Origin: Lachnospiraceae bacterium MA2020
GTDB taxonomy: Bacteria > Bacillota > Clostridia > Lachnospirales > Lachnospiraceae
DNA: 64,000 nucleotides
Reading direction: 5' to 3'
NCBI GenBank assembly: GCA_000746015.1
Contig: JQKK01000009.1
Location: 62,001-126,000, forward strand
Positions within the stretch are counted from its first letter, which is position 1, and each line of letters opens with the position of its first letter. The translations under genes were made by a program, and so were the position numbers. Positions 1-64,000 of the stretch are shown here, piece by piece. The notes beneath the pieces are model-generated. The model did no database searches, was not told the origin of the DNA, and saw nothing but the letters and a program-made list of their open reading frames with translations.

Positions 1-381
1 ACCATCTATCATACAGAAGATTTCCAAGGGTATGAGCCAGGGTATTTAGACAGGTATTGGAAAAATGGAGAGGATATTATTCTTGTGGCTGAGGATGATG
101 ATGTTATTGCCTATCTTGCAGTTGAAGTCCATCGGGAAGATGTGGATTATATCTATCTGGATGACTTGTCGGTTACTGAGAAAAAACGTGGTAATGGAAT
201 CGGAACATCTTTGATACATAAGGCTGAAGACTATGCAATGGAACTTGGGCTCTCGGAGGATATTCTTTTTCATGTGGACAAGAATAACGCTTCAGCGTTT
301 CGGTTATATGAAAGACTTGGCTATAAAGTTTTCAGAGATGATGGAAACAGATACCTAATGAAGCGTTATATCGGAAGTTAA
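1..381 (+). CDS. GNAT-family N-acetyltransferase, 5' end outside window
   Basis: The reading frame is open from the first base, so the gene begins upstream of the window and only its last 126 codons are seen. The visible part is the C-terminal half of a GNAT fold: a strand ending in LDDLSV, the acetyl-CoA pyrophosphate-binding loop KKRGNGIGTSL, and the terminal NASAFRLYERLGYKV segment typical of GNAT enzymes. Members transfer an acetyl group from acetyl-CoA to small amines or protein N-termini in the cytoplasm; the substrate cannot be told from sequence. An internal GTG near base 85 could be mistaken for a start, but coding similarity continues upstream of it. Confidence 0.85.
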   Translation, partial: TIYHTEDFQGYEPGYLDRYWKNGEDIILVAEDDDVIAYLAVEVHREDVDYIYLDDLSVTEKKRGNGIGTSLIHKAEDYAMELGLSEDILFHVDKNNASAFRLYERLGYKVFRDDGNRYLMKRYIGS

Positions 382-462
382 TCGCACAACTTCAAGTTTG
401 TGCATATAGAAACACTTTTGTAAAAAGGGAGATACATTTTTATGATAGAGATCCCGTAAAAG

Positions 463-500
463 AAGCTGATTGTCGATTATGGCAGTCAGCTTTATTTCTT
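463..500 (+). terminator. Probable terminator after the GNAT gene
   Basis: A 10-bp stem (463-472 with 483-492, one G-U pair) closes a 10-nt loop and is followed by TATTTCTT. It lies between the acetyltransferase gene and the next promoter, where a transcription end is expected. The uridine tract is interrupted, so efficiency is uncertain. Confidence 0.5.
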
Positions 501-507
501 ATAAGCA

Positions 508-535
508 TTGACATATCGCGAAAGATAGATATAAT
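508..535 (+). promoter_or_regulatory. ArsR-gene promoter with overlapping operator
   Basis: A perfect -35 (TTGACA, 508-513) and a perfect -10 (TATAAT, 530-535) are 16 bp apart. Between and over them lies the inverted repeat ATATC-N10-GATAT (513-517 and 528-532), a good position for an ArsR-type dimer to block RNA polymerase. The same repeat with the same spacing recurs before the radical SAM gene at 908-927. The expected start of transcription falls at about 541-542, directly on the ATG of the repressor gene, so this transcript may be leaderless. Confidence 0.7.
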
Positions 536-541
536 GAATGT

Positions 542-856
542 ATGGATAAGATTGAAATTTTTAAAGCACTATCAAATGAAACACGGCTCAGCATAATTGA
601 GTGGTTGAAGGAACCGGAGAAAAACTTTCCGCCGCAGGGAGGACATTTTGATGATGTGGTGGATCTGAAAGGCGGTGTGTGTGTTGGAAGCATCCGCGAC
701 AAAGCCGGGATATCACAGTCAACCGTATCTCATTACCTAGATATGCTGCAAAAAGCAGGCTTGCTTCTTTCCGAAAGGCACGGAAAGTGGACATATTACA
801 GACGGAATGAAGAGACCCTCGCTGCGCTGGCAGACTACTTCGGTCACGAAATTTAA
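542..856 (+). CDS. ArsR-family winged-helix transcriptional repressor
   Basis: A 104-residue protein, the usual length for ArsR/SmtB regulators. It opens with the family signature KALSNETRLSIIEWL and carries the recognition helix segment SQSTVSHYLDMLQKAGLL, then the beta wing HGKWTYYRRN. It has few cysteines (one, in GGVCVGS) and no CxCxxC metal-sensing motif, so it may respond to something other than the classical metals. No Shine-Dalgarno sequence precedes the ATG and the promoter -10 ends six bases upstream, which suggests leaderless translation. The shared operator indicates that it represses itself and the radical SAM gene downstream. Confidence 0.88.
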   Translation: MDKIEIFKALSNETRLSIIEWLKEPEKNFPPQGGHFDDVVDLKGGVCVGSIRDKAGISQSTVSHYLDMLQKAGLLLSERHGKWTYYRRNEETLAALADYFGHEI

Positions 857-872
857 GTTGTGCATAGATTAG

Positions 873-897
873 ACGGGATGAAAATCCCGTTTAATTT
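873..897 (+). terminator. Short intrinsic terminator after the ArsR gene
   Basis: A 7-bp stem (873-879 with 884-890) capped by a GAAA tetraloop is followed by TTAATTT. It separates the repressor gene from the promoter of the radical SAM gene, consistent with two independent transcripts. Confidence 0.55.
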
Positions 898-902
898 AAC
901 CC

Positions 903-935
903 CTTACATATCGATAAAGTGAGATATAAGGATAT
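903..935 (+). promoter_or_regulatory. Radical SAM gene promoter, copy of the ArsR operator
   Basis: Bases 906-935 match 511-540 at most positions: ACATATCG, two variable bases, AAAG, two variable bases, AGATATAA. The inverted repeat ATATC-N10-GATAT is kept exactly (908-912 and 923-927). The -10 is TATAAG (925-930) and the -35 position reads CTTACA (903-908), again 16 bp apart. The likeness supports joint control by the ArsR-family protein. Confidence 0.65.
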
Positions 936-957
936 ATAGAAATGAGGAGGAATTCAT

Positions 958-1836
958 ATGCATTTTTCATGTGGAATCGTTAGACCGCCTTATGAGGCTG
1001 GTTCCTGTTTTTTACAAGTAACGTCGGGTTGTTCGCATAATAAGTGCCGCTTTTGCACTTTTTACAAGGAAGCACCTTTCTCCGTATCTCCGGAGAGTGA
1101 GATACGGGAGGATCTTCAGGAGATCCGGGATTCCGGATGGAAGGTAAAGCGGATTTTTCTGCAAGGCGCAGATCCGTTCCTGCTGAGCTACGACAGACTT
1201 AAAAGAATCATGGACCTGATAAAAGAATACCTGCCCTGGGGTGTTTCCGTCGGCGGATATGGCCGGGTGGATAGTGTAAAGAACAAGTCTGTGGAGCAGC
1301 TTAAGTCACTGAAAGAAATGGGATATGACATGATCGTATTCGGAATAGAGTCAGGTGATGATGCGGTTCTTGACAAGATGAACAAAGGATATCATGGAAG
1401 TGATATCGTGGAGCAGCTCTCCAAGATGGATGAGGCGGGAATGCATTATTCCGTCATCTTCTTATATGGGCTGGGAGGTCATGATTATGGTATGGGGCAT
1501 GCAATAAAAACGGCGGAAGTGTTAAACCACCTGTCGCCTGTCAGGGTGCTGGCTTCCGGACTCTCCATCTTCCCTGATACGCCGCTTATGGAAGAAGTGA
1601 GAAGGGGTGAGTTTGTAGAAGCTACAGAGACAGAGAAGATACAGGAACTGTATACATTTGTGAAGACGCTTGATATCCACACTCTGCTGGATGCGACGAA
1701 TGTCTCCAACATGATGCCGGTATACGGATACCTTCCGGAAGAGAAGGATAAGATACTGGCGATGCTCAAACAGGGTGCAGACGAACAGGGAGAAGAGCGA
1801 TTGCGGATGCGAAGAGACAGCATGAGAAGCCTGTGA
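958..1836 (+). CDS. Radical SAM protein
   Basis: A 292-residue cytoplasmic protein with the radical SAM cluster motif CSHNKCRFC (Cys-x3-Cys-x2-Cys) about 25 residues from the start, followed by elements of the partial TIM barrel such as IFLQGADPF, SVGGYGRVD and VFGIESGDD. These three cysteines bind the 4Fe-4S cluster that cleaves S-adenosylmethionine. The arrangement resembles the Elp3/HemN-like radical SAM superfamily; no accessory cluster or B12 domain is visible, and the substrate is unknown. The start has a strong GAGGAGG site seven bases upstream. Expression is probably governed by the adjacent ArsR repressor, so the reaction may relate to whatever that repressor senses. Confidence 0.85.
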   Translation: MHFSCGIVRPPYEAGSCFLQVTSGCSHNKCRFCTFYKEAPFSVSPESEIREDLQEIRDSGWKVKRIFLQGADPFLLSYDRLKRIMDLIKEYLPWGVSVGGYGRVDSVKNKSVEQLKSLKEMGYDMIVFGIESGDDAVLDKMNKGYHGSDIVEQLSKMDEAGMHYSVIFLYGLGGHDYGMGHAIKTAEVLNHLSPVRVLASGLSIFPDTPLMEEVRRGEFVEATETEKIQELYTFVKTLDIHTLLDATNVSNMMPVYGYLPEEKDKILAMLKQGADEQGEERLRMRRDSMRSL

Positions 1837-1914
1837 CCAGGAAAGAGACAGGAATAATATACAAAAGCAAATGAACTAATGGAGAGAATTCGGATCGGAT
1901 TCACAAGGCAGGTG

Positions 1915-1990
1915 CAAAAACCATTGCCCAGATCTAGAAGCAAGAAGCTCCGACCTCTTAGGCATTAGCCGTAGGTCGGAGTAGTTCACA
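1915..1990 (+). mobile_element. Probable IS200/IS605-type right-end remnant
   Basis: A 9-bp perfect hairpin (1948-1956 with 1973-1981) is followed by TAGTTCAC, the layout of right ends in the IS200/IS605 family, where the terminal hairpin lies just inside a TTCAC cleavage site. One frame across the hairpin reads QEAPTS then stop (1941-1961), like C-termini of the TnpB nuclease carried by such elements, but it is closed by a stop six bases upstream. No transposase, TnpB body or left end is visible, so only a decayed tip would remain. Family assignment rests on remembered end structure. Confidence 0.45.
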
Positions 1991-2124
1991 GTATGATAAA
2001 GAATACCATAAAGAACAATCTAATAGCAAAAATCCTATTAATAATTAGACTAAAAATGCCGATAATATATTCGTTAGGGGATATTTGCGTTGTTTTACGC
2101 TTTTTGCACTTAATGGGTGGAATT

Positions 2125-4545
2125 ATGGGTGAAAAAATCAAGGAAAACTTAGCTCTTGGTGTAATTAATGATATTGCATACAGCTTTTATAGGAAGATGG
2201 AAGCTGCTATACCATTTGAGCAGTTGGAGGTAATACGTCTCTTCTCTGAGCTTGGAAGGGCTATGGTCAATTCGGAGAGGGCAAGCTTCTGGAAATGGGA
2301 TAAGGAAAGGCATAAAATTGTAACAAATGCATCCACCGGAACGAAACAGATTGAAATTGATGATTCAACTGGACTTGTAGGAAAGGCCTTGCGTGAAAAC
2401 AGGACGATAATTACAAATGATCCATACAATCATCCGGATTTTAATCCTCAGGTAGATCTGGATACAGGATTTCGCACTAAATCTGTTTTTGTTATGCCTG
2501 TTACAAACTGCTATGGAGAAACGATAGGCGCTTTTCAGGCAATAAATATAGTCGAAAGTCAAAACGGATTTGATATAGACCGTGATACAAGGAAACTTTC
2601 TTTGGTGGCTTTTGTCTGCGGACTGGTATTGGAGTCAGAGATCTTCAAAGAAGATAAGATCGATGCAGATGCCGCAAATATGGCAAAGAGTACTTTTCTT
2701 GCTCATATGTCGCATGAGATCAGGACTCCTATAAATGCCATACTCGGAATGGACGAGATCATTTTGAGGGAATCCCATGAGAAGAATATACTTTCGTATG
2801 CAATGGATATAAGAACTGCCGGAAAGACTTTGCTATCTCTGATTAATGATATCCTTGATTTTTCTAAGGTCGAAGAAGGAAAGATGGAGATAATCCCCGG
2901 TGAGTACAATATCGGAGAGGCTGTAAATGCCGTAGCAAGTATGGCGCGTGACAGGGCTGAAAAGAAAAATCTTGAGTTGATAGTCAATCTGGATGAAAAT
3001 ATCCCTTCAATACTTATAGGTGATGATATAAGGATTAAACAGTGTATCCTGAATATACTGATAAATGGCGTAAAGTATACAGAAAAAGGCTCAGTAACTC
3101 TGAAGGTTTCTTATAGAGAGAAAGATGCTGATAATATTTATCTTAAGGCTCAGGTGATAGATACCGGTATCGGCATCAAGAAAGAGGATATGGAAAAACT
3201 TTTTTCTCCTTTCACAAGGCTTGATGAAAAGAGAAATAAAAGTATAGAGGGTACAGGTCTTGGAATGAGTCTTACCATGAAATTGCTTGAACTTATGGGG
3301 GCACGGCTTGAAGTTGAAAGCGTTTATGGTGAGGGATCGACTTTTTCTTTTGAAGTAGTTCAGAAAGTAGCGGACAGAAAGCCGATTGGAGAAAGAAAAG
3401 CTTCACAAGGCGATGAAATGGAAGGCTTCTCTTACGACAAGGTATTCAAAGCTCCGGGAGCCAAGGTACTTGTAGTCGATGACAATGCCATGAACCGTAA
3501 GGTTTTCATAGGTCTGTTAAAAGAATCTGAAATGGATATCGTGGATGTGGAGTCTGGAAAAGGAGCTCTTGAAGCTCTCGCATCAGAGAAATATGACATA
3601 GTATTTTTGGATCATATGATGCCTGAGATCGACGGAATCGAAGTAATACGCAGGCACAGGAAAGATCTTGATTCTATAAATGCAGACACGCCTATTTTAG
3701 CACTCAGCGCAAACGCTATATCCGGAGCAAAGGAAATGTACCTTTCGGAAGGATTTACTGATTTTCTTTCAAAACCAATACAGGTAGAAAAACTTGAGGA
3801 GATGCTGGTTCAATATCTGCCAGAGGGAATGTGCGGTTATAAAAAAGTTGAAAGGAAATTGGATAAATCCGAAACAGAAGAAAACCTGACAGTAGATTTT
3901 CCAATGGTGGAAGGTGTTGACTGGAAATATGCAATGCTTAAGCTTCGTGACGAGAAGCTTCTTGAAAATATTGTATCGGATTATATTGCATTGGCAGATG
4001 CTGATGCAGATGAATTGACGAGATATTTTGAGAATCTTAAAAATGCATATGAAGAGGAGCTAAGCGAAGATGCTCTGGATAAAGCTTTTAAAGCTTATGA
4101 GGTCAAGGTGCATGCAATGAAGAGTGCGGCAGCTATGTTTGGTGCACTTGAAATCTCATCGCTGGCGAAGCTTCTTGAGTACGCTGCCAAGAATAAGGAT
4201 ATTGACAGGATATTGTCACTTATGCCGATCTACATGAGTGAGAGGGAAAAGAACCTCAGGCTCCTTTCGGAAGCGTTTAACATTAATGACGGATCTGCAA
4301 ATGAAAACGCTGAGGAGATCGATGATGATCATCTGGCAGCTCTTTTGAAAGAGCTTAGTCAGGCAATGTCTAATATGGACATAGACAGTGCAGATGCTAT
4401 TGCTGCTGAGTTAAAGAAGTACAGCTATGATGATGAAGTTCGTCCACTGATGGAAAAACTATGGATGCATGTACAGAATCTTGATGAGGACGAAGCTATA
4501 GAGAATATAGGCTTTATTGCGGAAAAGAGGAGGATTGTGCTGTGA
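2125..4545 (+). CDS. GAF-containing hybrid sensor histidine kinase with receiver and Hpt domains
   Basis: Read from ATG 2125 this is an 806-residue soluble kinase: a GAF sensor domain (about 30-165), a HisKA dimerisation helix with phospho-acceptor His197 in MSHEIRTP, an ATPase domain with G boxes DTGIGI and GTGLGM, a receiver with phospho-acceptor Asp496 in VFLDHMMP, and a C-terminal Hpt module with His663 in KVHAMKSAA. It could thus run a full His-Asp-His relay internally. No membrane helix is present, so the input is cytoplasmic. The frame stays open to an ATG at 1993, but that stretch is low-complexity, lies beside a transposon end and lacks a good ribosome site; ATG 2113 is another option. 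It is the first gene of a seven-gene cassette. Confidence 0.88.
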   Translation: MGEKIKENLALGVINDIAYSFYRKMEAAIPFEQLEVIRLFSELGRAMVNSERASFWKWDKERHKIVTNASTGTKQIEIDDSTGLVGKALRENRTIITNDPYNHPDFNPQVDLDTGFRTKSVFVMPVTNCYGETIGAFQAINIVESQNGFDIDRDTRKLSLVAFVCGLVLESEIFKEDKIDADAANMAKSTFLAHMSHEIRTPINAILGMDEIILRESHEKNILSYAMDIRTAGKTLLSLINDILDFSKVEEGKMEIIPGEYNIGEAVNAVASMARDRAEKKNLELIVNLDENIPSILIGDDIRIKQCILNILINGVKYTEKGSVTLKVSYREKDADNIYLKAQVIDTGIGIKKEDMEKLFSPFTRLDEKRNKSIEGTGLGMSLTMKLLELMGARLEVESVYGEGSTFSFEVVQKVADRKPIGERKASQGDEMEGFSYDKVFKAPGAKVLVVDDNAMNRKVFIGLLKESEMDIVDVESGKGALEALASEKYDIVFLDHMMPEIDGIEVIRRHRKDLDSINADTPILALSANAISGAKEMYLSEGFTDFLSKPIQVEKLEEMLVQYLPEGMCGYKKVERKLDKSETEENLTVDFPMVEGVDWKYAMLKLRDEKLLENIVSDYIALADADADELTRYFENLKNAYEEELSEDALDKAFKAYEVKVHAMKSAAAMFGALEISSLAKLLEYAAKNKDIDRILSLMPIYMSEREKNLRLLSEAFNINDGSANENAEEIDDDHLAALLKELSQAMSNMDIDSADAIAAELKKYSYDDEVRPLMEKLWMHVQNLDEDEAIENIGFIAEKRRIVL

Positions 4546-5318
4546 AAAAAATTTTACTGGCAGGTGAATTTTCGGAAGTTTATCGTTCTGTTGGTGAGGC
4601 ATTATCAGGCGAATATCAGGTTCAGTTTTGTCCGGCAGAGGCTGAAAACATACATGGCATGGTCAGACTTTCAAATCCGGATCTGATCGTGGTATGTATG
4701 CCGGGGTTTGAGCCTCTTAACCCAAATATCTTTACGATCTTAAACAAAAAATGGAGCAATATTCCTGTACTGCTGATCACGACAAAAGAAAATTTTGAGG
4801 CTGTTAAATCACATTGTGATGATGCAAGGTATGATGTTAAATATATTCCTATCAAAAAGACTGAAATAATCGAGGCCTGTCATGGACTGATCGAACCAGA
4901 GCTTGTAAAGAAGCAGGAGGAAGAGCCTAAAGTATGGTTTGGAGAAAGACCTGACAAAACGAAAAAAAAGGTTTTGGTTGTTGATGATGCAGCAATCGTT
5001 TTAAGAAATGTAAAGTCGATGCTTGATGATAAGTATGAAGTGCTTTTGGCAAAATCAGGAGCAAAAGCCTTGGAGATAATAGCTGATCATATGCCAAACG
5101 TAGTGCTGCTTGATTATTCAATGCCGGAGATGGATGGCAAAGAAACTTTTAGGAAGATCAGGGAAATGGTCGGAAATGCGATCCCTGTGCTATTTCTCAC
5201 AGGAGCAAAGGATAAGCATACAATTGTAGAAGTTTTAGCTGAAAAGCCGGCAGGATATATTCTTAAGCCACCGGATAAGGACGAGATCAGAAAAAGAATT
5301 GAGCAGCTTATAGGATGA
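4542..5318 (+). CDS. Tandem-receiver response regulator, first receiver degenerate
   Basis: The GTG start overlaps the kinase stop codon by four bases, so translation is coupled. The 258-residue protein has two receiver-like domains and no output domain. The second (about 143-258) is intact: an acid pair in VLVVDDAA, phospho-acceptor Asp191 in VVLLDYSMP, and a conserved Lys in ILKPP. The first (about 1-110) lacks the acid pair and has CMPG where the acceptor aspartate should be, so it is probably a pseudo-receiver used for dimerisation or partner binding. Phosphate would come from the Hpt domain of the preceding kinase. Without an effector domain it should act through protein contacts, perhaps with other cassette products. 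Confidence 0.85.
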   Translation: MKKILLAGEFSEVYRSVGEALSGEYQVQFCPAEAENIHGMVRLSNPDLIVVCMPGFEPLNPNIFTILNKKWSNIPVLLITTKENFEAVKSHCDDARYDVKYIPIKKTEIIEACHGLIEPELVKKQEEEPKVWFGERPDKTKKKVLVVDDAAIVLRNVKSMLDDKYEVLLAKSGAKALEIIADHMPNVVLLDYSMPEMDGKETFRKIREMVGNAIPVLFLTGAKDKHTIVEVLAEKPAGYILKPPDKDEIRKRIEQLIG

Positions 5319-5369
5319 GTAGTAATTATAGAAAAGATAAGAATAAATCTTTCGAGGAAGATGTAATAT

Positions 5370-5924
5370 ATGAGTTACGATATAAGTAATATAATGGATA
5401 TGGCTCTTGTCTTCAATAGAGAGATGGAGCCTGAAAAGCTATTTGAGACTGTACTGAAGCAGGCGATGGAGATCACTAATTGCGATGGTGGCACGATATA
5501 TTCTCTAAGAGATGATTGTCTTGTATTTGAGCATTTATACACGAAGTCCAAGTATGTAGAACTGAGCAGGAACACAGGTGCTAATGCGCTTCCTCCGGTT
5601 CCGCTTGATAAGTCGTATGCCTGTGCATTTGCAGCTATAACAAAGAAGGTCCTCAATATAAGAGATGTATACTATGCCAAGGAATATAATTTTGAAGGAA
5701 CTTATACCTGGGATAAGGCAAATACTTATCGCTCGCATTCTATGCTCATCGTACCAATGATCTCAAGTGATAAACTTGTTGGTGTTTTGCAGCTTATAAA
5801 CTCTCTTAATGAAGAAGGAAGTTGGGTACCTTTCACAGAAGAGCATGAAATGCTGTGTGAAATACTTAATGTTTTAGCATCACTAAAAATAGAAAATCTG
5901 AAGCTAAAAGGTGTGTTAAAGTGA
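5370..5924 (+). CDS. Stand-alone GAF-domain protein
   Basis: A 184-residue cytoplasmic protein made almost entirely of one GAF domain, with the recognisable EKLFETVLKQAMEITNCDGGTIY start and the strand pair SMLIVPMIS / LVGVLQLINS at the end. GAF domains bind cyclic nucleotides or other small ligands, or serve as dimerisation platforms. It has no catalytic or DNA-binding partner domain of its own. Its place in one operon with a nucleotide cyclase makes a cyclic-nucleotide receptor role an attractive guess, but no ligand residues can be assigned here. GAGGAAG lies nine bases before the ATG. Confidence 0.8.
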   Translation: MSYDISNIMDMALVFNREMEPEKLFETVLKQAMEITNCDGGTIYSLRDDCLVFEHLYTKSKYVELSRNTGANALPPVPLDKSYACAFAAITKKVLNIRDVYYAKEYNFEGTYTWDKANTYRSHSMLIVPMISSDKLVGVLQLINSLNEEGSWVPFTEEHEMLCEILNVLASLKIENLKLKGVLK

Positions 5925-5943
5925 GGTCAAAGGAGGGGTTAAT

Positions 5944-7200
5944 ATGTTTTCCCCCAATTATGTGTTTTTAAGCTATAGTTCAAAAGATCAGGAGTTTGTA
6001 AAAAAAATAGTTGAGCTGATAGAGAGCATGGGCATAGAGTATTGGAAGGCGCCTGAAAAAATACCTGCAGGGTCAAGCTATGCAAAAGAAATTGTCAATG
6101 CTATTGATAATTGCAGCCTTTTTTTAATAATACTGTCTGAGAATTCACAATCGTCCATTTGGGTAGAAAAAGAGGTGGATTGTGCCCTGAGCAGCTCAAA
6201 GAAGGTAATTCCTTACAATATTGATGGTTCCTCATTGAATAAGGCATTTAAGTTTTACTTAAATAATGTTCAAATGATAATCCATACTCCTAATTCTAAA
6301 AAAAGCATTGATGAGCTTATTGGATTCCTTAGACCGCTTCAGCCTGAGTTTAAGAAAATGAATGTAAAAAAGATCGTTTCAACAAAAATGAAACTTCAAA
6401 ATTACGTTTACAGCTTAAATTCTGGAACAAATAAACTTCCTAACGATAATACTAATCCAATTTCCACTCCCACTTCAGCTGCCAATACCAGCCTGAACAC
6501 TAAAACTGAAAGAAAGCAAAGTGACAGTGAAAAAATTGAAAAAAATATACCAATTGAACATAGAGTTCCCATTATGTCAAGGGTACCTATTATTCCAAAG
6601 GTGACAATAGTGCCGCCGGATCCTCCTGTTACTGAGCCTGATAAAATACCTAAAGTCGAGGTAAAGACAGAGCCTAAGAAAATGGCTAAAGTTGAGGTAG
6701 AGACAGAGCCTAAGAAAATGGCAAAAGTTGAGGTAAAGACAGAGCCTAAGAAGATGGCTAAAGTTGAGGTAAAGACAGAGCCTAAAAAAATGGCAAAAAC
6801 TGAGATAAACGTTGAGCCAAAAAAGATAGCGAAAGCTGAAGTGAAAACCGAGCCTGTAAAAACAGCAAAGCCTGAAAATGTAAAGTCTGAAAAAGAAAAA
6901 ATTGAAAAAGAACAGGATATTTCAAGTAATAAGAAACCTCGAAAGTATCAAAGAGGTATGACTCAGAAGGAATTATGGAGCTTAAATCGTGTTCCGACTA
7001 ACTGTATGTATTGTGGAGGAAGTGTAACACCTGCTGGTGACGGGGTGTATGTTTGTGATGAATGTCATGCTGAAAACTATGATGATTTTAGAACCATTCA
7101 TGACTACCTGGCTGAACATGGTCCGCGTTCGGTTTATGAGCTGTCCAGTGAGCTTGGTATACCTATCAATATAATAAAAGACTGGCAGAGATCTAAATAG
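5944..7200 (+). CDS. TIR-domain protein with repeat linker, zinc ribbon and HTH-like tail
   Basis: A 418-residue protein in three parts. Residues 1-140 form a TIR domain (VFLSYSSKDQEFVKKIVELIE, then SLFLIILSENS and IWVEKEV). Trp73 and Glu77 keep the W-x3-E spacing of TIR NADases, where this glutamate is catalytic (compare WVHKE in SARM1), so NAD hydrolysis is possible. Residues 237-308 are six 12-residue KVEVKTEPKKMA-like repeats, a charged flexible spacer. The C-terminus has a Cys4 zinc ribbon (CMYC and CDEC) and a small helix-turn-helix-like segment (SVYELSSELGIP). It sits 13 bases before the cyclase gene. TIR proteins in bacteria are often defence effectors, but signalling neighbours point to regulated rather than purely toxic use. 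Confidence 0.8.
   Translation: MFSPNYVFLSYSSKDQEFVKKIVELIESMGIEYWKAPEKIPAGSSYAKEIVNAIDNCSLFLIILSENSQSSIWVEKEVDCALSSSKKVIPYNIDGSSLNKAFKFYLNNVQMIIHTPNSKKSIDELIGFLRPLQPEFKKMNVKKIVSTKMKLQNYVYSLNSGTNKLPNDNTNPISTPTSAANTSLNTKTERKQSDSEKIEKNIPIEHRVPIMSRVPIIPKVTIVPPDPPVTEPDKIPKVEVKTEPKKMAKVEVETEPKKMAKVEVKTEPKKMAKVEVKTEPKKMAKTEINVEPKKIAKAEVKTEPVKTAKPENVKSEKEKIEKEQDISSNKKPRKYQRGMTQKELWSLNRVPTNCMYCGGSVTPAGDGVYVCDECHAENYDDFRTIHDYLAEHGPRSVYELSSELGIPINIIKDWQRSK
6652..6867 (+). repeat. Six 36-bp coding repeats in the TIR gene linker
   Basis: Six consecutive 36-base units encode 12-residue blocks of the type KVEVKTEPKKMA. The first four are nearly identical at DNA level, while units five and six have diverged (KTEINVEPKKIA, KAEVKTEPVKTA). 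The period is a multiple of three, so unit gain or loss would keep the frame and change only linker length. Confidence 0.9.
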
Positions 7201-7213
7201 AGGGTGACAGAAA

Positions 7214-8743
7214 ATGAATATCCTTATCTGGATAATTGGTGAAGATCGCAGGAAAATGATAGAGCTTCAGCGAAGCATAAATAATTCCGGATGCATGCGC
7301 GCAATCTGTCTTATTTCGATTGAAGCTTTTAAGGAACTGATCGAAAAGCTTAAAAATGAAGATGGCAGCGATGACTTAATGGTCGGAAGTCCTTCACTGG
7401 TAATGGCAGATCATGATATGGCACTCAAGAATGATTTTGAGGTAAGTCGTATCATGAAGGAGGATACCAGTCTTGCAGGAGTCCCAATTTTTGTTACGGT
7501 AGATAAAAAAAGTGAGGAATTATGTGAAGCGTGCTATGAACGTGGTGCTGCGGCAGTTGTTCATAACAGGCTTTCAAAGTCTGAATTGACAAGAATAGAA
7601 AACGCTGCATGGCAGCATGAAAATACGAGACTGTATGAGCAAAAGCTTCAAAAGCAGGCATCTGAGCTCTTAAAAGCAAAGGAAATCTTTCTTTTGAATC
7701 AGCAGCTTGAATCCAGAAATATGCTTTTGCAAAAAACATTTGGAAGATATTTTTCGGATGAAGTTGTAAATCTTATCCTTAATAAAGGGGAAAATGTGTC
7801 ACTGGGCGGTGAGAAACGAAAAGTGACAATTATGATGACAGATCTTAGAAACTTCACATCATTATCAGAAAACATGGATTCTGACCGTGTAACTTCACTA
7901 TTGAATTTCTACTTTGACAAAATGGTAGATATAATCTCAAAATATGGGGGCACGGTGATAGAGTTCTTAGGAGATGGTATGCTGACGGTATTTGGAGCTC
8001 CGTTGACGGTGGAAAATCCTATTGATAATGCAGTTGCTGCTGCCATTATCATGCAGAATTCTATGGCTTCGTTAAATGAATATTTTGTCGAGCACAATTT
8101 TCCGGTTCTGGAAATGGGGATAGGACTCCATTATGGTGAAGTATTTATAGGCAATATCGGGTCAGAAAAGATGATGCGATATAATGTTATCGGAAGTCCG
8201 GTCAATCTGTGCTCCAGAATAGAAAGCTGCAGCGTTGGAGGTCAGATAATAGCTTCAAAAGAAATTGTCAATAATGTTGTAAATCCGATCTGTACAAAAA
8301 ATGAAGTAGAGATAATGGCAAAAGGTCTTTTGGGACCAATAAAGATATTCGAGGTGACAGGAATTGAAGGCACCTACGATTGCCACCTGGAAAACGTAAA
8401 TGATGATGGTGATGATTTTACTCCGGTTGAAAAGGAGATAGAACTGCACCTTTATCCTATCAATGGAAAACTCATAGATTCTGATTATGTGACCGCTCAT
8501 CTGTTAGGTATATCTAACAAGAGAATATCTGTCCGGATAGATGCCGATAACAGTAAAAATATAGATATGTATACTAATGTAAAAATTACTTCAGAAGTAA
8601 ATAAAAAAGAAATGTATGGCGGTTTTTACTCTAAGGTAATAGGTCACAGCAATGATACGTGGATCTTGCATTATACTGACTCAGGAAATGTTATATCTGA
8701 TTTTATAAAATGGGTCACAAGTGTGCAGGGAATGTCAGAATGA
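7214..8743 (+). CDS. Receiver-linked class III nucleotide cyclase
   Basis: A 509-residue protein: an N-terminal receiver-like domain (acid pair Glu10-Asp11, Asp66 in VMADHD), a coiled coil (about 130-180), a class III cyclase homology domain (about 195-385), and an unassigned beta-rich tail (about 390-509) that vaguely recalls PilZ but lacks its RxxxR motif. The catalytic set looks complete: metal ligands Asp210 and Asp254, and the transition-state pair Asn331 and Arg335 in PVNLCSR. The purine-specifying positions are unusual: Glu250 where adenylate cyclases have Lys, and Asn324 before VIG where Asp or Thr is typical. Glu is the guanylate-cyclase residue, so GTP may be the substrate. The receiver could be driven by the upstream kinase relay. 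Confidence 0.87.
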   Translation: MNILIWIIGEDRRKMIELQRSINNSGCMRAICLISIEAFKELIEKLKNEDGSDDLMVGSPSLVMADHDMALKNDFEVSRIMKEDTSLAGVPIFVTVDKKSEELCEACYERGAAAVVHNRLSKSELTRIENAAWQHENTRLYEQKLQKQASELLKAKEIFLLNQQLESRNMLLQKTFGRYFSDEVVNLILNKGENVSLGGEKRKVTIMMTDLRNFTSLSENMDSDRVTSLLNFYFDKMVDIISKYGGTVIEFLGDGMLTVFGAPLTVENPIDNAVAAAIIMQNSMASLNEYFVEHNFPVLEMGIGLHYGEVFIGNIGSEKMMRYNVIGSPVNLCSRIESCSVGGQIIASKEIVNNVVNPICTKNEVEIMAKGLLGPIKIFEVTGIEGTYDCHLENVNDDGDDFTPVEKEIELHLYPINGKLIDSDYVTAHLLGISNKRISVRIDADNSKNIDMYTNVKITSEVNKKEMYGGFYSKVIGHSNDTWILHYTDSGNVISDFIKWVTSVQGMSE

Positions 8744-8762
8744 GGGAATAGATAAATATGTT

Positions 8763-9767
8763 ATGGAAAAAATAGATTTATTTGAAAAAATTGATGGATA
8801 TATTAACTTTTCCGATTTTGAAGGGAAGCAGCAGCTCTACTGGTATGGAGGAGAATCCATGCTGCTCCTTTCGATGGACAGACCACCCAATAAACAGTAT
8901 ATAGAAAGGAATCTCTCGGAACTATATGATGCCCTTGACGCAATCGGCAAGGCAGAGACAAAGCTGCTTTTATGCGTATGGAAAGAGTATGATGAATTCA
9001 GAAGCGTATTAAAGAGCAGCAGTAGCAGGGCAAGAGCATTGGAGTTCTTAAAAGTAGTCCTTTCTGATGAAGGACTCGTAAAAGGTAATTCCGCTTCATC
9101 CTACGGAAGGATCACAAGAGCAGCACTGCTTGTAAGGATTAAGGAAATGGGACTGGAAGAGGTGACAGATTACTTCAAAAAGATGATCCTGAAATACTTT
9201 GAGGATTGTGATTGGATAATTGCTGATGAGTATTCAAAGGTAAACCACGATGAAATACTTGCAATGCGGCAGTACAGAAAAAGACATATACCATGGGCAT
9301 TTGTCAGATCATGTGATGCTGCAAAGGCCGGATCTAAAGTGAAGATCCGCACGCTTGAAAACGAATCCGGTATTGATTTTGTTACAGGCGATGATATATA
9401 CGTGATGATAGGGATTCAAGGTGAGGTCTATTATATTTCAGCTGAAAAGTTTGAAAAAACTTACGAAGCGACTGAAGAGCCATTTGATATATTTTCACGT
9501 ATGACAGCTTTTATACCCGAAATAAGTGTATTACCTGATGGAGAATACACACCTATAGATGAGATGGCACGTATATGCTACCCAAAGAATACTACTAATA
9601 TTTTTGCTGATAAACTTGTAAGAAGGACGAAGGTTTTTCCGGTATATGATAAAAAGAATTACTTTTTGGGATATCCCGGTGATTACATGGCTGTTCGCTG
9701 CGATGATATAAGTGACGTTTATATTATCAAAAGGCAGATTTTTTTGCAGACTTACGAGGAAGTCTAA
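8763..9767 (+). CDS. Unknown protein with two related C-terminal beta modules
   Basis: I do not recognise this 334-residue family. The N-terminal 180 residues are mixed helical and acidic. The C-terminal half holds two similar modules: GDDIYVMIGIQGEVYYISAE followed by KFEKTYE (about 209-235), and PGDYMAVRCDDISDVYIIKR followed by IFLQTYE (about 305-332). Each reads as a gated beta-barrel-like unit ending in TYE, which implies an internal duplication. The frame is open to a GTG at 8721 inside the cyclase gene, but that codon lacks a ribosome site; GAGGGA before ATG 8763 is 15 bases away, so the start is uncertain. Its stop overlaps the next ATG (TAATG), so the two products are probably made together. 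Confidence 0.7.
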   Translation: MEKIDLFEKIDGYINFSDFEGKQQLYWYGGESMLLLSMDRPPNKQYIERNLSELYDALDAIGKAETKLLLCVWKEYDEFRSVLKSSSSRARALEFLKVVLSDEGLVKGNSASSYGRITRAALLVRIKEMGLEEVTDYFKKMILKYFEDCDWIIADEYSKVNHDEILAMRQYRKRHIPWAFVRSCDAAKAGSKVKIRTLENESGIDFVTGDDIYVMIGIQGEVYYISAEKFEKTYEATEEPFDIFSRMTAFIPEISVLPDGEYTPIDEMARICYPKNTTNIFADKLVRRTKVFPVYDKKNYFLGYPGDYMAVRCDDISDVYIIKRQIFLQTYEEV

Positions 9768-10585
9768 TGGATAAAGTGATTATGAAATTAAAAATATTGG
9801 GTGCTCGAGGCTCCGTACCTGTGGAGGGAGAGCAGTATAAAATTTTTGGTGGTGCAACTTCGTCTATGCAATTGCTTGTAAGTGACAACGATGGAAATAC
9901 TGAAGAAATATACTTTGATGCAGGAAGTGGTATAGTATCGGCGGAGGTAATGCGTGAAAGCAATATTTCAATCCTGCTGACTCATATGCATATTGATCAT
10001 GTATGTGGCTTATCCTTTTTCCCTGCTCTGACCGAGAAGGACAGAAGAATCGATATTTACGCGGCTCCAAGAAATTCATTGGAAATAGAAGCAGCACTTT
10101 CGAGACTTTATTCACCTCCGTTTTGGCCTGTAGGGATCAAAGATTACCCGGCAGACGTACATTTTCATGGTATAGAAAAGACATTTATGATAAAGAATGT
10201 CAGAGTAGATACTCTGGAAGTGAATCATCCCGGAGGTTCGACTACATATAAGGTAAGCTATGGCGGCAAAACCGTCGTATATGCGGCAGATTATGAGCAT
10301 ACCGGCAAGACAGATATGAGACTCGCTGATTTTGTCAAAGATTGTGATCTGCTCATTTATGACGGACAATATACTGAGGAAGAATACAAAGTATGCAAGG
10401 GATATGGTCATTCCATACCTGAAGTCGGTGTTAAGATCGCAAAGCTTGCAAATGTCAAAAATATGATAATTTCGCACCATTCTCCGGCACATGACGACAG
10501 CTGTCTGGAGGATTGGGAGAAGAAGCTGTGCATGGAATTCCCAAATCTGTCTTTTGCAAGAATAGGAAAAGAAATAGTCATATAA
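9767..10585 (+). CDS. Metallo-beta-lactamase-fold hydrolase, possible cyclic-nucleotide phosphodiesterase
   Basis: A 272-residue cytoplasmic MBL-fold enzyme with the dinuclear metal motif H-x-H-x-D-H (His73, His75, Asp77, His78 in THMHIDH), a further Asp in YAADYEH, and a late His in ISHHSPAH. It opens with LGARGSVPV and GGATSS, a beginning typical of MBL proteins often found beside signal-transduction genes. Class II cyclic-nucleotide phosphodiesterases share this fold and metal motif, so turnover of the cyclase product is a reasonable inference, though RNase Z-like or other phosphodiesterase activities are not excluded. It is the last gene of the cassette and overlaps its predecessor by one base. 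Confidence 0.82.
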   Translation: MDKVIMKLKILGARGSVPVEGEQYKIFGGATSSMQLLVSDNDGNTEEIYFDAGSGIVSAEVMRESNISILLTHMHIDHVCGLSFFPALTEKDRRIDIYAAPRNSLEIEAALSRLYSPPFWPVGIKDYPADVHFHGIEKTFMIKNVRVDTLEVNHPGGSTTYKVSYGGKTVVYAADYEHTGKTDMRLADFVKDCDLLIYDGQYTEEEYKVCKGYGHSIPEVGVKIAKLANVKNMIISHHSPAHDDSCLEDWEKKLCMEFPNLSFARIGKEIVI

Positions 10586-10626
10586 AAAAAGACCAAAGAG
10601 CCATTTGAGACTCTTTGGTCTTTCTT
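10584..10626. terminator. Bidirectional terminator between cassette and ABC operon 1
   Basis: A perfect 10-bp stem (10591-10600 with 10611-10620) is flanked by an A-run on the left and TTTCTT on the right. It can end both the rightward signalling cassette and the leftward transporter operon whose last gene stops at 10631. Confidence 0.85.
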
Positions 10627-10630
10627 AATA

Positions 10631-11479
10631 TTATTCTTTTACACCACCAAGTGTAACACCGGCGATGATGAATTTTGAAAGGAAGAGGTATACGACGATG
10701 ATAGGTACGATAGCAACTGTGATCATCATGTAAACCTTACCCATGTCAAAGCTCATGTAGTCTGCACCTCTGAGTGTAGCAACGAGGATAGGAACTGTCA
10801 TCTTGTTCTTTGACTGGATGATGAGGGCTGGAACGAAGTAGTTATTCCAAGCGCCTACAAAGGTAAATATTGCCTGTACAGCGATAGCCGGCTTCATGAT
10901 AGGTATTACAATTCTGTTGAATGTCTTGAACTCACCTGAGCCATCGATGCGGGCTGCCTCAACAAGTGAAATTGGGAGGTTGGACTTGAGGTAACTGTAC
11001 ATGAAGTAGAAGACTGCTGGTGATGCAACCGATGGAAGAATCAACGGAAGCAATGAGTCATACATACCCATGTTAGTTATGAGTCTGAGGAAACCGAGGG
11101 CAGTTACCTGTGTAGGCATTACAAGGATTGCCATGATCATTGTGAAAGCGATCTTTTTGAGCTTGAAGTCATAAACATAAAGACCGTAAGCTGTAAGAGC
11201 TGAGAAGTAAGTACAGATCGCAGCACAAAGACCAGAAACAATGATACTGTTGACGATACCATTGAGCATTGGAAAAGTACCGTCGTTTGCAACAGCTGAA
11301 AAGTTCTTTGCAAAGCTGCCGCTTGGAAGGGCTGAGAAGCCTTTCTGAAGTTCTGCATGTGACCTGGATGAGTTAACAATAAGAATGTAGAAGAAGAACA
11401 GGCACATGAATGCAAGTAATATGAGCAGGAAATGAGCTAAGAAGCTTCTTGCTATTGAGTGATTATTTTTTGGTTTCAT
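10631..11479 (-). CDS. Sugar ABC transporter permease, MalG type (operon 1)
   Basis: A 282-residue inner-membrane permease with about six hydrophobic helices and the EAA loop EAARIDGSGEFKTFNRIVIPIMKP cut across its conserved EAA, G and P positions (about 180-200), which docks the ATPase. It belongs to the CUT1 group importing oligosaccharides. The N-terminal Ser-rich periplasmic loop and final VTLGGVKE tail are typical of MalG homologues. It lies five bases after the MalF-type gene and ends at the shared terminator. No ATPase is encoded nearby; Lachnospiraceae often energise several CUT1 systems with one MsmK-like ATPase encoded elsewhere. Confidence 0.9.
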   Translation of the reverse strand: MKPKNNHSIARSFLAHFLLILLAFMCLFFFYILIVNSSRSHAELQKGFSALPSGSFAKNFSAVANDGTFPMLNGIVNSIIVSGLCAAICTYFSALTAYGLYVYDFKLKKIAFTMIMAILVMPTQVTALGFLRLITNMGMYDSLLPLILPSVASPAVFYFMYSYLKSNLPISLVEAARIDGSGEFKTFNRIVIPIMKPAIAVQAIFTFVGAWNNYFVPALIIQSKNKMTVPILVATLRGADYMSFDMGKVYMMITVAIVPIIVVYLFLSKFIIAGVTLGGVKE

Positions 11480-11484
11480 TTATC

Positions 11485-12417
11485 TTACCTCTTTCCTTTC
11501 TTTTTAGATTTTTTTTGATAAGCGTCTTCATCGTTCATCATTTTATAAACGAAGAAGCAGAGGATACCACTTACGATGAACAGATATACCGAAAGTGCAC
11601 CGGCTCTTCCGTAGTCAGGGGCACGAAGCAGGTTATTGAGCCACATGATAAGTGTGTAAGATGTTCTGTTTGGATTTCCCTGACCATTTGTCAAAATCTG
11701 AGGAACGTCAAACATCTGCAAACCGCCAATAAGTGATGTGATCAAGGTATAGCTAAGGATTGGACGGATAAGTGGCAGTGTTATATTGAAAAATGTCTGC
11801 GTAGGGGTGCAGCCGTCTATAGAAGCGGCCTCAAAGATGTCAGGGCTAATGCCCATGATAGCAGCCATTAACATTATCGTAGTATTACCGAACCACATGA
11901 GGAAGTTCATTGTTCCGACGAGGATTCGTGTGCCGGTTGGAGTACCCATGAAATCTATTGGTGCTGATGTGATGCCAAGATTCATAAGTATTGAATTAGC
12001 AGGACCGGATGTTGAGAAAATTGTGAAGAACAACATGGCAAAAGCTGAAGCCATTATAAGGTTAGGAAGGTAGATGACTACCTTGAAAAACTGCTCTCCG
12101 TGGATCTTGAGCCTTGCATCTGTAAACCAGGCTGCAAGAAGAAGTGCGATCGCAATCTGTGGAATGAATCCGATTATCCAAAGTACAAAAGTATTGCCAA
12201 GATATGTGAAAAAGTCTGTGCCCATTACTGAAGCATAGTTATCGAAACCTACGAAGTTTGGTCCGATGATCTTAAGACCAGATCTGTAATATTCATAAAA
12301 ACTGTAGCGTATAGTATCCAGAAGTGGAATCAATGAAAAAATAAAATATGTAAGGAAGAAGGGAAGAATGAAGATATATCCCCATTTCGCCCGGCTTATA
12401 CCGCGCTTCTTGTTCAT
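11485..12417 (-). CDS. Sugar ABC transporter permease, MalF type (operon 1)
   Basis: A 310-residue permease beginning with a short basic cytoplasmic leader and the first helix GYIFILPFFLTYFIFSLIP, followed by five more membrane helices. The EAA loop (FEAASIDGCTPTQTFFNITL) precedes LPLIRP, the site that contacts the ATPase. The lysine-rich end (KKSKKKGKR) is cytoplasmic. It pairs with the MalG-type protein encoded five bases downstream to form the CUT1 channel. A GGAGA ribosome site precedes the ATG, and a stem-loop in the intergenic space separates it from the binding-protein gene upstream. Confidence 0.9.
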   Translation of the reverse strand: MNKKRGISRAKWGYIFILPFFLTYFIFSLIPLLDTIRYSFYEYYRSGLKIIGPNFVGFDNYASVMGTDFFTYLGNTFVLWIIGFIPQIAIALLLAAWFTDARLKIHGEQFFKVVIYLPNLIMASAFAMLFFTIFSTSGPANSILMNLGITSAPIDFMGTPTGTRILVGTMNFLMWFGNTTIMLMAAIMGISPDIFEAASIDGCTPTQTFFNITLPLIRPILSYTLITSLIGGLQMFDVPQILTNGQGNPNRTSYTLIMWLNNLLRAPDYGRAGALSVYLFIVSGILCFFVYKMMNDEDAYQKKSKKKGKR

Positions 12418-12435
12418 AAACGGTCTCCTTTCAGG

Positions 12436-12462
12436 AAAAGGGGCGGTATGGCCGCCCCTTTT
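12436..12462 (-). promoter_or_regulatory. Intercistronic stem-loop between binding protein and permeases (operon 1)
   Basis: An 11-bp perfect, very GC-rich stem (12436-12446 with 12452-12462) follows the binding-protein stop codon on the minus strand and ends in TTTT. It may act as a partial terminator or a 3'-end stabiliser, giving more binding protein than permease, as known for malE-malF type operons. Confidence 0.75.
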
Positions 12463-12479
12463 TTGTATATCAAGTAATA

Positions 12480-13928
12480 TTATTCAGGCCAATTAACTGC
12501 TGTGATCTCAGGATAACGCTCTTTGATAGCTCTCTCGAAGTTTGCTTTAGCTGTATCAAAGTCAACCTGACCCTGGAAGTAGTCACTAAATGAGCTCTGG
12601 ATAAGCTCTACACAACCCTGATCATATGGTGAAAGTGTTGTCATTGTGATTGACTCTGCTGCTGGCTGGAAGTACTTGAATGGGTTCTCACCACCAAGGA
12701 ATTCAGCGCCAAAGCTATCATCTTTTGCAATTTCTGCCATACCAGACTTTGTGTTTGTGAAATCAAGATAATCCTTTGTGATCTTGAGAAGATTGTCTTT
12801 GTTTGCTGTTACAGCAAGGATGATATCCTTTACATGCTCTGGGTTATCTGTGCCTGAGCAGCCGTGTACGAATGATCCACCCCAGTTAAATGCCTGTGGT
12901 CCGTCTGTAACTGCCCATTCTCCGTCAGCGCCATCCCAGTTTGGCTTAAGAACGAAGTCGATGCCCCATGCAGGAAGAAGGAAACCAAATACCTTTGAAG
13001 CTGAACCCTGTGACTTGTTCCAGTCATCTGTCCACTGACCCTTTACGTTCTTGTCGAGGAGACCTGCGTCAAGCCACTCCTTAGAATCATTGATCCAGTT
13101 CATGATCTGTGGATCAACATTGATCTCTGAGCTGCCGCTCTCTACCCAAGGATTAGCAATGCTGTTGCCATATGCTCTGAATGTATCAGCATAAGATGCA
13201 AGTGTGAAATATCCCTTAGCCTTAAGCTCTTCACCTGAGGCCTTCATTGTTGCCCAGTCAGCAACCTTTGCGTGGATCTCATCTGGATCATCTGTGCCAA
13301 ATGCGTCCTTAGCGATGTCTCTTCTGTAAGCGAAGAGGCAAGGGCAAGCCTGCCATGTAGAACCTCTCTGTACGCCTGATGCATCAGATGCAACAGTCTT
13401 TGTGAAGTCATACTGGTCAGCAAGATCTGTAGCTGGATCAATACCAAGTGCTGTAAGAGGGATTGCTATATCTGTCTCAGCGTCTGTATATTTAACAACG
13501 TAGTCTGTCTCTGAAAGGAACATGTCAATCTTATCATCAGTTGCTGCATTAGCCTGATTCATAAGAGCTTCATCAAGCTTCTTCTGATATACACCGTCCT
13601 GGTTTGGGTTTACTGTCCAGTGAATCTCTGTGCCGTCTGTAAGATATGTGATAGTACCATCTTCTGATGTATGGTCTACCTTGTCGTAAACTGCTTCAAC
13701 ACGTGTGCGGAACTCATCATTCCAGCAATAGATGTTAATTACTTTTCCTTCATCACCAGAGCTTACATAAGATGAAAGATCAGCTGATGCTGCACTGTCA
13801 CCGTTTGCTTCTGTAGCTGCTGTGTTTGAGCCTGTAGCGGAAGCTGTAGATGCTTTTGATCCGCAGCCGGTAAGTGCAGATGTTGTCATTGTCATAGCCA
13901 TGAGAATGCAGAATACCTTCTTTTTCAT
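12480..13928 (-). CDS. Extracellular sugar-binding lipoprotein (operon 1)
   Basis: A 482-residue solute-binding protein of the CUT1 type. It starts with a lipoprotein signal (basic MKKK, hydrophobic core, lipobox LTGC with Cys at about 21), followed by a Ser/Ala/Thr linker and the binding domain starting at VINIYCWNDEFR. Late segments such as WGGSFVHGCSG and aromatic clusters fit a carbohydrate site. ATG 13928 is chosen because AGGAGGA lies nine bases upstream; the frame also opens at a TTG six bases earlier, too close to that site. It is the first gene of operon 1 and divergent from an AraC-type regulator that probably controls it. Substrate unknown. Confidence 0.9.
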   Translation of the reverse strand: MKKKVFCILMAMTMTTSALTGCGSKASTASATGSNTAATEANGDSAASADLSSYVSSGDEGKVINIYCWNDEFRTRVEAVYDKVDHTSEDGTITYLTDGTEIHWTVNPNQDGVYQKKLDEALMNQANAATDDKIDMFLSETDYVVKYTDAETDIAIPLTALGIDPATDLADQYDFTKTVASDASGVQRGSTWQACPCLFAYRRDIAKDAFGTDDPDEIHAKVADWATMKASGEELKAKGYFTLASYADTFRAYGNSIANPWVESGSSEINVDPQIMNWINDSKEWLDAGLLDKNVKGQWTDDWNKSQGSASKVFGFLLPAWGIDFVLKPNWDGADGEWAVTDGPQAFNWGGSFVHGCSGTDNPEHVKDIILAVTANKDNLLKITKDYLDFTNTKSGMAEIAKDDSFGAEFLGGENPFKYFQPAAESITMTTLSPYDQGCVELIQSSFSDYFQGQVDFDTAKANFERAIKERYPEITAVNWPE

Positions 13929-14053
13929 GTCCAATTATCCTCCTTCAGATAAATACAGTTTTAAGGAATTTATCTTTCCCAATTTCTGAATATATATTAT
14001 AATTTTAGTAAGTTTTATTATATCAAAAAAATCGCAAAAATATAAAATTCATG

Positions 14054-14059
14054 TATAAT
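14054..14059 (+). promoter_or_regulatory. -10 element for the AraC regulator gene
   Basis: A perfect TATAAT 41 bases before the ATG of the AraC-type gene. The -35 region is A-rich with no good match, which fits a weak or activator-dependent promoter. Confidence 0.45.
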
Positions 14060-14100
14060 AAAAAAAACAGCGTATTTACAACGCATTTTTAGGAGCATAT

Positions 14101-14895
14101 ATGGATACCAGAAGTGAATGGGTAAGAAATGAGATATCGAATAATGAAGAATGTGTAGTTCATAGACATCAGAATCAGGAAATGCTGTTTTACCAACAGG
14201 TGGCAAGAGGTGATGTGGATGCTGTACGCAAGAACTGCCAGGAGCACAAATTTATGGATTCAGTTGGTGTAGGAAAGCTATCGAGAGATCCGCTTCAAAA
14301 TTTGAAGTATCATTTTGTTGTAGGAGTAGCTATCATCGCCAGACTTTGCATCGATAATGGAATGGAGATGGAGAGGTCATTTAGACTTAGCGATTTTTAT
14401 ATACAGAAGCTCGATGATATTCATAATGAGAGCGAGGTAGAAAAGCTGCATGATAAGATGGTAACTGACTATACCTGGAGGATGAAGGTCATTCATCAGA
14501 GCGCTACTTATTCACGACCTGTAAGTGAATGTATGAACTATATCTATGCGCATCTGCGTGACAGGATCACTATAGAAGACCTTGCAGAGTATACAAGTAA
14601 CTCCACCAGCTATATTTCAAGACTATTTAAGGAAGAGCTTGATACATCTGCCAGTGACTATATCCGTCATGCAAAGATCGATGCGTCTAAAAATCTGCTC
14701 CGATACAGTGATTATTCGCTGATAGATATAGCAAACTATTTTTCATTTTCTTCACAAAGCCATTTTAGCCAGCTCTTCCAGAAGGAAACCGGCATGACTC
14801 CAAAGAAATACCGCGAAAAATATTATGGAACTCAGTGGAAAGGAACTGAGGGAGACATAATGGAATATAAAGATGACGAAGGACAGGAGAATTGA
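14101..14895 (+). CDS. AraC-family regulator (operon 1 neighbour)
   Basis: A 264-residue regulator with two C-terminal helix-turn-helix motifs (about 150-245): ITIEDLAEYTSNSTSYISRLF and the signature IANYFSFSSQSHFSQLFQK with GMTPKKYR. The N-terminal part is short and lacks a clear cupin fold; it resembles the non-catalytic N-terminus of AraC proteins found beside CUT1 operons. The gene is divergent from the sugar-binding lipoprotein gene, so it is probably its activator. AGGAG lies five bases before the ATG. The stop codon lies in the loop of a 15-bp terminator hairpin, so the end of the coding region and the terminator are one structure. Confidence 0.9.
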   Translation: MDTRSEWVRNEISNNEECVVHRHQNQEMLFYQQVARGDVDAVRKNCQEHKFMDSVGVGKLSRDPLQNLKYHFVVGVAIIARLCIDNGMEMERSFRLSDFYIQKLDDIHNESEVEKLHDKMVTDYTWRMKVIHQSATYSRPVSECMNYIYAHLRDRITIEDLAEYTSNSTSYISRLFKEELDTSASDYIRHAKIDASKNLLRYSDYSLIDIANYFSFSSQSHFSQLFQKETGMTPKKYREKYYGTQWKGTEGDIMEYKDDEGQEN

Positions 14896-14910
14896 TTCTC
14901 CTGTCCTTCG
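14877..14910. terminator. Bidirectional terminator overlapping the AraC stop codon
   Basis: A perfect 15-bp stem (14877-14891 with 14896-14910) closes a TTGA loop that contains the TGA stop of the rightward gene. The leftward GH43 gene ends at 14916, so the hairpin serves both convergent units. Flanking T-runs are weak, but the stem is very stable. Confidence 0.8.
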
Positions 14911-14915
14911 ATAGT

Positions 14916-15881
14916 TTATGGTGTAATTGTCTTAATTGTGCCGTCTTCGTTGTATTCAAGCTCACAGAACTTTACATTTCGTCTGTGGTTGATACCATTT
15001 GAGAGCTCACAGTCATGATAGAAGAGGTACCATTTACCCTTGAACTCAATAATAGAGTGGTGTGTTGTCCATCCAAGTACAGGCTCTAAGATCCTTCCCT
15101 GATATGTGAAAGGACCATAAGGTGAATCACTTGTAGCATATACGATATAGTGAGTTGTACCGGTAGAGTAGGAGAGGTAGTACTTTCCGTTGTATTTGTG
15201 CATCCATGGACCTTCAAAGTAGCGGCGCTCTTCATCACCTGCAAGCAATGGCTTGCCATCTTTATCTACTATCTGGATGTCTACGGGATCTTTAGCAAAT
15301 GAGAGCATATCGTCGCTCATCAAAGCGCATTTAGGGCATACTGCAGGCTCATCTTTCTCTGGTTCACCTACTGTCTCATCAAAGCTGCCTTTGCGATACT
15401 TCTCAAGCTGTCCGCCCCAAAGTCCGCCAAAGTAAACATATACTTTACCGTCATCGTCCTTAAATGAGCAAGGATCAATGCTGAAACTTCCTTCTATATA
15501 ATTGTCTTCCGGCTTGAATGGGCCTGCAGGATCATCACTTGTAGCGATACCGAGGTGGAAGATGCCGTCCTTATCTCTTGCAGGGAAAACGAGGTAGTAT
15601 TTTCCGTTTGTGTAGACAGCGTCAGGAGCCCACATCTGCTTGCTTACCCACGGCACATTGTCCTGATGAAGTACTTCGCCGTGGTCAACAACCTCACTGT
15701 CAGGAGAATCCATTGAGAATACGTGATAGTCTTCCATGAGATATTCATCGCCGTTATCATTATCTTCACCGTTGTGAGGTATATCGTGAGAAGGATAGAT
15801 GTAGATCTTGTCATTGAAAACATGTGCTGATGGATCAGCTGTGAAAATGTGTGTTATAAGTGGTTTCTTCTGCGTAGCCAT
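14916..15881 (-). CDS. Intracellular GH43 glycosidase (operon 2)
   Basis: A 321-residue glycoside hydrolase of family 43 with no signal peptide, so it acts in the cytoplasm. The five-bladed propeller catalytic triad is visible: base Asp16 (TADPSAH), pKa modulator Asp136 (SIDPCSF) and acid Glu223 (FEGPW). Family members cleave alpha-L-arabinofuranosyl or beta-D-xylosyl bonds by inversion. It is the last gene of operon 2, thirty bases after the MalG-type permease, which suggests that it hydrolyses the arabino- or xylo-oligosaccharides that this transporter brings in. The exact specificity cannot be read from sequence. Confidence 0.92.
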   Translation of the reverse strand: MATQKKPLITHIFTADPSAHVFNDKIYIYPSHDIPHNGEDNDNGDEYLMEDYHVFSMDSPDSEVVDHGEVLHQDNVPWVSKQMWAPDAVYTNGKYYLVFPARDKDGIFHLGIATSDDPAGPFKPEDNYIEGSFSIDPCSFKDDDGKVYVYFGGLWGGQLEKYRKGSFDETVGEPEKDEPAVCPKCALMSDDMLSFAKDPVDIQIVDKDGKPLLAGDEERRYFEGPWMHKYNGKYYLSYSTGTTHYIVYATSDSPYGPFTYQGRILEPVLGWTTHHSIIEFKGKWYLFYHDCELSNGINHRRNVKFCELEYNEDGTIKTITP

Positions 15882-15911
15882 TGTTTAGTTATTCCTTTCG
15901 ATTATTTTTAG

Positions 15912-16742
15912 TTATCCCTTAACTGCACCTGCTGTAAGACCGTCTACGATCTGGTTTGAGAATGCACAGTAAACAATGATGGTCGGGATAATCGCAATGA
16001 TGATAGCAGCAAACATCTGTGAGTAGTTTGTATTGTAAGGTCCTACGAATTTGGAAAGAGAAACCGGAAGGGTTTTCTTTGCTTCATCGGATATAAATAC
16101 CATTGCGAGAAGGAGCTCGTTCCAGTTTGCGATAAATGTCATAAGACCTGTAACGAAAAGACCGGTCTTTGCAAGTGGAAGACAGATCTTAAAGAAGATC
16201 TGGTAAATAGTGGCGCCGTCTATGCAGGCGGACTCGATGAGCTCGTTTGGCATACTTTCAAAAAATCCTGTCATGATGAAGATCGTGATAGGAAGAGCGA
16301 ATGTAAGATAAGGAAGGATAAGTCCTGTAAGGTTGTTTGTGAGGTTTACCTTAGCAAAACGCGTGAACAGAGGTATAAGTACGCAGTGAACAGGGATCAT
16401 CATTCCAAGAAGGAAATATGTCATTGCTGCCTTAGCGAGCTTCCAGCGGAGTCTTCCTATTGCGAATGCTGCCATGGAACCAACTACGAGGCTGAGAGCT
16501 AAAGTTATAAAGCAGACGATGAATGAATTGAGTGTAGCTATTCCAAGCTTTCCGGCAGTCCATGCAAATGTAAAGTTGTCCATCGTAGGAGCGATAGGCG
16601 GTGCAAATGGAGCGGAGAAGATCTCGGCATTAGTCTTGAATGACACATTGAATACCCAAAGGAGTGGAGCAAGATAGAGTACAGCCATGCAGACTAAAAA
16701 GATGTATATTATGATTTTTACTATACTGACATTGTTTTTCAT
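15912..16742 (-). CDS. Sugar ABC transporter permease, MalG type (operon 2)
   Basis: A 276-residue CUT1 permease with six membrane helices, beginning at IVKIIIYIFLVCMAVLYLAPLLWVF. The EAA loop reads IESACIDGATIYQIFFKICLP (about 180-200), and the end VDGLTAGAVKG is a standard MalG C-terminus. Its start follows the MalF-type stop by 12 bases with GGAGAG in between, so the two are co-translated. Together they form the channel for the operon 2 substrate, probably a hemicellulose oligosaccharide given the GH43 gene downstream. Confidence 0.9.
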   Translation of the reverse strand: MKNNVSIVKIIIYIFLVCMAVLYLAPLLWVFNVSFKTNAEIFSAPFAPPIAPTMDNFTFAWTAGKLGIATLNSFIVCFITLALSLVVGSMAAFAIGRLRWKLAKAAMTYFLLGMMIPVHCVLIPLFTRFAKVNLTNNLTGLILPYLTFALPITIFIMTGFFESMPNELIESACIDGATIYQIFFKICLPLAKTGLFVTGLMTFIANWNELLLAMVFISDEAKKTLPVSLSKFVGPYNTNYSQMFAAIIIAIIPTIIVYCAFSNQIVDGLTAGAVKG

Positions 16743-16754
16743 GATGCACTCTCC

Positions 16755-17639
16755 TTACATTTCGTAATTTTCTGTCTTTACTACCTTGTTGATGAAAGCT
16801 GTAACAACAAGGCACATAACGAGAAGGATAACACCGATGGCACTTGCATATCCATACTTGAAATACTTAAATCCCTGCTGATAGAGGTGAGTTGCAAGTA
16901 CTTCTGTACGGTGGTTTGGTCCGCCTTCTGTCATGTTGAAGATCAGATCAAAGAACTTAAGTGAGCCTATGGCATTAAGTGACATTGCAGTAGCAACCAT
17001 CGGTCTGATAAGTGGAATAGTAATGTATCTGAAACTCTGTGACTTATTGCATCCGTCGATATAGCTTGCTTCATAGAGTGCTTTGCTGATACCGGATATC
17101 TGAGCCATATAGAGCATCATGGATTGTCCTACATACTGCCAGAGGGCAACAAATGCGATAACCCACATTGGAAGAATAATGTAGCCGCTTGTATCCATGA
17201 GCCAGAGAGGGCCTTCTAATCCAAATTGCTGCAAAAGCTGGTTGATACCAAGCTTAGGGCTGAAGATGAACATCCACAAAAGTCCTAAAGCAGCTGATGA
17301 AAGTACGCAAGGAAGATAAATGATATTTTTGAATGTGTTTCTTCCTTTATCAATATTAGTAAGAAGTCCTGCAAGTAAAAGTCCCATCAAAAGCTGTGTC
17401 ACGCAGGAGAAAATAAGAAAGAACAGAGAATTCTTTAATGCAAAGCCAAGTGGCTTATCTTTGAGCATTGCTTTGTAATTATCAAGTCCTATAAATACCG
17501 GAGCAGTAATTCCTTTGTATTCGCAGAAAGAATAGTAAACTGACTGGCAGATCGGTATGAAAAGTACGAAAGTAAATAATAAAAATGCCGGAGCCATGAA
17601 GATGATTATGGCTTTTTTATTTCTTAATAATTTATCCAT
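16755..17639 (-). CDS. Sugar ABC transporter permease, MalF type (operon 2)
   Basis: A 294-residue CUT1 permease with an N-terminal helix AIIIFMAPAFLLFTFVLFIP and five further helices. The EAA loop (YEASYIDGCNKSQSFRYITI, then PLIRP) is intact. The ribosome site GAGGAGA lies just before the ATG. It follows the binding-protein gene after a 74-base gap holding a stem-loop and precedes the MalG-type gene. As in operon 1, no ATPase gene accompanies it. Confidence 0.9.
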   Translation of the reverse strand: MDKLLRNKKAIIIFMAPAFLLFTFVLFIPICQSVYYSFCEYKGITAPVFIGLDNYKAMLKDKPLGFALKNSLFFLIFSCVTQLLMGLLLAGLLTNIDKGRNTFKNIIYLPCVLSSAALGLLWMFIFSPKLGINQLLQQFGLEGPLWLMDTSGYIILPMWVIAFVALWQYVGQSMMLYMAQISGISKALYEASYIDGCNKSQSFRYITIPLIRPMVATAMSLNAIGSLKFFDLIFNMTEGGPNHRTEVLATHLYQQGFKYFKYGYASAIGVILLVMCLVVTAFINKVVKTENYEM

Positions 17640-17673
17640 AGTGTCTCCTCGAGTAAAAATTAGGTAAAACTAA

Positions 17674-17700
17674 TGGCATGCATGGGTTTCATGCATGCCA
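17674..17700 (-). promoter_or_regulatory. Intercistronic stem-loop between binding protein and permeases (operon 2)
   Basis: An 11-bp perfect stem (17674-17684 with 17690-17700) with a 5-base loop lies just after the binding-protein stop. It has no uridine tract, so a role in mRNA processing or 3'-end protection is likelier than termination. It occupies the same place as the hairpin of operon 1. Confidence 0.7.
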
Positions 17701-17713
17701 CCAGAAATACCTC

Positions 17714-19048
17714 TTATCTGCAGTTGCTAGCGTAGAAATCTTCCATGTCCTGTGCAGCGTCAGCAGGAGTCATATCTCCTAAGAATACTGAAACTAAAGT
17801 ATCGTCGAAGTGTGAGCCTGCTTCTGTAGAAGGCATTGACTCGTTGTAGAATCCGAATGTTCCTTTTGCGTTTTTGAATACATCCATAACATATGCAAGC
17901 TGTGCAGGAGCTTTGTCTGCATCGTACTCAACCTTTGTTACAGGAATCTTACCACCTACTTCAGCTGTATACTTCTGAGCTGTATCATCTGTGAAGTACT
18001 TCATAAGAGCTGCGCAAGCTTCAGGATGCTTTGTTGTAGAGCTCATAGCAAGTGAGTCTGACTTAGCGATGATTCTATCAACACCTGGGAACTGGAATAC
18101 GCCGCACTTTGATTCGAAATCAGGATTTGAACCATTGATCTGTGCGATTGCCCATGAACCCTGGATGAGCATTGCAGCTTCGCCATTGTAGAAGTTTGCT
18201 GTAGCTACGTCGTTTGTATCACCTGCAGCTGTTGGCTGGAAGTACTGTGAAAGTTCAACGATCTTTTCAGCAGCCTTTTCAAGCTTACCGTTTGTCCAAG
18301 AATCGCTTCCGTCTGCGATTGCTGCGAGGTCAACGCCTTCTGCTTCACAGAGGTAACCGGCTACCATGCTGAGGCACCATGCTGTACCTGCTGAGATTGA
18401 GATAGGTGTGTATCCAGCTTCTTTAAGCTTTGCACAAGCAGAAAGCATCTCGTCCCATGTCTTTGGAACTTCTACGCCTGCTGCTGCAAACATCTCTGTG
18501 TTGTAGAAACAACAAGCAGCTGCTGTATTGAGCGGTACTGCGTAAATCTTTCCATCATATGTCATCTGAGAGAATACTGCATCAGATGTAAATGTATCTT
18601 TCCAGCCATCTGCTGCAAGATAGTCATCAAGTGGAGCGGCAACGCCAGGCTCAACATAGTCTGTAAGGTTTGGTCCCGGGCTTACGATGAATACATCAGG
18701 AGTATTTCCTGCTGCAACCAATGCATTGAGCTTTGCGTAGTATTCTTCAAGGTTGGTTGTGATAGGAGTTACATGATATTTACCTTCGTAATCCTTATTG
18801 AAGCGATCTATAACATCTTTATAGCCCTTTGAAATAAGGTCCTCTGTTGCCTCAAGGTCGTCCCAGAACATCCACTGGATTTCCTCAACACCTTCGCCTG
18901 AAGCGGTTGAACCTGCAGAAGTATCGGCTCCTGCTGCCTGAGAACCTGCTGAATCAGCTCCTGAAGATGCAGATGATGAACCACATCCGCTGAGCAATGA
19001 TGCTGTCATTGCTACTGACAAAATGGCTGCTAAAATTTTACGTTTCAT
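17714..19048 (-). CDS. Extracellular sugar-binding lipoprotein (operon 2)
   Basis: A 444-residue CUT1 solute-binding protein. ATG 19048 is chosen because GGGAGGAAAG stands directly before it and a proper lipoprotein signal follows: MKRK, a hydrophobic stretch, and lipobox LLSGC. The frame stays open another 35 codons upstream without signal-peptide character. After a Ser/Gly/Ala linker, the binding domain starts at IQWMFWDD; GSWAIAQING and FPGVD are usual late elements of the family. It is the first gene of operon 2 and faces an AraC regulator across a 350-base spacer. GH43 in the same operon suggests an arabinoxylan-derived ligand. Confidence 0.9.
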   Translation of the reverse strand: MKRKILAAILSVAMTASLLSGCGSSSASSGADSAGSQAAGADTSAGSTASGEGVEEIQWMFWDDLEATEDLISKGYKDVIDRFNKDYEGKYHVTPITTNLEEYYAKLNALVAAGNTPDVFIVSPGPNLTDYVEPGVAAPLDDYLAADGWKDTFTSDAVFSQMTYDGKIYAVPLNTAAACCFYNTEMFAAAGVEVPKTWDEMLSACAKLKEAGYTPISISAGTAWCLSMVAGYLCEAEGVDLAAIADGSDSWTNGKLEKAAEKIVELSQYFQPTAAGDTNDVATANFYNGEAAMLIQGSWAIAQINGSNPDFESKCGVFQFPGVDRIIAKSDSLAMSSTTKHPEACAALMKYFTDDTAQKYTAEVGGKIPVTKVEYDADKAPAQLAYVMDVFKNAKGTFGFYNESMPSTEAGSHFDDTLVSVFLGDMTPADAAQDMEDFYASNCR

Positions 19049-19398
19049 AGCTTTCCTCCCAAATAATATAGAAAATGTACCTTCGATTTCAACAGGCTGC
19101 AGCAAGCGTCTGTCGCATTTGCCGCAACTCATTGATTTGTATGAAATAAGCATAGCATATTGTAAAGATGTATTCTTTTTAATTGTTGTTAATTGATTAT
19201 TAATTCTTGCTGTAATAATAGAGTATTAAATATACTATTTGTACATTGTAAATGATTTCGAAAAAGAAAAATTGGATAATATGCCTAAATAAAATGAAAA
19301 TACAGTTAAATAATTGAAAAAATAATTGATATTTCATATACTTAGAAAACAAGAATTATGCATATATTGTGTTATCAATTATTGTTGAGGGGAAGAGT
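19049..19398. other. Divergent regulatory spacer of operon 2
   Basis: This 350-base, strongly AT-rich spacer lies between the leftward binding-protein gene and the rightward AraC gene. It should hold both promoters and the AraC sites, but I see no consensus promoter strong enough to place. Nothing in it looks coding. Confidence 0.6.
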
Positions 19399-20274
19399 AT
19401 GATAGAAAACCTGAATGGTATATTTGAAACAGTCAATTGCAAACAAAGGACAACCTTAAAACTCTATGATAATGATGAGTACGAAGATTATCCGATGCAC
19501 TGGCATCCGGCTGTAGAGATAGTCATGCCGACAGAGAGTGGTTATACTCTCATGTTTACAAATAATAAAAAAGTAGAACTCAAAGAAGGAGATATATGCA
19601 TCATATGTCCTTGTACGATACATGCCATATTTGCACCTCCTAAGGGGAGGAGGATCATTTTTCAGCTTAACAGCTCTAACCTGAGATTTATGAAGGACAT
19701 AGAGGTACTTATGTCTGTCCTTTCACCTTACACTGTCATCACTCCGGAAAACTTTGGGGATATACATGAGGATCTCCGCAGATATATGGAGGAGATAAAA
19801 GAGGAATATATAGCAGGAGATTCATTTTCGGAAGTAAATATTTACTCGAAAGTGCTTAATATGCTTGTACTGATCGGAAAGAGCTATGCTAAAAAGACCG
19901 ATGAAGAAGCTATGGAAAAGACGGCGGTGCAGGATGAATATATAGAGAAAATGCTTGAGATATGCAACTATATCGACAAGCACTGCGGAGAAGTACTTAA
20001 GCTTGATAATATTGCTGATATGAGCGGATTTAGTAAGTTCTACTTTGAGAGGATTTTTAAGCAGATCACAGGTAAGAGCTTTTATAAGTATGTAAATTAC
20101 AGAAGGATATCAAAAGCAGAAGAGCTTTTGGTAGAACCGGATAACTCTGTGACGGATGTTGCGCTTAACTGTGGCTTTTCATCAATCTCATCATTTATAA
20201 GGATGTTTAAACTTCAGAAGGGCTGCACCCCGACGGAGTTTAAGAGTATGTATACCAAGGATAATCTTCATTAA
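19399..20274 (+). CDS. AraC-family regulator with cupin sensor domain (operon 2 neighbour)
   Basis: A 291-residue regulator with an N-terminal cupin sugar-sensing domain (MHWHPAVEIVMP, then ELKEGDICIICPCTIHA) and two C-terminal helix-turn-helix motifs (about 185-285), including KLDNIADMSGFSKFYFERIF and ALNCGFSSISSFIRMFK with CTPTEF. ATG 19399 has GAGGGG six bases upstream; a TTG ten codons earlier lacks a site. Its divergent position indicates control of operon 2, and it also runs convergent with the GH94 genes. It probably binds a mono- or oligosaccharide and activates transcription. Confidence 0.9.
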   Translation: MIENLNGIFETVNCKQRTTLKLYDNDEYEDYPMHWHPAVEIVMPTESGYTLMFTNNKKVELKEGDICIICPCTIHAIFAPPKGRRIIFQLNSSNLRFMKDIEVLMSVLSPYTVITPENFGDIHEDLRRYMEEIKEEYIAGDSFSEVNIYSKVLNMLVLIGKSYAKKTDEEAMEKTAVQDEYIEKMLEICNYIDKHCGEVLKLDNIADMSGFSKFYFERIFKQITGKSFYKYVNYRRISKAEELLVEPDNSVTDVALNCGFSSISSFIRMFKLQKGCTPTEFKSMYTKDNLH

Positions 20275-20278
20275 AAAA

Positions 20279-20345
20279 AGATCCTTTGCTATCGCTCAGA
20301 ATGACAAAAACTGTCATCCCAAGCGAAGTGAAGGATCTATTTTTT
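20279..20345. terminator. Long imperfect palindrome acting as convergent terminator, dispersed-repeat-like
   Basis: Outer arms AGATCCTT (20279-20286) and AAGGATCT (20331-20338) plus inner arms ATGACA and TGTCAT build one long imperfect hairpin, followed by six Ts on the right and preceded by seven As on the left. It lies between the stops of the AraC gene and the leftward GH94 gene. The arm sequence resembles a widely scattered bacterial palindromic repeat of the type GATCCTTCGCT...CAGGATGACA, so it may be a mobile or repeated extragenic element used as terminator. Confidence 0.75.
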
Positions 20346-22755
20346 ACATATTTGCGATTATTTCATTTTCTTCATTGAGAAGATCTTCTGAAATGTAGTT
20401 TCCATCAATAGTCTTGCCATTAAGTACAAGTGACTTTACGCCGCTCTCGTGATGCTCAGGATTCTTGATAGTGATATTGAGCTTCTTTCCACGGAATGCT
20501 TTTTCAATAGTTACTTCATCCCATGCTGATGGAATAGAAGGATTGATAGCAATACCGTTGAGGTCTGGTCTCATTCCAAGGATACCTTCTACGCATCCTA
20601 CCATCATAGTTGAAGCAGTACCTGTAAGCCAGTGTACGTGAGATCTTCCGAAGTGTGGACTTGCCTTACCTTCAGTAAACTGACCGTAGCAGTATGGCTC
20701 AAGTACACGCTTTTCAGCCTGATCATTCTGTGCGGATGGCGCATTCTCAAGGAAGTATGTGAATGCTCTGTCGCCGTGTCCTGCAAGAGCTTCAGCAAGG
20801 ATGATCCATCCCTGTGACTGAGAAAAGATACCGGAGTTTTCCTTTACACCTGCGTTATAGATAACTGCCAATGCACCAGGGAAAGCGTTTGCGTGGTATG
20901 GCGGATCCATAAGCATGAGACCATAGTCAGAATTAAGACGGTCATTAACGACATCGAGTATTGTCTTGCTCTGGTTCTCGTCAGCCAGTCCTGAAATGAT
21001 AGCCCAGCTCTGAGGATTAAGCCAGATATTAGCCTCGCTGTCATTTCTGTATCCTACAAGCTCACCTGCTTCTGTGAAGCCGCGGATAAAACGGTCTTCA
21101 TTCCAGCAGAGATCATTAATAAGCTTATGATTGCTCTCGATATCGCCGTTAAGTGCCTCGATATACTCTGCATCATTCTTCTCTTCAGCAAACTTCTTGA
21201 TGATATTTAATGCATAGTAGTACTGGAAGGCAACGAATGATGACTCACCATCTTTACCAAGTCGGAGACAGTCATTCCAGTCAGCATAGAGACCTGCAGG
21301 CATACCGTGAGGTCCGAGGTGGCTCTGAGTGAAGCCGATCGCACGCTTTAAGTGCTCATAAACAGTACCTTCATCTTTGTTTGCAAAAGGTATTACTTCA
21401 TCTAAGAAAGCAACATCACCTGTCTCTGAGATATATTTATAAACTGTAGGGAAGAGCCAGAGAGCATCATCTGCACGATATGCAGGATGTCCGGTCTCTT
21501 TTACATATGAAGCATCATCAGGAGTGTCTTCATGGCCTGCGTTGTGAGTAAACTTAACGAGTGGAAGTCCGCCGCCGTTGTCAACCTGAGCTGAGAGCAT
21601 GAAACGGATCTTTTCCTTAGCCATTTCAGGAGCAAGGTGGATCACACCCTGGATATCCTGTACAGTGTCACGATAGCCGTAGCCGTTACGGAGACCGCAG
21701 TATGTAAATGAAGCAGCTCTTGACCAGATAAATGTCATGAAGCAGTTGTATGCATTCCATGTATTTATCATTGTATCAAACTCTTTGCTTGGAGTTTTTA
21801 CAACGAAACGTGAAAGGTAATTATCCCAGTAGGAACGGAGTGCTGAGAGCTCTGCTGCAACTCTGTCTGAAAGATTACCATAAGAATTCATGATTTCTTC
21901 AGCTTCTTCGCTGCTCTTTTCTCCAAGTACGAATGCAATGTACTTGCTTTCGCCAGGAGCGATAGTAAGCTTTGTGGAAAGTGCACCACATGAGTTTTCA
22001 TTGTAACTGAGAGCATTTCCGAGGTCGCCATTAATTACTCCGACAGGATCTTTGTAATCGTGGTAGTTTCCAATGAAGGATTCCTTGTCACCACAGTATG
22101 AATCAACGGCATTTCCTGAAAGACCGAAGAAACGCTTTGTAACTATCTTTCCGTCAACCTGCTCCTCTTTTGGAATAGCATCGAGATTGCCGTGAAGCTT
22201 CTGACAGATACGGTTTTTCTCGAACTCTGTCCTTGAAATGAAAAGTGAATACTGAAGGTTTACCTGATCCTGCTCATAGTTGCTGTGGTTGGTAAACTCT
22301 GCGTAACCTGTTACAGTAAGATTTCTTGTCTTATCAGACTTGTTTGTAACCTTGAGCGCCCATACTTCATAAGTCTTTCCAAAAGGAACGTAGTATGAAG
22401 CTTCACTTTCAATACCGGAGTACTCAGTCTCCATGATAGTATAGCCAAGTCCGTGACGGCATGTTGTCTTGTAGGTGTCAAGGCTTTTGCCTACAGGCTG
22501 CCATGACTGTGACCAGTAATCATTTGTCTCATCATCGCGGAAGTAGATGTAGCGACCAGGTCTGTCGAAAGAATTGAAAACATAGCGGAGGATTCTTCCG
22601 TTTGCACCTGATTTTGCAAAGCTGTAACCGCCGGCATTGTTTGAAATGAGTGCACCGTACTCAGGTGAGCCAAGGTAGTTGGCCCATGGAGCCGGAGTAT
22701 CAGGGCGTGTGATCACATATTCACGTTTCTTGTCGTCAAAAAATCCGTAATTCAT
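20344..22755 (-). CDS. GH94 disaccharide phosphorylase, cellobiose/chitobiose phosphorylase-like
   Basis: An 803-residue cytoplasmic enzyme that should cleave a beta-linked disaccharide with phosphate to give a sugar 1-phosphate, saving ATP. Length and features match cellobiose and chitobiose phosphorylases: start GFFDDKKREYVITRPDTPAPW, NNAGGYSF, CRHGLGYT, the central GYRDTVQD segment, and the ADWND motif (about 491-495) that contains the general acid Asp. ATG 22755 follows AAGGTGA by eight bases; a GTG four codons earlier lies inside that site. The gene comes 13 bases after a larger GH94 gene and is probably co-transcribed. The absence of a signal peptide fits use on imported oligosaccharides. 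Confidence 0.88.
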   Translation of the reverse strand: MNYGFFDDKKREYVITRPDTPAPWANYLGSPEYGALISNNAGGYSFAKSGANGRILRYVFNSFDRPGRYIYFRDDETNDYWSQSWQPVGKSLDTYKTTCRHGLGYTIMETEYSGIESEASYYVPFGKTYEVWALKVTNKSDKTRNLTVTGYAEFTNHSNYEQDQVNLQYSLFISRTEFEKNRICQKLHGNLDAIPKEEQVDGKIVTKRFFGLSGNAVDSYCGDKESFIGNYHDYKDPVGVINGDLGNALSYNENSCGALSTKLTIAPGESKYIAFVLGEKSSEEAEEIMNSYGNLSDRVAAELSALRSYWDNYLSRFVVKTPSKEFDTMINTWNAYNCFMTFIWSRAASFTYCGLRNGYGYRDTVQDIQGVIHLAPEMAKEKIRFMLSAQVDNGGGLPLVKFTHNAGHEDTPDDASYVKETGHPAYRADDALWLFPTVYKYISETGDVAFLDEVIPFANKDEGTVYEHLKRAIGFTQSHLGPHGMPAGLYADWNDCLRLGKDGESSFVAFQYYYALNIIKKFAEEKNDAEYIEALNGDIESNHKLINDLCWNEDRFIRGFTEAGELVGYRNDSEANIWLNPQSWAIISGLADENQSKTILDVVNDRLNSDYGLMLMDPPYHANAFPGALAVIYNAGVKENSGIFSQSQGWIILAEALAGHGDRAFTYFLENAPSAQNDQAEKRVLEPYCYGQFTEGKASPHFGRSHVHWLTGTASTMMVGCVEGILGMRPDLNGIAINPSIPSAWDEVTIEKAFRGKKLNITIKNPEHHESGVKSLVLNGKTIDGNYISEDLLNEENEIIANM

Positions 22756-22768
22756 AGTTATTTTCACC

Positions 22769-25483
22769 TTATCCTAAAATTATAGTAATGTAGTTTCCAG
22801 TATTGTTAAGTCCTTCTATAACAGAGCGGTCGATCTTTGCCTTACCGTCTGAGACTGCCATAGCACTTCCGTTGAGCTTGACTTCGGTAACTGCGTATTC
22901 TCCGTATTCCTTACCGGACTCATTTATGATAGTGATATCAAAATTCTTGCCGGCAAAATTGAGGTTTATGCCTGCCTTACCTTCGCTGTCAAACTGCTCA
23001 GCGACAAGTTTTGGAGCAATTTCAAGGTCGCCTCCGTTGCCATGTACACCAAAAACTTCTGTTATCATAGTAAGCAGATACCATGAAGCCGCACCTGTGA
23101 GATATGGATAAACTCCGCGTCCGTCGGCATTAAAGTACTCTGGGATGCCGGGATACATGTGACTCACGTCAAAATTAAGGGCTGTGTCAGCCAAAGTCTT
23201 TATAGCTTTGTAGCCGCTCTTTGCAAAGCCGCGTTTGTAAAGAGCATTTGCAAACATTACTGTCATGTGTGAGAAGACTGCGCCGTTTTCCTTTTCTCCA
23301 TAAGCAAAACCAAACATTCTTCCCATATCAAGCTTGAGCTCCTTAAAATCAGTGTTCAAGCGGTATCCACCGATTTCACTTCTATATAAATAGTGATCAG
23401 CGGCATTGATTATCTTCTGAATCTTATCTTTGTCAGCAGTTCCATCCATAATGGCGAATACCTGACCTGTGAGCATCATTCTTACGGCTTCGTCGTCTTC
23501 TGCGTAGCGGTCTGATGGACGGCTGTTGTCATCGTAGTAGCTGTTAAACCATCCTTCATCTGCTTCTCCTTTAACCCACTCATTTTTAGTAAGGTGAGAT
23601 CTGAGAGAGTCTGCCATCTCGGTAAGCTTACCAGCAAGCTCAGATATTGATATAACAGTAGTTTTACCACTGACTTTAGAATCTACCGAGCTGCAGTACT
23701 TATCGAGACATGCAAGCTTTGCTTCTATAGTAGAAACTTCTGTGGTATCAGCATCTATAAGCTGCCTGAGCTCCTCAAGGATCTCAATCTCATGAACGCC
23801 ACTTGACTTTTCATATCTGAGAAGAAGCGATGCGATATCTGCAAGGTTTCCGGCATAAGCGTGTGTGAATGCTACGCTTTCGCCTCTGTTTGGAGCCATG
23901 TCGAGAGCGTCATTCCAGTCAGCTCCGCGAAGTCTTAAATTTCCGTGTTCACCAACTTCATAGTAAGCGCAGAGGTTTTCAATCAGGAGATGCTCTATGA
24001 TACTTCCAAGATAGATGCTGCCGTCAGAGCTTTTCTGAATATTCTCCTCATTACTTTCAAAGCTGTCGTCACGTCCGTTTCCTCTCATTACCAAAGTATC
24101 CTTAAAGTAAGGAACTTTTTCAGAAAGAATATTGAAATCTCCGGACTGCTCTATGTAGAGCAGAAGAGTTCTGAAAGGCCAGTATGCGTGATCCATCCAT
24201 ACTCTTGCAATGCCGTTTCTGTCTGCTTTGAATGAGCCAAGACCTTCACCTATGATAGTAGCGTTTGTACCATCGACTCTTACACCGCCGAAGTTTGCAA
24301 CTATCATGTCTCTGACATTCTTTGGCTCCATGAAGAGCAGTGAAAGGCAATCCTGCCAAAGATCTCTCCATCCTCTGCCACCGCGTCCGTAGTCGTGATA
24401 TGGAAGGAATGAGCATCCATAAAGACGACGTAAAAACGGCTGAAAAGCTGTCCATTTCATGAGCTTATCAAAGTCGCCGCTTCCTGTATGGAAGTGTACA
24501 TTTACCTTTTCAAGCCAGTATTTTTTTGTATTTTCAAGCTCAGCATCAACCTGAGCTTTTGTCTGATATTTCTTATTTATTTCGGTGATATTTTTTGCAT
24601 CATCGGTGATACCCAATACAATATTGTAGGTAATTGATGTTGATGGCTTAAGAGTAACAGGGGCAAATCTGAGTCCGCCTACTGCCTCGCGCCCATCAAT
24701 CTTTACACCTGAAGCAACACCATCCTGCTGACGATAGATAGCACGTGGCTTGGTAAAGCTGCCGCCCTCGCCTAAAAATTCTGTAACTGCAGGATAGAAA
24801 CTCAACGGTTTCTGACCTTCGCCCGTATGACCGACAACAAAGTAGATAGTATCGTTCAGGCGATGGCCTTTTTCATCAAATGACATCGTAGGTTTTAATA
24901 AGACGCCTTCATCTATGGTCTCGATTCTATGGAGCATAGATGTAACATTTCTGTGATCACGCAGATTGTCAGCAGAACGTCCATATAGCGGGATTGCAGC
25001 AATTGGATTAAAACTCTGATCTTCAGAAGAATTATTCGTTATGGTAACTGACATGATCTCGACATTTTCATCATATGGAACAAATGAGGTAATCTCAGAA
25101 GTCAGGCTATGAGCAGCATTTTCACGTTTTGCAGTGTGCCACATAAAGCCGGCAGACACTGAGCTTTTATCCTGACTTGCAGTGAATTTGCGGCTTTCCT
25201 GCTCAGCAGAGCTGCCACAGGCTGACCAGACACTGCCATCCTCCATGTAGAGCCAGAAATTTCTGGTGTTTTTGTTGTTATGGAGATTTTCGACACTTAC
25301 AGGTTCCAGTAAAAATCTTTCCTGGTCGAGCATTGAATCACCGCCAAGAATTGGTGTGACACTGCTTTTTAGACCTTTTTCACCGGAAAGTGGAAAATAG
25401 AGATAGCTTGTGTTTTCCGGATACTCGATCCTAAAGCTTCCATTGTTGTCTATGAAGTTTATCTTCCTATTATAATGACTCAC
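22769..25483 (-). CDS. Large GH94-type phosphorylase, possibly 1,2-beta-oligoglucan phosphorylase-like
   Basis: A 904-residue cytoplasmic protein of the GH94 clan. It keeps the catalytic-domain landmarks YHDYGRGGRGWRDLWQD and RGADWNDALD, where Asp522 to Asp525 hold the general acid position. The N-terminal beta-sandwich is longer than in cellobiose phosphorylase, and the layout recalls beta-1,2-oligoglucan phosphorylases, though these are usually longer. An insert at about 570-650 is rich in helix and low complexity. Translation starts at GTG 25483, with GAGAGGA eight bases upstream. It is the first gene of a two-gene phosphorylase operon. The acceptor and linkage cannot be settled from sequence. 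Confidence 0.82.
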   Translation of the reverse strand: MSHYNRKINFIDNNGSFRIEYPENTSYLYFPLSGEKGLKSSVTPILGGDSMLDQERFLLEPVSVENLHNNKNTRNFWLYMEDGSVWSACGSSAEQESRKFTASQDKSSVSAGFMWHTAKRENAAHSLTSEITSFVPYDENVEIMSVTITNNSSEDQSFNPIAAIPLYGRSADNLRDHRNVTSMLHRIETIDEGVLLKPTMSFDEKGHRLNDTIYFVVGHTGEGQKPLSFYPAVTEFLGEGGSFTKPRAIYRQQDGVASGVKIDGREAVGGLRFAPVTLKPSTSITYNIVLGITDDAKNITEINKKYQTKAQVDAELENTKKYWLEKVNVHFHTGSGDFDKLMKWTAFQPFLRRLYGCSFLPYHDYGRGGRGWRDLWQDCLSLLFMEPKNVRDMIVANFGGVRVDGTNATIIGEGLGSFKADRNGIARVWMDHAYWPFRTLLLYIEQSGDFNILSEKVPYFKDTLVMRGNGRDDSFESNEENIQKSSDGSIYLGSIIEHLLIENLCAYYEVGEHGNLRLRGADWNDALDMAPNRGESVAFTHAYAGNLADIASLLLRYEKSSGVHEIEILEELRQLIDADTTEVSTIEAKLACLDKYCSSVDSKVSGKTTVISISELAGKLTEMADSLRSHLTKNEWVKGEADEGWFNSYYDDNSRPSDRYAEDDEAVRMMLTGQVFAIMDGTADKDKIQKIINAADHYLYRSEIGGYRLNTDFKELKLDMGRMFGFAYGEKENGAVFSHMTVMFANALYKRGFAKSGYKAIKTLADTALNFDVSHMYPGIPEYFNADGRGVYPYLTGAASWYLLTMITEVFGVHGNGGDLEIAPKLVAEQFDSEGKAGINLNFAGKNFDITIINESGKEYGEYAVTEVKLNGSAMAVSDGKAKIDRSVIEGLNNTGNYITIILG

Positions 25484-25715
25484 CTATTTTGTCCTCTCTT
25501 ATGGTATGTTAGATTGATTGTATCTTTTTTCGAAAATTGCTTATATCATATTCAAAGAAAAAAAATCAAAATCCTACACTATTATGAAAAGTATACAAAA
25601 AAGAATATGGGTTAATAATTCTGAATGAAAAATGTTGTGTTCAGAAAAATATGCAGAAAAATAGGGGGATTCATAGTACATGTATACCATAAAAACCACA
25701 AAAAAACAGAGGTTT

Positions 25716-25724
25716 TGCTATACT
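25716..25724 (+). promoter_or_regulatory. Extended -10 promoter for the chemoreceptor gene
   Basis: TGC followed by TATACT (25719-25724) forms an extended -10, about 49 bases before the start codon. There is no good -35. The rest of the 289-base spacer is AT-rich and shows no other feature. Confidence 0.5.
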
Positions 25725-25772
25725 TAAGATAGGTGCACAGTCTTTTAAGTTTACGTGATGGAGGCGTGGAAT

Positions 25773-27779
25773 ATGTCCAAAAGGGAGAAACATAGAGCTA
25801 TCAAAAAAAAGACAGGTAAGATCAGAAATAAACTTCTTATTTTTATCATGCCGACAGTTTTTGTGTTGGTTGCAATTCTGGTAATTATCACTTCAACCTT
25901 ATCCGGCAGAAGTTTAAAGAAAAAATCTACTGAGCAATTGGAAGCATCTATGTCTACGCAGGTAGACAATATTTCATCGTGGATGAACCAGTGCTTAAAG
26001 TACTTTGCTACTGTTAAAAAGGAGCTTGAGGCCTCCAGACCGTCACAGGCTGAGATGCAGACAGTCCTTGACTCATTCTACGGATTTGATAAGAATGCAC
26101 CGGAGGGCCTTTATGTGATAACGGCAGAAGGAAGATTATTAAAGCCGTCAGAGTCTGCACTTGAGCTGAGTGATCCTATATCCTCTGAAGCATACAAACA
26201 GGGAATTACAAGGATAGATATGGATTTTGGCCCTGCATATAAAAATGCTGAGGGAAAATATGTAATTACTGCCGCCGGAATACTAAATGACAATACTTCA
26301 GATATCAAGGTGCTTGCCGGGGATGTGACACTTGATAATGTAACTATCATTGTAAACTCCGGAGTAAAAATGGAGGATGCAAGCTCATTCCTTGTCGATA
26401 AGGAGAATGGCACTATTCTTGCGCATCGTGACGATAATTTGGTATCTACTACGCTTGATACCAGTAATTCGGATGCTATGATGGCAGGCATAGCGAAAAA
26501 GATTGATAACAGGGATTATGCGACAACGACTATTGCAGGAAAGATGGTCGGGGTAAAAGAAATAGAAGGTACTGACTGGATACTGGTTTCGTATATTGAT
26601 GAGAATGTGATCTTTGCAGATGTCAGGTCCCTTGTAACTCTGCTTGTACTGATAGGTGTGATCGCACTGATAATTATTCTTATGATCACTACATTGGTCG
26701 TAAATCGTGTTATTGCTCCGCTTACACCGATTACAGGATATATCAAGGATATGGCTTCAGGAGATTTCACTATTGACGTAAAGACTACGAGTAATGATGA
26801 GATCGGAATCATGGGTGGTCAGGTCAGTGAATTTGTCGGCAGCATGCGAAATATGATACAGAGTATTGCTGATGAGTCTGACAGACTTAAAGAAGAATCT
26901 ATCCGCAGCGATGAAGTATCGCGTGACATGTCAGAAGCGTCTACTGCTCAGGCTGATGCAATGCGGCAGCTCAATGAGACAGTGGATCAGCTTGCGGTGG
27001 CAGTCAATGATATAGCTGAAAATGCAACTATACTTGCTAATGTCGTTTCTGATACAAAGGATAATTCTGAAAAAGCTGAGCAGAGCATGAATGAGACTGT
27101 GCGCATATCCCGTCAGGGCAGAGAGGATATGGAACAGCTCAAAAAGGCTATGAGAGATATCTATGACTCTAATGAAAAACTTGTACAGTCCATTGGTAAA
27201 GTAGGTGAGGCATCAGATCAGATAACAAACATCGTAGGACTTATAGGAAATATCTCTGAAGAGACTAACCTGCTTTCGCTTAATGCATCAATAGAGGCGG
27301 CCCGTGCAGGTGAGGTTGGAAAGGGCTTTGCGGTAGTTGCAACTGAGATTGGTAAACTGGCTCAGACAAGCTCAGAGAGCTCACAAAACATTGCAAATCT
27401 TATAGAGGATGTAAGAAATCTTATCGAAAATGTAGTGGAACAGTCAGATGTGAGCGCAAAGAATATTGAGCGCAATACTGAGCTTATAGGAGCAGCGGTT
27501 GATACTTTTGACAGGATATTCCAAAACATACAGTTATCAAGCAATATGATAAGTGACATGATAAAGGGCATTGAGCAAGTAAATGATGTAGCTACAAATG
27601 TTGCAGCCATATCTGAGGAGCAGGCTGCCAGTGCAGATGAGATCCTTTCTACATCACAAAATATGGTTGAGCAGGCTGAGAGCATAAGCAGAAGCAGTCA
27701 GGAGGTTGCAGACAGTTCACATGAACTTGCCGAAACATCAGATAAGCTGACATCATACGTGCAGCAGTTTAAGGTTTGA
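25773..27779 (+). CDS. Methyl-accepting chemotaxis protein with periplasmic Cache-type sensor
   Basis: A 668-residue membrane chemoreceptor: a basic leader, first membrane helix (about 25-45), an extracytoplasmic double Cache-like domain (about 55-275, with [12 protein letters not shown] and [11 protein letters not shown]), a second helix (about 287-313), a HAMP domain (about 314-366) and a long coiled-coil signalling domain. The hairpin tip [19 protein letters not shown] is intact, so it should couple to CheW and CheA. ATG 25773 has GGAGG eight bases upstream; earlier GTG and ATG codons in frame are too close to that site. The gene lies 11 bases before a sugar-binding lipoprotein gene, likely an accessory ligand receptor. 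Confidence 0.93.
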
Positions 27780-27790
27780 GGAGGTAAGTT

Positions 27791-28771
27791 ATGATGAAGA
27801 TAGGGATAAAAAAACTGTTAAGTCTACTGATCGTGGCGGCATGTGTACTTACCTGTATAAGTGGATGTTCAGGAAGTACTACTTCAGGCGGAAAAAAATA
27901 TCTGTTTTGCACATATAACCTGGATGATTTTAGAACTGCGATCATGGAATCTATCAAGGCAGCAGCACAGTCAGAAGGGGCGACTTTAGAAGTATACGTG
28001 GGCGAGGAGACGGCGTCAGATCAGGTCAACAGGATAAAAAAGGCTAAGTCTGAAGGTTTTAGCGCACTTATAGTAAATCCTATAGATGTCAGCACTGCAT
28101 TGCAGCTTGAGGTTGCAGCAGAAGGACTTCCGATAGTATTTGTAAATAATAAACCGGATGACTCAGTACTCAAGAGCAACAAATATATTTATGCAGGTTC
28201 TAATGAAACTGAGGCGGGAGAGCTTCAGGTCGAATGGGCCATTAAGAAACTTGGTAATCAGAGTTCACTCAACGTTGTAGTATTGAAAGGTGAGCAGGGA
28301 TACTCAGCTACTATAGGCAGGACAAAGGCTATCAAATACAGTATGAAAGATGCTGGCATAAATGCAAACTATGTTTTTGCAGATTATGCAAACTGGTCGG
28401 AAGAAGTGGCAAAAGAGAAAATGAAGACCTTCCTTTTGACAGGTCAAAAATTCGATGTTGTATTTTGCAATAATGATTCTATGGCGCTCGGAGCAGTCAA
28501 AGCTCTTAAAGAGGCAGGCATAGATCCAGCAGATGTGCCGGTTTGCGGAGTTGATGCTACGAAGGACGGATGTGCATCAATAGCAAATGGAGAAATGAGC
28601 TTCACGGTATTTCAGAATGCTAAAGGGCAGGGTGAGGCTGCAATGAAAGCGGCGTTAAAGCTTGCAGCAGGTGAGAGCATAACATCACTTGATGGGGCAA
28701 CAAAGAATGGACTTTATGTATGGGTGCCGTTTGAGCCGGTAGATGCATCAAATGTAAATTCGTATAAGTAA
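27791..28771 (+). CDS. Ribose/galactose-type sugar-binding lipoprotein, no transporter attached
   Basis: A 326-residue periplasmic-binding-protein-fold lipoprotein (LacI-like, CUT2 type). It has a signal peptide with lipobox CISGC, then the binding domain from KKYLFCTYNLDDF with ALIVNPIDVS, VFVNNKPDD, CNNDSMALGAVKAL and VCGVDAT, all standard positions of this fold. GAGGAGG lies six bases before the ATG. There is no permease or ATPase gene; the only partner is the chemoreceptor directly upstream. This suggests a sensory role: sugar-loaded protein docking on the Cache domain, as ribose- and galactose-binding proteins do on Trg. Confidence 0.88.
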   Translation: MMKIGIKKLLSLLIVAACVLTCISGCSGSTTSGGKKYLFCTYNLDDFRTAIMESIKAAAQSEGATLEVYVGEETASDQVNRIKKAKSEGFSALIVNPIDVSTALQLEVAAEGLPIVFVNNKPDDSVLKSNKYIYAGSNETEAGELQVEWAIKKLGNQSSLNVVVLKGEQGYSATIGRTKAIKYSMKDAGINANYVFADYANWSEEVAKEKMKTFLLTGQKFDVVFCNNDSMALGAVKALKEAGIDPADVPVCGVDATKDGCASIANGEMSFTVFQNAKGQGEAAMKAALKLAAGESITSLDGATKNGLYVWVPFEPVDASNVNSYK

Positions 28772-28783
28772 AAAGTATAAATA

Positions 28784-28832
28784 AAAAATAAGAAGAAACA
28801 GGATGATCATATTCCTGTTTCTTCTTATTTTT
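28784..28832. terminator. 20-bp perfect-stem bidirectional terminator
   Basis: Arms 28784-28803 and 28813-28832 pair without mismatch around a 9-base loop and end in A- and T-runs. It closes the chemoreceptor operon and the convergent PAP2 gene, whose stop codon overlaps the right arm. Confidence 0.9.
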
Positions 28833-29517
28833 AATATTCATTTCTTTCATATACTGCGTGTGAACGCACAGTTTCTGTAAAACGTGCATATACAGCCTTG
28901 AAGTCGATAACGTAGCAGACAAGATACATAAAAGTTGCAAGTGCAAAAGCTGTGATCACATCAAATGCTGAATGTTGCTTCAAGAACATCGTTGAAAGTA
29001 TGATAGAGATACACAGAACAAGCGATGGATATAAAACCCACTTTTTACGTGAGAGCTGCTCTGAATTAGCTATTGCAAAGTGCGCGCCAAGCGAATTATA
29101 AACATGTATACTTGGGAAAATATTTGTGCTTGTATCAGTATGATACAGATGAAGTACCATACGGGTAAAAACATTGTCACGGCTGAAAACCACAGGTCTG
29201 AGAGTATCTCCGTTTGGATATACGGTAGAAACTATCAAAAATACAGTCATTCCGGTGATCAAAAAAGCGCTGAGTCTAAGATATTCCTTCTTATTTGTAA
29301 ATATGAAATAAGCAACCGTACCTGCGATATAAAAAAACCACATCAGGTAGGGGATGATGAAGTATTCACAGAAAGGAATGATATCATCAACAGCCATATG
29401 TATGATGTGGTAATTTGTAGTAACACTTGACTCCAGCACTGTGAACCATGGAATATATATAAGCATATACCCAAGCATGATAGCGGCATGGGAATATCGC
29501 TTCAGAAAAGCTTTCAT
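28831..29517 (-). CDS. PAP2-family membrane phosphatase
   Basis: A 228-residue polytopic membrane protein with five or six helices. It keeps the PAP2 motifs PSIH (in NIFPSIHVYNSLG) and the late S-x6-H-x3-D type block in KQHSAFDVITA, which form the phosphatase site facing outward. The first KxxxxxxRP motif is loosely present as GDTLRPVVF. Such enzymes dephosphorylate phosphatidic acid, undecaprenyl pyrophosphate or inositol lipids; this subgroup resembles the phosphatidic-acid or inositolphosphorylceramide-synthase-like branch. It stands alone between two convergent or divergent units, with AAGGAG before its start. Confidence 0.82.
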   Translation of the reverse strand: MKAFLKRYSHAAIMLGYMLIYIPWFTVLESSVTTNYHIIHMAVDDIIPFCEYFIIPYLMWFFYIAGTVAYFIFTNKKEYLRLSAFLITGMTVFLIVSTVYPNGDTLRPVVFSRDNVFTRMVLHLYHTDTSTNIFPSIHVYNSLGAHFAIANSEQLSRKKWVLYPSLVLCISIILSTMFLKQHSAFDVITAFALATFMYLVCYVIDFKAVYARFTETVRSHAVYERNEY

Positions 29518-29670
29518 ATACTACATCTCCTTAATATCAGTGCAAACGTACGACCATAAAACTAAAAAAATTTTATCACATATTTAAAATGCCTTCAATA
29601 TAGTAAAGAAAACCTTAAGATTTTTTATAAATACATATTATACAGTATTCATATATTATTTAAGTTGATG

Positions 29671-29699
29671 TTCACAAACGAGAATTGCTGTGTTATAAT
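29671..29699 (+). promoter_or_regulatory. glyA promoter
   Basis: TTCACA (29671-29676) and a perfect TATAAT (29694-29699) are 17 bp apart, giving a near-consensus housekeeping promoter. The leader is about 50 bases and holds no visible riboswitch. Confidence 0.8.
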
Positions 29700-29756
29700 C
29701 TCACTTGTTAGCACTTTAACGTGTGAAAGAGCACAATTGAAATTAGGAGGATGAGA

Positions 29757-30995
29757 ATGTATTCGTTAGACGAACTTAGAGCTGTAGATCCTGAAATCGC
29801 TGAGGCTATTGTCAAGGAGCAGGAGAGACAAAATAGCCATATCGAGCTTATTGCATCTGAGAACTGGGTAAGCAAGGCTGTTATGGCAGCAATGGGAAGC
29901 CCACTTACTAACAAGTATGCAGAAGGATACTCAGGTCATAGATATTATGGCGGATGTGGATGCGTAGACATCGTTGAGGATCTTGCTATCGAGAGAGCTA
30001 AGAAACTTTTTGGCTGCGAATATGCCAATGTTCAGCCACATAGTGGTGCTCAGGCAAACATGGCAGTATTTTTTGCAATGATGAAGCCTGGCGATACATT
30101 CATGGGAATGAATCTTGATCAGGGTGGACACCTTTCACATGGTTCACCGGTTAATTTCTCAGGTTCATACTTTAACTGTGTACCTTATGGTGTTAATGAC
30201 GAAGGTTTCATCGATTATGATGAAGTACTTCGCATTGCAAAAGAGTGCAAGCCAAAGATGATCGTTGCCGGAGCATCTGCTTACGCCCGTACAATAGATT
30301 TCAAGAAGTTCAGAGAGATCGCTGATGAAGTAGGCGCATACTTAATGGTAGATATGGCTCATATTGCAGGTCTTGTTGCAACAGGCTATCACCCATCACC
30401 TATCGGTATCGCTGATGTTGTTACTACTACAACACATAAGACACTTAGAGGACCAAGAGGTGGTCTTATCCTTTCAAGTCAGGAGGCTGCTGATAAGTTT
30501 AAGTTCAATAAGTCAGTATTCCCGGGTATCCAGGGTGGCCCTCTTATGCATGTGATCGCAGCAAAGGCTGTATGCTTCAAAGAAGACCTTAGCCCAGAGT
30601 TCAAGGCATATGCAAAGAATATCGTAGATAATGCACAGGCCCTTGCAAACGGACTTATGAACAGAGGTCTTTCAATCGTTTCAGGTGGTACAGACAATCA
30701 CCTTATGCTTCTCAACCTTGAGCCACAGGGACTTACAGGTAAGGAAGTTGAGGCACTTCTTGACGAGGCTCATATCACTGCAAACAAGAATACAATACCT
30801 AATGATCCTCAGAAGCCATTTGTAACATCAGGTATCCGTCTTGGAACACCTGCTGTTTCAACAAGAGGATTTAATACAGAGGACTGCGACAGAGTTGCAG
30901 AAGCAATCTCACTTGTAGTTCTTGGCGGTAAGGATAAGGTTGCTGAGGCAAGAGCAATCGTACAGTCTCTTACAGATAAGTATCCGCTCATTTAA
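29757..30995 (+). CDS. glyA: Serine hydroxymethyltransferase
   Basis: A 412-residue PLP enzyme that converts serine and tetrahydrofolate to glycine and methylene-tetrahydrofolate, the main entry to one-carbon metabolism. Full length for bacterial GlyA. Hallmarks are [11 protein letters not shown], the active-site stretch around [19 protein letters not shown], and the PLP lysine Lys228 in [17 protein letters not shown] 29757 is chosen because AGGAGG lies six bases upstream; the ATG two codons earlier abuts that site. It is driven by its own strong promoter and stands alone. Confidence 0.97.
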
Positions 30996-31023
30996 TTAGT
31001 AAAATTTTATAATGTATTTTTTG

Positions 31024-31078
31024 CTCCTCTGTGCTATACTTCATAACAGTTGCTGTTTGAATAATAAACACAGGGGAG
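31024..31078 (+). promoter_or_regulatory. Possible ribosome-site-masking stem before the MBOAT gene
   Basis: Bases 31024-31033 pair with 31069-31078 (10 bp, one G-U), and the right arm contains the AGGGGAG ribosome site of the MBOAT gene. A -10-like TATACT (31035-31040) sits inside the loop. Transcripts reading through from glyA would contain both arms and could hide the site, whereas transcripts from the internal promoter would lack the left arm. This is inferred from base pairing only. Confidence 0.35.
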
Positions 31079-31082
31079 CATT

Positions 31083-32456
31083 ATGGTTTTCAGTTCGTTA
31101 ATCTTTTTATTTCGGTTTATACCGATTTTCTTTTTAATATATTTTATTGTACCTGAAAAGTTTAAGAATTTAGTACTTTTTATCGGAAGCTTGGTGTTTT
31201 ATGCATCCGGAGAGCCGAGATATGCAGTTTTAGTACTCCTTTCTATATTGGTCAATTATGTGATCGCCCGGCTGATGTGCGGCTTTGAGAAGGGGACTGC
31301 TGCAAGAAAAGGGATGTTGGCGATAGCTCTTTCGTATGATGTCGGTATGCTTCTTATTTTTAAGTATGCTGTATTCATTATTTCCAATATAAAAGCTGCT
31401 TTTGGACTGGATATAGCTGTACCTACGATATCACTTCCTTTAGGTATAAGCTTTTATACTTTCCAGATAATGTCGTATGTGATAGATGCATATCGCGGAA
31501 ACTGTGAGTGTGAAAAGTCGATTCTTAACTTAGGTACCTATCTTTTGATGTTTCCACAGTTGATAGCAGGACCTATTGTTGTTTATGAAAAGGTTGCAGA
31601 GTCTCTTAAAAAGAGAGATATTACAATAGAGCACGTAGAAAATGGCTTAAAGACGTTTACACTTGGTCTTGGTGCCAAGGTTATATTTGCAAATACTCTT
31701 GGAAATATATGGAATGCGACAGATGAAATGGGATATGCCAATATCTCAACCGGCTTTGCGTGGCTTGGAATACTTGCTTATTCGCTGCAACTGTATTTTG
31801 ACTTTAGCGGATATTCTCTTATGGCGATAGGACTTGGAGAGATGCTGGGATTTTCATTCCCTAAGAATTTCGATAATCCTTATATTGCAAGGTCGGCTAC
31901 AGAATTCTGGCGTAGATGGCATATTACGCTGACGAGCTGGTTTAGAGAGTACCTCTATATTCCGCTTGGAGGTAATCGAAAGGGTACTGTGAGAACCTAT
32001 ATAAATATGTTTATCATTTGGGCTATCACAGGTTTTTGGCATGGTGCCGGGTGGAATTTCATTGCCTGGGGCATGTATTATTTCGTATTTCTTGCGATTG
32101 AGAGATTGTTCTTAAAGAAGATATTGGACAGAAGTCATGTATTGTCAAGGATATATACGCTGGTAGTTGTAATGAGCGGTTGGGTTTTATTTGCGGCTTC
32201 CTCACTTACAAAGGCGGGTATTTATCTTTCACGTATGTTTACATGGCATAAAGGTACAGAGTTTGTAGAGTATCTGCAGACATACTGGTATATACTCATT
32301 CCTGCTATGATCTTTTCAACACCGCTTTTGACCAAATACTATGCTACACATAAAAAGCAGATACAAGTTCTTGTATTTTTGGTAGCAGTATTTTGGCTTT
32401 CTGTGGGATTGCTTGTTGATTCGGTATATAATCCGTTCCTGTACTTTAGGTTCTGA
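31083..32456 (+). CDS. MBOAT-family membrane O-acyltransferase (AlgI/PatA/DltB-like)
   Basis: A 457-residue polytopic membrane enzyme with ten or more helices. It shows the family landmarks EFWRRWHITLTSWFREYLYIPLGG and the catalytic His320 in FWHGAGWNF. These proteins pass acyl groups, usually acetyl, across the membrane for modification of polysaccharide, peptidoglycan or teichoic acid. The next gene, eleven bases on, encodes a secreted SGNH protein, so the two form the classical pair in which the MBOAT delivers acetyl groups and the SGNH partner transfers them to the extracellular glycan. AGGGGAG lies four bases before the ATG. Confidence 0.9.
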   Translation: MVFSSLIFLFRFIPIFFLIYFIVPEKFKNLVLFIGSLVFYASGEPRYAVLVLLSILVNYVIARLMCGFEKGTAARKGMLAIALSYDVGMLLIFKYAVFIISNIKAAFGLDIAVPTISLPLGISFYTFQIMSYVIDAYRGNCECEKSILNLGTYLLMFPQLIAGPIVVYEKVAESLKKRDITIEHVENGLKTFTLGLGAKVIFANTLGNIWNATDEMGYANISTGFAWLGILAYSLQLYFDFSGYSLMAIGLGEMLGFSFPKNFDNPYIARSATEFWRRWHITLTSWFREYLYIPLGGNRKGTVRTYINMFIIWAITGFWHGAGWNFIAWGMYYFVFLAIERLFLKKILDRSHVLSRIYTLVVVMSGWVLFAASSLTKAGIYLSRMFTWHKGTEFVEYLQTYWYILIPAMIFSTPLLTKYYATHKKQIQVLVFLVAVFWLSVGLLVDSVYNPFLYFRF

Positions 32457-32466
32457 GGTGGTAAGT

Positions 32467-33543
32467 GTGAAAAAGTGTCCATTTTTATTGATTATAGTTT
32501 TAAGTGTGGCAATTGTTGCTGTCTATGGATCGCTTCTTAAATTTGGGATAGTTGGCGATAAAAAAACTGCATCCGGCAGTGACAGTGAGACTGATTCGAT
32601 CGAGGTAGCAACTGCAGTTCATGTATTAAAGACAAATCTTGCCGGAGCATTAGGTATGAATGTGGAAGAGCAGTTTCCGGGAGATGATTTTGAAGTTCCG
32701 GTGTGGACTCCGCCGGGTGGCTTGTCAGCAAATGCTGCTAAGCCTGAGGAGGAAGTTGAGGCCGTAGTAGCGCTGGATGCTGATGGTGAATATCAGGATC
32801 CGGAGGTGATCGCAAAAGATATTGCATCGGATGAAGAATATAGGAATAATCCAAATGGCTTTGTGCGCAGCGAAGAAGATGGCGCAAGTGCAAAAAGCTA
32901 TGGAGAGTTCATCACGGTCGGTGATGATTATTTTGAAGCCGGTGATGCTGCGTTTATCGGAGATTCACGTATGCAGGGCTTTGGCATGTATTCAGGACTC
33001 AACAACCTGAATATGTTTGCAGACAAGGGCTATGCAATATATTCAGTATTTACAAAGCCTGTATTTCAGACCATGACAGGCAATGTTACATTACTTCAGG
33101 AAATGGAGCTCAATGCCGGCAAGTACAAAAAGATATATGTAATGTTTGGTATTAACGAGATGGGTTGGTCGAGTGAAGATAAGTTTAATCAGTGCTATTA
33201 TCAGCTCCTTGATATGATAAAGTACTATCAGCCTGATGCGGTTATATACGTTCAGAGTGTATTGCATGTAACAAAAGAAAAGGCTTTATCTGCACCAAAG
33301 TTCAGTAATGAAAACATCGATAGAAGAAATGCTGCGATAAAGCAGATAGCAGAAGATGAGCATGTATGCTATCTTGACTTAAATTCAGTATATAACGATG
33401 AGGAAGGCTATCTTCCATCAGAGTGTACATCAGACGGAATACATATCAAGGCAGACTACATGCAGGTATGGGTTGACTATTTGAAAACACACGCAGTTGA
33501 AATAGTTGAGACACCTGCAGAAGCGGAAAATGTTGAGCAATAA
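32467..33543 (+). CDS. Membrane-anchored SGNH-hydrolase-fold acetyltransferase partner
   Basis: A 358-residue protein with one N-terminal membrane helix (about 5-25), a disordered acidic segment, and an extracellular SGNH domain from about 155. Block I is FIGDSRMQG with nucleophile Ser167, block III is FGINEMG with the conserved Asn, and block V is SDGIH with Asp323 and His326, so the triad is complete. Start GTG 32467 has GAGGTGG five bases upstream; the frame opens earlier inside the MBOAT gene without a ribosome site. It most likely completes glycan O-acetylation begun by the MBOAT protein, as DltD, AlgX or PatB do; a simple esterase is the alternative. Confidence 0.85.
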   Translation: MKKCPFLLIIVLSVAIVAVYGSLLKFGIVGDKKTASGSDSETDSIEVATAVHVLKTNLAGALGMNVEEQFPGDDFEVPVWTPPGGLSANAAKPEEEVEAVVALDADGEYQDPEVIAKDIASDEEYRNNPNGFVRSEEDGASAKSYGEFITVGDDYFEAGDAAFIGDSRMQGFGMYSGLNNLNMFADKGYAIYSVFTKPVFQTMTGNVTLLQEMELNAGKYKKIYVMFGINEMGWSSEDKFNQCYYQLLDMIKYYQPDAVIYVQSVLHVTKEKALSAPKFSNENIDRRNAAIKQIAEDEHVCYLDLNSVYNDEEGYLPSECTSDGIHIKADYMQVWVDYLKTHAVEIVETPAEAENVEQ

Positions 33544-34096
33544 GACTTAAAAAATAAATCTGATATCTGCAGAGACAAAATCTTTACAGGTACATTGTTT
33601 TTGCAGATATCAGGCAATATTTCAATTCTAAAATTCTTATTAACTTTTTTATCTAAAGAATCCCCTATTTATCAAAAATATATAATTAAATTTAATACCA
33701 TACAATTTATTTGCGTATGTATGTCGTTCTGGACGAAGTGAAGACTTTTGTAAATGCTGTACAAAAGATTTTACTTACATTATACATAATACTGTATAAA
33801 GAATACAAAAATTTGAAATTGTGTGTACATAATTTAGTACACAAGAACAAAATATGTACAAAAAAATGAATGAAAGGGTATTGCGTATATTATTAAAACG
33901 TTCTAAAATATTAAAAGAAAAATAAAAAATAGTAAAATCAATTCTAAATTATCTATATTATTTTTTATTTGCAGAGGGTAATGTTTTGGAATGAATGAAA
34001 TCATTCAAAACAGCATGGGAGTGTATGTTTTGTTCGGAATTTTTATAAGTACTGGGCAGATACATCGTATTATTATTTAAACGAGGGGTAATGAAT
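33544..34096 (+). other. AT-rich spacer upstream of the pilus operon
   Basis: This 550-base spacer holds no gene. A 12-bp perfect stem (33560-33571 with 33602-33613) around a 30-base loop follows the SGNH gene and may mark transcript end, though no T-run follows. A 7-bp inverted repeat TGTGTAC/GTACACA (33822-33828 and 33837-33843) could be an operator. Another hairpin lies at 33984-34010 in the likely leader of the adhesin gene. The pilus promoter itself cannot be placed with confidence. Confidence 0.5.
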
Positions 34097-37000
34097 ATGG
34101 GAATCAGCGGCAGATACAAGAAGATACTTGCCATTCTTTTGTGTGCAGCTCTAGGTTTTAATACCTATTCGACATCGATATTGGCAGAGGAAGATGAAGG
34201 CAATAACGAGATCGTAGTAGAGCAGGGCAACGAAGATGAGGCTGATTCAGACAAAGAATCTGAAGAAAAGTCTGAAGAAGAATCCAATCAAGAAAAAAGT
34301 GAAGATAGCTCTGAGGAACAGGAAAAGGAAGAAACTCCGGTAGAGTCTGAGGCACCGGCAGAAGAAAGTGCTCAGCCTGCTGAAAGTGATCAGCCGGCTC
34401 CTGCAGAATCTACCGAAAGTGCGCCTGATGAAAGTGTGCCTGAAGAAAGTACACCTACCGAAAGTGCGCCTGCAGAGAGTACACCTACGGAAAGTGCACC
34501 TACAGAGAGTACGCCTGCAGAGGGTACACCTACGGAAAGTGCACCTACAGAGAGTGCTCCTGCAGAAAGTACACCTACGGAAGGTACACCGACTGAGAGT
34601 ACACCTGCAGAGAGTACGCCTACAGAAAGCGCACCTACAGAAAGTACACCAACAGATGATAAGCAATCTGAAGAGCAGAAAAACTATGTGATCGATCCTA
34701 TTTCCGGAAAGCCTATAGCAGTAGATCCGGATACAAAGATTCCAAAGATTGATCCGGATACGGGACTCCCGATCGTTGTTGATCCGGAAACAGGACTTCC
34801 TGTTGGACAGGATTCTAAGCCACAGGATAAAGATGAGAAGAATGAAGCACCAACAGACAACGAAGTTCCGTCAGATAATAAGGCACCACAAGATGCTGAG
34901 AAATCAACAGAAGGTGAGGTTCCTTCGGACAGTGCTGCACCATCTGACAACAAAGCACCATTAGACAATGAAACACCGTCTGACAACAAAGCACCATTAG
35001 ACAATGAGACACCATCTGACAATAAAGCGCCATTAGACAATGAGACACCATCTGACAACAAAGTACCATTAGATAATGGTACACCATCAGACAATGGTAC
35101 ACCGTCAGATAACGAGACACCATCAGACAATGAGACACCATCAGATAATGAGGCTGGAGAGAAAGATGAGGTTTCAGAAAACAAGATAAAGAGCTTTGAT
35201 ACAGTTGAGACAGATAACTATAAGATAACTATTTCTTACTACGAAGATATGATACCTGAGGGTGCAACTGTAACAGTCAAAGAATTTAAGGAAGATTCAA
35301 AGGAATACAAAGACGCAGAGGAGACACTCAGTAAAAACAGTGTTTCATTTGATGGAATGGTTCCGCTTGATATCAGCCTTATCGATAAAGATAAGAAAGA
35401 GTTTGAACCTGAAAAGGGTGCAATCGTAGGAGTAGAGCTTGAAAGTAAAGATACCAAGGAGATCAAGGATACTTACAAAGATGCAGAAGCGAACACTATG
35501 GAGCTTGTTCATATAGAAGAAACCGGAGGCAATAAAAAGCCGGTCATTGTGGCAGACGCGCAGAACAAGTCAGAAGGTGAGCTTGATGTAACACTTGAGA
35601 ATGATGGAAATGAACAGGTTGTCAGCAAGGTAAAGGCGAACTTTTCTACAGATTCGTTCTCGACATTTATATTTGTATGGGGATACGGCAGCAATAAGTC
35701 TACTTATATAGGATTTGTTGCAGCCAGTTCAGTATATCAGGAAGAACTGGATTCGCTTATTGCTGATAAATTGGATCTGTTGGGACTGGAAGAAGATGGA
35801 AGCGGTACTTACTATGCGACGAAAGATACAATTGATTTTAATGTATTGTCGACTATAGAGGTTCCGAATTCGAAAGTGAAATATGAACTTAGATGTGTTG
35901 CAGGAAGAAATAACAACCAAATGATAAAGGCTCTGGATAATAAGATATATGCAGGAACCAATGCGAAAGCCAGTAATTCACCTATAAATAAGAGAACGTA
36001 CTACCAGTGGCGTTCAAGACCAAATGGTGATGGCGGTGTGAGTTATGAGGTTGGCTCAGCAGCTGATCCTGGTATTAAAGTTTATTATCTCAGAACAGTT
36101 CCTACCATCGATAGGTTTGATGACAGAGGTAAAGGTTTCCATACATTTATTGTAGATTCGCCGGGTAAGCAGTTTAATGACGGTGCTTATGGAGATGGAT
36201 CTACAAAACTGGGCTTATATACTCGTACAACAGAGGGAGATGGAGAAGAGTATGAGAAGTTTCCTAAGAGAGTAAGTAATGGTGAGAGTTTAAAGGACTA
36301 TGTAAAAGGTCAGGAAGTGTATGGACTTTTCCGAGAAGATAAGTACGACATCACAAGCTATTATTACTATAAGTCAACTGAGACATCAGCGGAACTTAAT
36401 GGTGATACCTTTACAGTATATGAGGAAATGGATACACCTAAAACGGAAGATCGATACTATTATAAGAGAGGCAATTTCCTCCCATTCAACAAGTTAGATC
36501 CGACAAAGGTTAGATGGTATAACGTTATAGGTGAAGATGGAAATCTACTTTCGAATAGTGCTGAAAAGTATAATTGGCCACTATATGGAACAATGGAAGA
36601 TACAGACTATGAGTTTGGCTTCTATGGATATGGATACTTCTGGCAGCCTATAGATGGACAGGTAAGTATCAATGGTGTCATGGAAGACATGGTTTACAAC
36701 TTTGTTGGTGATGATGATCTTCTTATTTACATTGATGGTGTTTTAGTACTTGATTTGGGCGGAATCCATGATGCACAGGATGGTATCATCAATTTCAGAA
36801 CAGGTGAGGTAAGATATACAGTTACAAAGACAGATCAGGCACCTGAATGGAGGACGACTACACTTAAGGAACAGTTCATAACAGCAAACAGGTTGAATAA
36901 GGTTGAGTGGGATGATGAGAATCCTACATTTAAGGATGGAAGTCAGCATCTGATTCAGATGTTCTACCTTGAGAGAGGCGCCGGAGCATCAAACCTTAAT

Positions 37001-37564
37001 CTTAAGTTTAATCTTCCAACTGTTCCACAGGGATCTATAAACGTCAGCAAATACATGGAGCAGGAAAATGCTGAAAAGATCAAGAAGGACGAACAATACA
37101 TTTTCAAGATGTATGTAAGCGGCAATGAGTATGCAAGAAAGCCATACACACTTACCGGTGAGGGAACAACGGAGTTTATGACAGATGTTAGTGGCTGCTT
37201 TGCAGTTAAGGCTAATCAGGTCGCAACATTTAGCGGTATTGACTATGATGCTCATGTAAGAGTTGAAGAGGTTTCTAAGAGTGATGACTTCACGCCAGAG
37301 TATATTATAGAAGACGATAAGGGAAATACGATTAGTAGAAATGGTCCTAATGACGACTGGCATATAACTGTGGCAGATGCAAAGCATATACGTGTAAAGG
37401 TTGATAACGTTTACAAAGAGTCAAGGCTTAAGATTACAAAGAACTTCATTATTGACGGAGTATCATCTGATAAGGCTCCGCTTTCTGAAGAGTTTAAAAT
37501 GCTGAATTTGCAGTACAGTTCAGTAACGATGATGGAGCAACCTGGAATGAACTTAAGAGGGTAA
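34097..37564 (+). CDS. Pilus tip adhesin with fibro-slime domain, N-terminal part before a frameshift
   Basis: A secreted surface protein: signal peptide (about 1-31), a long acidic Glu/Ser/Pro repeat region (about 70-355), then globular modules. The segment VGDDDLLIYIDGVLVLDLGG (nucleotides about 36709-36768) is the fibro-slime, PA14-like motif of large adhesins, and later stretches (INVSKYMEQENAEK, RLKITKNF) look like pilin-type Ig domains. The frame ends at 37564 after a shift at the A-run 37496-37499; the missing C-terminus with the membrane anchor continues in the other frame. ATG 34097 has GAGGGG eight bases upstream; an ATG two codons earlier is too close. It is the first gene of a sortase pilus operon. 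Confidence 0.8.
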   Translation: MGISGRYKKILAILLCAALGFNTYSTSILAEEDEGNNEIVVEQGNEDEADSDKESEEKSEEESNQEKSEDSSEEQEKEETPVESEAPAEESAQPAESDQPAPAESTESAPDESVPEESTPTESAPAESTPTESAPTESTPAEGTPTESAPTESAPAESTPTEGTPTESTPAESTPTESAPTESTPTDDKQSEEQKNYVIDPISGKPIAVDPDTKIPKIDPDTGLPIVVDPETGLPVGQDSKPQDKDEKNEAPTDNEVPSDNKAPQDAEKSTEGEVPSDSAAPSDNKAPLDNETPSDNKAPLDNETPSDNKAPLDNETPSDNKVPLDNGTPSDNGTPSDNETPSDNETPSDNEAGEKDEVSENKIKSFDTVETDNYKITISYYEDMIPEGATVTVKEFKEDSKEYKDAEETLSKNSVSFDGMVPLDISLIDKDKKEFEPEKGAIVGVELESKDTKEIKDTYKDAEANTMELVHIEETGGNKKPVIVADAQNKSEGELDVTLENDGNEQVVSKVKANFSTDSFSTFIFVWGYGSNKSTYIGFVAASSVYQEELDSLIADKLDLLGLEEDGSGTYYATKDTIDFNVLSTIEVPNSKVKYELRCVAGRNNNQMIKALDNKIYAGTNAKASNSPINKRTYYQWRSRPNGDGGVSYEVGSAADPGIKVYYLRTVPTIDRFDDRGKGFHTFIVDSPGKQFNDGAYGDGSTKLGLYTRTTEGDGEEYEKFPKRVSNGESLKDYVKGQEVYGLFREDKYDITSYYYYKSTETSAELNGDTFTVYEEMDTPKTEDRYYYKRGNFLPFNKLDPTKVRWYNVIGEDGNLLSNSAEKYNWPLYGTMEDTDYEFGFYGYGYFWQPIDGQVSINGVMEDMVYNFVGDDDLLIYIDGVLVLDLGGIHDAQDGIINFRTGEVRYTVTKTDQAPEWRTTTLKEQFITANRLNKVEWDDENPTFKDGSQHLIQMFYLERGAGASNLNLKFNLPTVPQGSINVSKYMEQENAEKIKKDEQYIFKMYVSGNEYARKPYTLTGEGTTEFMTDVSGCFAVKANQVATFSGIDYDAHVRVEEVSKSDDFTPEYIIEDDKGNTISRNGPNDDWHITVADAKHIRVKVDNVYKESRLKITKNFIIDGVSSDKAPLSEEFKMLNLQYSSVTMMEQPGMNLRG
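34340..34662 (+). repeat. Coding repeats, (A/T)P(A/T)ES type
   Basis: About two dozen short units of the form APAES or TPTES, encoded by near-identical 15-base blocks, make a Pro/Ser/Glu-rich stalk. Such runs lie between signal peptide and adhesive domains and can change length by recombination without breaking the frame. Confidence 0.85.
34846..35157 (+). repeat. Coding repeats, PSDN(K/E)(A/T)P type
   Basis: A second stalk block of about 18-base units encodes PSDNKA and PLDNET variants in alternation, with strong DNA identity between copies. It follows the APAES block after a short proline/aspartate segment (PDTKIPKIDPDTGLP). Confidence 0.85.
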
Positions 37565-38289
37565 AGTATAGTGATTTCAGCCCTTCAGACAATTCATATA
37601 CTGTATCTCAGGCAATTGTCGGAGTTAAGTACAGAGTTGTAGAGGTTGTGAATGAAAACACTGATGGTGGAACTCGTTACAGGCCGCTCATGAATACGAT
37701 CGCGGGCTCAAATAACGGAAGCATGAGCTCGAATGAGATCAAGGTAGACCAGGAAAATAAGACTTATGTGATACCGTTTGTCAATGAGTATGGAAAGACA
37801 CTTAGAAACCTTATTGTTAAGAAGACCGTAAGCGGAGATACGCAATACATGGATCTTTCACAGAAGTTTAAGTTCACTATCACGCTTACAGATGAAAACA
37901 ATACAGGTCTTACGGGTACATACGGTAAGGTAATTTACGTAAACGGCGTTTCTTCAAACAGCAGCGTGACATTTACGGATGGTACAACAACTGTTGATCT
38001 TGGAGATAAAGATTATATCCAGTTGACAGGCTTGCCAATTGATACAAATTATGTTGTTTCCGAGAACGGTCTGCCTACGGGTTATACATTTGATGCAGTA
38101 AACAGTGATCCGATGAGTGGAGTCCTTAGTGAAAACCAAACGGTCAATGTGATCAATAATTTCTATTTTGCACCACCTACGGGAGCACATTTACCAAAGG
38201 CATGCGGAACCGCAGCAGCTGCAGGACTTATATTCCTTGCAGGAGGCGCATTATTTGTAATGGATTATAGGAGAAGGAGAGCTGCCTGA
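37498..38289 (+). pseudogene. C-terminal part of the tip adhesin in the shifted frame
   Basis: From base 37498 the other frame reads NAEFAVQFSNDDGATWNELK and continues smoothly through pilin-like Ig modules to a C-terminal anchor: APPTGAHLPKACG, a hydrophobic helix, and the basic tail YRRRRAA. With one more A in the run at 37496-37499 the two frames join as EEF-K-N-AEF, giving one adhesin of about 1,400 residues. This part has no ribosome site or credible start, so it is not an independent gene. PPTG is probably the sorting motif. The break may be a real mutation, phase variation or a sequencing error. Confidence 0.8.
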
Positions 38290-38846
38290 TGTCAGAGACT
38301 ATAGCTAGTGAAGAGGCAGGAAAGATCAAAGAAACAGAGAAACAAGTCAAAGAGCCGTCATTGCTGGAAGATCTTATGTATCTTCTGGCAAAGGCAGCAA
38401 TACTGGCAGTAGCCGTATTTACGACCTTTACATTCATTTTTGGAATTACAAGGGTTAGGGATATGGCGATGAAACCGGCTATCATGGAAGGAGACCTGGT
38501 CTTTTACATGAGAATGCAGAAAAAATATACTGCGGGAGAGCTGGTGGTTTTAGATATCAATGGTGTCACACAGGTACGCAGGGTAGCGGCAGTAGCGGGA
38601 GACACTGTAGATATAACTGAGGACGGTCTGCTTATAAATGGCTATCGTCAGCAGGAAAGCAACATATATACCAGCACAATGGCTTATCAGGAGGGTATAA
38701 GTTTTCCAATAAAACTAAACGAGGGTGAGATATTTGTACTCGGGGATAAGCGTGATGGCGCCGAAGACAGTCGCATTTATGGACAGGTCAAGGCAAGTGA
38801 TACTTTAGGCAAGGTCATGTCTATAGTACGCAGGAGAAACTTCTAA
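38289..38846 (+). CDS. Signal-peptidase-I-like pilus assembly protein, catalytic residues lost
   Basis: A 185-residue membrane-anchored protein with the fold elements of type I signal peptidase: one N-terminal helix (about 35-57), box B in RDMAMKPAIMEGD, box D in QVRRVAAVAGD, and box E in LGDKRDGAEDSR. The nucleophile serine of the canonical SMxP motif is Ala60 here, and the general-base lysine of KRV is Arg97. It is therefore unlikely to cleave signal peptides. Streptococcal SipA proteins in pilus islands show the same loss and are needed for pilus polymerisation, so a chaperone or scaffold role is likely. Its ATG overlaps the adhesin stop codon by one base. Confidence 0.88.
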   Translation: MSETIASEEAGKIKETEKQVKEPSLLEDLMYLLAKAAILAVAVFTTFTFIFGITRVRDMAMKPAIMEGDLVFYMRMQKKYTAGELVVLDINGVTQVRRVAAVAGDTVDITEDGLLINGYRQQESNIYTSTMAYQEGISFPIKLNEGEIFVLGDKRDGAEDSRIYGQVKASDTLGKVMSIVRRRNF

Positions 38847-38898
38847 TCTACAGAAGTATCAATGTAGTCCTAGCAAGAGAAATGTAGGAGGGAACACT

Positions 38899-40026
38899 AT
38901 GAAACTTAACAAGAAGGTTTTATCGGTCGGCCTTGCGCTCGCGATGGTTATGGGAATGACTACAGGTGCAATGGCTGATGCAACACCAACGAGACCAGAT
39001 ACTACAACGTTGGTTACATCAGACGGAACAGTAACGATCCAGAACACAATGCACATTGATAAGAATCTTACCGTGCCGAATGTCAGCTATGATTATGCTA
39101 CTACATATATAGCTTACAATAATGATACTTCGAAAATTACTGAAAAAAAAGTTACAGTCCCTGGCCAGAAGACTATAACGTTTAGCAGCACAGATACTGT
39201 AAGTGATAATAATACTGTAGTTAAGTCTGTTCTGCTTGATCTGACAAAAGCTACAGCAGGCTATCCTTCAGCCGGTAAGTACACTTTTGAAATCGTAGAG
39301 ACTCGCAATGAGACCGGAATCTCAGGTACAATTGAGCATACTGATACTCAAAAGTATGAAGTCGCAGTTTATGTTGAGAATAAGACAGCAGATGATGGAA
39401 CGATGGATCGGTACGTAAAGGGAATTACAATCTATAATGAGGATACTAAACTCAAGGTTAACGGCGTTATTTTTGATGAGACATATTCAAAGAATGACAG
39501 CCTTATCGTTACAAAGACAGTAAGCGGTGCAATGGCTGATCTTACAAAAGAATTTGAGTATACTGTATCATTTACATCAATTCCTAAAACAGCTCCTGCA
39601 GGAAATACCATTACTTATTCACCTGCAACAAAAGTTACTCGTGATTCAGCAGGCAATTATATTTTCAAGCTTAAGACTGGTGAGAGCGTAAGCTTTGATA
39701 ATGTTCCTGTCGGCACAACATATACTATCACAGAGAAACAGGATCGTGATTTCACAGGTGCTCTTGATATCACTTATGCAGATGGAACAAAAGAAGCAAC
39801 AGCAACTGCAGCTAAGGGTGTAAACATCACAGCTACAGATAAGCTTATTAAGGAAAAGAAAACAGGTACAACAGGTACAAATGAGGCTAAGTTTACAAAC
39901 ACATTCGAAGATATCACTATCACGGGTGTTGTTACAAATAATCTTCCATTTATCATGATGATCCTGGTAGCAGGTGCATCAATCCTTGGATTTGCTCTTA
40001 TCAGCATTAAGAGACGTCGCTCATAA
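38899..40026 (+). CDS. Major (backbone) pilin with isopeptide-type domains
   Basis: A 375-residue secreted pilin. A cleavable signal peptide (about 1-28, ending AMADA) precedes two Ig-like FctA/Spy0128-type domains; YTFEIVETRNETGIS and TYTITEKQDRDF supply the Glu-centred blocks, and KFTNTF the Asn strand, of intramolecular Lys-Asn isopeptide bonds. The C-terminus has ITGVVTNNLP, a hydrophobic helix and KRRRS, a non-LPXTG sorting signal of the (P/I)TGV type common in Lachnospiraceae. The strong site AGGAGGGA and a position between the SipA-like and sortase genes mark it as the shaft subunit. Confidence 0.9.
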   Translation: MKLNKKVLSVGLALAMVMGMTTGAMADATPTRPDTTTLVTSDGTVTIQNTMHIDKNLTVPNVSYDYATTYIAYNNDTSKITEKKVTVPGQKTITFSSTDTVSDNNTVVKSVLLDLTKATAGYPSAGKYTFEIVETRNETGISGTIEHTDTQKYEVAVYVENKTADDGTMDRYVKGITIYNEDTKLKVNGVIFDETYSKNDSLIVTKTVSGAMADLTKEFEYTVSFTSIPKTAPAGNTITYSPATKVTRDSAGNYIFKLKTGESVSFDNVPVGTTYTITEKQDRDFTGALDITYADGTKEATATAAKGVNITATDKLIKEKKTGTTGTNEAKFTNTFEDITITGVVTNNLPFIMMILVAGASILGFALISIKRRRS

Positions 40027-40066
40027 ACAATGACTAATGATCAGCCTGTCAACGGAGGTTTGAAAA

Positions 40067-40798
40067 TTGCATAAGATAGCAAGATTTACAATCAGAATAC
40101 TGGACAGGCTGGTCAGCTATATGGCAGGCGTACTGCTTTTAAGCGTCATAGCATACGGTGCTTATGGACTATGGGATTCAGCTCAGGTCTATGCAATGGC
40201 AGATGCTTCAAAATTCACGCAGTACCGCCCGGATGATGGAAACTCACTTTCCTTTGAAGAACTCAGGGCAATCAATCCGGATGTTTTCGGATGGATCACC
40301 ATTGACGGAACTTCGATTGATTACCCGCTTCTTCAGGGAAGATCAAATGATGACTATATCAATACAGATGTTTTTGGAAATTTTACACTTTCTGGATCGA
40401 TTTTTTTGGATGCGAAGGCCGACAAAAGCTTTAATGATTTTTTGAGTATTATTTACGGACATCACATGGAACGTGACAAGATGTTTGGAAATGTAGATCT
40501 GTTTGCTGAAAAAAGTTTTTTTGATACTCATAAAACGGGAACTCTTTATTTCGATGATAAGAGTCATAAGTTACAGATATTTGCTTATGTAGAGTGTGAT
40601 GCATATGACATGTCTATATATGGCAATCATGAAGAAGAAAATAAACGTACTGAGTTTATTGAAAAAATAGCAAAAAGTGCGATGAATTATAGAGATTTGG
40701 GGCTTACGAAAGATGATCACATAGTTCTGCTTTCAACCTGTGATTATTCATACACGAATGGTAGAATGATTCTTTTGGCAAAAATAGAAGATATTTAA
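40067..40798 (+). CDS. Class B sortase, pilus-specific
   Basis: A 243-residue membrane-anchored transpeptidase with an N-terminal helix (about 17-36) and a sortase B domain: NPDVFGWITIDGTSIDYPLLQG, catalytic His132 in YGHHM, Cys225 in LLSTCDYSYTNGR and Arg233. It cleaves the pilin sorting signals and joins subunits through lysine amide bonds. Translation begins at TTG 40067, with GGAGG eight bases upstream. The gene directly follows the backbone pilin gene, and its class fits the non-LPXTG signals of the neighbouring proteins. A housekeeping sortase for wall anchoring is not seen in the window. Confidence 0.93.
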   Translation: MHKIARFTIRILDRLVSYMAGVLLLSVIAYGAYGLWDSAQVYAMADASKFTQYRPDDGNSLSFEELRAINPDVFGWITIDGTSIDYPLLQGRSNDDYINTDVFGNFTLSGSIFLDAKADKSFNDFLSIIYGHHMERDKMFGNVDLFAEKSFFDTHKTGTLYFDDKSHKLQIFAYVECDAYDMSIYGNHEEENKRTEFIEKIAKSAMNYRDLGLTKDDHIVLLSTCDYSYTNGRMILLAKIEDI

Positions 40799-40825
40799 AT
40801 TTTTATGAAGGTTGGAGAATAACTT

Positions 40826-41872
40826 ATGAGAATTGGATTTGCGAAAAAAATAATTAAATGTTTGCTGGCCATGGCAGTTGGTGTCAGTATAGTAGGAACT
40901 TCAGTGTGTGATGCTCAGGCAGCGACGTCTGTTGTGGCAAAAATTCCTATTACACAAAAATATGCGGAAGAGGGAAGTATACCTGACGATCTGGATAGGA
41001 AATTTAACTATAAGCTCGTGGCTGAAAATGCAGCGAATCCGATGCCTGTGAATCCTGTATTTACACTGGAGGGGAACTCACAGACGCAGCTGCAGATAAC
41101 CTATGATAAGCCAGGTGTATACGGGTATCGATTTAGCCTCGTGAAACCATCAGATCCTATATCCAGAATGACTTATGATGCAACAGAGTATAAGATACAG
41201 GTTGCAGTGAAAAATGACGGAAAAGGTGGATTGTTCACGGCTGTATATGTATCAAAGAGTGGATCTTCATATAAAGCAGAAGAAATAAGCTTTAGTAATA
41301 AATATACTGGAACCAGTGATCCTGGAAAATCATCATCAAATAGTTCATCGTCGAGCAGCTCGTCATCAAGCAGCTCATCGTCGAGCAGTTCATCATCAAG
41401 CAGCTCATCGTCGAGTAGCTCGTCATCAAGCAGCTCATCGTCGAGCAGTTCATCGTCAAGCAGCTCGTCATCGAGCAGCTCGTCATCGAGCAGTTCATCG
41501 TCAAGCAGCTCATCATCAAGCAGCTCTTCATCGAGCAGCTCATCATCGAGCAGTACGTCGTCAAGTTCTTCAAGAAGGCGTAGAAGAAGACGTTCAACAC
41601 CGACAACTCCGACAACGCCTACAACAACACCTATTGCTCAGGCAATTACACCACCTTCGGGAGTTTTGGGAGAGAGAATGGCTCCTGATGAAGGGGCTCC
41701 TGATTCAGGAGTACTGGGAGAGAGAATGGGTCCAGACTCAGGCGTATTGGGAGAGAGAAATGCTCCAAATACCGGAGATCATTCAGAACCTATAGTTTGG
41801 GCAGGAATGGCAATTTTTGCATTAGGTATTATGTTTGTAGCAGTAAAAGAGATAAAGAAATCAAAAATGTAA
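40826..41872 (+). CDS. Minor pilin / basal subunit with poly-serine stalk
   Basis: A 348-residue secreted wall protein. After a signal peptide (about 1-31, ending AQAA) comes one FctA-like domain (about 35-160, with YDKPGVYGYRFSL and YKIQVAVKND). Residues 169-249 are almost only serine, followed by seven consecutive arginines, a TPT-rich stretch, and three SGVLGER repeats. The C-terminus APNTGDHS, a helix and KEIKKSKM forms an LPXTG-like sorting signal. By position and single pilin domain it is likely the base or an accessory subunit. It is the last gene of the operon before a strong terminator. Confidence 0.87.
   Translation: MRIGFAKKIIKCLLAMAVGVSIVGTSVCDAQAATSVVAKIPITQKYAEEGSIPDDLDRKFNYKLVAENAANPMPVNPVFTLEGNSQTQLQITYDKPGVYGYRFSLVKPSDPISRMTYDATEYKIQVAVKNDGKGGLFTAVYVSKSGSSYKAEEISFSNKYTGTSDPGKSSSNSSSSSSSSSSSSSSSSSSSSSSSSSSSSSSSSSSSSSSSSSSSSSSSSSSSSSSSSSSSSSSSSSSSSSSSTSSSSSRRRRRRRSTPTTPTTPTTTPIAQAITPPSGVLGERMAPDEGAPDSGVLGERMGPDSGVLGERNAPNTGDHSEPIVWAGMAIFALGIMFVAVKEIKKSKM
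41330..41572 (+). repeat. Poly-serine-encoding microsatellite-like tract
   Basis: Roughly 80 codons built from TCA, TCG, AGC and AGT in repeating TCATCGAGCAGC-like blocks encode serine with only one Asn and one Thr. Mixed codon use keeps it from being a simple trinucleotide run, yet block repetition makes it prone to length change in frame. Confidence 0.92.
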
Positions 41873-41881
41873 TAAAAAACG

Positions 41882-41915
41882 AAACGGTCGAAACGCATGA
41901 GTTTCGACCGTTTTT
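41882..41915. terminator. Bidirectional terminator of pilus operon and DegV gene
   Basis: A perfect 13-bp stem (41882-41894 with 41901-41913) with a 6-base loop, flanked by A- and T-runs, lies between the convergent minor pilin and DegV genes. Confidence 0.92.
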
Positions 41916-41919
41916 ATCG

Positions 41920-42801
41920 TCAATCGTTGACTATTTTCTTTGTGCAGGCAACTGCAAGGGAGCCTGGTCCGATGTGGCATGCTATCTGAAGTGCCAAAGG
42001 ATCGATGTGGACATCAAATCCCGGGAACTCTGCAAGCAGCTCTTCCTTGAGCGCTTCAGCAGCCTCCTGATTCTCTGTGTGGGCAATCTCGAGGTGATAG
42101 TTAGGTGATGCCATATCAAGGCCGCCTATCTTTTCCTCCATGTCCTCACGGATAGCGTTTATCATTATCTTCTTAGCCTGTTTGATACCGCGGCATTTTG
42201 AGAAAGCATCGAGCTTCTCGCCGTGAATCTGAAGTATCGGCTTGAGATTAAGTATCTTGGCAAAAGCTGCAGCGGCTGGTGTGATACGTCCTCCCTTCTT
42301 GAGATAGTCAAGTGTATCAAGCATGATATATATACTTGAGTCAAACTTTGTATCCTCAAGAATCTTTTTGATCTCGGCACCGGACTTGCCCTGGGCTGCG
42401 AGAGCCTTGGCATCAAATACGGACTGTCGGAGAGTAACGGATACTCTCTGATTGTTTACAACATGAACCTTGCCGGCAAAATCGTCCTCTTCAGAAAAGA
42501 GCTGTGCACTGGCACATGAGCCTGAGAGACCGCTTGAAAGAGGGATATATACGATCTCGTCGTGAGATGCGAGTACCTCGTTCCAAAGGTCAAGCACGCT
42601 TCCTGCGGCTGGCTGTGATGTATGTATGTCAGCACCTGATGTAAGGAACTCATAGAACTCATCATGTGTGAGATCTATACCATCAAGGTACTCCTTATTG
42701 TCGATAATGATAGGCATAGGGAGAACATAGATCCCGTTGTCTTTGCCTTCCTGTATTGTAATACCACTGGTGGTATCTGTTACTATTGCAATATTGCTCA
42801 T
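41920..42801 (-). CDS. DegV-family fatty-acid-binding protein
   Basis: A 293-residue cytoplasmic protein of the DegV/FakB group. It begins IAIVTDTTSGI, and carries HTSQPAAGS and YIPLSSGLSGSCASA, which line the fatty-acid carboxylate pocket, and LDTLDYLKKGGRI in the middle. FakB proteins present exogenous fatty acids to the kinase FakA for phosphorylation and entry into lipids; no FakA gene is near. GGGAGGAAA precedes the ATG. It is a single gene, convergent with the pilus operon. Confidence 0.92.
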   Translation of the reverse strand: MSNIAIVTDTTSGITIQEGKDNGIYVLPMPIIIDNKEYLDGIDLTHDEFYEFLTSGADIHTSQPAAGSVLDLWNEVLASHDEIVYIPLSSGLSGSCASAQLFSEEDDFAGKVHVVNNQRVSVTLRQSVFDAKALAAQGKSGAEIKKILEDTKFDSSIYIMLDTLDYLKKGGRITPAAAAFAKILNLKPILQIHGEKLDAFSKCRGIKQAKKIMINAIREDMEEKIGGLDMASPNYHLEIAHTENQEAAEALKEELLAEFPGFDVHIDPLALQIACHIGPGSLAVACTKKIVND

Positions 42802-43014
42802 TGTTTCCTCCCGTAAGTAGATTGGGGTTTTTGTTTTGTCGTATATTGATTAAATAGACGCTCGGAGAAAGATTGTATCACAAAATGGTCGATATAACAA
42901 GTGTATACAGTACCTCTAAGAGTACAATATTCTTGCATACAATATAAATTGCGCATCAACAAAGTGTAATTATCAGAATATTATATACAATAGAAAAATA
43001 ATTTTAAAATAGTG
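42802..43014. other. AT-rich spacer between DegV gene and non-coding RNA promoter
   Basis: This 210-base stretch should contain the leftward DegV promoter. I see no coding potential and no strong consensus element apart from the non-coding RNA promoter that follows. Confidence 0.5.
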
Positions 43015-43043
43015 TTGACAATATAAAAGCAATGAGTTATACT
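43015..43043 (+). promoter_or_regulatory. Consensus promoter of the non-coding RNA
   Basis: TTGACA (43015-43020, perfect) and TATACT (43038-43043) are separated by exactly 17 bp, one of the two best promoters in the window. No open reading frame with a ribosome site follows, and transcription should begin near 43050. Confidence 0.88.
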
Positions 43044-43049
43044 AAGTTC

Positions 43050-43450
43050 ATCAAAAACAAAGGAGAAAAAACATAGACAGAGAACAGGAGGTAAGTTCTC
43101 AAAAGTGAAAAAGAAAAGAGTAATGGTAAGGATTATTTAAGGATTGGAGGTACAGACCACCAGACAATTAAATTTCCAAGTCAACCTCTACTTTGACCGG
43201 TGAAGCTAGGGGCACTCATCACAAAACTAAATAAACTGATTCATCATCATAAAGCGCAAAGTAGATATCAGACGGGGCTTAGATGTGTATTAGGTCTCAT
43301 GGACGGATGGAGACAAATAGCCCGACAGAAAGAAACAGTTGTATATCGAAAAGCAGAATTGTGAGGTATAGTCCAATGGGACAATCAGATGATTCACAAA
43401 AGTAGAGGGAATGTCGTAAGTGATTAGTACGATGTTCCCTCTATTGTTTG
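43050..43450 (+). ncRNA. Structured non-coding RNA of about 400 nt, class not identified
   Basis: The unit runs from a consensus promoter to a strong terminator hairpin (43403-43443) but encodes no protein. It is less AT-rich than its surroundings and full of short motifs usual in structured RNA: GGAGGTACAGACCACC pairing in part with AACCTCT downstream, CGGTGAAGCTAGGGGC, GACGGGGCTTAGATG, and GAGGTATAGTCC. It is not tmRNA, RNase P RNA, SRP RNA or 6S RNA by their usual core sequences. The raiA-motif RNA of Firmicutes is one candidate that I cannot confirm. Possible roles are open; the neighbours (DegV and a peptidase) are transcribed leftward and are not in its operon. Confidence 0.7.
43403..43449 (+). 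terminator. Terminator of the non-coding RNA
   Basis: A two-part stem, 9 bp (43403-43411 with 43435-43443) and 5 bp (43414-43418 with 43428-43432) around a 2-by-2 internal loop, is followed by TTGTTT. It ends the non-coding transcript and may also act on the leftward peptidase gene ending at 43497. Confidence 0.85.
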
Positions 43451-43496
43451 CTGAAAAAGTTCGGACTGATATTCACAGGCCGGGTGTCAGATCATA

Positions 43497-44474
43497 TTAA
43501 GCGGTATGAAAGCTCTTGTATGACGGTAAGCCGTAAGATGGTTCAGCGTTTTTGACTGCGCGTGAGATCGCCTCACTCATGACGTCAGAGCTGAGAGTGC
43601 CTACCATGTCTTTATCTGCTTCTATATCGCCAACTGATACTGCATATACGCTGTCACCGTCGGCAGAAGTATGTACAGGCTTTATGGATCTTGCAAGACC
43701 GTTCTGAGCCATTGATGCTATCTTGCAGAGCTCTGTTTTACAGAATTTTGCGTTTGTGATTATTATTCCGATAGTGGTATTGCCGACAAATTTATTGTCG
43801 ACTCTTTCGTACTGCTGGTACATCAGATCGATAGAACTTCTGAAAGACTTTTTATCTTCACTTAAAAGTCCTGCTATTTTCTGACCGTTAGTATGATCAA
43901 AGATATCTCCCAAAGCATTGACGACAACGACAGCACCTACCTGAAGGTCACCTATCTGGACTGCATAGCTGCCGATACCTGACTTCATGCAATAGTCCAT
44001 TCCGGCAAACTTACCGACAGAGGCTCCGCAGCCTGCGCCGTAGTTTCCGTCTTTATAATTTCCATTTTCAGACGCTATAGCAGCTTTATATCCCATTTCT
44101 TTATCGGGTCTTGTAAAAGTATCGCCTACTGTCAGATCAAATATATCAGCCTGGCAGACAAGCGGAACTTTTGTAACGCCAACGTCAAATCCGATTCCTT
44201 TTTCTTCCAGATATTTCATAACTCCGCCGGCAGCATCAAGTCCGAAGGCACTTCCGCCGCCAAGTACTACGGCATGGATCGCCTCAGCACTTGCTACGGG
44301 TTTCATAAGCTCTGATTCACGTGAAGCCGGGCCTCCCCCACGTACATCAAGACCTGCACGCATACCGTTTTCGGAAATAAAAACAGTGCAGCCGGTAGCT
44401 GCGTCGGTATTTTCTGTCTGCCCGATACGGATGTTTTTGATATCGGTGATCTTTATTTCTTTTAAGTTTGACAT
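43497..44474 (-). CDS. P1-family (S58) self-processing aminopeptidase, DmpA/BapA-like
   Basis: A 325-residue protein of the N-terminal-nucleophile family that includes DmpA, beta-aminopeptidases and nylon hydrolase. The self-cleavage region NTTIGIIITNAKF supplies the Thr that becomes the N-terminal nucleophile of the small subunit. The large-subunit signatures GLDVRGGGPASRE, VLGGGSAFGLDAA and GAGCGASVGK are present. It has no signal peptide and should work in the cytoplasm on peptides or beta-amino-acid amides; the substrate is not predictable. GGGGG precedes the ATG. It is a monocistronic leftward gene. Confidence 0.9.
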   Translation of the reverse strand: MSNLKEIKITDIKNIRIGQTENTDAATGCTVFISENGMRAGLDVRGGGPASRESELMKPVASAEAIHAVVLGGGSAFGLDAAGGVMKYLEEKGIGFDVGVTKVPLVCQADIFDLTVGDTFTRPDKEMGYKAAIASENGNYKDGNYGAGCGASVGKFAGMDYCMKSGIGSYAVQIGDLQVGAVVVVNALGDIFDHTNGQKIAGLLSEDKKSFRSSIDLMYQQYERVDNKFVGNTTIGIIITNAKFCKTELCKIASMAQNGLARSIKPVHTSADGDSVYAVSVGDIEADKDMVGTLSSDVMSEAISRAVKNAEPSYGLPSYKSFHTA

Positions 44475-44768
44475 CTGTATATCCCCCTATATGTGAGTGT
44501 TTTAGGATTGCGGAAATTGCGTAGTAATGGAGCAATCCGTGACATCATAACATGTATATTATACGAGAAAATCAAGGAACTGAAAAGCTTAAGAAAAAAA
44601 CTAACTTTTGCATAAAAAAATGAACATTTTAAAAATCATTAATTTAAAATCTAAAATAATTTAAACAAAATTAAAAATTATATAAATTGAATATGTCGGC
44701 AGAATGACTGATAATTTTTGTATAAAGCATAAATGTAAGTACAATTTGTACAAAAAGGAAGGAGAGGT
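44475..44768. other. AT-rich divergent spacer before the GH43 genes
   Basis: A 294-base spacer between the leftward peptidase and the rightward secreted GH43 gene. It is very AT-rich, has no coding capacity and shows no promoter close enough to consensus to assign. Confidence 0.5.
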
Positions 44769-46637
44769 ATGAAGAGAAAGTTATTGGTGGGACTTCTTGC
44801 GTTGTCTTTCGTTATGGAAGGAGCAGGAATGACGACTGCATCTGTGTATGGGGCAACGGGTGCGGCGGAAAAGGTACTTGTTAAGAGTGACAAAGGTAAT
44901 CCTGTACTTGGCTTTGGAGAAGATGGAGGTCTTTTGTACGGCGGCGATCCGGCGGTTTTGGTGGATGGAGATGTTGCATATTTTTATGTTGGACATGATG
45001 CATCAAACACTGAGGACTATCATATGCCGGATTGGAGATGTTATTCAACCCGCAACATGAAGGACTTCAAGTATGAAGGCGAGATCATGAAGTGCTCTGA
45101 TATTCCATGGGCAGATGATGATTCCTCATGGGCGAGTCAGGTAGTGAAGTATGGGGACAAGTATTATCTGTATTACTGTGCAGAAGAGAATACGAATGCT
45201 CATGGCAAGTGTATAGGTGTGGCAGTATCCGATAGTCCGACGGGCAAGTTTAAGGACATAGGTGAGCCGCTTGTATATGATGATCAGACACCATGGGTCA
45301 ACCCGGGACGAGGAGGTGCAGGATGGGAAGATATCGACCCTACTGCATGGGTTGAGACTGATGAAAATGGTGTAGAGCACAGATATCTGCTTTGGGGAAA
45401 TACAAATGCATATCTTGCGGAGTTAAACGAGGATATGACTTCTCTTAAGGATATGAACGGAGATGGCAAGATTAGTTTCGGCAAGAATGCACCAAAGGAT
45501 GGAGATATACAGAGGCTTGCGTTCAATGGTCTCGGAAACAGCTATTTTGCTGAGGCTCCGTGGCTGTACAGAAGAAAAGATGAGAAGGGCAATTATTATG
45601 GAAAATATTATCTTTTCTTTGCAAGACATTGGAGAGAATCTATGGCGTATCTTACCGCAGATGATATGTGGCAGGGTACATGGCAGTTCGGCGGAGTTGT
45701 AATGGAGCCTACAGCAACCTCCAATACAAATCATATGGCAGTAGTTGACTTCAAGGGCAAGACCTACTTCATCTATCATAATGGATCACTTCCATGGGGA
45801 AGCGGCTTCAGAAGAAGTGTATGTATTGATGAGCTGAAATTTGATAAGGATGGAAATGTAGAGTATCTTCAGGAAACATCGGTTGGTCTCAGTGGTCTTA
45901 CCAGCACGATAAAGTCAGCTGACGGCAAGGCTGTGTCACATGTAGCATATAATAACTCTTATTCAGACGGGGCTTATCCATACACAAATGTAAAGGTTGG
46001 AATGGATGTAAGCGACAAAGATGCTGATCAGAAATGGGAGATAGAAGCAGGTAAGGCAGATGATGCAGATGACGCTTATGTATCAATTGAGTCATACAAT
46101 AAGCCGGGTCTGTTCCTTCAGGTAGAGCCGGATAAGAGCGTGACTATGGGACAGGATTACAGAAAGGCAACATCTGACGGATTTACAGCTGATTCCAAGA
46201 GAATGACTTTCAGAACTCTGGAGGGCTTTGATAAGTCGGTTGAGAATGGAACCACATTTGAGAGCGTTAAGTATCCGGGGTATTATCTTACAGCTGCGGA
46301 TGGAAAGCTTTTAGTAACACAGAATCCTGACAGTGCAGCATGTACTTTCATTGTTGATACTGAAGAAAAGGAAGAGGAGAGTGCAGAGCTTTCATCAATT
46401 GCTGTTAGAAAGACAGACAGGACATATGTTGTAGGAGAGTCCTTAAACAAAGAGGATATCCGTCTGACAGCATATTACAGCGACAACAAGATCAGGCTGA
46501 TCAAGGACGGATTTAAGGTTGATGATTCTGCGGTTGATATGACAAGACCGGGAGTTTACAAGCTTAAAGTGACCTGTGAAGCGGATGGTAAGGTATTGAC
46601 CGGAGCGACAAATATAAGGGTTGTAGCGAATAAATAA
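44769..46637 (+). CDS. Secreted GH43 glycosidase with AbfB/CBM42-like and Ig-like domains
   Basis: A 622-residue extracellular enzyme: signal peptide (about 1-29), GH43 catalytic propeller (about 45-375), an AbfB/CBM42-like beta-trefoil that would bind arabinose side chains (about 385-535), and a C-terminal bacterial Ig-like domain (about 540-620, LSSIAVRKTDRTYVVGESL). The triad is visible: Asp60 (GGDPAV), Asp190 (WEDIDPTAW) and Glu262 (YFAEAPWLY). It probably removes arabinofuranosyl groups from arabinoxylan or arabinan. GGAGAGG lies just before the ATG. The next gene, 26 bases on, encodes a second GH43 protein, so both act on the same polymer outside the cell. Confidence 0.9.
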   Translation: MKRKLLVGLLALSFVMEGAGMTTASVYGATGAAEKVLVKSDKGNPVLGFGEDGGLLYGGDPAVLVDGDVAYFYVGHDASNTEDYHMPDWRCYSTRNMKDFKYEGEIMKCSDIPWADDDSSWASQVVKYGDKYYLYYCAEENTNAHGKCIGVAVSDSPTGKFKDIGEPLVYDDQTPWVNPGRGGAGWEDIDPTAWVETDENGVEHRYLLWGNTNAYLAELNEDMTSLKDMNGDGKISFGKNAPKDGDIQRLAFNGLGNSYFAEAPWLYRRKDEKGNYYGKYYLFFARHWRESMAYLTADDMWQGTWQFGGVVMEPTATSNTNHMAVVDFKGKTYFIYHNGSLPWGSGFRRSVCIDELKFDKDGNVEYLQETSVGLSGLTSTIKSADGKAVSHVAYNNSYSDGAYPYTNVKVGMDVSDKDADQKWEIEAGKADDADDAYVSIESYNKPGLFLQVEPDKSVTMGQDYRKATSDGFTADSKRMTFRTLEGFDKSVENGTTFESVKYPGYYLTAADGKLLVTQNPDSAACTFIVDTEEKEEESAELSSIAVRKTDRTYVVGESLNKEDIRLTAYYSDNKIRLIKDGFKVDDSAVDMTRPGVYKLKVTCEADGKVLTGATNIRVVANK

Positions 46638-46663
46638 TATATCAGAGATGGGGAAAAGATCAT

Positions 46664-49600
46664 ATGAAATACAGACAGTATAAAAAGCTGCTTTGTGCTG
46701 TGCTCGCAAGCTCAATGGTGGTGACAGGAGTGCCGGCATCGAGCATATATGCAGAGGAAGTGCAGGAAATAGTCGAGGCATCAGAAAAGGATAAGCCTGA
46801 CACACAGACAGAAAACGCTAAGCAGGAGAGCAAGGCTGAAGTCGAGATGGAGCTTGACTTCAGTAAGGATACCGATAAGGTGATCGCTGACAAGTCAGGT
46901 AAAGGCAACAATGCAACAATAAAGGGAAATGACGTAAATGTAAAGGATGGAGCACTTAACCTTACAAGCGGCGGATATGTGGAGCTTCCTATGTCACTTA
47001 TGGATGGACTTGAGGATCAGGAGGCTTTCACGATTGAGACAAAGTTTAAGCGAGCTAAGAATTGCGGAGCAAACGCATGGCTCTATTGTATAGGTTCAAA
47101 GGCAGAAAATCCTGGCAAAAACTATATGTTCCTTTCACCTGTGTTTGGCGGAAATACCTTTAGATCGGGTATTAAGGATGCAAGCAACGAGCAGCTGTTT
47201 GACACATCACTAACATCTTCGGCAGATAAGGAGTATACGGTTGCTATGATATTTGACCATGGCAAGGTGACTCTTTATGTAGATGGCATACAGATAGGCA
47301 AGACAATTGATTCCGGATATAAGATAAAGGATATCATAAATGATGGGTGTAAGGACGGAGTACTTGGATTTTTGGGCAAGTCATGCTGGAGCCCGGATCC
47401 TAACTTTACCGGTACAGTAACATCCTTTAGGATTTTTGACGGAGTCTTAGAGGCTGAGGATATCCAGTCAGAGTTCAAGGATAGTTTTCAGAAGGAATTT
47501 GAAAAGAACCTTGTTGTAGATGATATCTTAAACAGAAATAAGGCAGCCGATGAAATAATGTATGACCTCACACTGCCTGATACAGTTGGTGCAACAAAGG
47601 TAAGCTGGGAGTCAGATAATACAGATGTAATTTCTGCAAAGGGTGAAGTCAGAAATGATGCTGATGAGGATAAAGAGGTAACTCTCAGAGCATCTATCAG
47701 AAGCGGAGCTCTTGAGGCAGTACAGGAGTTTAAGCTTGTAGTCAAAAAGCTTGATAAGACGGAATTAAATAAGCTTGTAGATGAGGCAAAGGAGATCATC
47801 GAGAGTGGCAGATGTGCAGAAGGCTCAAGATCAAGGCTTGAGAAGGCAATTACAAAGGCTGATGAGGCTGCAACACAGTCAGAGGTAAGAATTGCAGCGA
47901 AGGAACTTAAGGAAGCTATCCAAAAAGCAGATGATAATTCACTGTACGAAGATCCATTTGAGCTTATCTCAGATGATGTGCTTGCGCCGGAGACAGAGCT
48001 TAAGGTTGGCAACAAAGAAGTGCTTATGACAATACCTGAGGCTATTCGCGGATTTGTTGACGTAGAGTGCAGAAACAGCAATGAAGATGCCGTAAAAGTA
48101 GAGTATAAGGATGGCGTTGTATCAGTTTCAGCATTGAAGGCAGGCATTGCGGATATTACGGTCGTTGTAACAGCCAAGAGCGACGGTTTTGCAATGGAGT
48201 ACGAGACCTTTGCAACTGTAACAGAGGTCGAAAAGGATAAAAACGAGCAGTATCTTGTTGCAGGTTTCAGCTTTGATAATGAAGAGAACGGCTTTGTATC
48301 AGGAGACTTCAAGGCAGAGGGCGAGTACAGCTCACTTGAGGATGGCAAGAACGGTTCAGCAGTTAAGATGACGGGCAGCAATTCTCAGTATCTTACAATA
48401 AAGAATTCAGAGGGTAAGAGCCCACTTACAGGTCTTGATGAATTTACACTTTCATATGACCTCAAGCCTGCAAATAATGATACATCATGGAGCGTATTTG
48501 CAACTCCTAATGTAAACGGCAAGCAGGAGTATCAGTATGAGAGATATATCGGTGTCATCACGGGAAACGGCAAGTCCTATGTACAGAGATTTGACAACAA
48601 TGGAGCAAGAAGTGAAGAAATATCACTTGCAACTCCTGTAAACAAGTGGTCACATATCGATATTGTATTTGAAAAATCAGGTACAAAACTCTATGTCGAC
48701 AAGACTAAGTATGAAGAGGTCAACAGCGAGGCAGATATCAAGACACTTCTCGGAGAAAACAGTGTACTCTGGCTTGGACATGCAAACTGGGGCAATGGAG
48801 AGACTTTCAACGGAAGTATCGATAACTTCAGAATATACAACAAGGCTCTCAACGAGGATGAGCTCGGAGCAAAGGTAAAGAAGAAGGAAAAGAGCAAGGC
48901 AGAGGACCTTACAAGAAAAGTTGATGTAAAAGTGACAAAGGTTGATGCTGATGTTAAGGACAGTATCAATGTTGAAATCGGTGAGGATCGCTCACTTAAT
49001 ACTACGGCAAAGGTTACATTCTCAGACGGCAGGACAAAGGATAATGCTGTGATCGTATGGACAGATGAGAATGGCAATACTGTTTCGAATACAAATGCCC
49101 TTGGAGCAGGACAGCACAAGCTTACGGGTAAGGTTTCATACTTCGGAAATCCTATAATTGATGAAAAGGCAGATCCGTATGTGATCTATAACAAAGATGA
49201 TGGATATTACTATTTCACATCATCATGGCCGGCATATTATGACAAGGATCATGGCTATGACAGGATAGCTCTCAGACGTGCCAAGACACTCGAAGGTCTT
49301 GCTGACGCTGAGGATCATGTGATCTGGTGGCATCATACAGACGGCACAGCTCCTAAGTACCATATCTGGGCACCTGAGCTTCATAAGGTTGGAGACAAGT
49401 GGGTAGTATACTTTGCAGCTTCAGCTTCTGCAACTAATCAGTGGGATATACATCCGTATGTTATCACCTGCGATGATCCATCTGACCTTCTGAATGAGGA
49501 TAAATGGAGTGATGCTGTCAGATTTACAAATGCTGACGGAACTGTTACAGACAATTTTGATAATTTTGACCTTGATATGACAACCTTCAATTATCAGGGT

Positions 49601-52600
49601 ACAGACTATGTAATATGGGCACATAAGCCTGATGCATCATACCTCAAGATGGGTGTACTTGACAGCGAAGAACCATGGCACTTAAAGGAAGGCACAGATA
49701 CTATAATCCTCACAACACCTGAGTACTCATGGGAGATTAATGGCAGTCAGAAGATCAATGAAGGTCCGGCTGTAATTCAGACAGATGATAAGATTTTTGT
49801 GACCTTCTCAGGATCAACCACAGGCCCTGAGTATTGCATGGGTCTCATGATGGCAGATCAGGGCAGTGATATCATGGATATCAAGAACTGGACAAAGTCA
49901 ACAAAACCTATACTTCAGTCATCAGACCTCTATCAGCAATATGGTCCTGGACATAATTCATTTACAAAGGATGAGTTTGGCAATGATGTGATCGTATATC
50001 ATGCAAGAGATGAGGAATGTTATCAGAATAAGTGCGAGTGGGCAAACCGCGATCCGCTCTATGATCCATGCAGAAATGCTTATCTTGCATATGTAAGGTG
50101 GTCAGATGACGGTATCCCGGTATTCAGCAATACAGAGTACAAAGAAACAAAGGATCTTCCTGACTTTGAGATGACTGTAAAAGTAGGAAAAGATGAAGAC
50201 ATTGCAAAAGCTGATGCAAAGGCTATAGAGATAAACGGACTTGATGATGTGCGCGGCAATATCACACTTCCGCTTACAGGAGAAATGGGCTCTGTAATAG
50301 AGTGGACATCATCAAAGCCTGAAGTAATTACAGATAAGGAAGCAGACGGCAAGAAGGCTGGTGTTGTAACAAGACAGGATGAGGATACACAGGTAATTCT
50401 TACGGCTACAGTAAAGTATGGTGATGCAGTAGAATATGCAAAATTTGCGGTAAACGTAAAGGCTAAGGCTGAGATCAAGGATACTACTCATTATCTGTTT
50501 GCGCACTTTACTGGAAATGAGCAGATATACTTCTCAGATTCAAAGGACGGACTTAACTGGAAGGCATTAAATGACGGCGAGCCTACGATAAGCTCAACAC
50601 TTGGCGAAAAGGGACTTCGTGATCCATTCATCATGCGTTCACCTGAGGGCGACAAGTTCTACCTTATTGCAACAGACCTTAGGATTGCATCAGATGGTAA
50701 CTGGACCAGGGCACAGACTGCCGGAAGCAAGTCGATCATGGTATGGGAGTCAACAGACCTTGTGAACTGGGGCGAGCAGAGAATGGTCGAGGTAGCAAGA
50801 GATGATGCGGGCTGTACATGGGCACCTGAGGCAGTGTACAACGAAGAAACCGGCGAATATATGGTATTCTGGGCATCTAAAGTGGATGATGATAACTATA
50901 CTACACAGAAGATCTACTATGCTACAACAAGAGACTTCTACACATTCTCAGAGCCTGAGGTTTGGATCGAGCTTTACAATAAGGACGGCAAGCCTATAAG
51001 CATTATCGATACATCTGTAATCGCGGTTGAAGAAAATGGCAAGACAGTATATTACAGACTTTCAAAGAATGAGGCTGACAGAGATGCTACAGTTGTAGAT
51101 GGCGATCCTGCTAATGGAAAGTTTGAGATACTTGAAAAGTCTGACTCACTTCTTGGCGAATGGACGAGAGTATCATCTAAGTATCTCAACACAACACAGC
51201 ATGTTGAGGGCGGTACGATATTCAAGTTTAACGGTGAGAACAAGTGGTGCATGCTCCTCGATAATTACGGAAATGGCGGATACTTCCCGTCAGTAACAAA
51301 CGACATTGGCAGCGGAGAGTTTACAAGGCTAAATGATAACGAGTACTCATTCCCTTCAACAATGAGACATGGTACTGTTATCCCTATCACAACAGAGGAG
51401 TACAATGCACTTGAGGCAAAGTGGGGCAAGTCAGAGGCTGAAAAGGACATCGATACAAGTGTTTCCCTCAAAGATTCTGCACTCTTTAACTTAAGCTTTG
51501 AGGGCGAAGACTCCATCATGGCAGAGGGTGTAAGCGTAACTGCAGCAAATGGCTACAAGCTTGTAGACAATGAAGTGCTTGGCGGTAAGGCAATCGAGCT
51601 TTCAAGCGATGAAAAGCAGTGGCTCAATATCAAGAATGAGGATAAGAAGGCACTTCTTGCAGGTAAGAAGGAAATAGCAGTTAATTACTGGAGTAAGGTA
51701 ACAGATAAGTCATCTGCTAATAAGGGATGGGCATTCTTTGCAGCACCAAATGCAGATACTATCACCTGGGGCGCATCAGGCAAGAAAGAGACATACCTTG
51801 GTGTGATTGATGCGGCTAAAGATGCATCTATATCAGATAAGGGTCTTACAGTACAGAGATTTAATGACCCATTCTCACGTCCGGCTGTAAATAATACAAA
51901 GAATGTCGGAAATGAATGGAAGATGGTTACAGTTGTTGCTACTGAGAACTATACAACTCTCTATGTAAATGGCGAGAAGATATCTCAGGTAAAGAGTTCT
52001 TATGCACTGGATGAGATATTTGGCGATAGTGACAATGGAGTACTTCAGATAGGTAAGGCTAACTGGGGCGGCGGAGAATACTTTAACGGACAGCTCGACG
52101 ATATCACAGTATATGGAAGGGCAATCACGTCTGAGGAAGTAGCGGCTATTTATTCATCAAAGAGCTACACTGGTAAGGAAGAGGTGCCGGTGCCGGAAGA
52201 ACCTACAGAGGAGCCGACAGAGGAGCCGACAGAGGAGCCATCAACAGAGGCACCATCAACAGAGGAACCATCGACAGAAGCACCATCAACAGAAGCACCA
52301 TCAACAGAGGAGCCATCAACAGAGGAGCCATCAACAGAGGAGCCATCAACAGAAGCACCATCAACAGAGGCACCATCAACAGAGGAGCCATCAACAGAGG
52401 AACCATCGACAGAAGAACCATCAACAGAGGCACCATCAACAGAGGCACCATCGACAGAGGAGCCATCGACAGAAGAGCCGACAGAGACACCTGCACCTGA
52501 GACACCTTCTGAAAACAAGAGCCCTTCAAATAATGAGGTATCAAAGAATGATGCACCAAAGACTGCGACAGACAAGGTACTTACACCGGGCTCTGGAGAG

Positions 52601-53014
52601 TGGTTACTGCTTCCAAAGACAAGCTACTATCTGAACGCAGGATTTGCGGTAAAGAAGTACAAGGTATCAAACAAGAAGGTACTGTCTGTATCAAAGAAGG
52701 GCAAGGTAAAAGTAAAGAAGGCCGGAAATGTAACAGTAACAGCTTTGGGTAAGAATGGCGAGACAGCAGTATTTAATATAGTTGCTGAAAAGCCAAAGAT
52801 GAGGAAGCTTACTGTAAAACCTGTGGGAACATTTAAGGTAAATGAGCTGTTTACAGGTACAAGCTTTGCAGAGATCACTTCAGTGAAGTCATCAAATACA
52901 AAGGTTGCAGAAGTAACAGCAGACGGAACAGTAATTGCGAAAGCAAAGGGCAGGACAAAGATAATGGTTGAGATAGGAGGAAGAAAGTATAAGGGAACAT
53001 TGATCGTAAAATAA
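46664..53014 (+). CDS. Giant secreted protein with two GH43 and three LamG domains
   Basis: A 2,116-residue extracellular protein. Order: signal peptide (1-30), LamG-like domain (65-256), atrophied Ig-like module, FIVAR helix bundle (363-424), LamG (529-733), GH43 domain A (about 828-1142; Asp837, Asp971, Glu1033), Ig-like module, GH43 domain B (about 1275-1586; Asp1320 in GLRDPF, Glu1515 in HVEGGTIF), LamG (1603-1823), a Glu/Pro/Ser/Thr linker (1842-1946), and a C-terminal BIG2-like repeat pair (1970-2116) rich in lysine that may hold it to the cell wall. Two different GH43 sites could give paired arabinofuranosidase and xylosidase actions on one chain. It probably shares an operon with the preceding GH43 gene. 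Confidence 0.9.
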   Translation: MKYRQYKKLLCAVLASSMVVTGVPASSIYAEEVQEIVEASEKDKPDTQTENAKQESKAEVEMELDFSKDTDKVIADKSGKGNNATIKGNDVNVKDGALNLTSGGYVELPMSLMDGLEDQEAFTIETKFKRAKNCGANAWLYCIGSKAENPGKNYMFLSPVFGGNTFRSGIKDASNEQLFDTSLTSSADKEYTVAMIFDHGKVTLYVDGIQIGKTIDSGYKIKDIINDGCKDGVLGFLGKSCWSPDPNFTGTVTSFRIFDGVLEAEDIQSEFKDSFQKEFEKNLVVDDILNRNKAADEIMYDLTLPDTVGATKVSWESDNTDVISAKGEVRNDADEDKEVTLRASIRSGALEAVQEFKLVVKKLDKTELNKLVDEAKEIIESGRCAEGSRSRLEKAITKADEAATQSEVRIAAKELKEAIQKADDNSLYEDPFELISDDVLAPETELKVGNKEVLMTIPEAIRGFVDVECRNSNEDAVKVEYKDGVVSVSALKAGIADITVVVTAKSDGFAMEYETFATVTEVEKDKNEQYLVAGFSFDNEENGFVSGDFKAEGEYSSLEDGKNGSAVKMTGSNSQYLTIKNSEGKSPLTGLDEFTLSYDLKPANNDTSWSVFATPNVNGKQEYQYERYIGVITGNGKSYVQRFDNNGARSEEISLATPVNKWSHIDIVFEKSGTKLYVDKTKYEEVNSEADIKTLLGENSVLWLGHANWGNGETFNGSIDNFRIYNKALNEDELGAKVKKKEKSKAEDLTRKVDVKVTKVDADVKDSINVEIGEDRSLNTTAKVTFSDGRTKDNAVIVWTDENGNTVSNTNALGAGQHKLTGKVSYFGNPIIDEKADPYVIYNKDDGYYYFTSSWPAYYDKDHGYDRIALRRAKTLEGLADAEDHVIWWHHTDGTAPKYHIWAPELHKVGDKWVVYFAASASATNQWDIHPYVITCDDPSDLLNEDKWSDAVRFTNADGTVTDNFDNFDLDMTTFNYQGTDYVIWAHKPDASYLKMGVLDSEEPWHLKEGTDTIILTTPEYSWEINGSQKINEGPAVIQTDDKIFVTFSGSTTGPEYCMGLMMADQGSDIMDIKNWTKSTKPILQSSDLYQQYGPGHNSFTKDEFGNDVIVYHARDEECYQNKCEWANRDPLYDPCRNAYLAYVRWSDDGIPVFSNTEYKETKDLPDFEMTVKVGKDEDIAKADAKAIEINGLDDVRGNITLPLTGEMGSVIEWTSSKPEVITDKEADGKKAGVVTRQDEDTQVILTATVKYGDAVEYAKFAVNVKAKAEIKDTTHYLFAHFTGNEQIYFSDSKDGLNWKALNDGEPTISSTLGEKGLRDPFIMRSPEGDKFYLIATDLRIASDGNWTRAQTAGSKSIMVWESTDLVNWGEQRMVEVARDDAGCTWAPEAVYNEETGEYMVFWASKVDDDNYTTQKIYYATTRDFYTFSEPEVWIELYNKDGKPISIIDTSVIAVEENGKTVYYRLSKNEADRDATVVDGDPANGKFEILEKSDSLLGEWTRVSSKYLNTTQHVEGGTIFKFNGENKWCMLLDNYGNGGYFPSVTNDIGSGEFTRLNDNEYSFPSTMRHGTVIPITTEEYNALEAKWGKSEAEKDIDTSVSLKDSALFNLSFEGEDSIMAEGVSVTAANGYKLVDNEVLGGKAIELSSDEKQWLNIKNEDKKALLAGKKEIAVNYWSKVTDKSSANKGWAFFAAPNADTITWGASGKKETYLGVIDAAKDASISDKGLTVQRFNDPFSRPAVNNTKNVGNEWKMVTVVATENYTTLYVNGEKISQVKSSYALDEIFGDSDNGVLQIGKANWGGGEYFNGQLDDITVYGRAITSEEVAAIYSSKSYTGKEEVPVPEEPTEEPTEEPTEEPSTEAPSTEEPSTEAPSTEAPSTEEPSTEEPSTEEPSTEAPSTEAPSTEEPSTEEPSTEEPSTEAPSTEAPSTEEPSTEEPTETPAPETPSENKSPSNNEVSKNDAPKTATDKVLTPGSGEWLLLPKTSYYLNAGFAVKKYKVSNKKVLSVSKKGKVKVKKAGNVTVTALGKNGETAVFNIVAEKPKMRKLTVKPVGTFKVNELFTGTSFAEITSVKSSNTKVAEVTADGTVIAKAKGRTKIMVEIGGRKYKGTLIVK
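52200..52500 (+). repeat. Coding repeats, PSTE(E/A) linker
   Basis: About twenty 15-base units encode PSTEE and PSTEA in irregular order, forming an extended acidic linker between the last LamG domain and the wall-binding C-terminus. Copies are nearly identical in DNA, so in-frame length variation is expected. Confidence 0.9.
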
Positions 53015-53043
53015 GATAGAAATATTATAATGGCATTAATGCG

Positions 53044-53080
53044 AAAAGCGGTTATCCATTAAGGATAGCCGCTTTTGTAA
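53044..53080 (+). terminator. Terminator of the GH43 operon
   Basis: A 14-bp stem (53044-53057 with 53063-53076, one G-U) with A- and T-rich flanks follows the giant GH43 gene by 30 bases. It can also end the leftward tRNA transcript. Confidence 0.88.
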
Positions 53081-53107
53081 TGGAGGTTTGATTTTAAACA
53101 TAAAAAG

Positions 53108-53180
53108 AGCGATAGACGGGATTCGAACCCGCGGTCTCCACCTTGGCAAGGTGGCGCTTTACCAGCTAAGCTACTATCGC
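53108..53180 (-). tRNA. tRNA-Gly (anticodon GCC), copy 2
   Basis: On the minus strand the 73-base sequence folds into a full cloverleaf: acceptor GCGATAG/CTATCGC, D arm with AGCTGGTA, anticodon stem CCACC/GGTGG with loop TTGCCAA, and T arm GGTTCGAATC. The anticodon is GCC. No CCA is encoded. It is identical to the copy at 53209-53281 and downstream of it in the same transcript. Confidence 0.97.
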
Positions 53181-53208
53181 ATTTAACAACATTAAGTTGT
53201 AAGCTGAG

Positions 53209-53281
53209 AGCGATAGACGGGATTCGAACCCGCGGTCTCCACCTTGGCAAGGTGGCGCTTTACCAGCTAAGCTACTATCGC
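53209..53281 (-). tRNA. tRNA-Gly (anticodon GCC), copy 1
   Basis: Identical in all 73 bases to the copy at 53108-53180 and 28 bases from it. It is the promoter-proximal gene of the pair, and both are read leftward from the consensus promoter at 53317-53345. Confidence 0.97.
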
Positions 53282-53291
53282 ATTGATTACC

Positions 53292-53310
53292 TGCGTCTGC
53301 GTCAGACGCA
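53292..53310 (-). promoter_or_regulatory. Leader hairpin of the tRNA-Gly transcript
   Basis: A perfect 8-bp stem (53292-53299 with 53303-53310) with a 3-base loop lies between the promoter and the first tRNA, where it may guide 5' processing. Confidence 0.6.
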
Positions 53311-53316
53311 AGTAAT

Positions 53317-53345
53317 ACTATACTAAATGATTGAAGCTATGTCAA
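53317..53345 (-). promoter_or_regulatory. Promoter of the tRNA-Gly pair
   Basis: On the minus strand a perfect TTGACA (top 53340-53345) is followed after 17 bp by TATAGT (top 53317-53322). This is a strong housekeeping promoter reading into both tRNA genes. Confidence 0.88.
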
Positions 53346-53389
53346 CACTTTTTTTGAAAAAAATCAAAAAATGTATCAAAAGTCATACT

Positions 53390-54586
53390 TTAGCGGTTTT
53401 TAAGCACTTCTACAGTCTGAAGAGCAATAGACATCTCCTCGTCTGTAGGGATAGCATAAACCTTGATCTTTGATGCAGGAGTAGAGATAAGGATATCGCA
53501 GTTGTTGTTTGCTGTATCATCAAGCTCTACGCCAAGGAATCCAAGACCGTCACAGATGAGCTTACGGATGAAGAAGCTGTGCTCACCGATACCTGCTGTA
53601 AATGTGATAGCGTCTACGCCGCCGAGAACTGTAGCGTAAGCACCCACATACTTAACGATACGGTATGCATAAGCCTTAAGTGCACGGATAGCGTTCTCGT
53701 CGCCAGCCTTGTAAGCGTCTGTAAGATCTCTCATATCTGTTGAAAGATAGTCTGAAAGACCGTAAAGACCAGACTTCTTGTTGAGAGTATCAAGAACCTC
53801 ACTGATGCTCATGTTGTACTTGCCTGCGAGGAAGTTGATGATCTCAGGGTCAAGTGAACCACATCTTGTGCCCATGATGATACCGTCAAGAGGAGTGAAT
53901 CCCATTGAAGTGTCAACTGACTTACCACCGTCAACAGCTGTGATAGATGCACCATTTCCGAGGTGGCATGTGATGATCTTTGTATCTTTGATGTCCTTGC
54001 CAAGCTCTTTAGCTGTCTCAGCTGCAACATACTCGTGGCTCATGCCGTGGAAACCATAGCGGCGAACCTTGTCGTTCTTATAGTATTCATAAGGAATTCC
54101 GTAAAGGTATGCTTCCTCAGGAAGTGTCTGATGGAAAGAAGTATCAAATGCAGCAACGTTTGCTGTGCCAGGCATTGCCTTCTGGCATGCGCGGATACCG
54201 ATAAGGTTTACAGGATTGTGGAGAGGAGCAAGTGCTGCGCAGGCTTCGATCTCCTTGATAGCCTCATCATCGAGATATGCTGCATGCTTAAACTTGTCAC
54301 CACCGTGTACGATACGGTGTCCTACAGCGTCGATCTCATCAAGAGACTTTACAACTCCGACCTCTGCATCTGTAAGTGTGTCGATAACGAGCTTTGCAGC
54401 TACATCATGGTTTGGAAGGTCGATATCCTTTTCAAGCTTTGAGCCGCCTGCAGGGCTGTACTCAAAGTGGCCGCCGTCGATACCGATACGCTCGCAAAGA
54501 CCCTTTGCGATGACTTCTCTTGAGTCGGTCTCGATGAGACGGAACTTAAGTGATGAGCTTCCACAGTTAACAACTAATACTTTCAT
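53390..54586 (-). CDS. ackA: Acetate kinase
   Basis: A 398-residue enzyme of standard length that makes ATP and acetate from acetyl phosphate, a main energy step of fermentative anaerobes. It has the family start VLVVNCGSSSLKF, the phosphate loop HLGNGASITAV, RYGFHGMSHEYV with the catalytic His, and the adenosine-binding GGVDAITFTAGIGEH. GAGG precedes its ATG. The partner phosphotransacetylase gene is not adjacent. A minus-strand TTGACA at 54667-54672, with a poorer -10 (TCATAG) 17 bp on, probably drives it. Confidence 0.97.
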   Translation of the reverse strand: MKVLVVNCGSSSLKFRLIETDSREVIAKGLCERIGIDGGHFEYSPAGGSKLEKDIDLPNHDVAAKLVIDTLTDAEVGVVKSLDEIDAVGHRIVHGGDKFKHAAYLDDEAIKEIEACAALAPLHNPVNLIGIRACQKAMPGTANVAAFDTSFHQTLPEEAYLYGIPYEYYKNDKVRRYGFHGMSHEYVAAETAKELGKDIKDTKIITCHLGNGASITAVDGGKSVDTSMGFTPLDGIIMGTRCGSLDPEIINFLAGKYNMSISEVLDTLNKKSGLYGLSDYLSTDMRDLTDAYKAGDENAIRALKAYAYRIVKYVGAYATVLGGVDAITFTAGIGEHSFFIRKLICDGLGFLGVELDDTANNNCDILISTPASKIKVYAIPTDEEMSIALQTVEVLKNR

Positions 54587-54643
54587 AAATACCTCACTTT
54601 AATTAATATAATATTTAATGGTAATTAAAAAATTACCGTGTAG

Positions 54644-54672
54644 CTATGACTATAATCAAGCATCTTTGTCAA
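54644..54672 (-). promoter_or_regulatory. Probable ackA promoter
   Basis: The minus strand has a perfect TTGACA (top 54667-54672) and, 17 bp further, TCATAG (top 54644-54649), a weak -10. It lies 58 bases before the ackA start in an otherwise AT-rich divergent spacer. Confidence 0.5.
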
Positions 54673-54788
54673 AAAAATATCCCTTTAGTCAGCTAAAGAA
54701 TCGATAATTGATATCGTACAACATCTATTTTAACGTTTATTGAGAAAAAATAAAAGAAAATATTTTTATAGTTTTCCACAAATTATGT

Positions 54789-54794
54789 TATAAT
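54789..54794 (+). promoter_or_regulatory. -10 element for the DUF4317 gene
   Basis: A perfect TATAAT 41 bases upstream of the start codon, with no good -35. It faces away from ackA. Confidence 0.5.
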
Positions 54795-54835
54795 GAAAGG
54801 CAACGATTTTTATACAATATATTATGAGGTAGAGC

Positions 54836-55978
54836 ATGAATAAGACTGAGATTTCTGAGATCAAAAAGCAGTTTGATCCCGATAGATGCAGTATCGAGCG
54901 CATCTGTACATGCTATGTTGGAAGTGAAAAAGAGAAGAAGTTTGTTGCTAAAGATTCATTTCTTTCGCTTCCGGAAGAAGAAATGCATAAGTACCTCGCT
55001 TTCTTTAAGAGAGTGCTGACAGGTACTATAGGAAAAAATATAGTAAATCTTGAGTTTCCTCTTGTTGAGGAGGCACAGGGCGGCAAGCAGCATTTCCTTT
55101 TAGAGCTTAGAGACAGCGAGCTTACAGATGATGACCTGCTTGAGAAGTTTTATGACAAGATCATAGATTACTATGATAATCCTGAAAAATACTGTATTCT
55201 GCTCATATATTCAGCTTATGATATACCGGGTAAGGCAAGCGACGAGCTGGATATGGATGACGCATCAGATTACGTTTACAGATTTGTTCTCTGCTGCATA
55301 TGTCCTGTAGAGCTTTCAAAGGGAGCTCTTGGCTATGATGTCGATAAGAATGTTATAGGTGAGCTTGAGAGACAGTGGGTTGTGCAGGCTCCGGACAAGG
55401 GCTTTTTGTTCCCGGGATTTTCTGACCGTCAGGTAGATATCCATGAGATGCTTTATTATTCAAAGAAGGCTGAGGATATGCAGCCTGAGTTTATAGACGG
55501 GATGTTTGGCGTAGAGGCTCCGCTTACGGCAAAGACTCAGAAAGAGTCATTTCTTACTATCATCGAGGATACGCTTGGTGAGCAGGGCGATGTTGAAACG
55601 ATGAAAAACATCCATGAGACGATAGCTGAGATAGTACAGGAAAATAAAGAAAATCCTGAGCCTCTCAGTTTCAAGGCAAATGAGGTAAGACAGATTCTTC
55701 AAAAGAGCGGAGTTCCATCTGAGAATTTTGAACACTTTGAAGAAAGACTTGATGATGTTGCCGGCGACGATGCAACATTCATGGCTGCAAATATCCAGGA
55801 GCGCAAGTTTTCAGTCAAAGCACCTGATATTGAAATCCATGTAAAGCCGGATGCACTTCACAGGATCGAGGCAAGGACTATCGATGGAAAGCAGTGTCTC
55901 GTGATTGAAGTTGATGATCATGTTGAAGTAAACGGTGTTGCTGTGCGCACGATTGGTAAGCCTAAGGAAACTGTTTAG
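54836..55978 (+). CDS. DUF4317-family protein
   Basis: A 380-residue protein without signal peptide or membrane segment, matching the conserved DUF4317 family of Lachnospiraceae and relatives. Characteristic parts are the start NKTEISEIKKQFDPDRCSI, a central FVLCCICPVELSKGALGY, then WVVQAPDKGFLFPGFSDR, and a C-terminal domain from about 300 with DIEIHVKPD and VIEVDDHVEVNG. The function is unknown. It is frequently a lone housekeeping-like gene, as here, facing away from ackA. I assign no activity. Confidence 0.85.
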   Translation: MNKTEISEIKKQFDPDRCSIERICTCYVGSEKEKKFVAKDSFLSLPEEEMHKYLAFFKRVLTGTIGKNIVNLEFPLVEEAQGGKQHFLLELRDSELTDDDLLEKFYDKIIDYYDNPEKYCILLIYSAYDIPGKASDELDMDDASDYVYRFVLCCICPVELSKGALGYDVDKNVIGELERQWVVQAPDKGFLFPGFSDRQVDIHEMLYYSKKAEDMQPEFIDGMFGVEAPLTAKTQKESFLTIIEDTLGEQGDVETMKNIHETIAEIVQENKENPEPLSFKANEVRQILQKSGVPSENFEHFEERLDDVAGDDATFMAANIQERKFSVKAPDIEIHVKPDALHRIEARTIDGKQCLVIEVDDHVEVNGVAVRTIGKPKETV

Positions 55979-56030
55979 CACAGTCTGAAGCACTTGCTGC
56001 TGAGGACGTAAGAACATGATACGAGTGTGA

Positions 56031-56100
56031 GCATGCCCTTTGCCGAAGGCAAATTTGCATGGGCATGCGAAGTGTATCTGTGAAGTTACTGAACAGATAC
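56031..56100 (+). promoter_or_regulatory. Two hairpins in the spacer before ispF
   Basis: The first is a compound hairpin: GCATGCCC (56031-56038) with GGGCATGC (56061-56068) around TTTGCC/GGCAAA. The second pairs 56074-56081 with 56093-56100 (8 bp) just before the ribosome site. Neither is followed by a T-run. They could be a dispersed palindromic repeat or a leader structure; no T-box motif is present. Confidence 0.5.
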
Positions 56101-56122
56101 CACCCAGGATGGAGGATTGATT

Positions 56123-56662
56123 TTGAGAATAGGAACCGGATATGATGTCCATAAACTTGTAGAAGGCAGAAAGCTTATCATAGGTGGTGTGGAGATCGAG
56201 CACAAGCTCGGACTTTTAGGTCACTCAGATGCTGATGTACTTCTGCATGCGATAATGGATGCACTGCTTGGCGCGGCTGCGCTTGGAGATATAGGTAAGC
56301 ATTTTCCGGATACTGATCCGGAGTATGAGGGAGCGTCATCGCTTAAGCTGCTCGAGAGAGTTGGCGAGATGCTTCAGGAAAAGATGTACTTTATAGAAAA
56401 TATTGATGCAACGATCATTGCGCAGGCTCCAAAGATGAGACCACATATTGATAAGATGATTGAAAATGTTGCAACTACTCTTGGTATTGATAAAGACCAG
56501 GTAAATATCAAAGCGACTACCGAGGAGCACTTGGGATTTACCGGCCGTGAAGAGGGCATAAGCGCTCAGGCGGTATGCATATTGGCTTCACCAAGCGAGA
56601 TATCTTTTGATGTTCAGGATACCCGATGTCAGAACTGTCAGGGATGTAGAAAGGCAAACTGA
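56123..56662 (+). CDS. ispF: 2-C-methyl-D-erythritol 2,4-cyclodiphosphate synthase
   Basis: This enzyme forms the cyclic diphosphate in the MEP route to isoprenoids. Signatures: GTGYDVHKL with metal-binding Asp and His, [28 protein letters not shown], and [22 protein letters not shown]. Translation starts at TTG 56123, with GGAGG seven bases upstream; an in-frame TTG two codons earlier nearly touches that site. The protein has 179 residues, about 20 more than usual: after the normal end at AVCILA it carries a tail with three cysteines, CQNCQGC, of unknown purpose. It heads the ispF-cysE-cysS-mrnC-rlmB-sigH run. Confidence 0.95.
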
Positions 56663-56700
56663 TAAGATTAAAAGACTGACACTGACACGAGGTGAAGATG

Positions 56701-57405
56701 ATGAGAAGAAATAAGGGCTTTATAGATGCTGTTGTGAGATACTGCAAAGAGGAGATCAAGGTCATAAGGGAAAGAGACCCTGCGATGCACTCTGATTTTG
56801 AAGTATTTCTGTATGCCAGTTTTTGGGCTGTACTCTGGTACAGAGTTGCACATGCGTTTTATTTAAAGAAACATTATTTCATTGCCAGAGCCATATCACA
56901 GTATGCACGCGGCGCGACAGGGATAGAGATACATCCGGGAGCAAGGATCGGTAAGGGCTTTTTTATCGATCATGGCTCAGGAGTAATTATTGGTGAGACT
57001 ACGATCATCGGAAACAATGTTACATTATTCCAGGGAGTTACTCTGGGAGGAACAGGTAAGGAGAGCGGAAAGCGTCATCCTACCATCGGAGACAACGTAA
57101 TGATTTCTACGGGCGCGAAAGTGCTTGGAAGTTTTACGGTTGGAGAGAATTCAAAAATCGGAGCAGGTTCGGTAGTACTGGAGGAAGTGCCGCCAAACTG
57201 TACGGTCGTAGGTGTTCCGGGACGTATTGTGAAGTATCACAATGCGCATATCCCGAGAGAGGACATGTGCCAGACAGACCTGCCTGATCCGGTAAAGGAT
57301 GATATTACCGGCTTAAAGCATGCAAATGCTCAGATCACAAATCATCTGCTTGAGCTCGAAAGTGAGCTAAGAGCTTTAAAAGCTGAAAAAAAGGAAAGTA
57401 ATTGA
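56701..57405 (+). CDS. cysE: Serine O-acetyltransferase
   Basis: A 234-residue hexapeptide-repeat enzyme that acetylates serine for cysteine synthesis. The N-terminal helical part (DPAMHSDFEVFLY) leads to the left-handed beta-helix with GIEIHPGARIGKGFFIDHG (catalytic Asp-His), VIIGETTIIGNNVTLFQGVT and GVPGRIVK. GAGGTG lies six bases before ATG 56701; ATG 56698 and GTG 56692 are other possible starts. The C-terminal 40 residues are a helical extension. It lies just before cysS, so cysteine supply and its charging onto tRNA are made together, as in many Firmicutes. Confidence 0.95.
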   Translation: MRRNKGFIDAVVRYCKEEIKVIRERDPAMHSDFEVFLYASFWAVLWYRVAHAFYLKKHYFIARAISQYARGATGIEIHPGARIGKGFFIDHGSGVIIGETTIIGNNVTLFQGVTLGGTGKESGKRHPTIGDNVMISTGAKVLGSFTVGENSKIGAGSVVLEEVPPNCTVVGVPGRIVKYHNAHIPREDMCQTDLPDPVKDDITGLKHANAQITNHLLELESELRALKAEKKESN

Positions 57406-57421
57406 AAGGAAAATATAAGAG

Positions 57422-58846
57422 ATGAAGATTTTTAATACCCAGACTCGAAGAAAAGAAGAATTCAAGCCTATTGAGCCTGGCAAGATCAGTATGTATGTCT
57501 GTGGACCTACAGTTTACAACCTTATCCATATCGGAAATGCACGTCCTATGATAGTGTTTGATACATTCAGAAGATATATGACACATAAAGGTTACGAGGT
57601 AAACTATGTATCAAACTTTACTGATGTAGATGACAAGATCATCAAAAAAGCAAATGAGGAAAATCTTCCGGCAAATGAGATCTCTGAGAGATATATTGCT
57701 GAGTGCAAGAAGGATATGGAAGGCATGAACGTCATGCCTGCTACAACTCATCCTAAAGCAACAGAGGAAATCGACGGAATGATCGATATGATAGGCGATC
57801 TTATCGAAAAGGATTACGCTTATCCGACAAGTGATGGTACAGTTTACTACCGCACAAGAAAGTTCAAGGAATACGGCAAGCTTTCACATAAGAATCTTGA
57901 TGACCTTGAGTCAGGACACCGTTCTGAGGGACATGCTCTTAAGGTTACAGGCAATTCTGACAAGGAAGATGATTTTGACTTTGTGCTTTGGAAGCCAAAG
58001 AAGGAAGGCGAGCCGGCATGGAAGTCTCCATGGTGTGACGGCAGACCGGGCTGGCATATTGAGTGTTCAGTAATGGCACGTAAGTATCTTGGCAAGACTA
58101 TCGATATCCATGCAGGCGGAGAGGATCTTATCTTCCCTCATCACGAAAACGAGATCGCACAGTCTGAGGCAGCCAACGGCGTACCTTTTGCTAATTACTG
58201 GATGCACAATGGATTTTTGAACATTGATAACGTAAAGATGAGTAAGTCTCTCGGCAATTTCTTCACAGTAAGAGATATCGCTGAGAAGTATGACCTCAAC
58301 GTGCTCCGTTTCTTCATGCTTACAGCTCAGTACAGAAGTCCGCTCAATTTCTCTGCAGATTTGATGGAGGCTGCAAAGTCATCACTTGCACGTATCTGCA
58401 CAGCTGTTGAGCACCTTGATTTCCTCATGAAGAATGCTTCAGCTGAAGCTATGACAGATGAGGAAAAGGAAAATGAGGCAAAGGCTGCTGAGTTTATCAC
58501 ACGCTTTGATGATGCGATGGATGATGACCTCAACACTGCAGATGCTATTTCTGTAATCTTTGAGCTTGTAAAGTTTGTAAATATGACAGCACTTGAGAGC
58601 AGCTCAAAGGAGTACCTTGCTTCTTTGAAAGAAAAGATAGTTCTTCTTACCGATATCCTTGGCATCAAGGTAGAGAAGAAAGAGGAGCTTTTGGATGCTG
58701 ACATCGAGGCTCTTATTGAAGAAAGACAGGCTGCAAGAAAGGCTAAGGACTTCAAGAGAGCTGATGAGATCAGAGATGAGCTCAGCGCAAAAGGAATTAT
58801 TCTTGAGGATACCAGAGCAGGAGTAAAATGGAAGAGAGCAGATTAA
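57422..58846 (+). CDS. cysS: Cysteinyl-tRNA synthetase
   Basis: A 474-residue class I aminoacyl-tRNA synthetase of normal length. It shows the HIGH-type motif in [11 protein letters not shown], the zinc-binding CGPTVYN and WHIECS segments with [11 protein letters not shown], and the KMSKS motif in [11 protein letters not shown]. The C-terminal DALR and anticodon domain follows. The last 19 bases overlap the start of the mini-RNase III gene, so the two are translationally coupled. No T-box leader is visible upstream. Confidence 0.97.
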
Positions 58847-59217
58847 GAACTTATTCACCGCAGACCTTTGCATTCCTCGGGGATGCGGTGTATAGCATGT
58901 ACATGCGGGATTATGTTGTACGCACAGCTAACTGCCCGGCAAAGAAACTTCACAGCAAGACTATCAAGTATGTTTCAGCACCGGCGCAGGCTCGCGCGAT
59001 AGATGCCCTTGAGAGTACTCTGAGTGAGGAAGAAAAGGACGTTTACAGGCGAGGCTACAACACAAAGACCGCAAACAGTGCAAAAAATGCAACACTAGAG
59101 GATTACCACAAAGCTACAGGGCTTGAGGCACTTATCGGCTACCTGCACTTAAAGGGCGATGAGGACAGAGTCAGAGAGCTTATAGAGAAAGCGATAGAAA
59201 TAAATGGGAAGATTTGA
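58828..59217 (+). CDS. mrnC: Mini-ribonuclease III
   Basis: A 129-residue RNase III catalytic domain without the double-stranded-RNA-binding domain, as expected for MrnC, which matures 23S rRNA ends in Firmicutes. The signature is [18 protein letters not shown], with metal-binding acidic residues there and later in [13 protein letters not shown]. It overlaps cysS by 19 bases and rlmB by 14, an arrangement kept in many relatives. Confidence 0.95.
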
Positions 59218-59953
59218 AGAATTTACGATCGAAGGAAGAAATGAAGTAATAGAGGCGTTTCGCTCAGGCAGAAGTATAGATAAGCTTTTTATACTTGACG
59301 GATGCCAGGATGGACCTATGCAGACCATCAGACGCGAGGCAAAAAAGAAGGGTGTAAGGGTTGATTTTGTCGACAGGACAAGACTTGACCAGATCTCTAC
59401 TACAGGAAAGCATCAGGGTGTCATTGCTTACGCTGCAGCTTATGAATATGCAGATGTAGAGGATATTTTCGCCAAGGCAGAGGAGAAGGGCGAGCAGCCA
59501 TTTATCTTCCTGCTCGATAATATTACAGATCCGCATAATCTTGGCGCTATCATAAGAACAGCCAATCTTGCGGGAGCACATGGAGTTATCATTCCAAAGA
59601 ACCGTGCGGTTGGACTTACAGCTACTGTTGCAAAAGCTTCTTCAGGTGCGATCAATTACACACCGGTTGCAAAGGTTACAAATCTCAGCAACACTATCGA
59701 GGACTTAAAGAAGCGTGGCATGTGGTTTGTTTGCGCTGACATGGGTGGAGAAGTGATGTACAAGCAGGATCTTACTGGTCCTATCGGCCTTGTAATCGGC
59801 TCTGAAGGAGACGGTGTGAGCCGCCTTGTAAGAGAGAAGTGTGATTTTATCACTTCTATCCCTATGAAGGGTGACATTGATTCACTAAATGCTTCTGTTG
59901 CAGCAGGCGTACTTGCTTTTGAGATCGTAAGGCAGAGAATGTATAAAAAATAA
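59204..59953 (+). CDS. rlmB: 23S rRNA (guanosine-2'-O-)-methyltransferase, RlmB/TrmH family
   Basis: A 249-residue SpoU-type methyltransferase. The N-terminal substrate-binding domain (EGRNEVIEAFRSGRSIDKLF) is followed by the knotted SAM-binding domain with motifs FLLDNITDPHNLGAIIRTA, IGLVIGSEGDGVSRL and IPMKGDIDSLNASVAAGVLAFE cut at its three conserved blocks. It methylates a guanosine in the peptidyl-transferase region of 23S rRNA. The start lies inside the mrnC end, and the sigma factor gene follows nine bases after the stop. Confidence 0.95.
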   Translation: MGRFEEFTIEGRNEVIEAFRSGRSIDKLFILDGCQDGPMQTIRREAKKKGVRVDFVDRTRLDQISTTGKHQGVIAYAAAYEYADVEDIFAKAEEKGEQPFIFLLDNITDPHNLGAIIRTANLAGAHGVIIPKNRAVGLTATVAKASSGAINYTPVAKVTNLSNTIEDLKKRGMWFVCADMGGEVMYKQDLTGPIGLVIGSEGDGVSRLVREKCDFITSIPMKGDIDSLNASVAAGVLAFEIVRQRMYKK

Positions 59954-59962
59954 GGAATAGAC

Positions 59963-60568
59963 ATGAGTAAGTATGAAGGGGTTTCGGATGAAGAGCTGAT
60001 AGTGATGCTGCGTGGAGGTGAAGACGCGGTGATGGACTATCTGCTCGAAAAATACAAAAAGCTTGTAAAGATGAAGGCAAAATCGATGTACCTTCTTGGC
60101 GGAGATAGAGATGATCTCATACAGGAGGGTATGATAGGGCTTTACAAGGCAATACGTGAATATGATGATAAGAAAGACGCGAATTTTGAAACGTTCGCGT
60201 CTCTTGTCATAACGAGACAATTATATGCAGTTATAAGGACTTCAACAAGAAAAAAACACTCTCCGTTAAATGAGGCGATATCACTTTCGGAAGGTGATGA
60301 TACAAATGAGGATAGCGTGCCTATATCACTTACGGATGATGCCTTAAATCCGGAAAATCTTTACATAGATAAGGAAAATGAGGAATTCATAGAAGATGCA
60401 ATAGAAAGTGTACTCAGTCCGTTTGAGAGAGAAGTACTTGAGCTGCATCTGTCAGGCATGAAATATACGGAGATCGCCAAGGTACTTGGTAGAGAAGAAA
60501 AGTCTACTGATAATGCGCTTCAAAGGATCAGAAATAAACTAAAAAAGCACATACAAAAAGCTCTGTAA
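59963..60568 (+). CDS. sigH: RNA polymerase sigma factor, SigH-like
   Basis: A 201-residue sigma-70 family factor. Region 2 (DDLIQEGMIGLYKAIREYDD, FETFASLVITRQLYAVIR) binds core polymerase and the -10; region 4 (LSPFEREVLELHLSGMKYTEIAKVL) binds the -35. Length and sequence fit the sporulation and stationary-phase sigma H group rather than extracytoplasmic-function factors, and the position after rlmB matches sigH in Bacillus, where yacP lies between. The organism itself may not sporulate, so its regulon is open. The stop codon lies inside the left arm of the terminator hairpin. Confidence 0.88.
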   Translation: MSKYEGVSDEELIVMLRGGEDAVMDYLLEKYKKLVKMKAKSMYLLGGDRDDLIQEGMIGLYKAIREYDDKKDANFETFASLVITRQLYAVIRTSTRKKHSPLNEAISLSEGDDTNEDSVPISLTDDALNPENLYIDKENEEFIEDAIESVLSPFEREVLELHLSGMKYTEIAKVLGREEKSTDNALQRIRNKLKKHIQKAL

Positions 60569-60590
60569 GAAAATCTTACAGAGCTTTAAT
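60557..60590. terminator. Terminator of the sigH operon
   Basis: A perfect 14-bp stem (60557-60570 with 60574-60587) with an AAA loop overlaps the sigma factor stop codon and ends in TTT. On the other strand it can also stop the tRNA-Thr transcript, which arrives from the right. Confidence 0.88.
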
Positions 60591-60592
60591 GC

Positions 60593-60665
60593 TGCTGGAA
60601 CCGAGAGTCGAACTCGGGACCTCATCACTACCAATGATGCGCTCTACCTCCTGAGCCATTCCAGC
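60593..60665 (-). tRNA. tRNA-Thr (anticodon GGT)
   Basis: The minus strand folds into a 73-base cloverleaf: acceptor GCTGGAA/TTCCAGC, D arm GGCTCAGGAGGTAGAGC, anticodon stem CATCA/TGATG with loop TTGGTAG, and T arm GAGTTCGACTC. The anticodon is GGT. CCA is not encoded. Its promoter lies about 170 bases to the right, so the precursor has a long structured leader. Confidence 0.96.
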
Positions 60666-60694
60666 TGAGTATGAGCTCGCTATGAGCACTAGCT

Positions 60695-60777
60695 GAGACC
60701 AAGCCAAAGGCGACGGTCGAAGCGTACGTGCGATGCATGCAAACCACTTAACGAGACAAGCCGAATGGCGTAGTCGA
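60695..60777. repeat. Two related palindromic units in the tRNA-Thr leader
   Basis: Unit one (60695-60720) and unit two (60753-60777) share the pattern GAGAC-AAGCC-loop-GGCG-GTCGA, each an imperfect hairpin of a GCC/GGC core inside GAC/GTC arms. Unit two lies inside a larger hairpin closed by GCAAAC/GTTTGC. They look like a short dispersed extragenic palindrome; other genomic copies would have to be sought outside this window. Confidence 0.55.
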
Positions 60778-60837
60778 GTTTAGTTGTTTGCAACAGGCGC
60801 TCGAGAAACCTCTAAAACGCACTCACAACATCTATAA

Positions 60838-60866
60838 ACTCTATCAGAAAAATAAAGAAAAGTCAA
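60838..60866 (-). promoter_or_regulatory. Probable tRNA-Thr promoter
   Basis: The minus strand has TTGACT (top 60861-60866) and TAGAGT (top 60838-60843) with 17 bp between them, reading left towards the tRNA. Confidence 0.6.
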
Positions 60867-60909
60867 CAAAAAAATACTTAATTAAATAAATTAAAATTCT
60901 CTAACTATA

Positions 60910-60918
60910 TGCTATAAT
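60910..60918 (+). promoter_or_regulatory. Extended -10 promoter of the diguanylate cyclase operon
   Basis: TGC followed by perfect TATAAT (60913-60918) makes an extended -10, 28 bases before the start codon. A weak TTAAAA (60891-60896) is 16 bp upstream. Confidence 0.65.
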
Positions 60919-60945
60919 TCATATTATTAGGGGAGAATTTGCGTA

Positions 60946-62436
60946 ATGAACAACAATTATCGAAAAATACAATATAGAATATTGCTATTATTTTCACTTG
61001 TAATCTTTTTACTTACATTTTTCTTAACAATAATCCCATACAGAAGATCAGTAAATGCGGTGCAGAGGCATGTGTCTGAATTGCTGTCAGCGGGAGGAAG
61101 GCAGCTTAGAGCAAATATTGACAGCCATTTTGCCTGGATAGAAAAGACGGCTAATCTCATGTTTTCAGATCCTGAAATATATGCTTATGACAAATCCATG
61201 ACCAATAAGGACAGGTATACTCAGCTGCAGATAGAAGAAAAGATAACAGACAGAATTGAGGAACTAAGCCTGATGGACAACTACGCAGACTTTGGCATAG
61301 TGTACGCCAATGACGAGGTTGTCGGCTGGATATCTGAGATTATGAAGGCTCAGTATCTTTCCGGTGGAATGTATGATGAATTTGCTGAAACACTCACAAA
61401 TACCAAGGAGCAGAGCGGCTGGTCATATGGACACAGGGGAAATTATGAAAAACTCTATTACACAAAGAGAATAAATCAAAACGCTATTTTGATCATGTCC
61501 TTCTATGTGCAGGAGCTGGAGGGATTGTTTGAATTATCAGATGAATATACAGACGACGTATCGGAGGTGCTTGTAGACGGAGATAATGTCATATTGTTTT
61601 CACACGACCCACATGAAATAGGTACTGTATTAAAAAAAGAGATAAGCACCCTTGCAGCTGCAGATTATGACTCAAGTGTTGTTGGTGAAAAATACATGGT
61701 AACTACCGCAAAATGTATGAATGGATGGAGGATAATATGCGCAGAACCGGTAGATTCGATGATGAGGGAGACTATTAACTTTCAAAGAAGTACAGTTTTA
61801 TTGGCTGTCATAAGCAGCATGTTGTTTTTGGGGCTTACCCAGTTTTTGTTTTTTAGACTGACAAGACCGGTAGAGGGCATAATGTATGACCTGAATAGAA
61901 AGGCAAGCTATGATCAGCTTACAGATGTGCTTAATAAGAACACATTTAAATCGAAAGTTTCCAAGTGCATAAATGACACTATGGTAACGGGAGCATTATA
62001 TTGCTTTGTAATGATCGATATGGATAATTTTAAGCAGATAAATGATAATCTTGGACATGATTCCGGAGATGACGTGATATCGCGGCTTGGCAAGATACTT
62101 AAAAAATCGGTTGAGTCTGATATGGATATGTATGCCGGTAGGATTGGAGGAGATGAGTTTGCGATATTTATCTGCTTTCCAAATAAAAGTACAATGTCGG
62201 CAGAGCGCGCGATAAGAGACTATGTTGACCAGATATTGTATGCATTTAATGAGGAATTTGAAACAGAGCACAGAAACTATGGCTTGTCCATGAGTATAGG
62301 TGTGATAATGACAAATAGCCGAATGAACTATGATGAGATGTACCGCTTTGCGGATGACGCCATGTATCAGTCAAAGCGCAAGGGTAAGGATAGTGTGACT
62401 TATGTGAAGAAAAACTGGGAGGAAAGCGGTATATGA
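60946..62436 (+). CDS. Membrane diguanylate cyclase with extracytoplasmic sensor
   Basis: A 496-residue protein: first membrane helix (about 11-32), an extracytoplasmic Cache-like sensor (about 45-275), a second helix (about 283-303), and a cytoplasmic GGDEF domain (about 340-490). The active-site motif GGDEF is intact at 401-405, and FVMIDMDNFKQINDNLGH holds the metal- and GTP-binding residues, so it should make cyclic di-GMP. The usual RxxD feedback-inhibition site upstream of GGDEF is not present. The stop overlaps the next ATG by four bases (ATGA), coupling it to a sugar-binding lipoprotein that may supply its signal. Confidence 0.92.
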   Translation: MNNNYRKIQYRILLLFSLVIFLLTFFLTIIPYRRSVNAVQRHVSELLSAGGRQLRANIDSHFAWIEKTANLMFSDPEIYAYDKSMTNKDRYTQLQIEEKITDRIEELSLMDNYADFGIVYANDEVVGWISEIMKAQYLSGGMYDEFAETLTNTKEQSGWSYGHRGNYEKLYYTKRINQNAILIMSFYVQELEGLFELSDEYTDDVSEVLVDGDNVILFSHDPHEIGTVLKKEISTLAAADYDSSVVGEKYMVTTAKCMNGWRIICAEPVDSMMRETINFQRSTVLLAVISSMLFLGLTQFLFFRLTRPVEGIMYDLNRKASYDQLTDVLNKNTFKSKVSKCINDTMVTGALYCFVMIDMDNFKQINDNLGHDSGDDVISRLGKILKKSVESDMDMYAGRIGGDEFAIFICFPNKSTMSAERAIRDYVDQILYAFNEEFETEHRNYGLSMSIGVIMTNSRMNYDEMYRFADDAMYQSKRKGKDSVTYVKKNWEESGI

Positions 62437-63722
62437 AAAGAAAGTCGGCAGTAATCAGAAATATAATTGTAGCAGTGGCTGTTGTATCGCTTTCTACAGG
62501 CTGTGCCAGGATAAACAAATACAATGAAATATATAAAAGTGACAGAAAAACGATCACGTTGTCGTGGTGGGGAACCGACGAAAGACATAAATATATGCTG
62601 GATGGTATAAGGGATTTTGAAAAGAAAAATCCGGGCATAGATGTAGAATGCGAATATGGTATATGGGAAGGATTTGAACGCAGGAACCGCATGGCTATGG
62701 CGAGCCGTACAGCAGCTGATATCATGCTGATAAATTTTAACTGGATCGATCTATATTCATCTAATGGAAATGGATATTATGATCTGTACAATCTTAGTGA
62801 TGAAATAGACCTGACACAATATAGTGAGGCAGACCTCAAAACGGGAGAAAAGAATGGAAAATTAAATGCAATTCCTATTGCATATAATTCCACGATCTTT
62901 TTCTTTAATGAAGATATATATGACAGCTATGGGCTTGAGCTCCCGAAAACCTGGGATGATCTTTTGAAGGCTGCAGAAGTTATGAAAAAAGACGGGATTT
63001 ATCCGATAGGTATGGTCAGAAAGCACTTTTTTATTTCAATGGTCGCATATTTTGAGCAGCAGACAGGGAGAAAGTTTTTTACGGACAGTGGTAAGCTGAA
63101 TATAGATGCAGCAGATATGCAGGATATACTGTTGTTTTATAAAAGAATGGTAGATGCGAAAGCTATCATTCCGGTAAGTGAGTTTGATACAAATGATTTT
63201 ATTAAGGGAAAAAGTGCCGGCATAGTGGCATGGATAAACGATGGTACTAAGTATGGTAAAGCACTTGAAGAAACTGGGGATACTATCATTTGTTCAGATT
63301 TTATAAGTATGGATGGGGCTAAGAAGTTTGGCTGGTATAAAAAACCGGCGACGCTTTATGCCATGAGTAACAATACTTCCAACCCAAAAGAAGCAGGAAA
63401 ACTTCTGAACTATCTCTTAAATGATCCTGAGATGGCGAAAAAGCAGGGGATTGAAAAGGGATTTCCGATAAGCAGAGCGGCGGCGGAAGCGATCGAAGAA
63501 CACACTGACTTACCTGCGTATGCCCAAATTGCAAATGAGCTGATACGTGATGAAGAGCATAAGCTCGGTATAATGTCTCCGGAAATGGAAAATGCAGATG
63601 TGATAGATTGCTTTAAGGATGGCACTGATAAATTTATATATGGGCAGGCAAGTCTTGAAGACTGTGCATCTGAAATTGTTGAAAACATACAAAAAGCACT
63701 TATAAGCGAGGTTGAAGAATAA
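62433..63722 (+). CDS. Sugar-binding lipoprotein coupled to the diguanylate cyclase
   Basis: A 429-residue CUT1-type solute-binding lipoprotein: signal peptide with lipobox LSTGC (Cys about 24), then the binding domain from ITLSWWGTDERHKYMLDGI with FEKKNPGIDVECEY, NEDIYDSYGLELPKTWDDLL and PISRAAAEAI, all standard positions of the malE-like fold. No permease or ATPase gene accompanies it. Translation is coupled to the cyclase by an ATGA overlap, so the pair probably forms a receptor in which ligand-loaded binding protein acts on the Cache sensor to set cyclic di-GMP levels. The ligand is likely an oligosaccharide. Confidence 0.9.
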   Translation: MKRKSAVIRNIIVAVAVVSLSTGCARINKYNEIYKSDRKTITLSWWGTDERHKYMLDGIRDFEKKNPGIDVECEYGIWEGFERRNRMAMASRTAADIMLINFNWIDLYSSNGNGYYDLYNLSDEIDLTQYSEADLKTGEKNGKLNAIPIAYNSTIFFFNEDIYDSYGLELPKTWDDLLKAAEVMKKDGIYPIGMVRKHFFISMVAYFEQQTGRKFFTDSGKLNIDAADMQDILLFYKRMVDAKAIIPVSEFDTNDFIKGKSAGIVAWINDGTKYGKALEETGDTIICSDFISMDGAKKFGWYKKPATLYAMSNNTSNPKEAGKLLNYLLNDPEMAKKQGIEKGFPISRAAAEAIEEHTDLPAYAQIANELIRDEEHKLGIMSPEMENADVIDCFKDGTDKFIYGQASLEDCASEIVENIQKALISEVEE

Positions 63723-63725
63723 ATT

Positions 63726-64000
63726 ATGAGTGATTCTAAAAATGTATTTAAGCTGCATAGCAGCTATAAGCCTACGGGTGATCAGCCGGCAGCGATAGAA
63801 AAGCTTGTGAAGGGCTTTAAGGAGGGTAATCAGTGTGAGACTCTGCTTGGTGTGACAGGCTCCGGTAAGACTTTTACAATGGCAAATATCATAGAGGCTC
63901 TCAACATGCCGACACTTATAATCTCGCATAATAAGACACTTGCGGGACAGCTGTATTCCGAAATGAAGGAGTTTTTTCCGGAAAATGCAGTAGAGTACTT
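63726..64000 (+). CDS. uvrB: Excinuclease ABC subunit B, 3' end outside window
   Basis: The first 91 codons of UvrB, the helicase-like damage-verifying subunit of nucleotide excision repair. The visible part has [20 protein letters not shown] and the Walker A motif [10 protein letters not shown], then [20 protein letters not shown], all characteristic of UvrB. The gene runs off the window at base 64000. It begins three bases after the sugar-binding lipoprotein gene, with only a distant GAGG as ribosome site. Confidence 0.96.

Follow-up and report, generated by a model that had tools for sequence, protein, structure and literature searches.

The window, a stretch of 64,000 nucleotides from the genome of Lachnospiraceae bacterium MA2020 (G000), contained a putative RNA gene that is conserved across gut and rumen Lachnospiraceae and belongs to a class absent from the RNA-family database searched. 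Its repeated motifs read as translation-initiation units, in which a Shine-Dalgarno (SD) core is followed either by a start codon opening an ORF of 2-19 codons or by a codon that is not a start. Sequence comparison at the locus and among its homologues showed the unit and its frame, early in-frame stops, a promoter, a 3' hairpin, neighbours that are not conserved, CodY-like boxes and compact viral copies. This anatomy is unlike that of an ordinary structured noncoding RNA and unlike that of an ordinary mRNA. Our best reading, favoured tentatively and rated somewhat short of even, is that of a CodY-controlled decoy RNA that would engage ribosomes.

We are highly confident of the predicted arrangement of units, frames, promoter and hairpin, all on the forward strand. 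A sequence-only reading of the locus had claimed a consensus promoter, and this was borne out: a -35 element TTGACA (43015-43020), a 17-bp spacer and a -10 element TATACT (43038-43043) gave 11 of 12 matches to the sigma-A consensus, and of 133 related loci, at least 118 had a TTGACA-17-TATnnT promoter within 600 nt on the 5' side of a unit. A CodY-like box, AATTATCAGAATATT (42968-42982, two mismatches to AATTTTCWGAAAATT), was centred 40 bp 5' of the -35 element. From the sequence and from homologues of like layout, the putative transcript was placed at 43050-43445 (~395 nt, without a long ORF), its start set ~7 nt past the -10 element and both of its ends being predictions. Within it, a first SD sequence, GGAGG (43087-43091), stood 13 nt before the GTG start of micro-ORF A (43105-43140; MKKKRVMVRII, peptides being written here without the stop that ends each), a gap that exceeds the ideal; versions of this ORF in relatives read MIKKGVTVRIT, MKKRVTIRIT and MLNWKGVVETRITK. 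A start-less SD unit followed at 43146-43171, comprising GGAGGTACAGACCA and then CCA GAC AAT TAA, with an in-frame stop and no start codon. A central stem-loop (GGGGCT/AGCCC) with an inner hairpin occupied 43274-43323, and the SD core GAGGTATAGTCC (43363-43374) opened micro-ORF C (43376-43405; ATG start, nine codons, MGQSDDSQK) across a GAGG-to-ATG gap of 9 nt, the stop overlapping the foot of a 3' hairpin (43401-43445). This hairpin, a presumed terminator as the earlier reading had claimed, was strong in the predicted fold (18 bp, -25 kcal/mol), but its tail was U-poor and a simple intrinsic-terminator scan found none at the locus; tails were T-richer in several relatives than in the window. 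Three motifs had been quoted as conserved structure, of which GGAGGTACAGACCACC (43146-43161) and GAGGTATAGTCC turned out to be SD units, while GACGGGGCTTAGATG does contain the 5' arm of a stem showing some compensatory changes. The claim that the region lacked protein-coding content did not hold, given micro-ORFs A and C and the frame of ORF C kept in relatives. A 348-aa ORF further upstream on the same strand (40826-41872) resembles a sortase-anchored protein of the surface or pilin type: its start is signal-like, its tail combines APNTG with a membrane segment, and it carries GVLGERM-type repeats and runs of arginine and of serine, the latter long and perhaps variable in length.

Searches with blastn matched the region at least in part in 28 of 145 genomes, its own included; beyond its own genome, 22 matches were in the same genus and five in other genera. 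Five long matches among relatives had 70-71% identity, and two short ones (L012, L027) were apparent chance matches inside genes. For the reading of the genus we dropped these two together with L002, L030 and L031 (duplicates) and L017 (below the cut), and read L026 (a compact two-unit form) and L020 by eye, outside the counts. The core GGTAYRGWCCRMYG was single in the window's genome, with no copy beyond the locus at zero to one mismatch and two at three mismatches versus three in a reversed control. Across GTDB contigs, GAGGTAYRGTCCRATGGGA recovered 107 stretches; among the 80 titles listed from these, 77 bore Lachnospiraceae or allied names, and the three from other groups (L053, L074, L112) were without the promoter. 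Of 396 genomes of the family, a strict 17-base pattern matched 33, among them the window's own, and its reversed control matched none; in a draw from the class, containing some 20 members of the family, the only match among 393 genomes was the window's own. A 19-base pattern that tolerated two mismatches matched in 31 of 120 family genomes, and its reversed control in nine. These figures of spread are provisional, because the search pattern was derived from few loci and diverged units escape it. Family counts leave out L053, L074 and L112 (other groups), L141 and L142 (viral) and, from transcript extraction onward, L047. In this last locus (Lactonifactor longoviformis, position 4744, - strand) an SD micro-ORF, MGK, preceded a long secreted-protein-like ORF, a single case in which the unit was perhaps re-used or occurred by chance. 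Some genomes held the motif at several places, on other contigs or within 1 kb (G245: C29 and C112; G205: C57; G347: C41 and C122). Among host loci the next gene lay on the opposite strand in 76 and on the same strand in 47 (n = 123), and no family of neighbours was common across genera, the largest cluster covering 14 of 134 loci. As neighbours are not shared and the next gene may lie on either strand, the unit stands alone. The earlier suggestion of an independent, conserved transcription unit of a still unnamed class was supported.

Rfam 15 at gathering score returned three tRNAs over the whole window and none of its families at the RNA locus. Two identical tRNA genes lie 28 nt apart on the - strand (53108-53180 and 53209-53281), and their anticodon, judged by eye, is GCC (Gly). 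At E <= 10, the interval 42800-43520 gave weak snoRNA and microRNA matches only, all below their own cut-offs; scans of 17 related loci gave five matches, none on the array, and scans of six viral loci gave none. The raiA RNA is, like the array, a stand-alone RNA, known from Firmicutes, but neither raiA nor any other Rfam 15 family reached gathering score at the locus, the array had no match in the related loci scanned, and the earlier proposal of a raiA-motif RNA was not supported. RNase P RNA was considered because GAGGTATAGTCC resembles its GAGGAAAGTCC; the genome's only type A match lies elsewhere (C9:72043-72396, 317.5 bits), and type B had no match in the genome. Similarly, TATAGTCC is presumably S-element-like and would point to a group I intron, for which no Rfam match appeared at the locus even at E <= 10. 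A Clostridiales-1 RNA shared the extracted locus with the array in L042 (42-209, -) and L084 (5270-5439, -), probably by chance. A limited search of open-access literature found no description of such an RNA, and two noncoding-RNA surveys (PMC11109978, PMC8632094), searched in their main text, contained none of the terms Lachnospiraceae, Lachnospira, Eubacterium and Ruminococcus.

Putative transcripts of 134-783 nt were extracted from the 102 loci at which both promoter and hairpin were recognised and the 5' end was distinct; GAGG occurred 390 times in these versus 230 +- 12 in shuffles, an excess that includes at least one copy per transcript present by selection. Removal of redundancy left 52 of 166 start units; in 51 of these a stop fell within 10 codons in frame, compared to 27 and 24 in the other two frames; the median stop lay two codons past the ATG, and the in-frame stop was strictly the nearest in 37. 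With a limit of four codons and 85 non-redundant start units (of 171), the counts were 62 in frame and 22 and 21 out of frame. The tiny ORFs MG, MGR, MGK, MA and MV recurred, and since several of these encode only two residues, a peptide can hardly be the product for many units. Successive units were spaced at 50-59 nt in 57 cases and at 80-89 nt in 36 (n = 129). With SD, start, in-frame stop within a few codons and a conserved frame, the predicted RNA would qualify as a micro-ORF (minigene) transcript. SD sequences were not predicted to be more accessible than background: the unpaired value was 0.52 for start units and 0.48 for start-less ones, and similar 4-mers from shuffled transcripts reached 0.50. 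The 16S 3'-end pattern, sought to see whether the spacer could pair with 16S rRNA, was absent from the window's assembly.

Units in which the SD core precedes a non-start codon (CCR, AAR) still led into an in-frame stop. Within four codons, a stop was found in frame in 21 of 28 CCR units (other frames: nine and six), in all 16 AAR units (eight and six) and in six of seven units with other codons (two and none). An earlier, looser set (n = 33; stops within five codons: 26, 19 and 10) gave the same trend more weakly. CCR and AAR are not known to serve as start codons, yet the periodicity of stops at start-less units fits poorly with an absence of translation. Such units may derive from decayed start units, or their frames may be fixed by the SD alone.

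CodY-like boxes with at most three mismatches occurred in 45 of 78 non-redundant upstream regions versus 5.0 +- 2.3 in shuffles, and at 59 of 96 family promoters versus one of 30 control promoters of the same loci, of which only seven were matched in AT-richness (box in one of seven). With the variant AATTGTCWGACAATT also allowed, a box at this threshold was found in 57 of 91 non-redundant regions and absent from the other 34. Centres crowded at approximately -10, -21, -30, -40, -49 and -61 relative to the -35 element, phased at 10 bp (R 0.71, n = 57), with p-values that cannot be taken at face value because many values come from related lineages. As codY was present in 32 of 34 carriers, including G000, and a box with two mismatches lies near the promoter in the window, the gene is a candidate member of the CodY regulon. 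A further variant like AATTGTCAGACAATT, seen in L089, L116 and the same-genus loci L009 and L010, departs from the CodY consensus at two symmetric bases; at up to three mismatches it occurred at 27 of 96 family promoters and at none of 30 controls, and may be a lineage-specific CodY site. Because centres lie mostly 5' of the -35 element in steps of ~10 bp, CodY is no less likely to activate the promoter in rich medium than to repress it. PMC6256015 describes CodY as both activating and repressing the hibernation-factor gene hpf of Staphylococcus aureus, and so provides a precedent for connecting CodY with the supply of ribosomes.

The array also appeared on contigs of uncultured viruses, 47 of which matched the 17-base pattern and 43 the promoter plus core. 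In 29 of these 43, which bear a compact form, the core opened a micro-ORF (MG, MGM, MV, MGN and similar), with a TTG start in L257, L260 and L266, and 28 contigs had a second unit 52-75 nt downstream (MDNVA, MDTVA, MDRIA, MDNVN or LYN); 14 of the 43 were without such a micro-ORF pair. A hairpin GTCAAG...CTTGACT was matched in 26 of 30 viral micro-ORF rows. The downstream protein of L142 had matches to DNA polymerase families of phages, and L142 also bears an HNH gene and a gene for a Dda-like helicase; the nearest named relatives of the viral polymerase-like protein, among the matches listed, were ~42% identical and from Enterococcus phages. One viral contig, L250, carried the two-unit RNA twice, ~1.4 kb apart. 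The phage collection yielded a single weak partial match to the window region (E 0.04) and a single one to the viral form (E 0.005), and the plasmid DNA collection yielded none.

Under the decoy reading, the strong sigma-A promoter would produce a stand-alone RNA of ~395 nt bearing a string of initiation units, at which ribosomes would load, make peptides of 2-19 residues or none, and then leave. Acting in trans, the RNA would serve as a decoy, keeping ribosomes occupied or idle; units without a start would perhaps hold 30S subunits or shield the RNA from 5' decay, and CodY would set the amount of RNA according to branched-chain amino acids and GTP. The two-unit copy in phages would act on host translation, an effect with which its presence there fits. 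Since many ORFs have only two codons and a peptide is unlikely to be the product of most units, the loading and release of ribosomes is the likeliest function. The lambda bar minigenes similarly place an SD before an ORF of two to three codons in a phage, whereas here such ORFs form arrays on a dedicated RNA and are found in hosts too.

The decoy reading leaves the central stem-loop of the window's genus unaccounted for, and an unlikely but serious alternative is a dual-function base-pairing sRNA, in which the structured middle and A-rich stretches would base-pair with mRNA targets, leaving the SD units only to stabilise the RNA or to couple its lifetime to translation, as an SD that stabilises an RNA is known from Bacillus (Stab-SD). 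In fold prediction, none of 100 shuffles did as well as the RNA itself (43046-43460; z -2.67), and an alignment of six close homologues, in which the terminator was misaligned, had compensatory changes in ten of 56 predicted pairs, including pairs of the central stem and inner hairpin, although some predicted pairs were broken in one or two sequences. In the central stem-loop, changes on both sides (in some sequence) affected two of six outer and two of five inner pairs, and here too some pairs were broken in one or two of the aligned sequences. This alternative would also suit a gene that stands alone and a 5'-proximal start-less SD unit whose conservation reached >=90% in a consensus built for one compact type (34 transcripts). 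In the window, the start-less unit at 43146-43171 could fold as a small hairpin with six pairs present in six of six aligned sequences, five of them invariant. Against it, the viral forms inspected in full (three) retained little besides promoter, units and hairpin. The label of structured noncoding RNA given by the sequence-only reading was half right at best: the compensatory changes in the central stem speak for it, but what the family shares is SDs and tiny frames, many of two to three codons.

Less probable again is a polycistronic mRNA for functional micro-peptides, although micro-ORF A (ending RIT) and terminal ORFs of the form MDx(I/V)x look conserved as peptides, which a pure decoy would not need. 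Terminal five-codon ORFs were found in hosts as in viral contigs, and their codon 4 encoded a hydrophobic residue in 16 of the 17 distinct ORFs from hosts and in all 10 from viral contigs, the D at codon 2 being imposed by the search pattern. The Arg of the terminal R-I of ORF A was encoded by CGG, AGG, CGT or CGA in several relatives, but not in L011 or L021; differences by codon position in this ORF (13, 13 and 21) came from four sequences, too few for use. In contrast, many ORFs are merely M-G-stop or M-A-stop, start-less units would give no peptide under known rules, and ORF C, which keeps ten codons in the window's genus while its peptide drifts, had no third-position excess (171, 170 and 160 differences, summed over 66 pairs). 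PMC10100781 states that the yrzI operon of Bacillus subtilis encodes multiple peptides of unknown function. Compared by that description, this RNA, a Rae1 target, likewise carries several small ORFs on one transcript; the arrays differ in having ORFs down to two codons, alternating start and start-less units and a conserved SD spacer.

CsrB/RsmZ decoy RNAs are also stand-alone with repeated SD-like sites, and a sponge of this kind, titrating a translational repressor that binds SD regions, would account for several GGA-bearing SD sites on one stand-alone RNA in a genome that encodes CsrA. We consider it very unlikely: CsrA was found in 15 of 34 carriers and is missing in 19, for which reason its titration fails as a general role, and in-frame stops would be unneeded; a repressor other than CsrA may still be the one bound. 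No more probable is a purely noncoding structured RNA with accidental frames, which the fold z-score and the ten compensated pairs would favour, but which leaves aside the stops that follow a three-base period in each of three unit types and the stop of ORF C, which in the genus is TAA, TAG or TGA at one fixed place. A leader or attenuator of a neighbouring gene is scarcely credible: of 44 viral rows, 21 had a DNA-polymerase-like start no more than ~2 kb further on, but the next gene was convergent in the window and on the same strand in only 47 of 123 host loci, with no common family.

That the decoy RNA founds a class of its own among regulatory RNAs, as a ribosome trap under CodY control that would tune the supply of free ribosomes to nutrients in Lachnospiraceae and is also carried on large phages, is possible though doubtful on present comparisons. 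If it is true, the stops behind CCA/CCG and AAA/AAG would mean that ribosomes placed by the SD core enter a frame without a normal start codon, and start-less units with kept frames would offer a natural test case for an SD alone setting the reading frame. Labels of 'noncoding' would likewise call for caution, as they overlook ORFs of 2-10 codons. More broadly, members of a bacterial family of importance in gut and rumen would control translation by an RNA that engages ribosomes without encoding a protein, and phages would carry that RNA as well.
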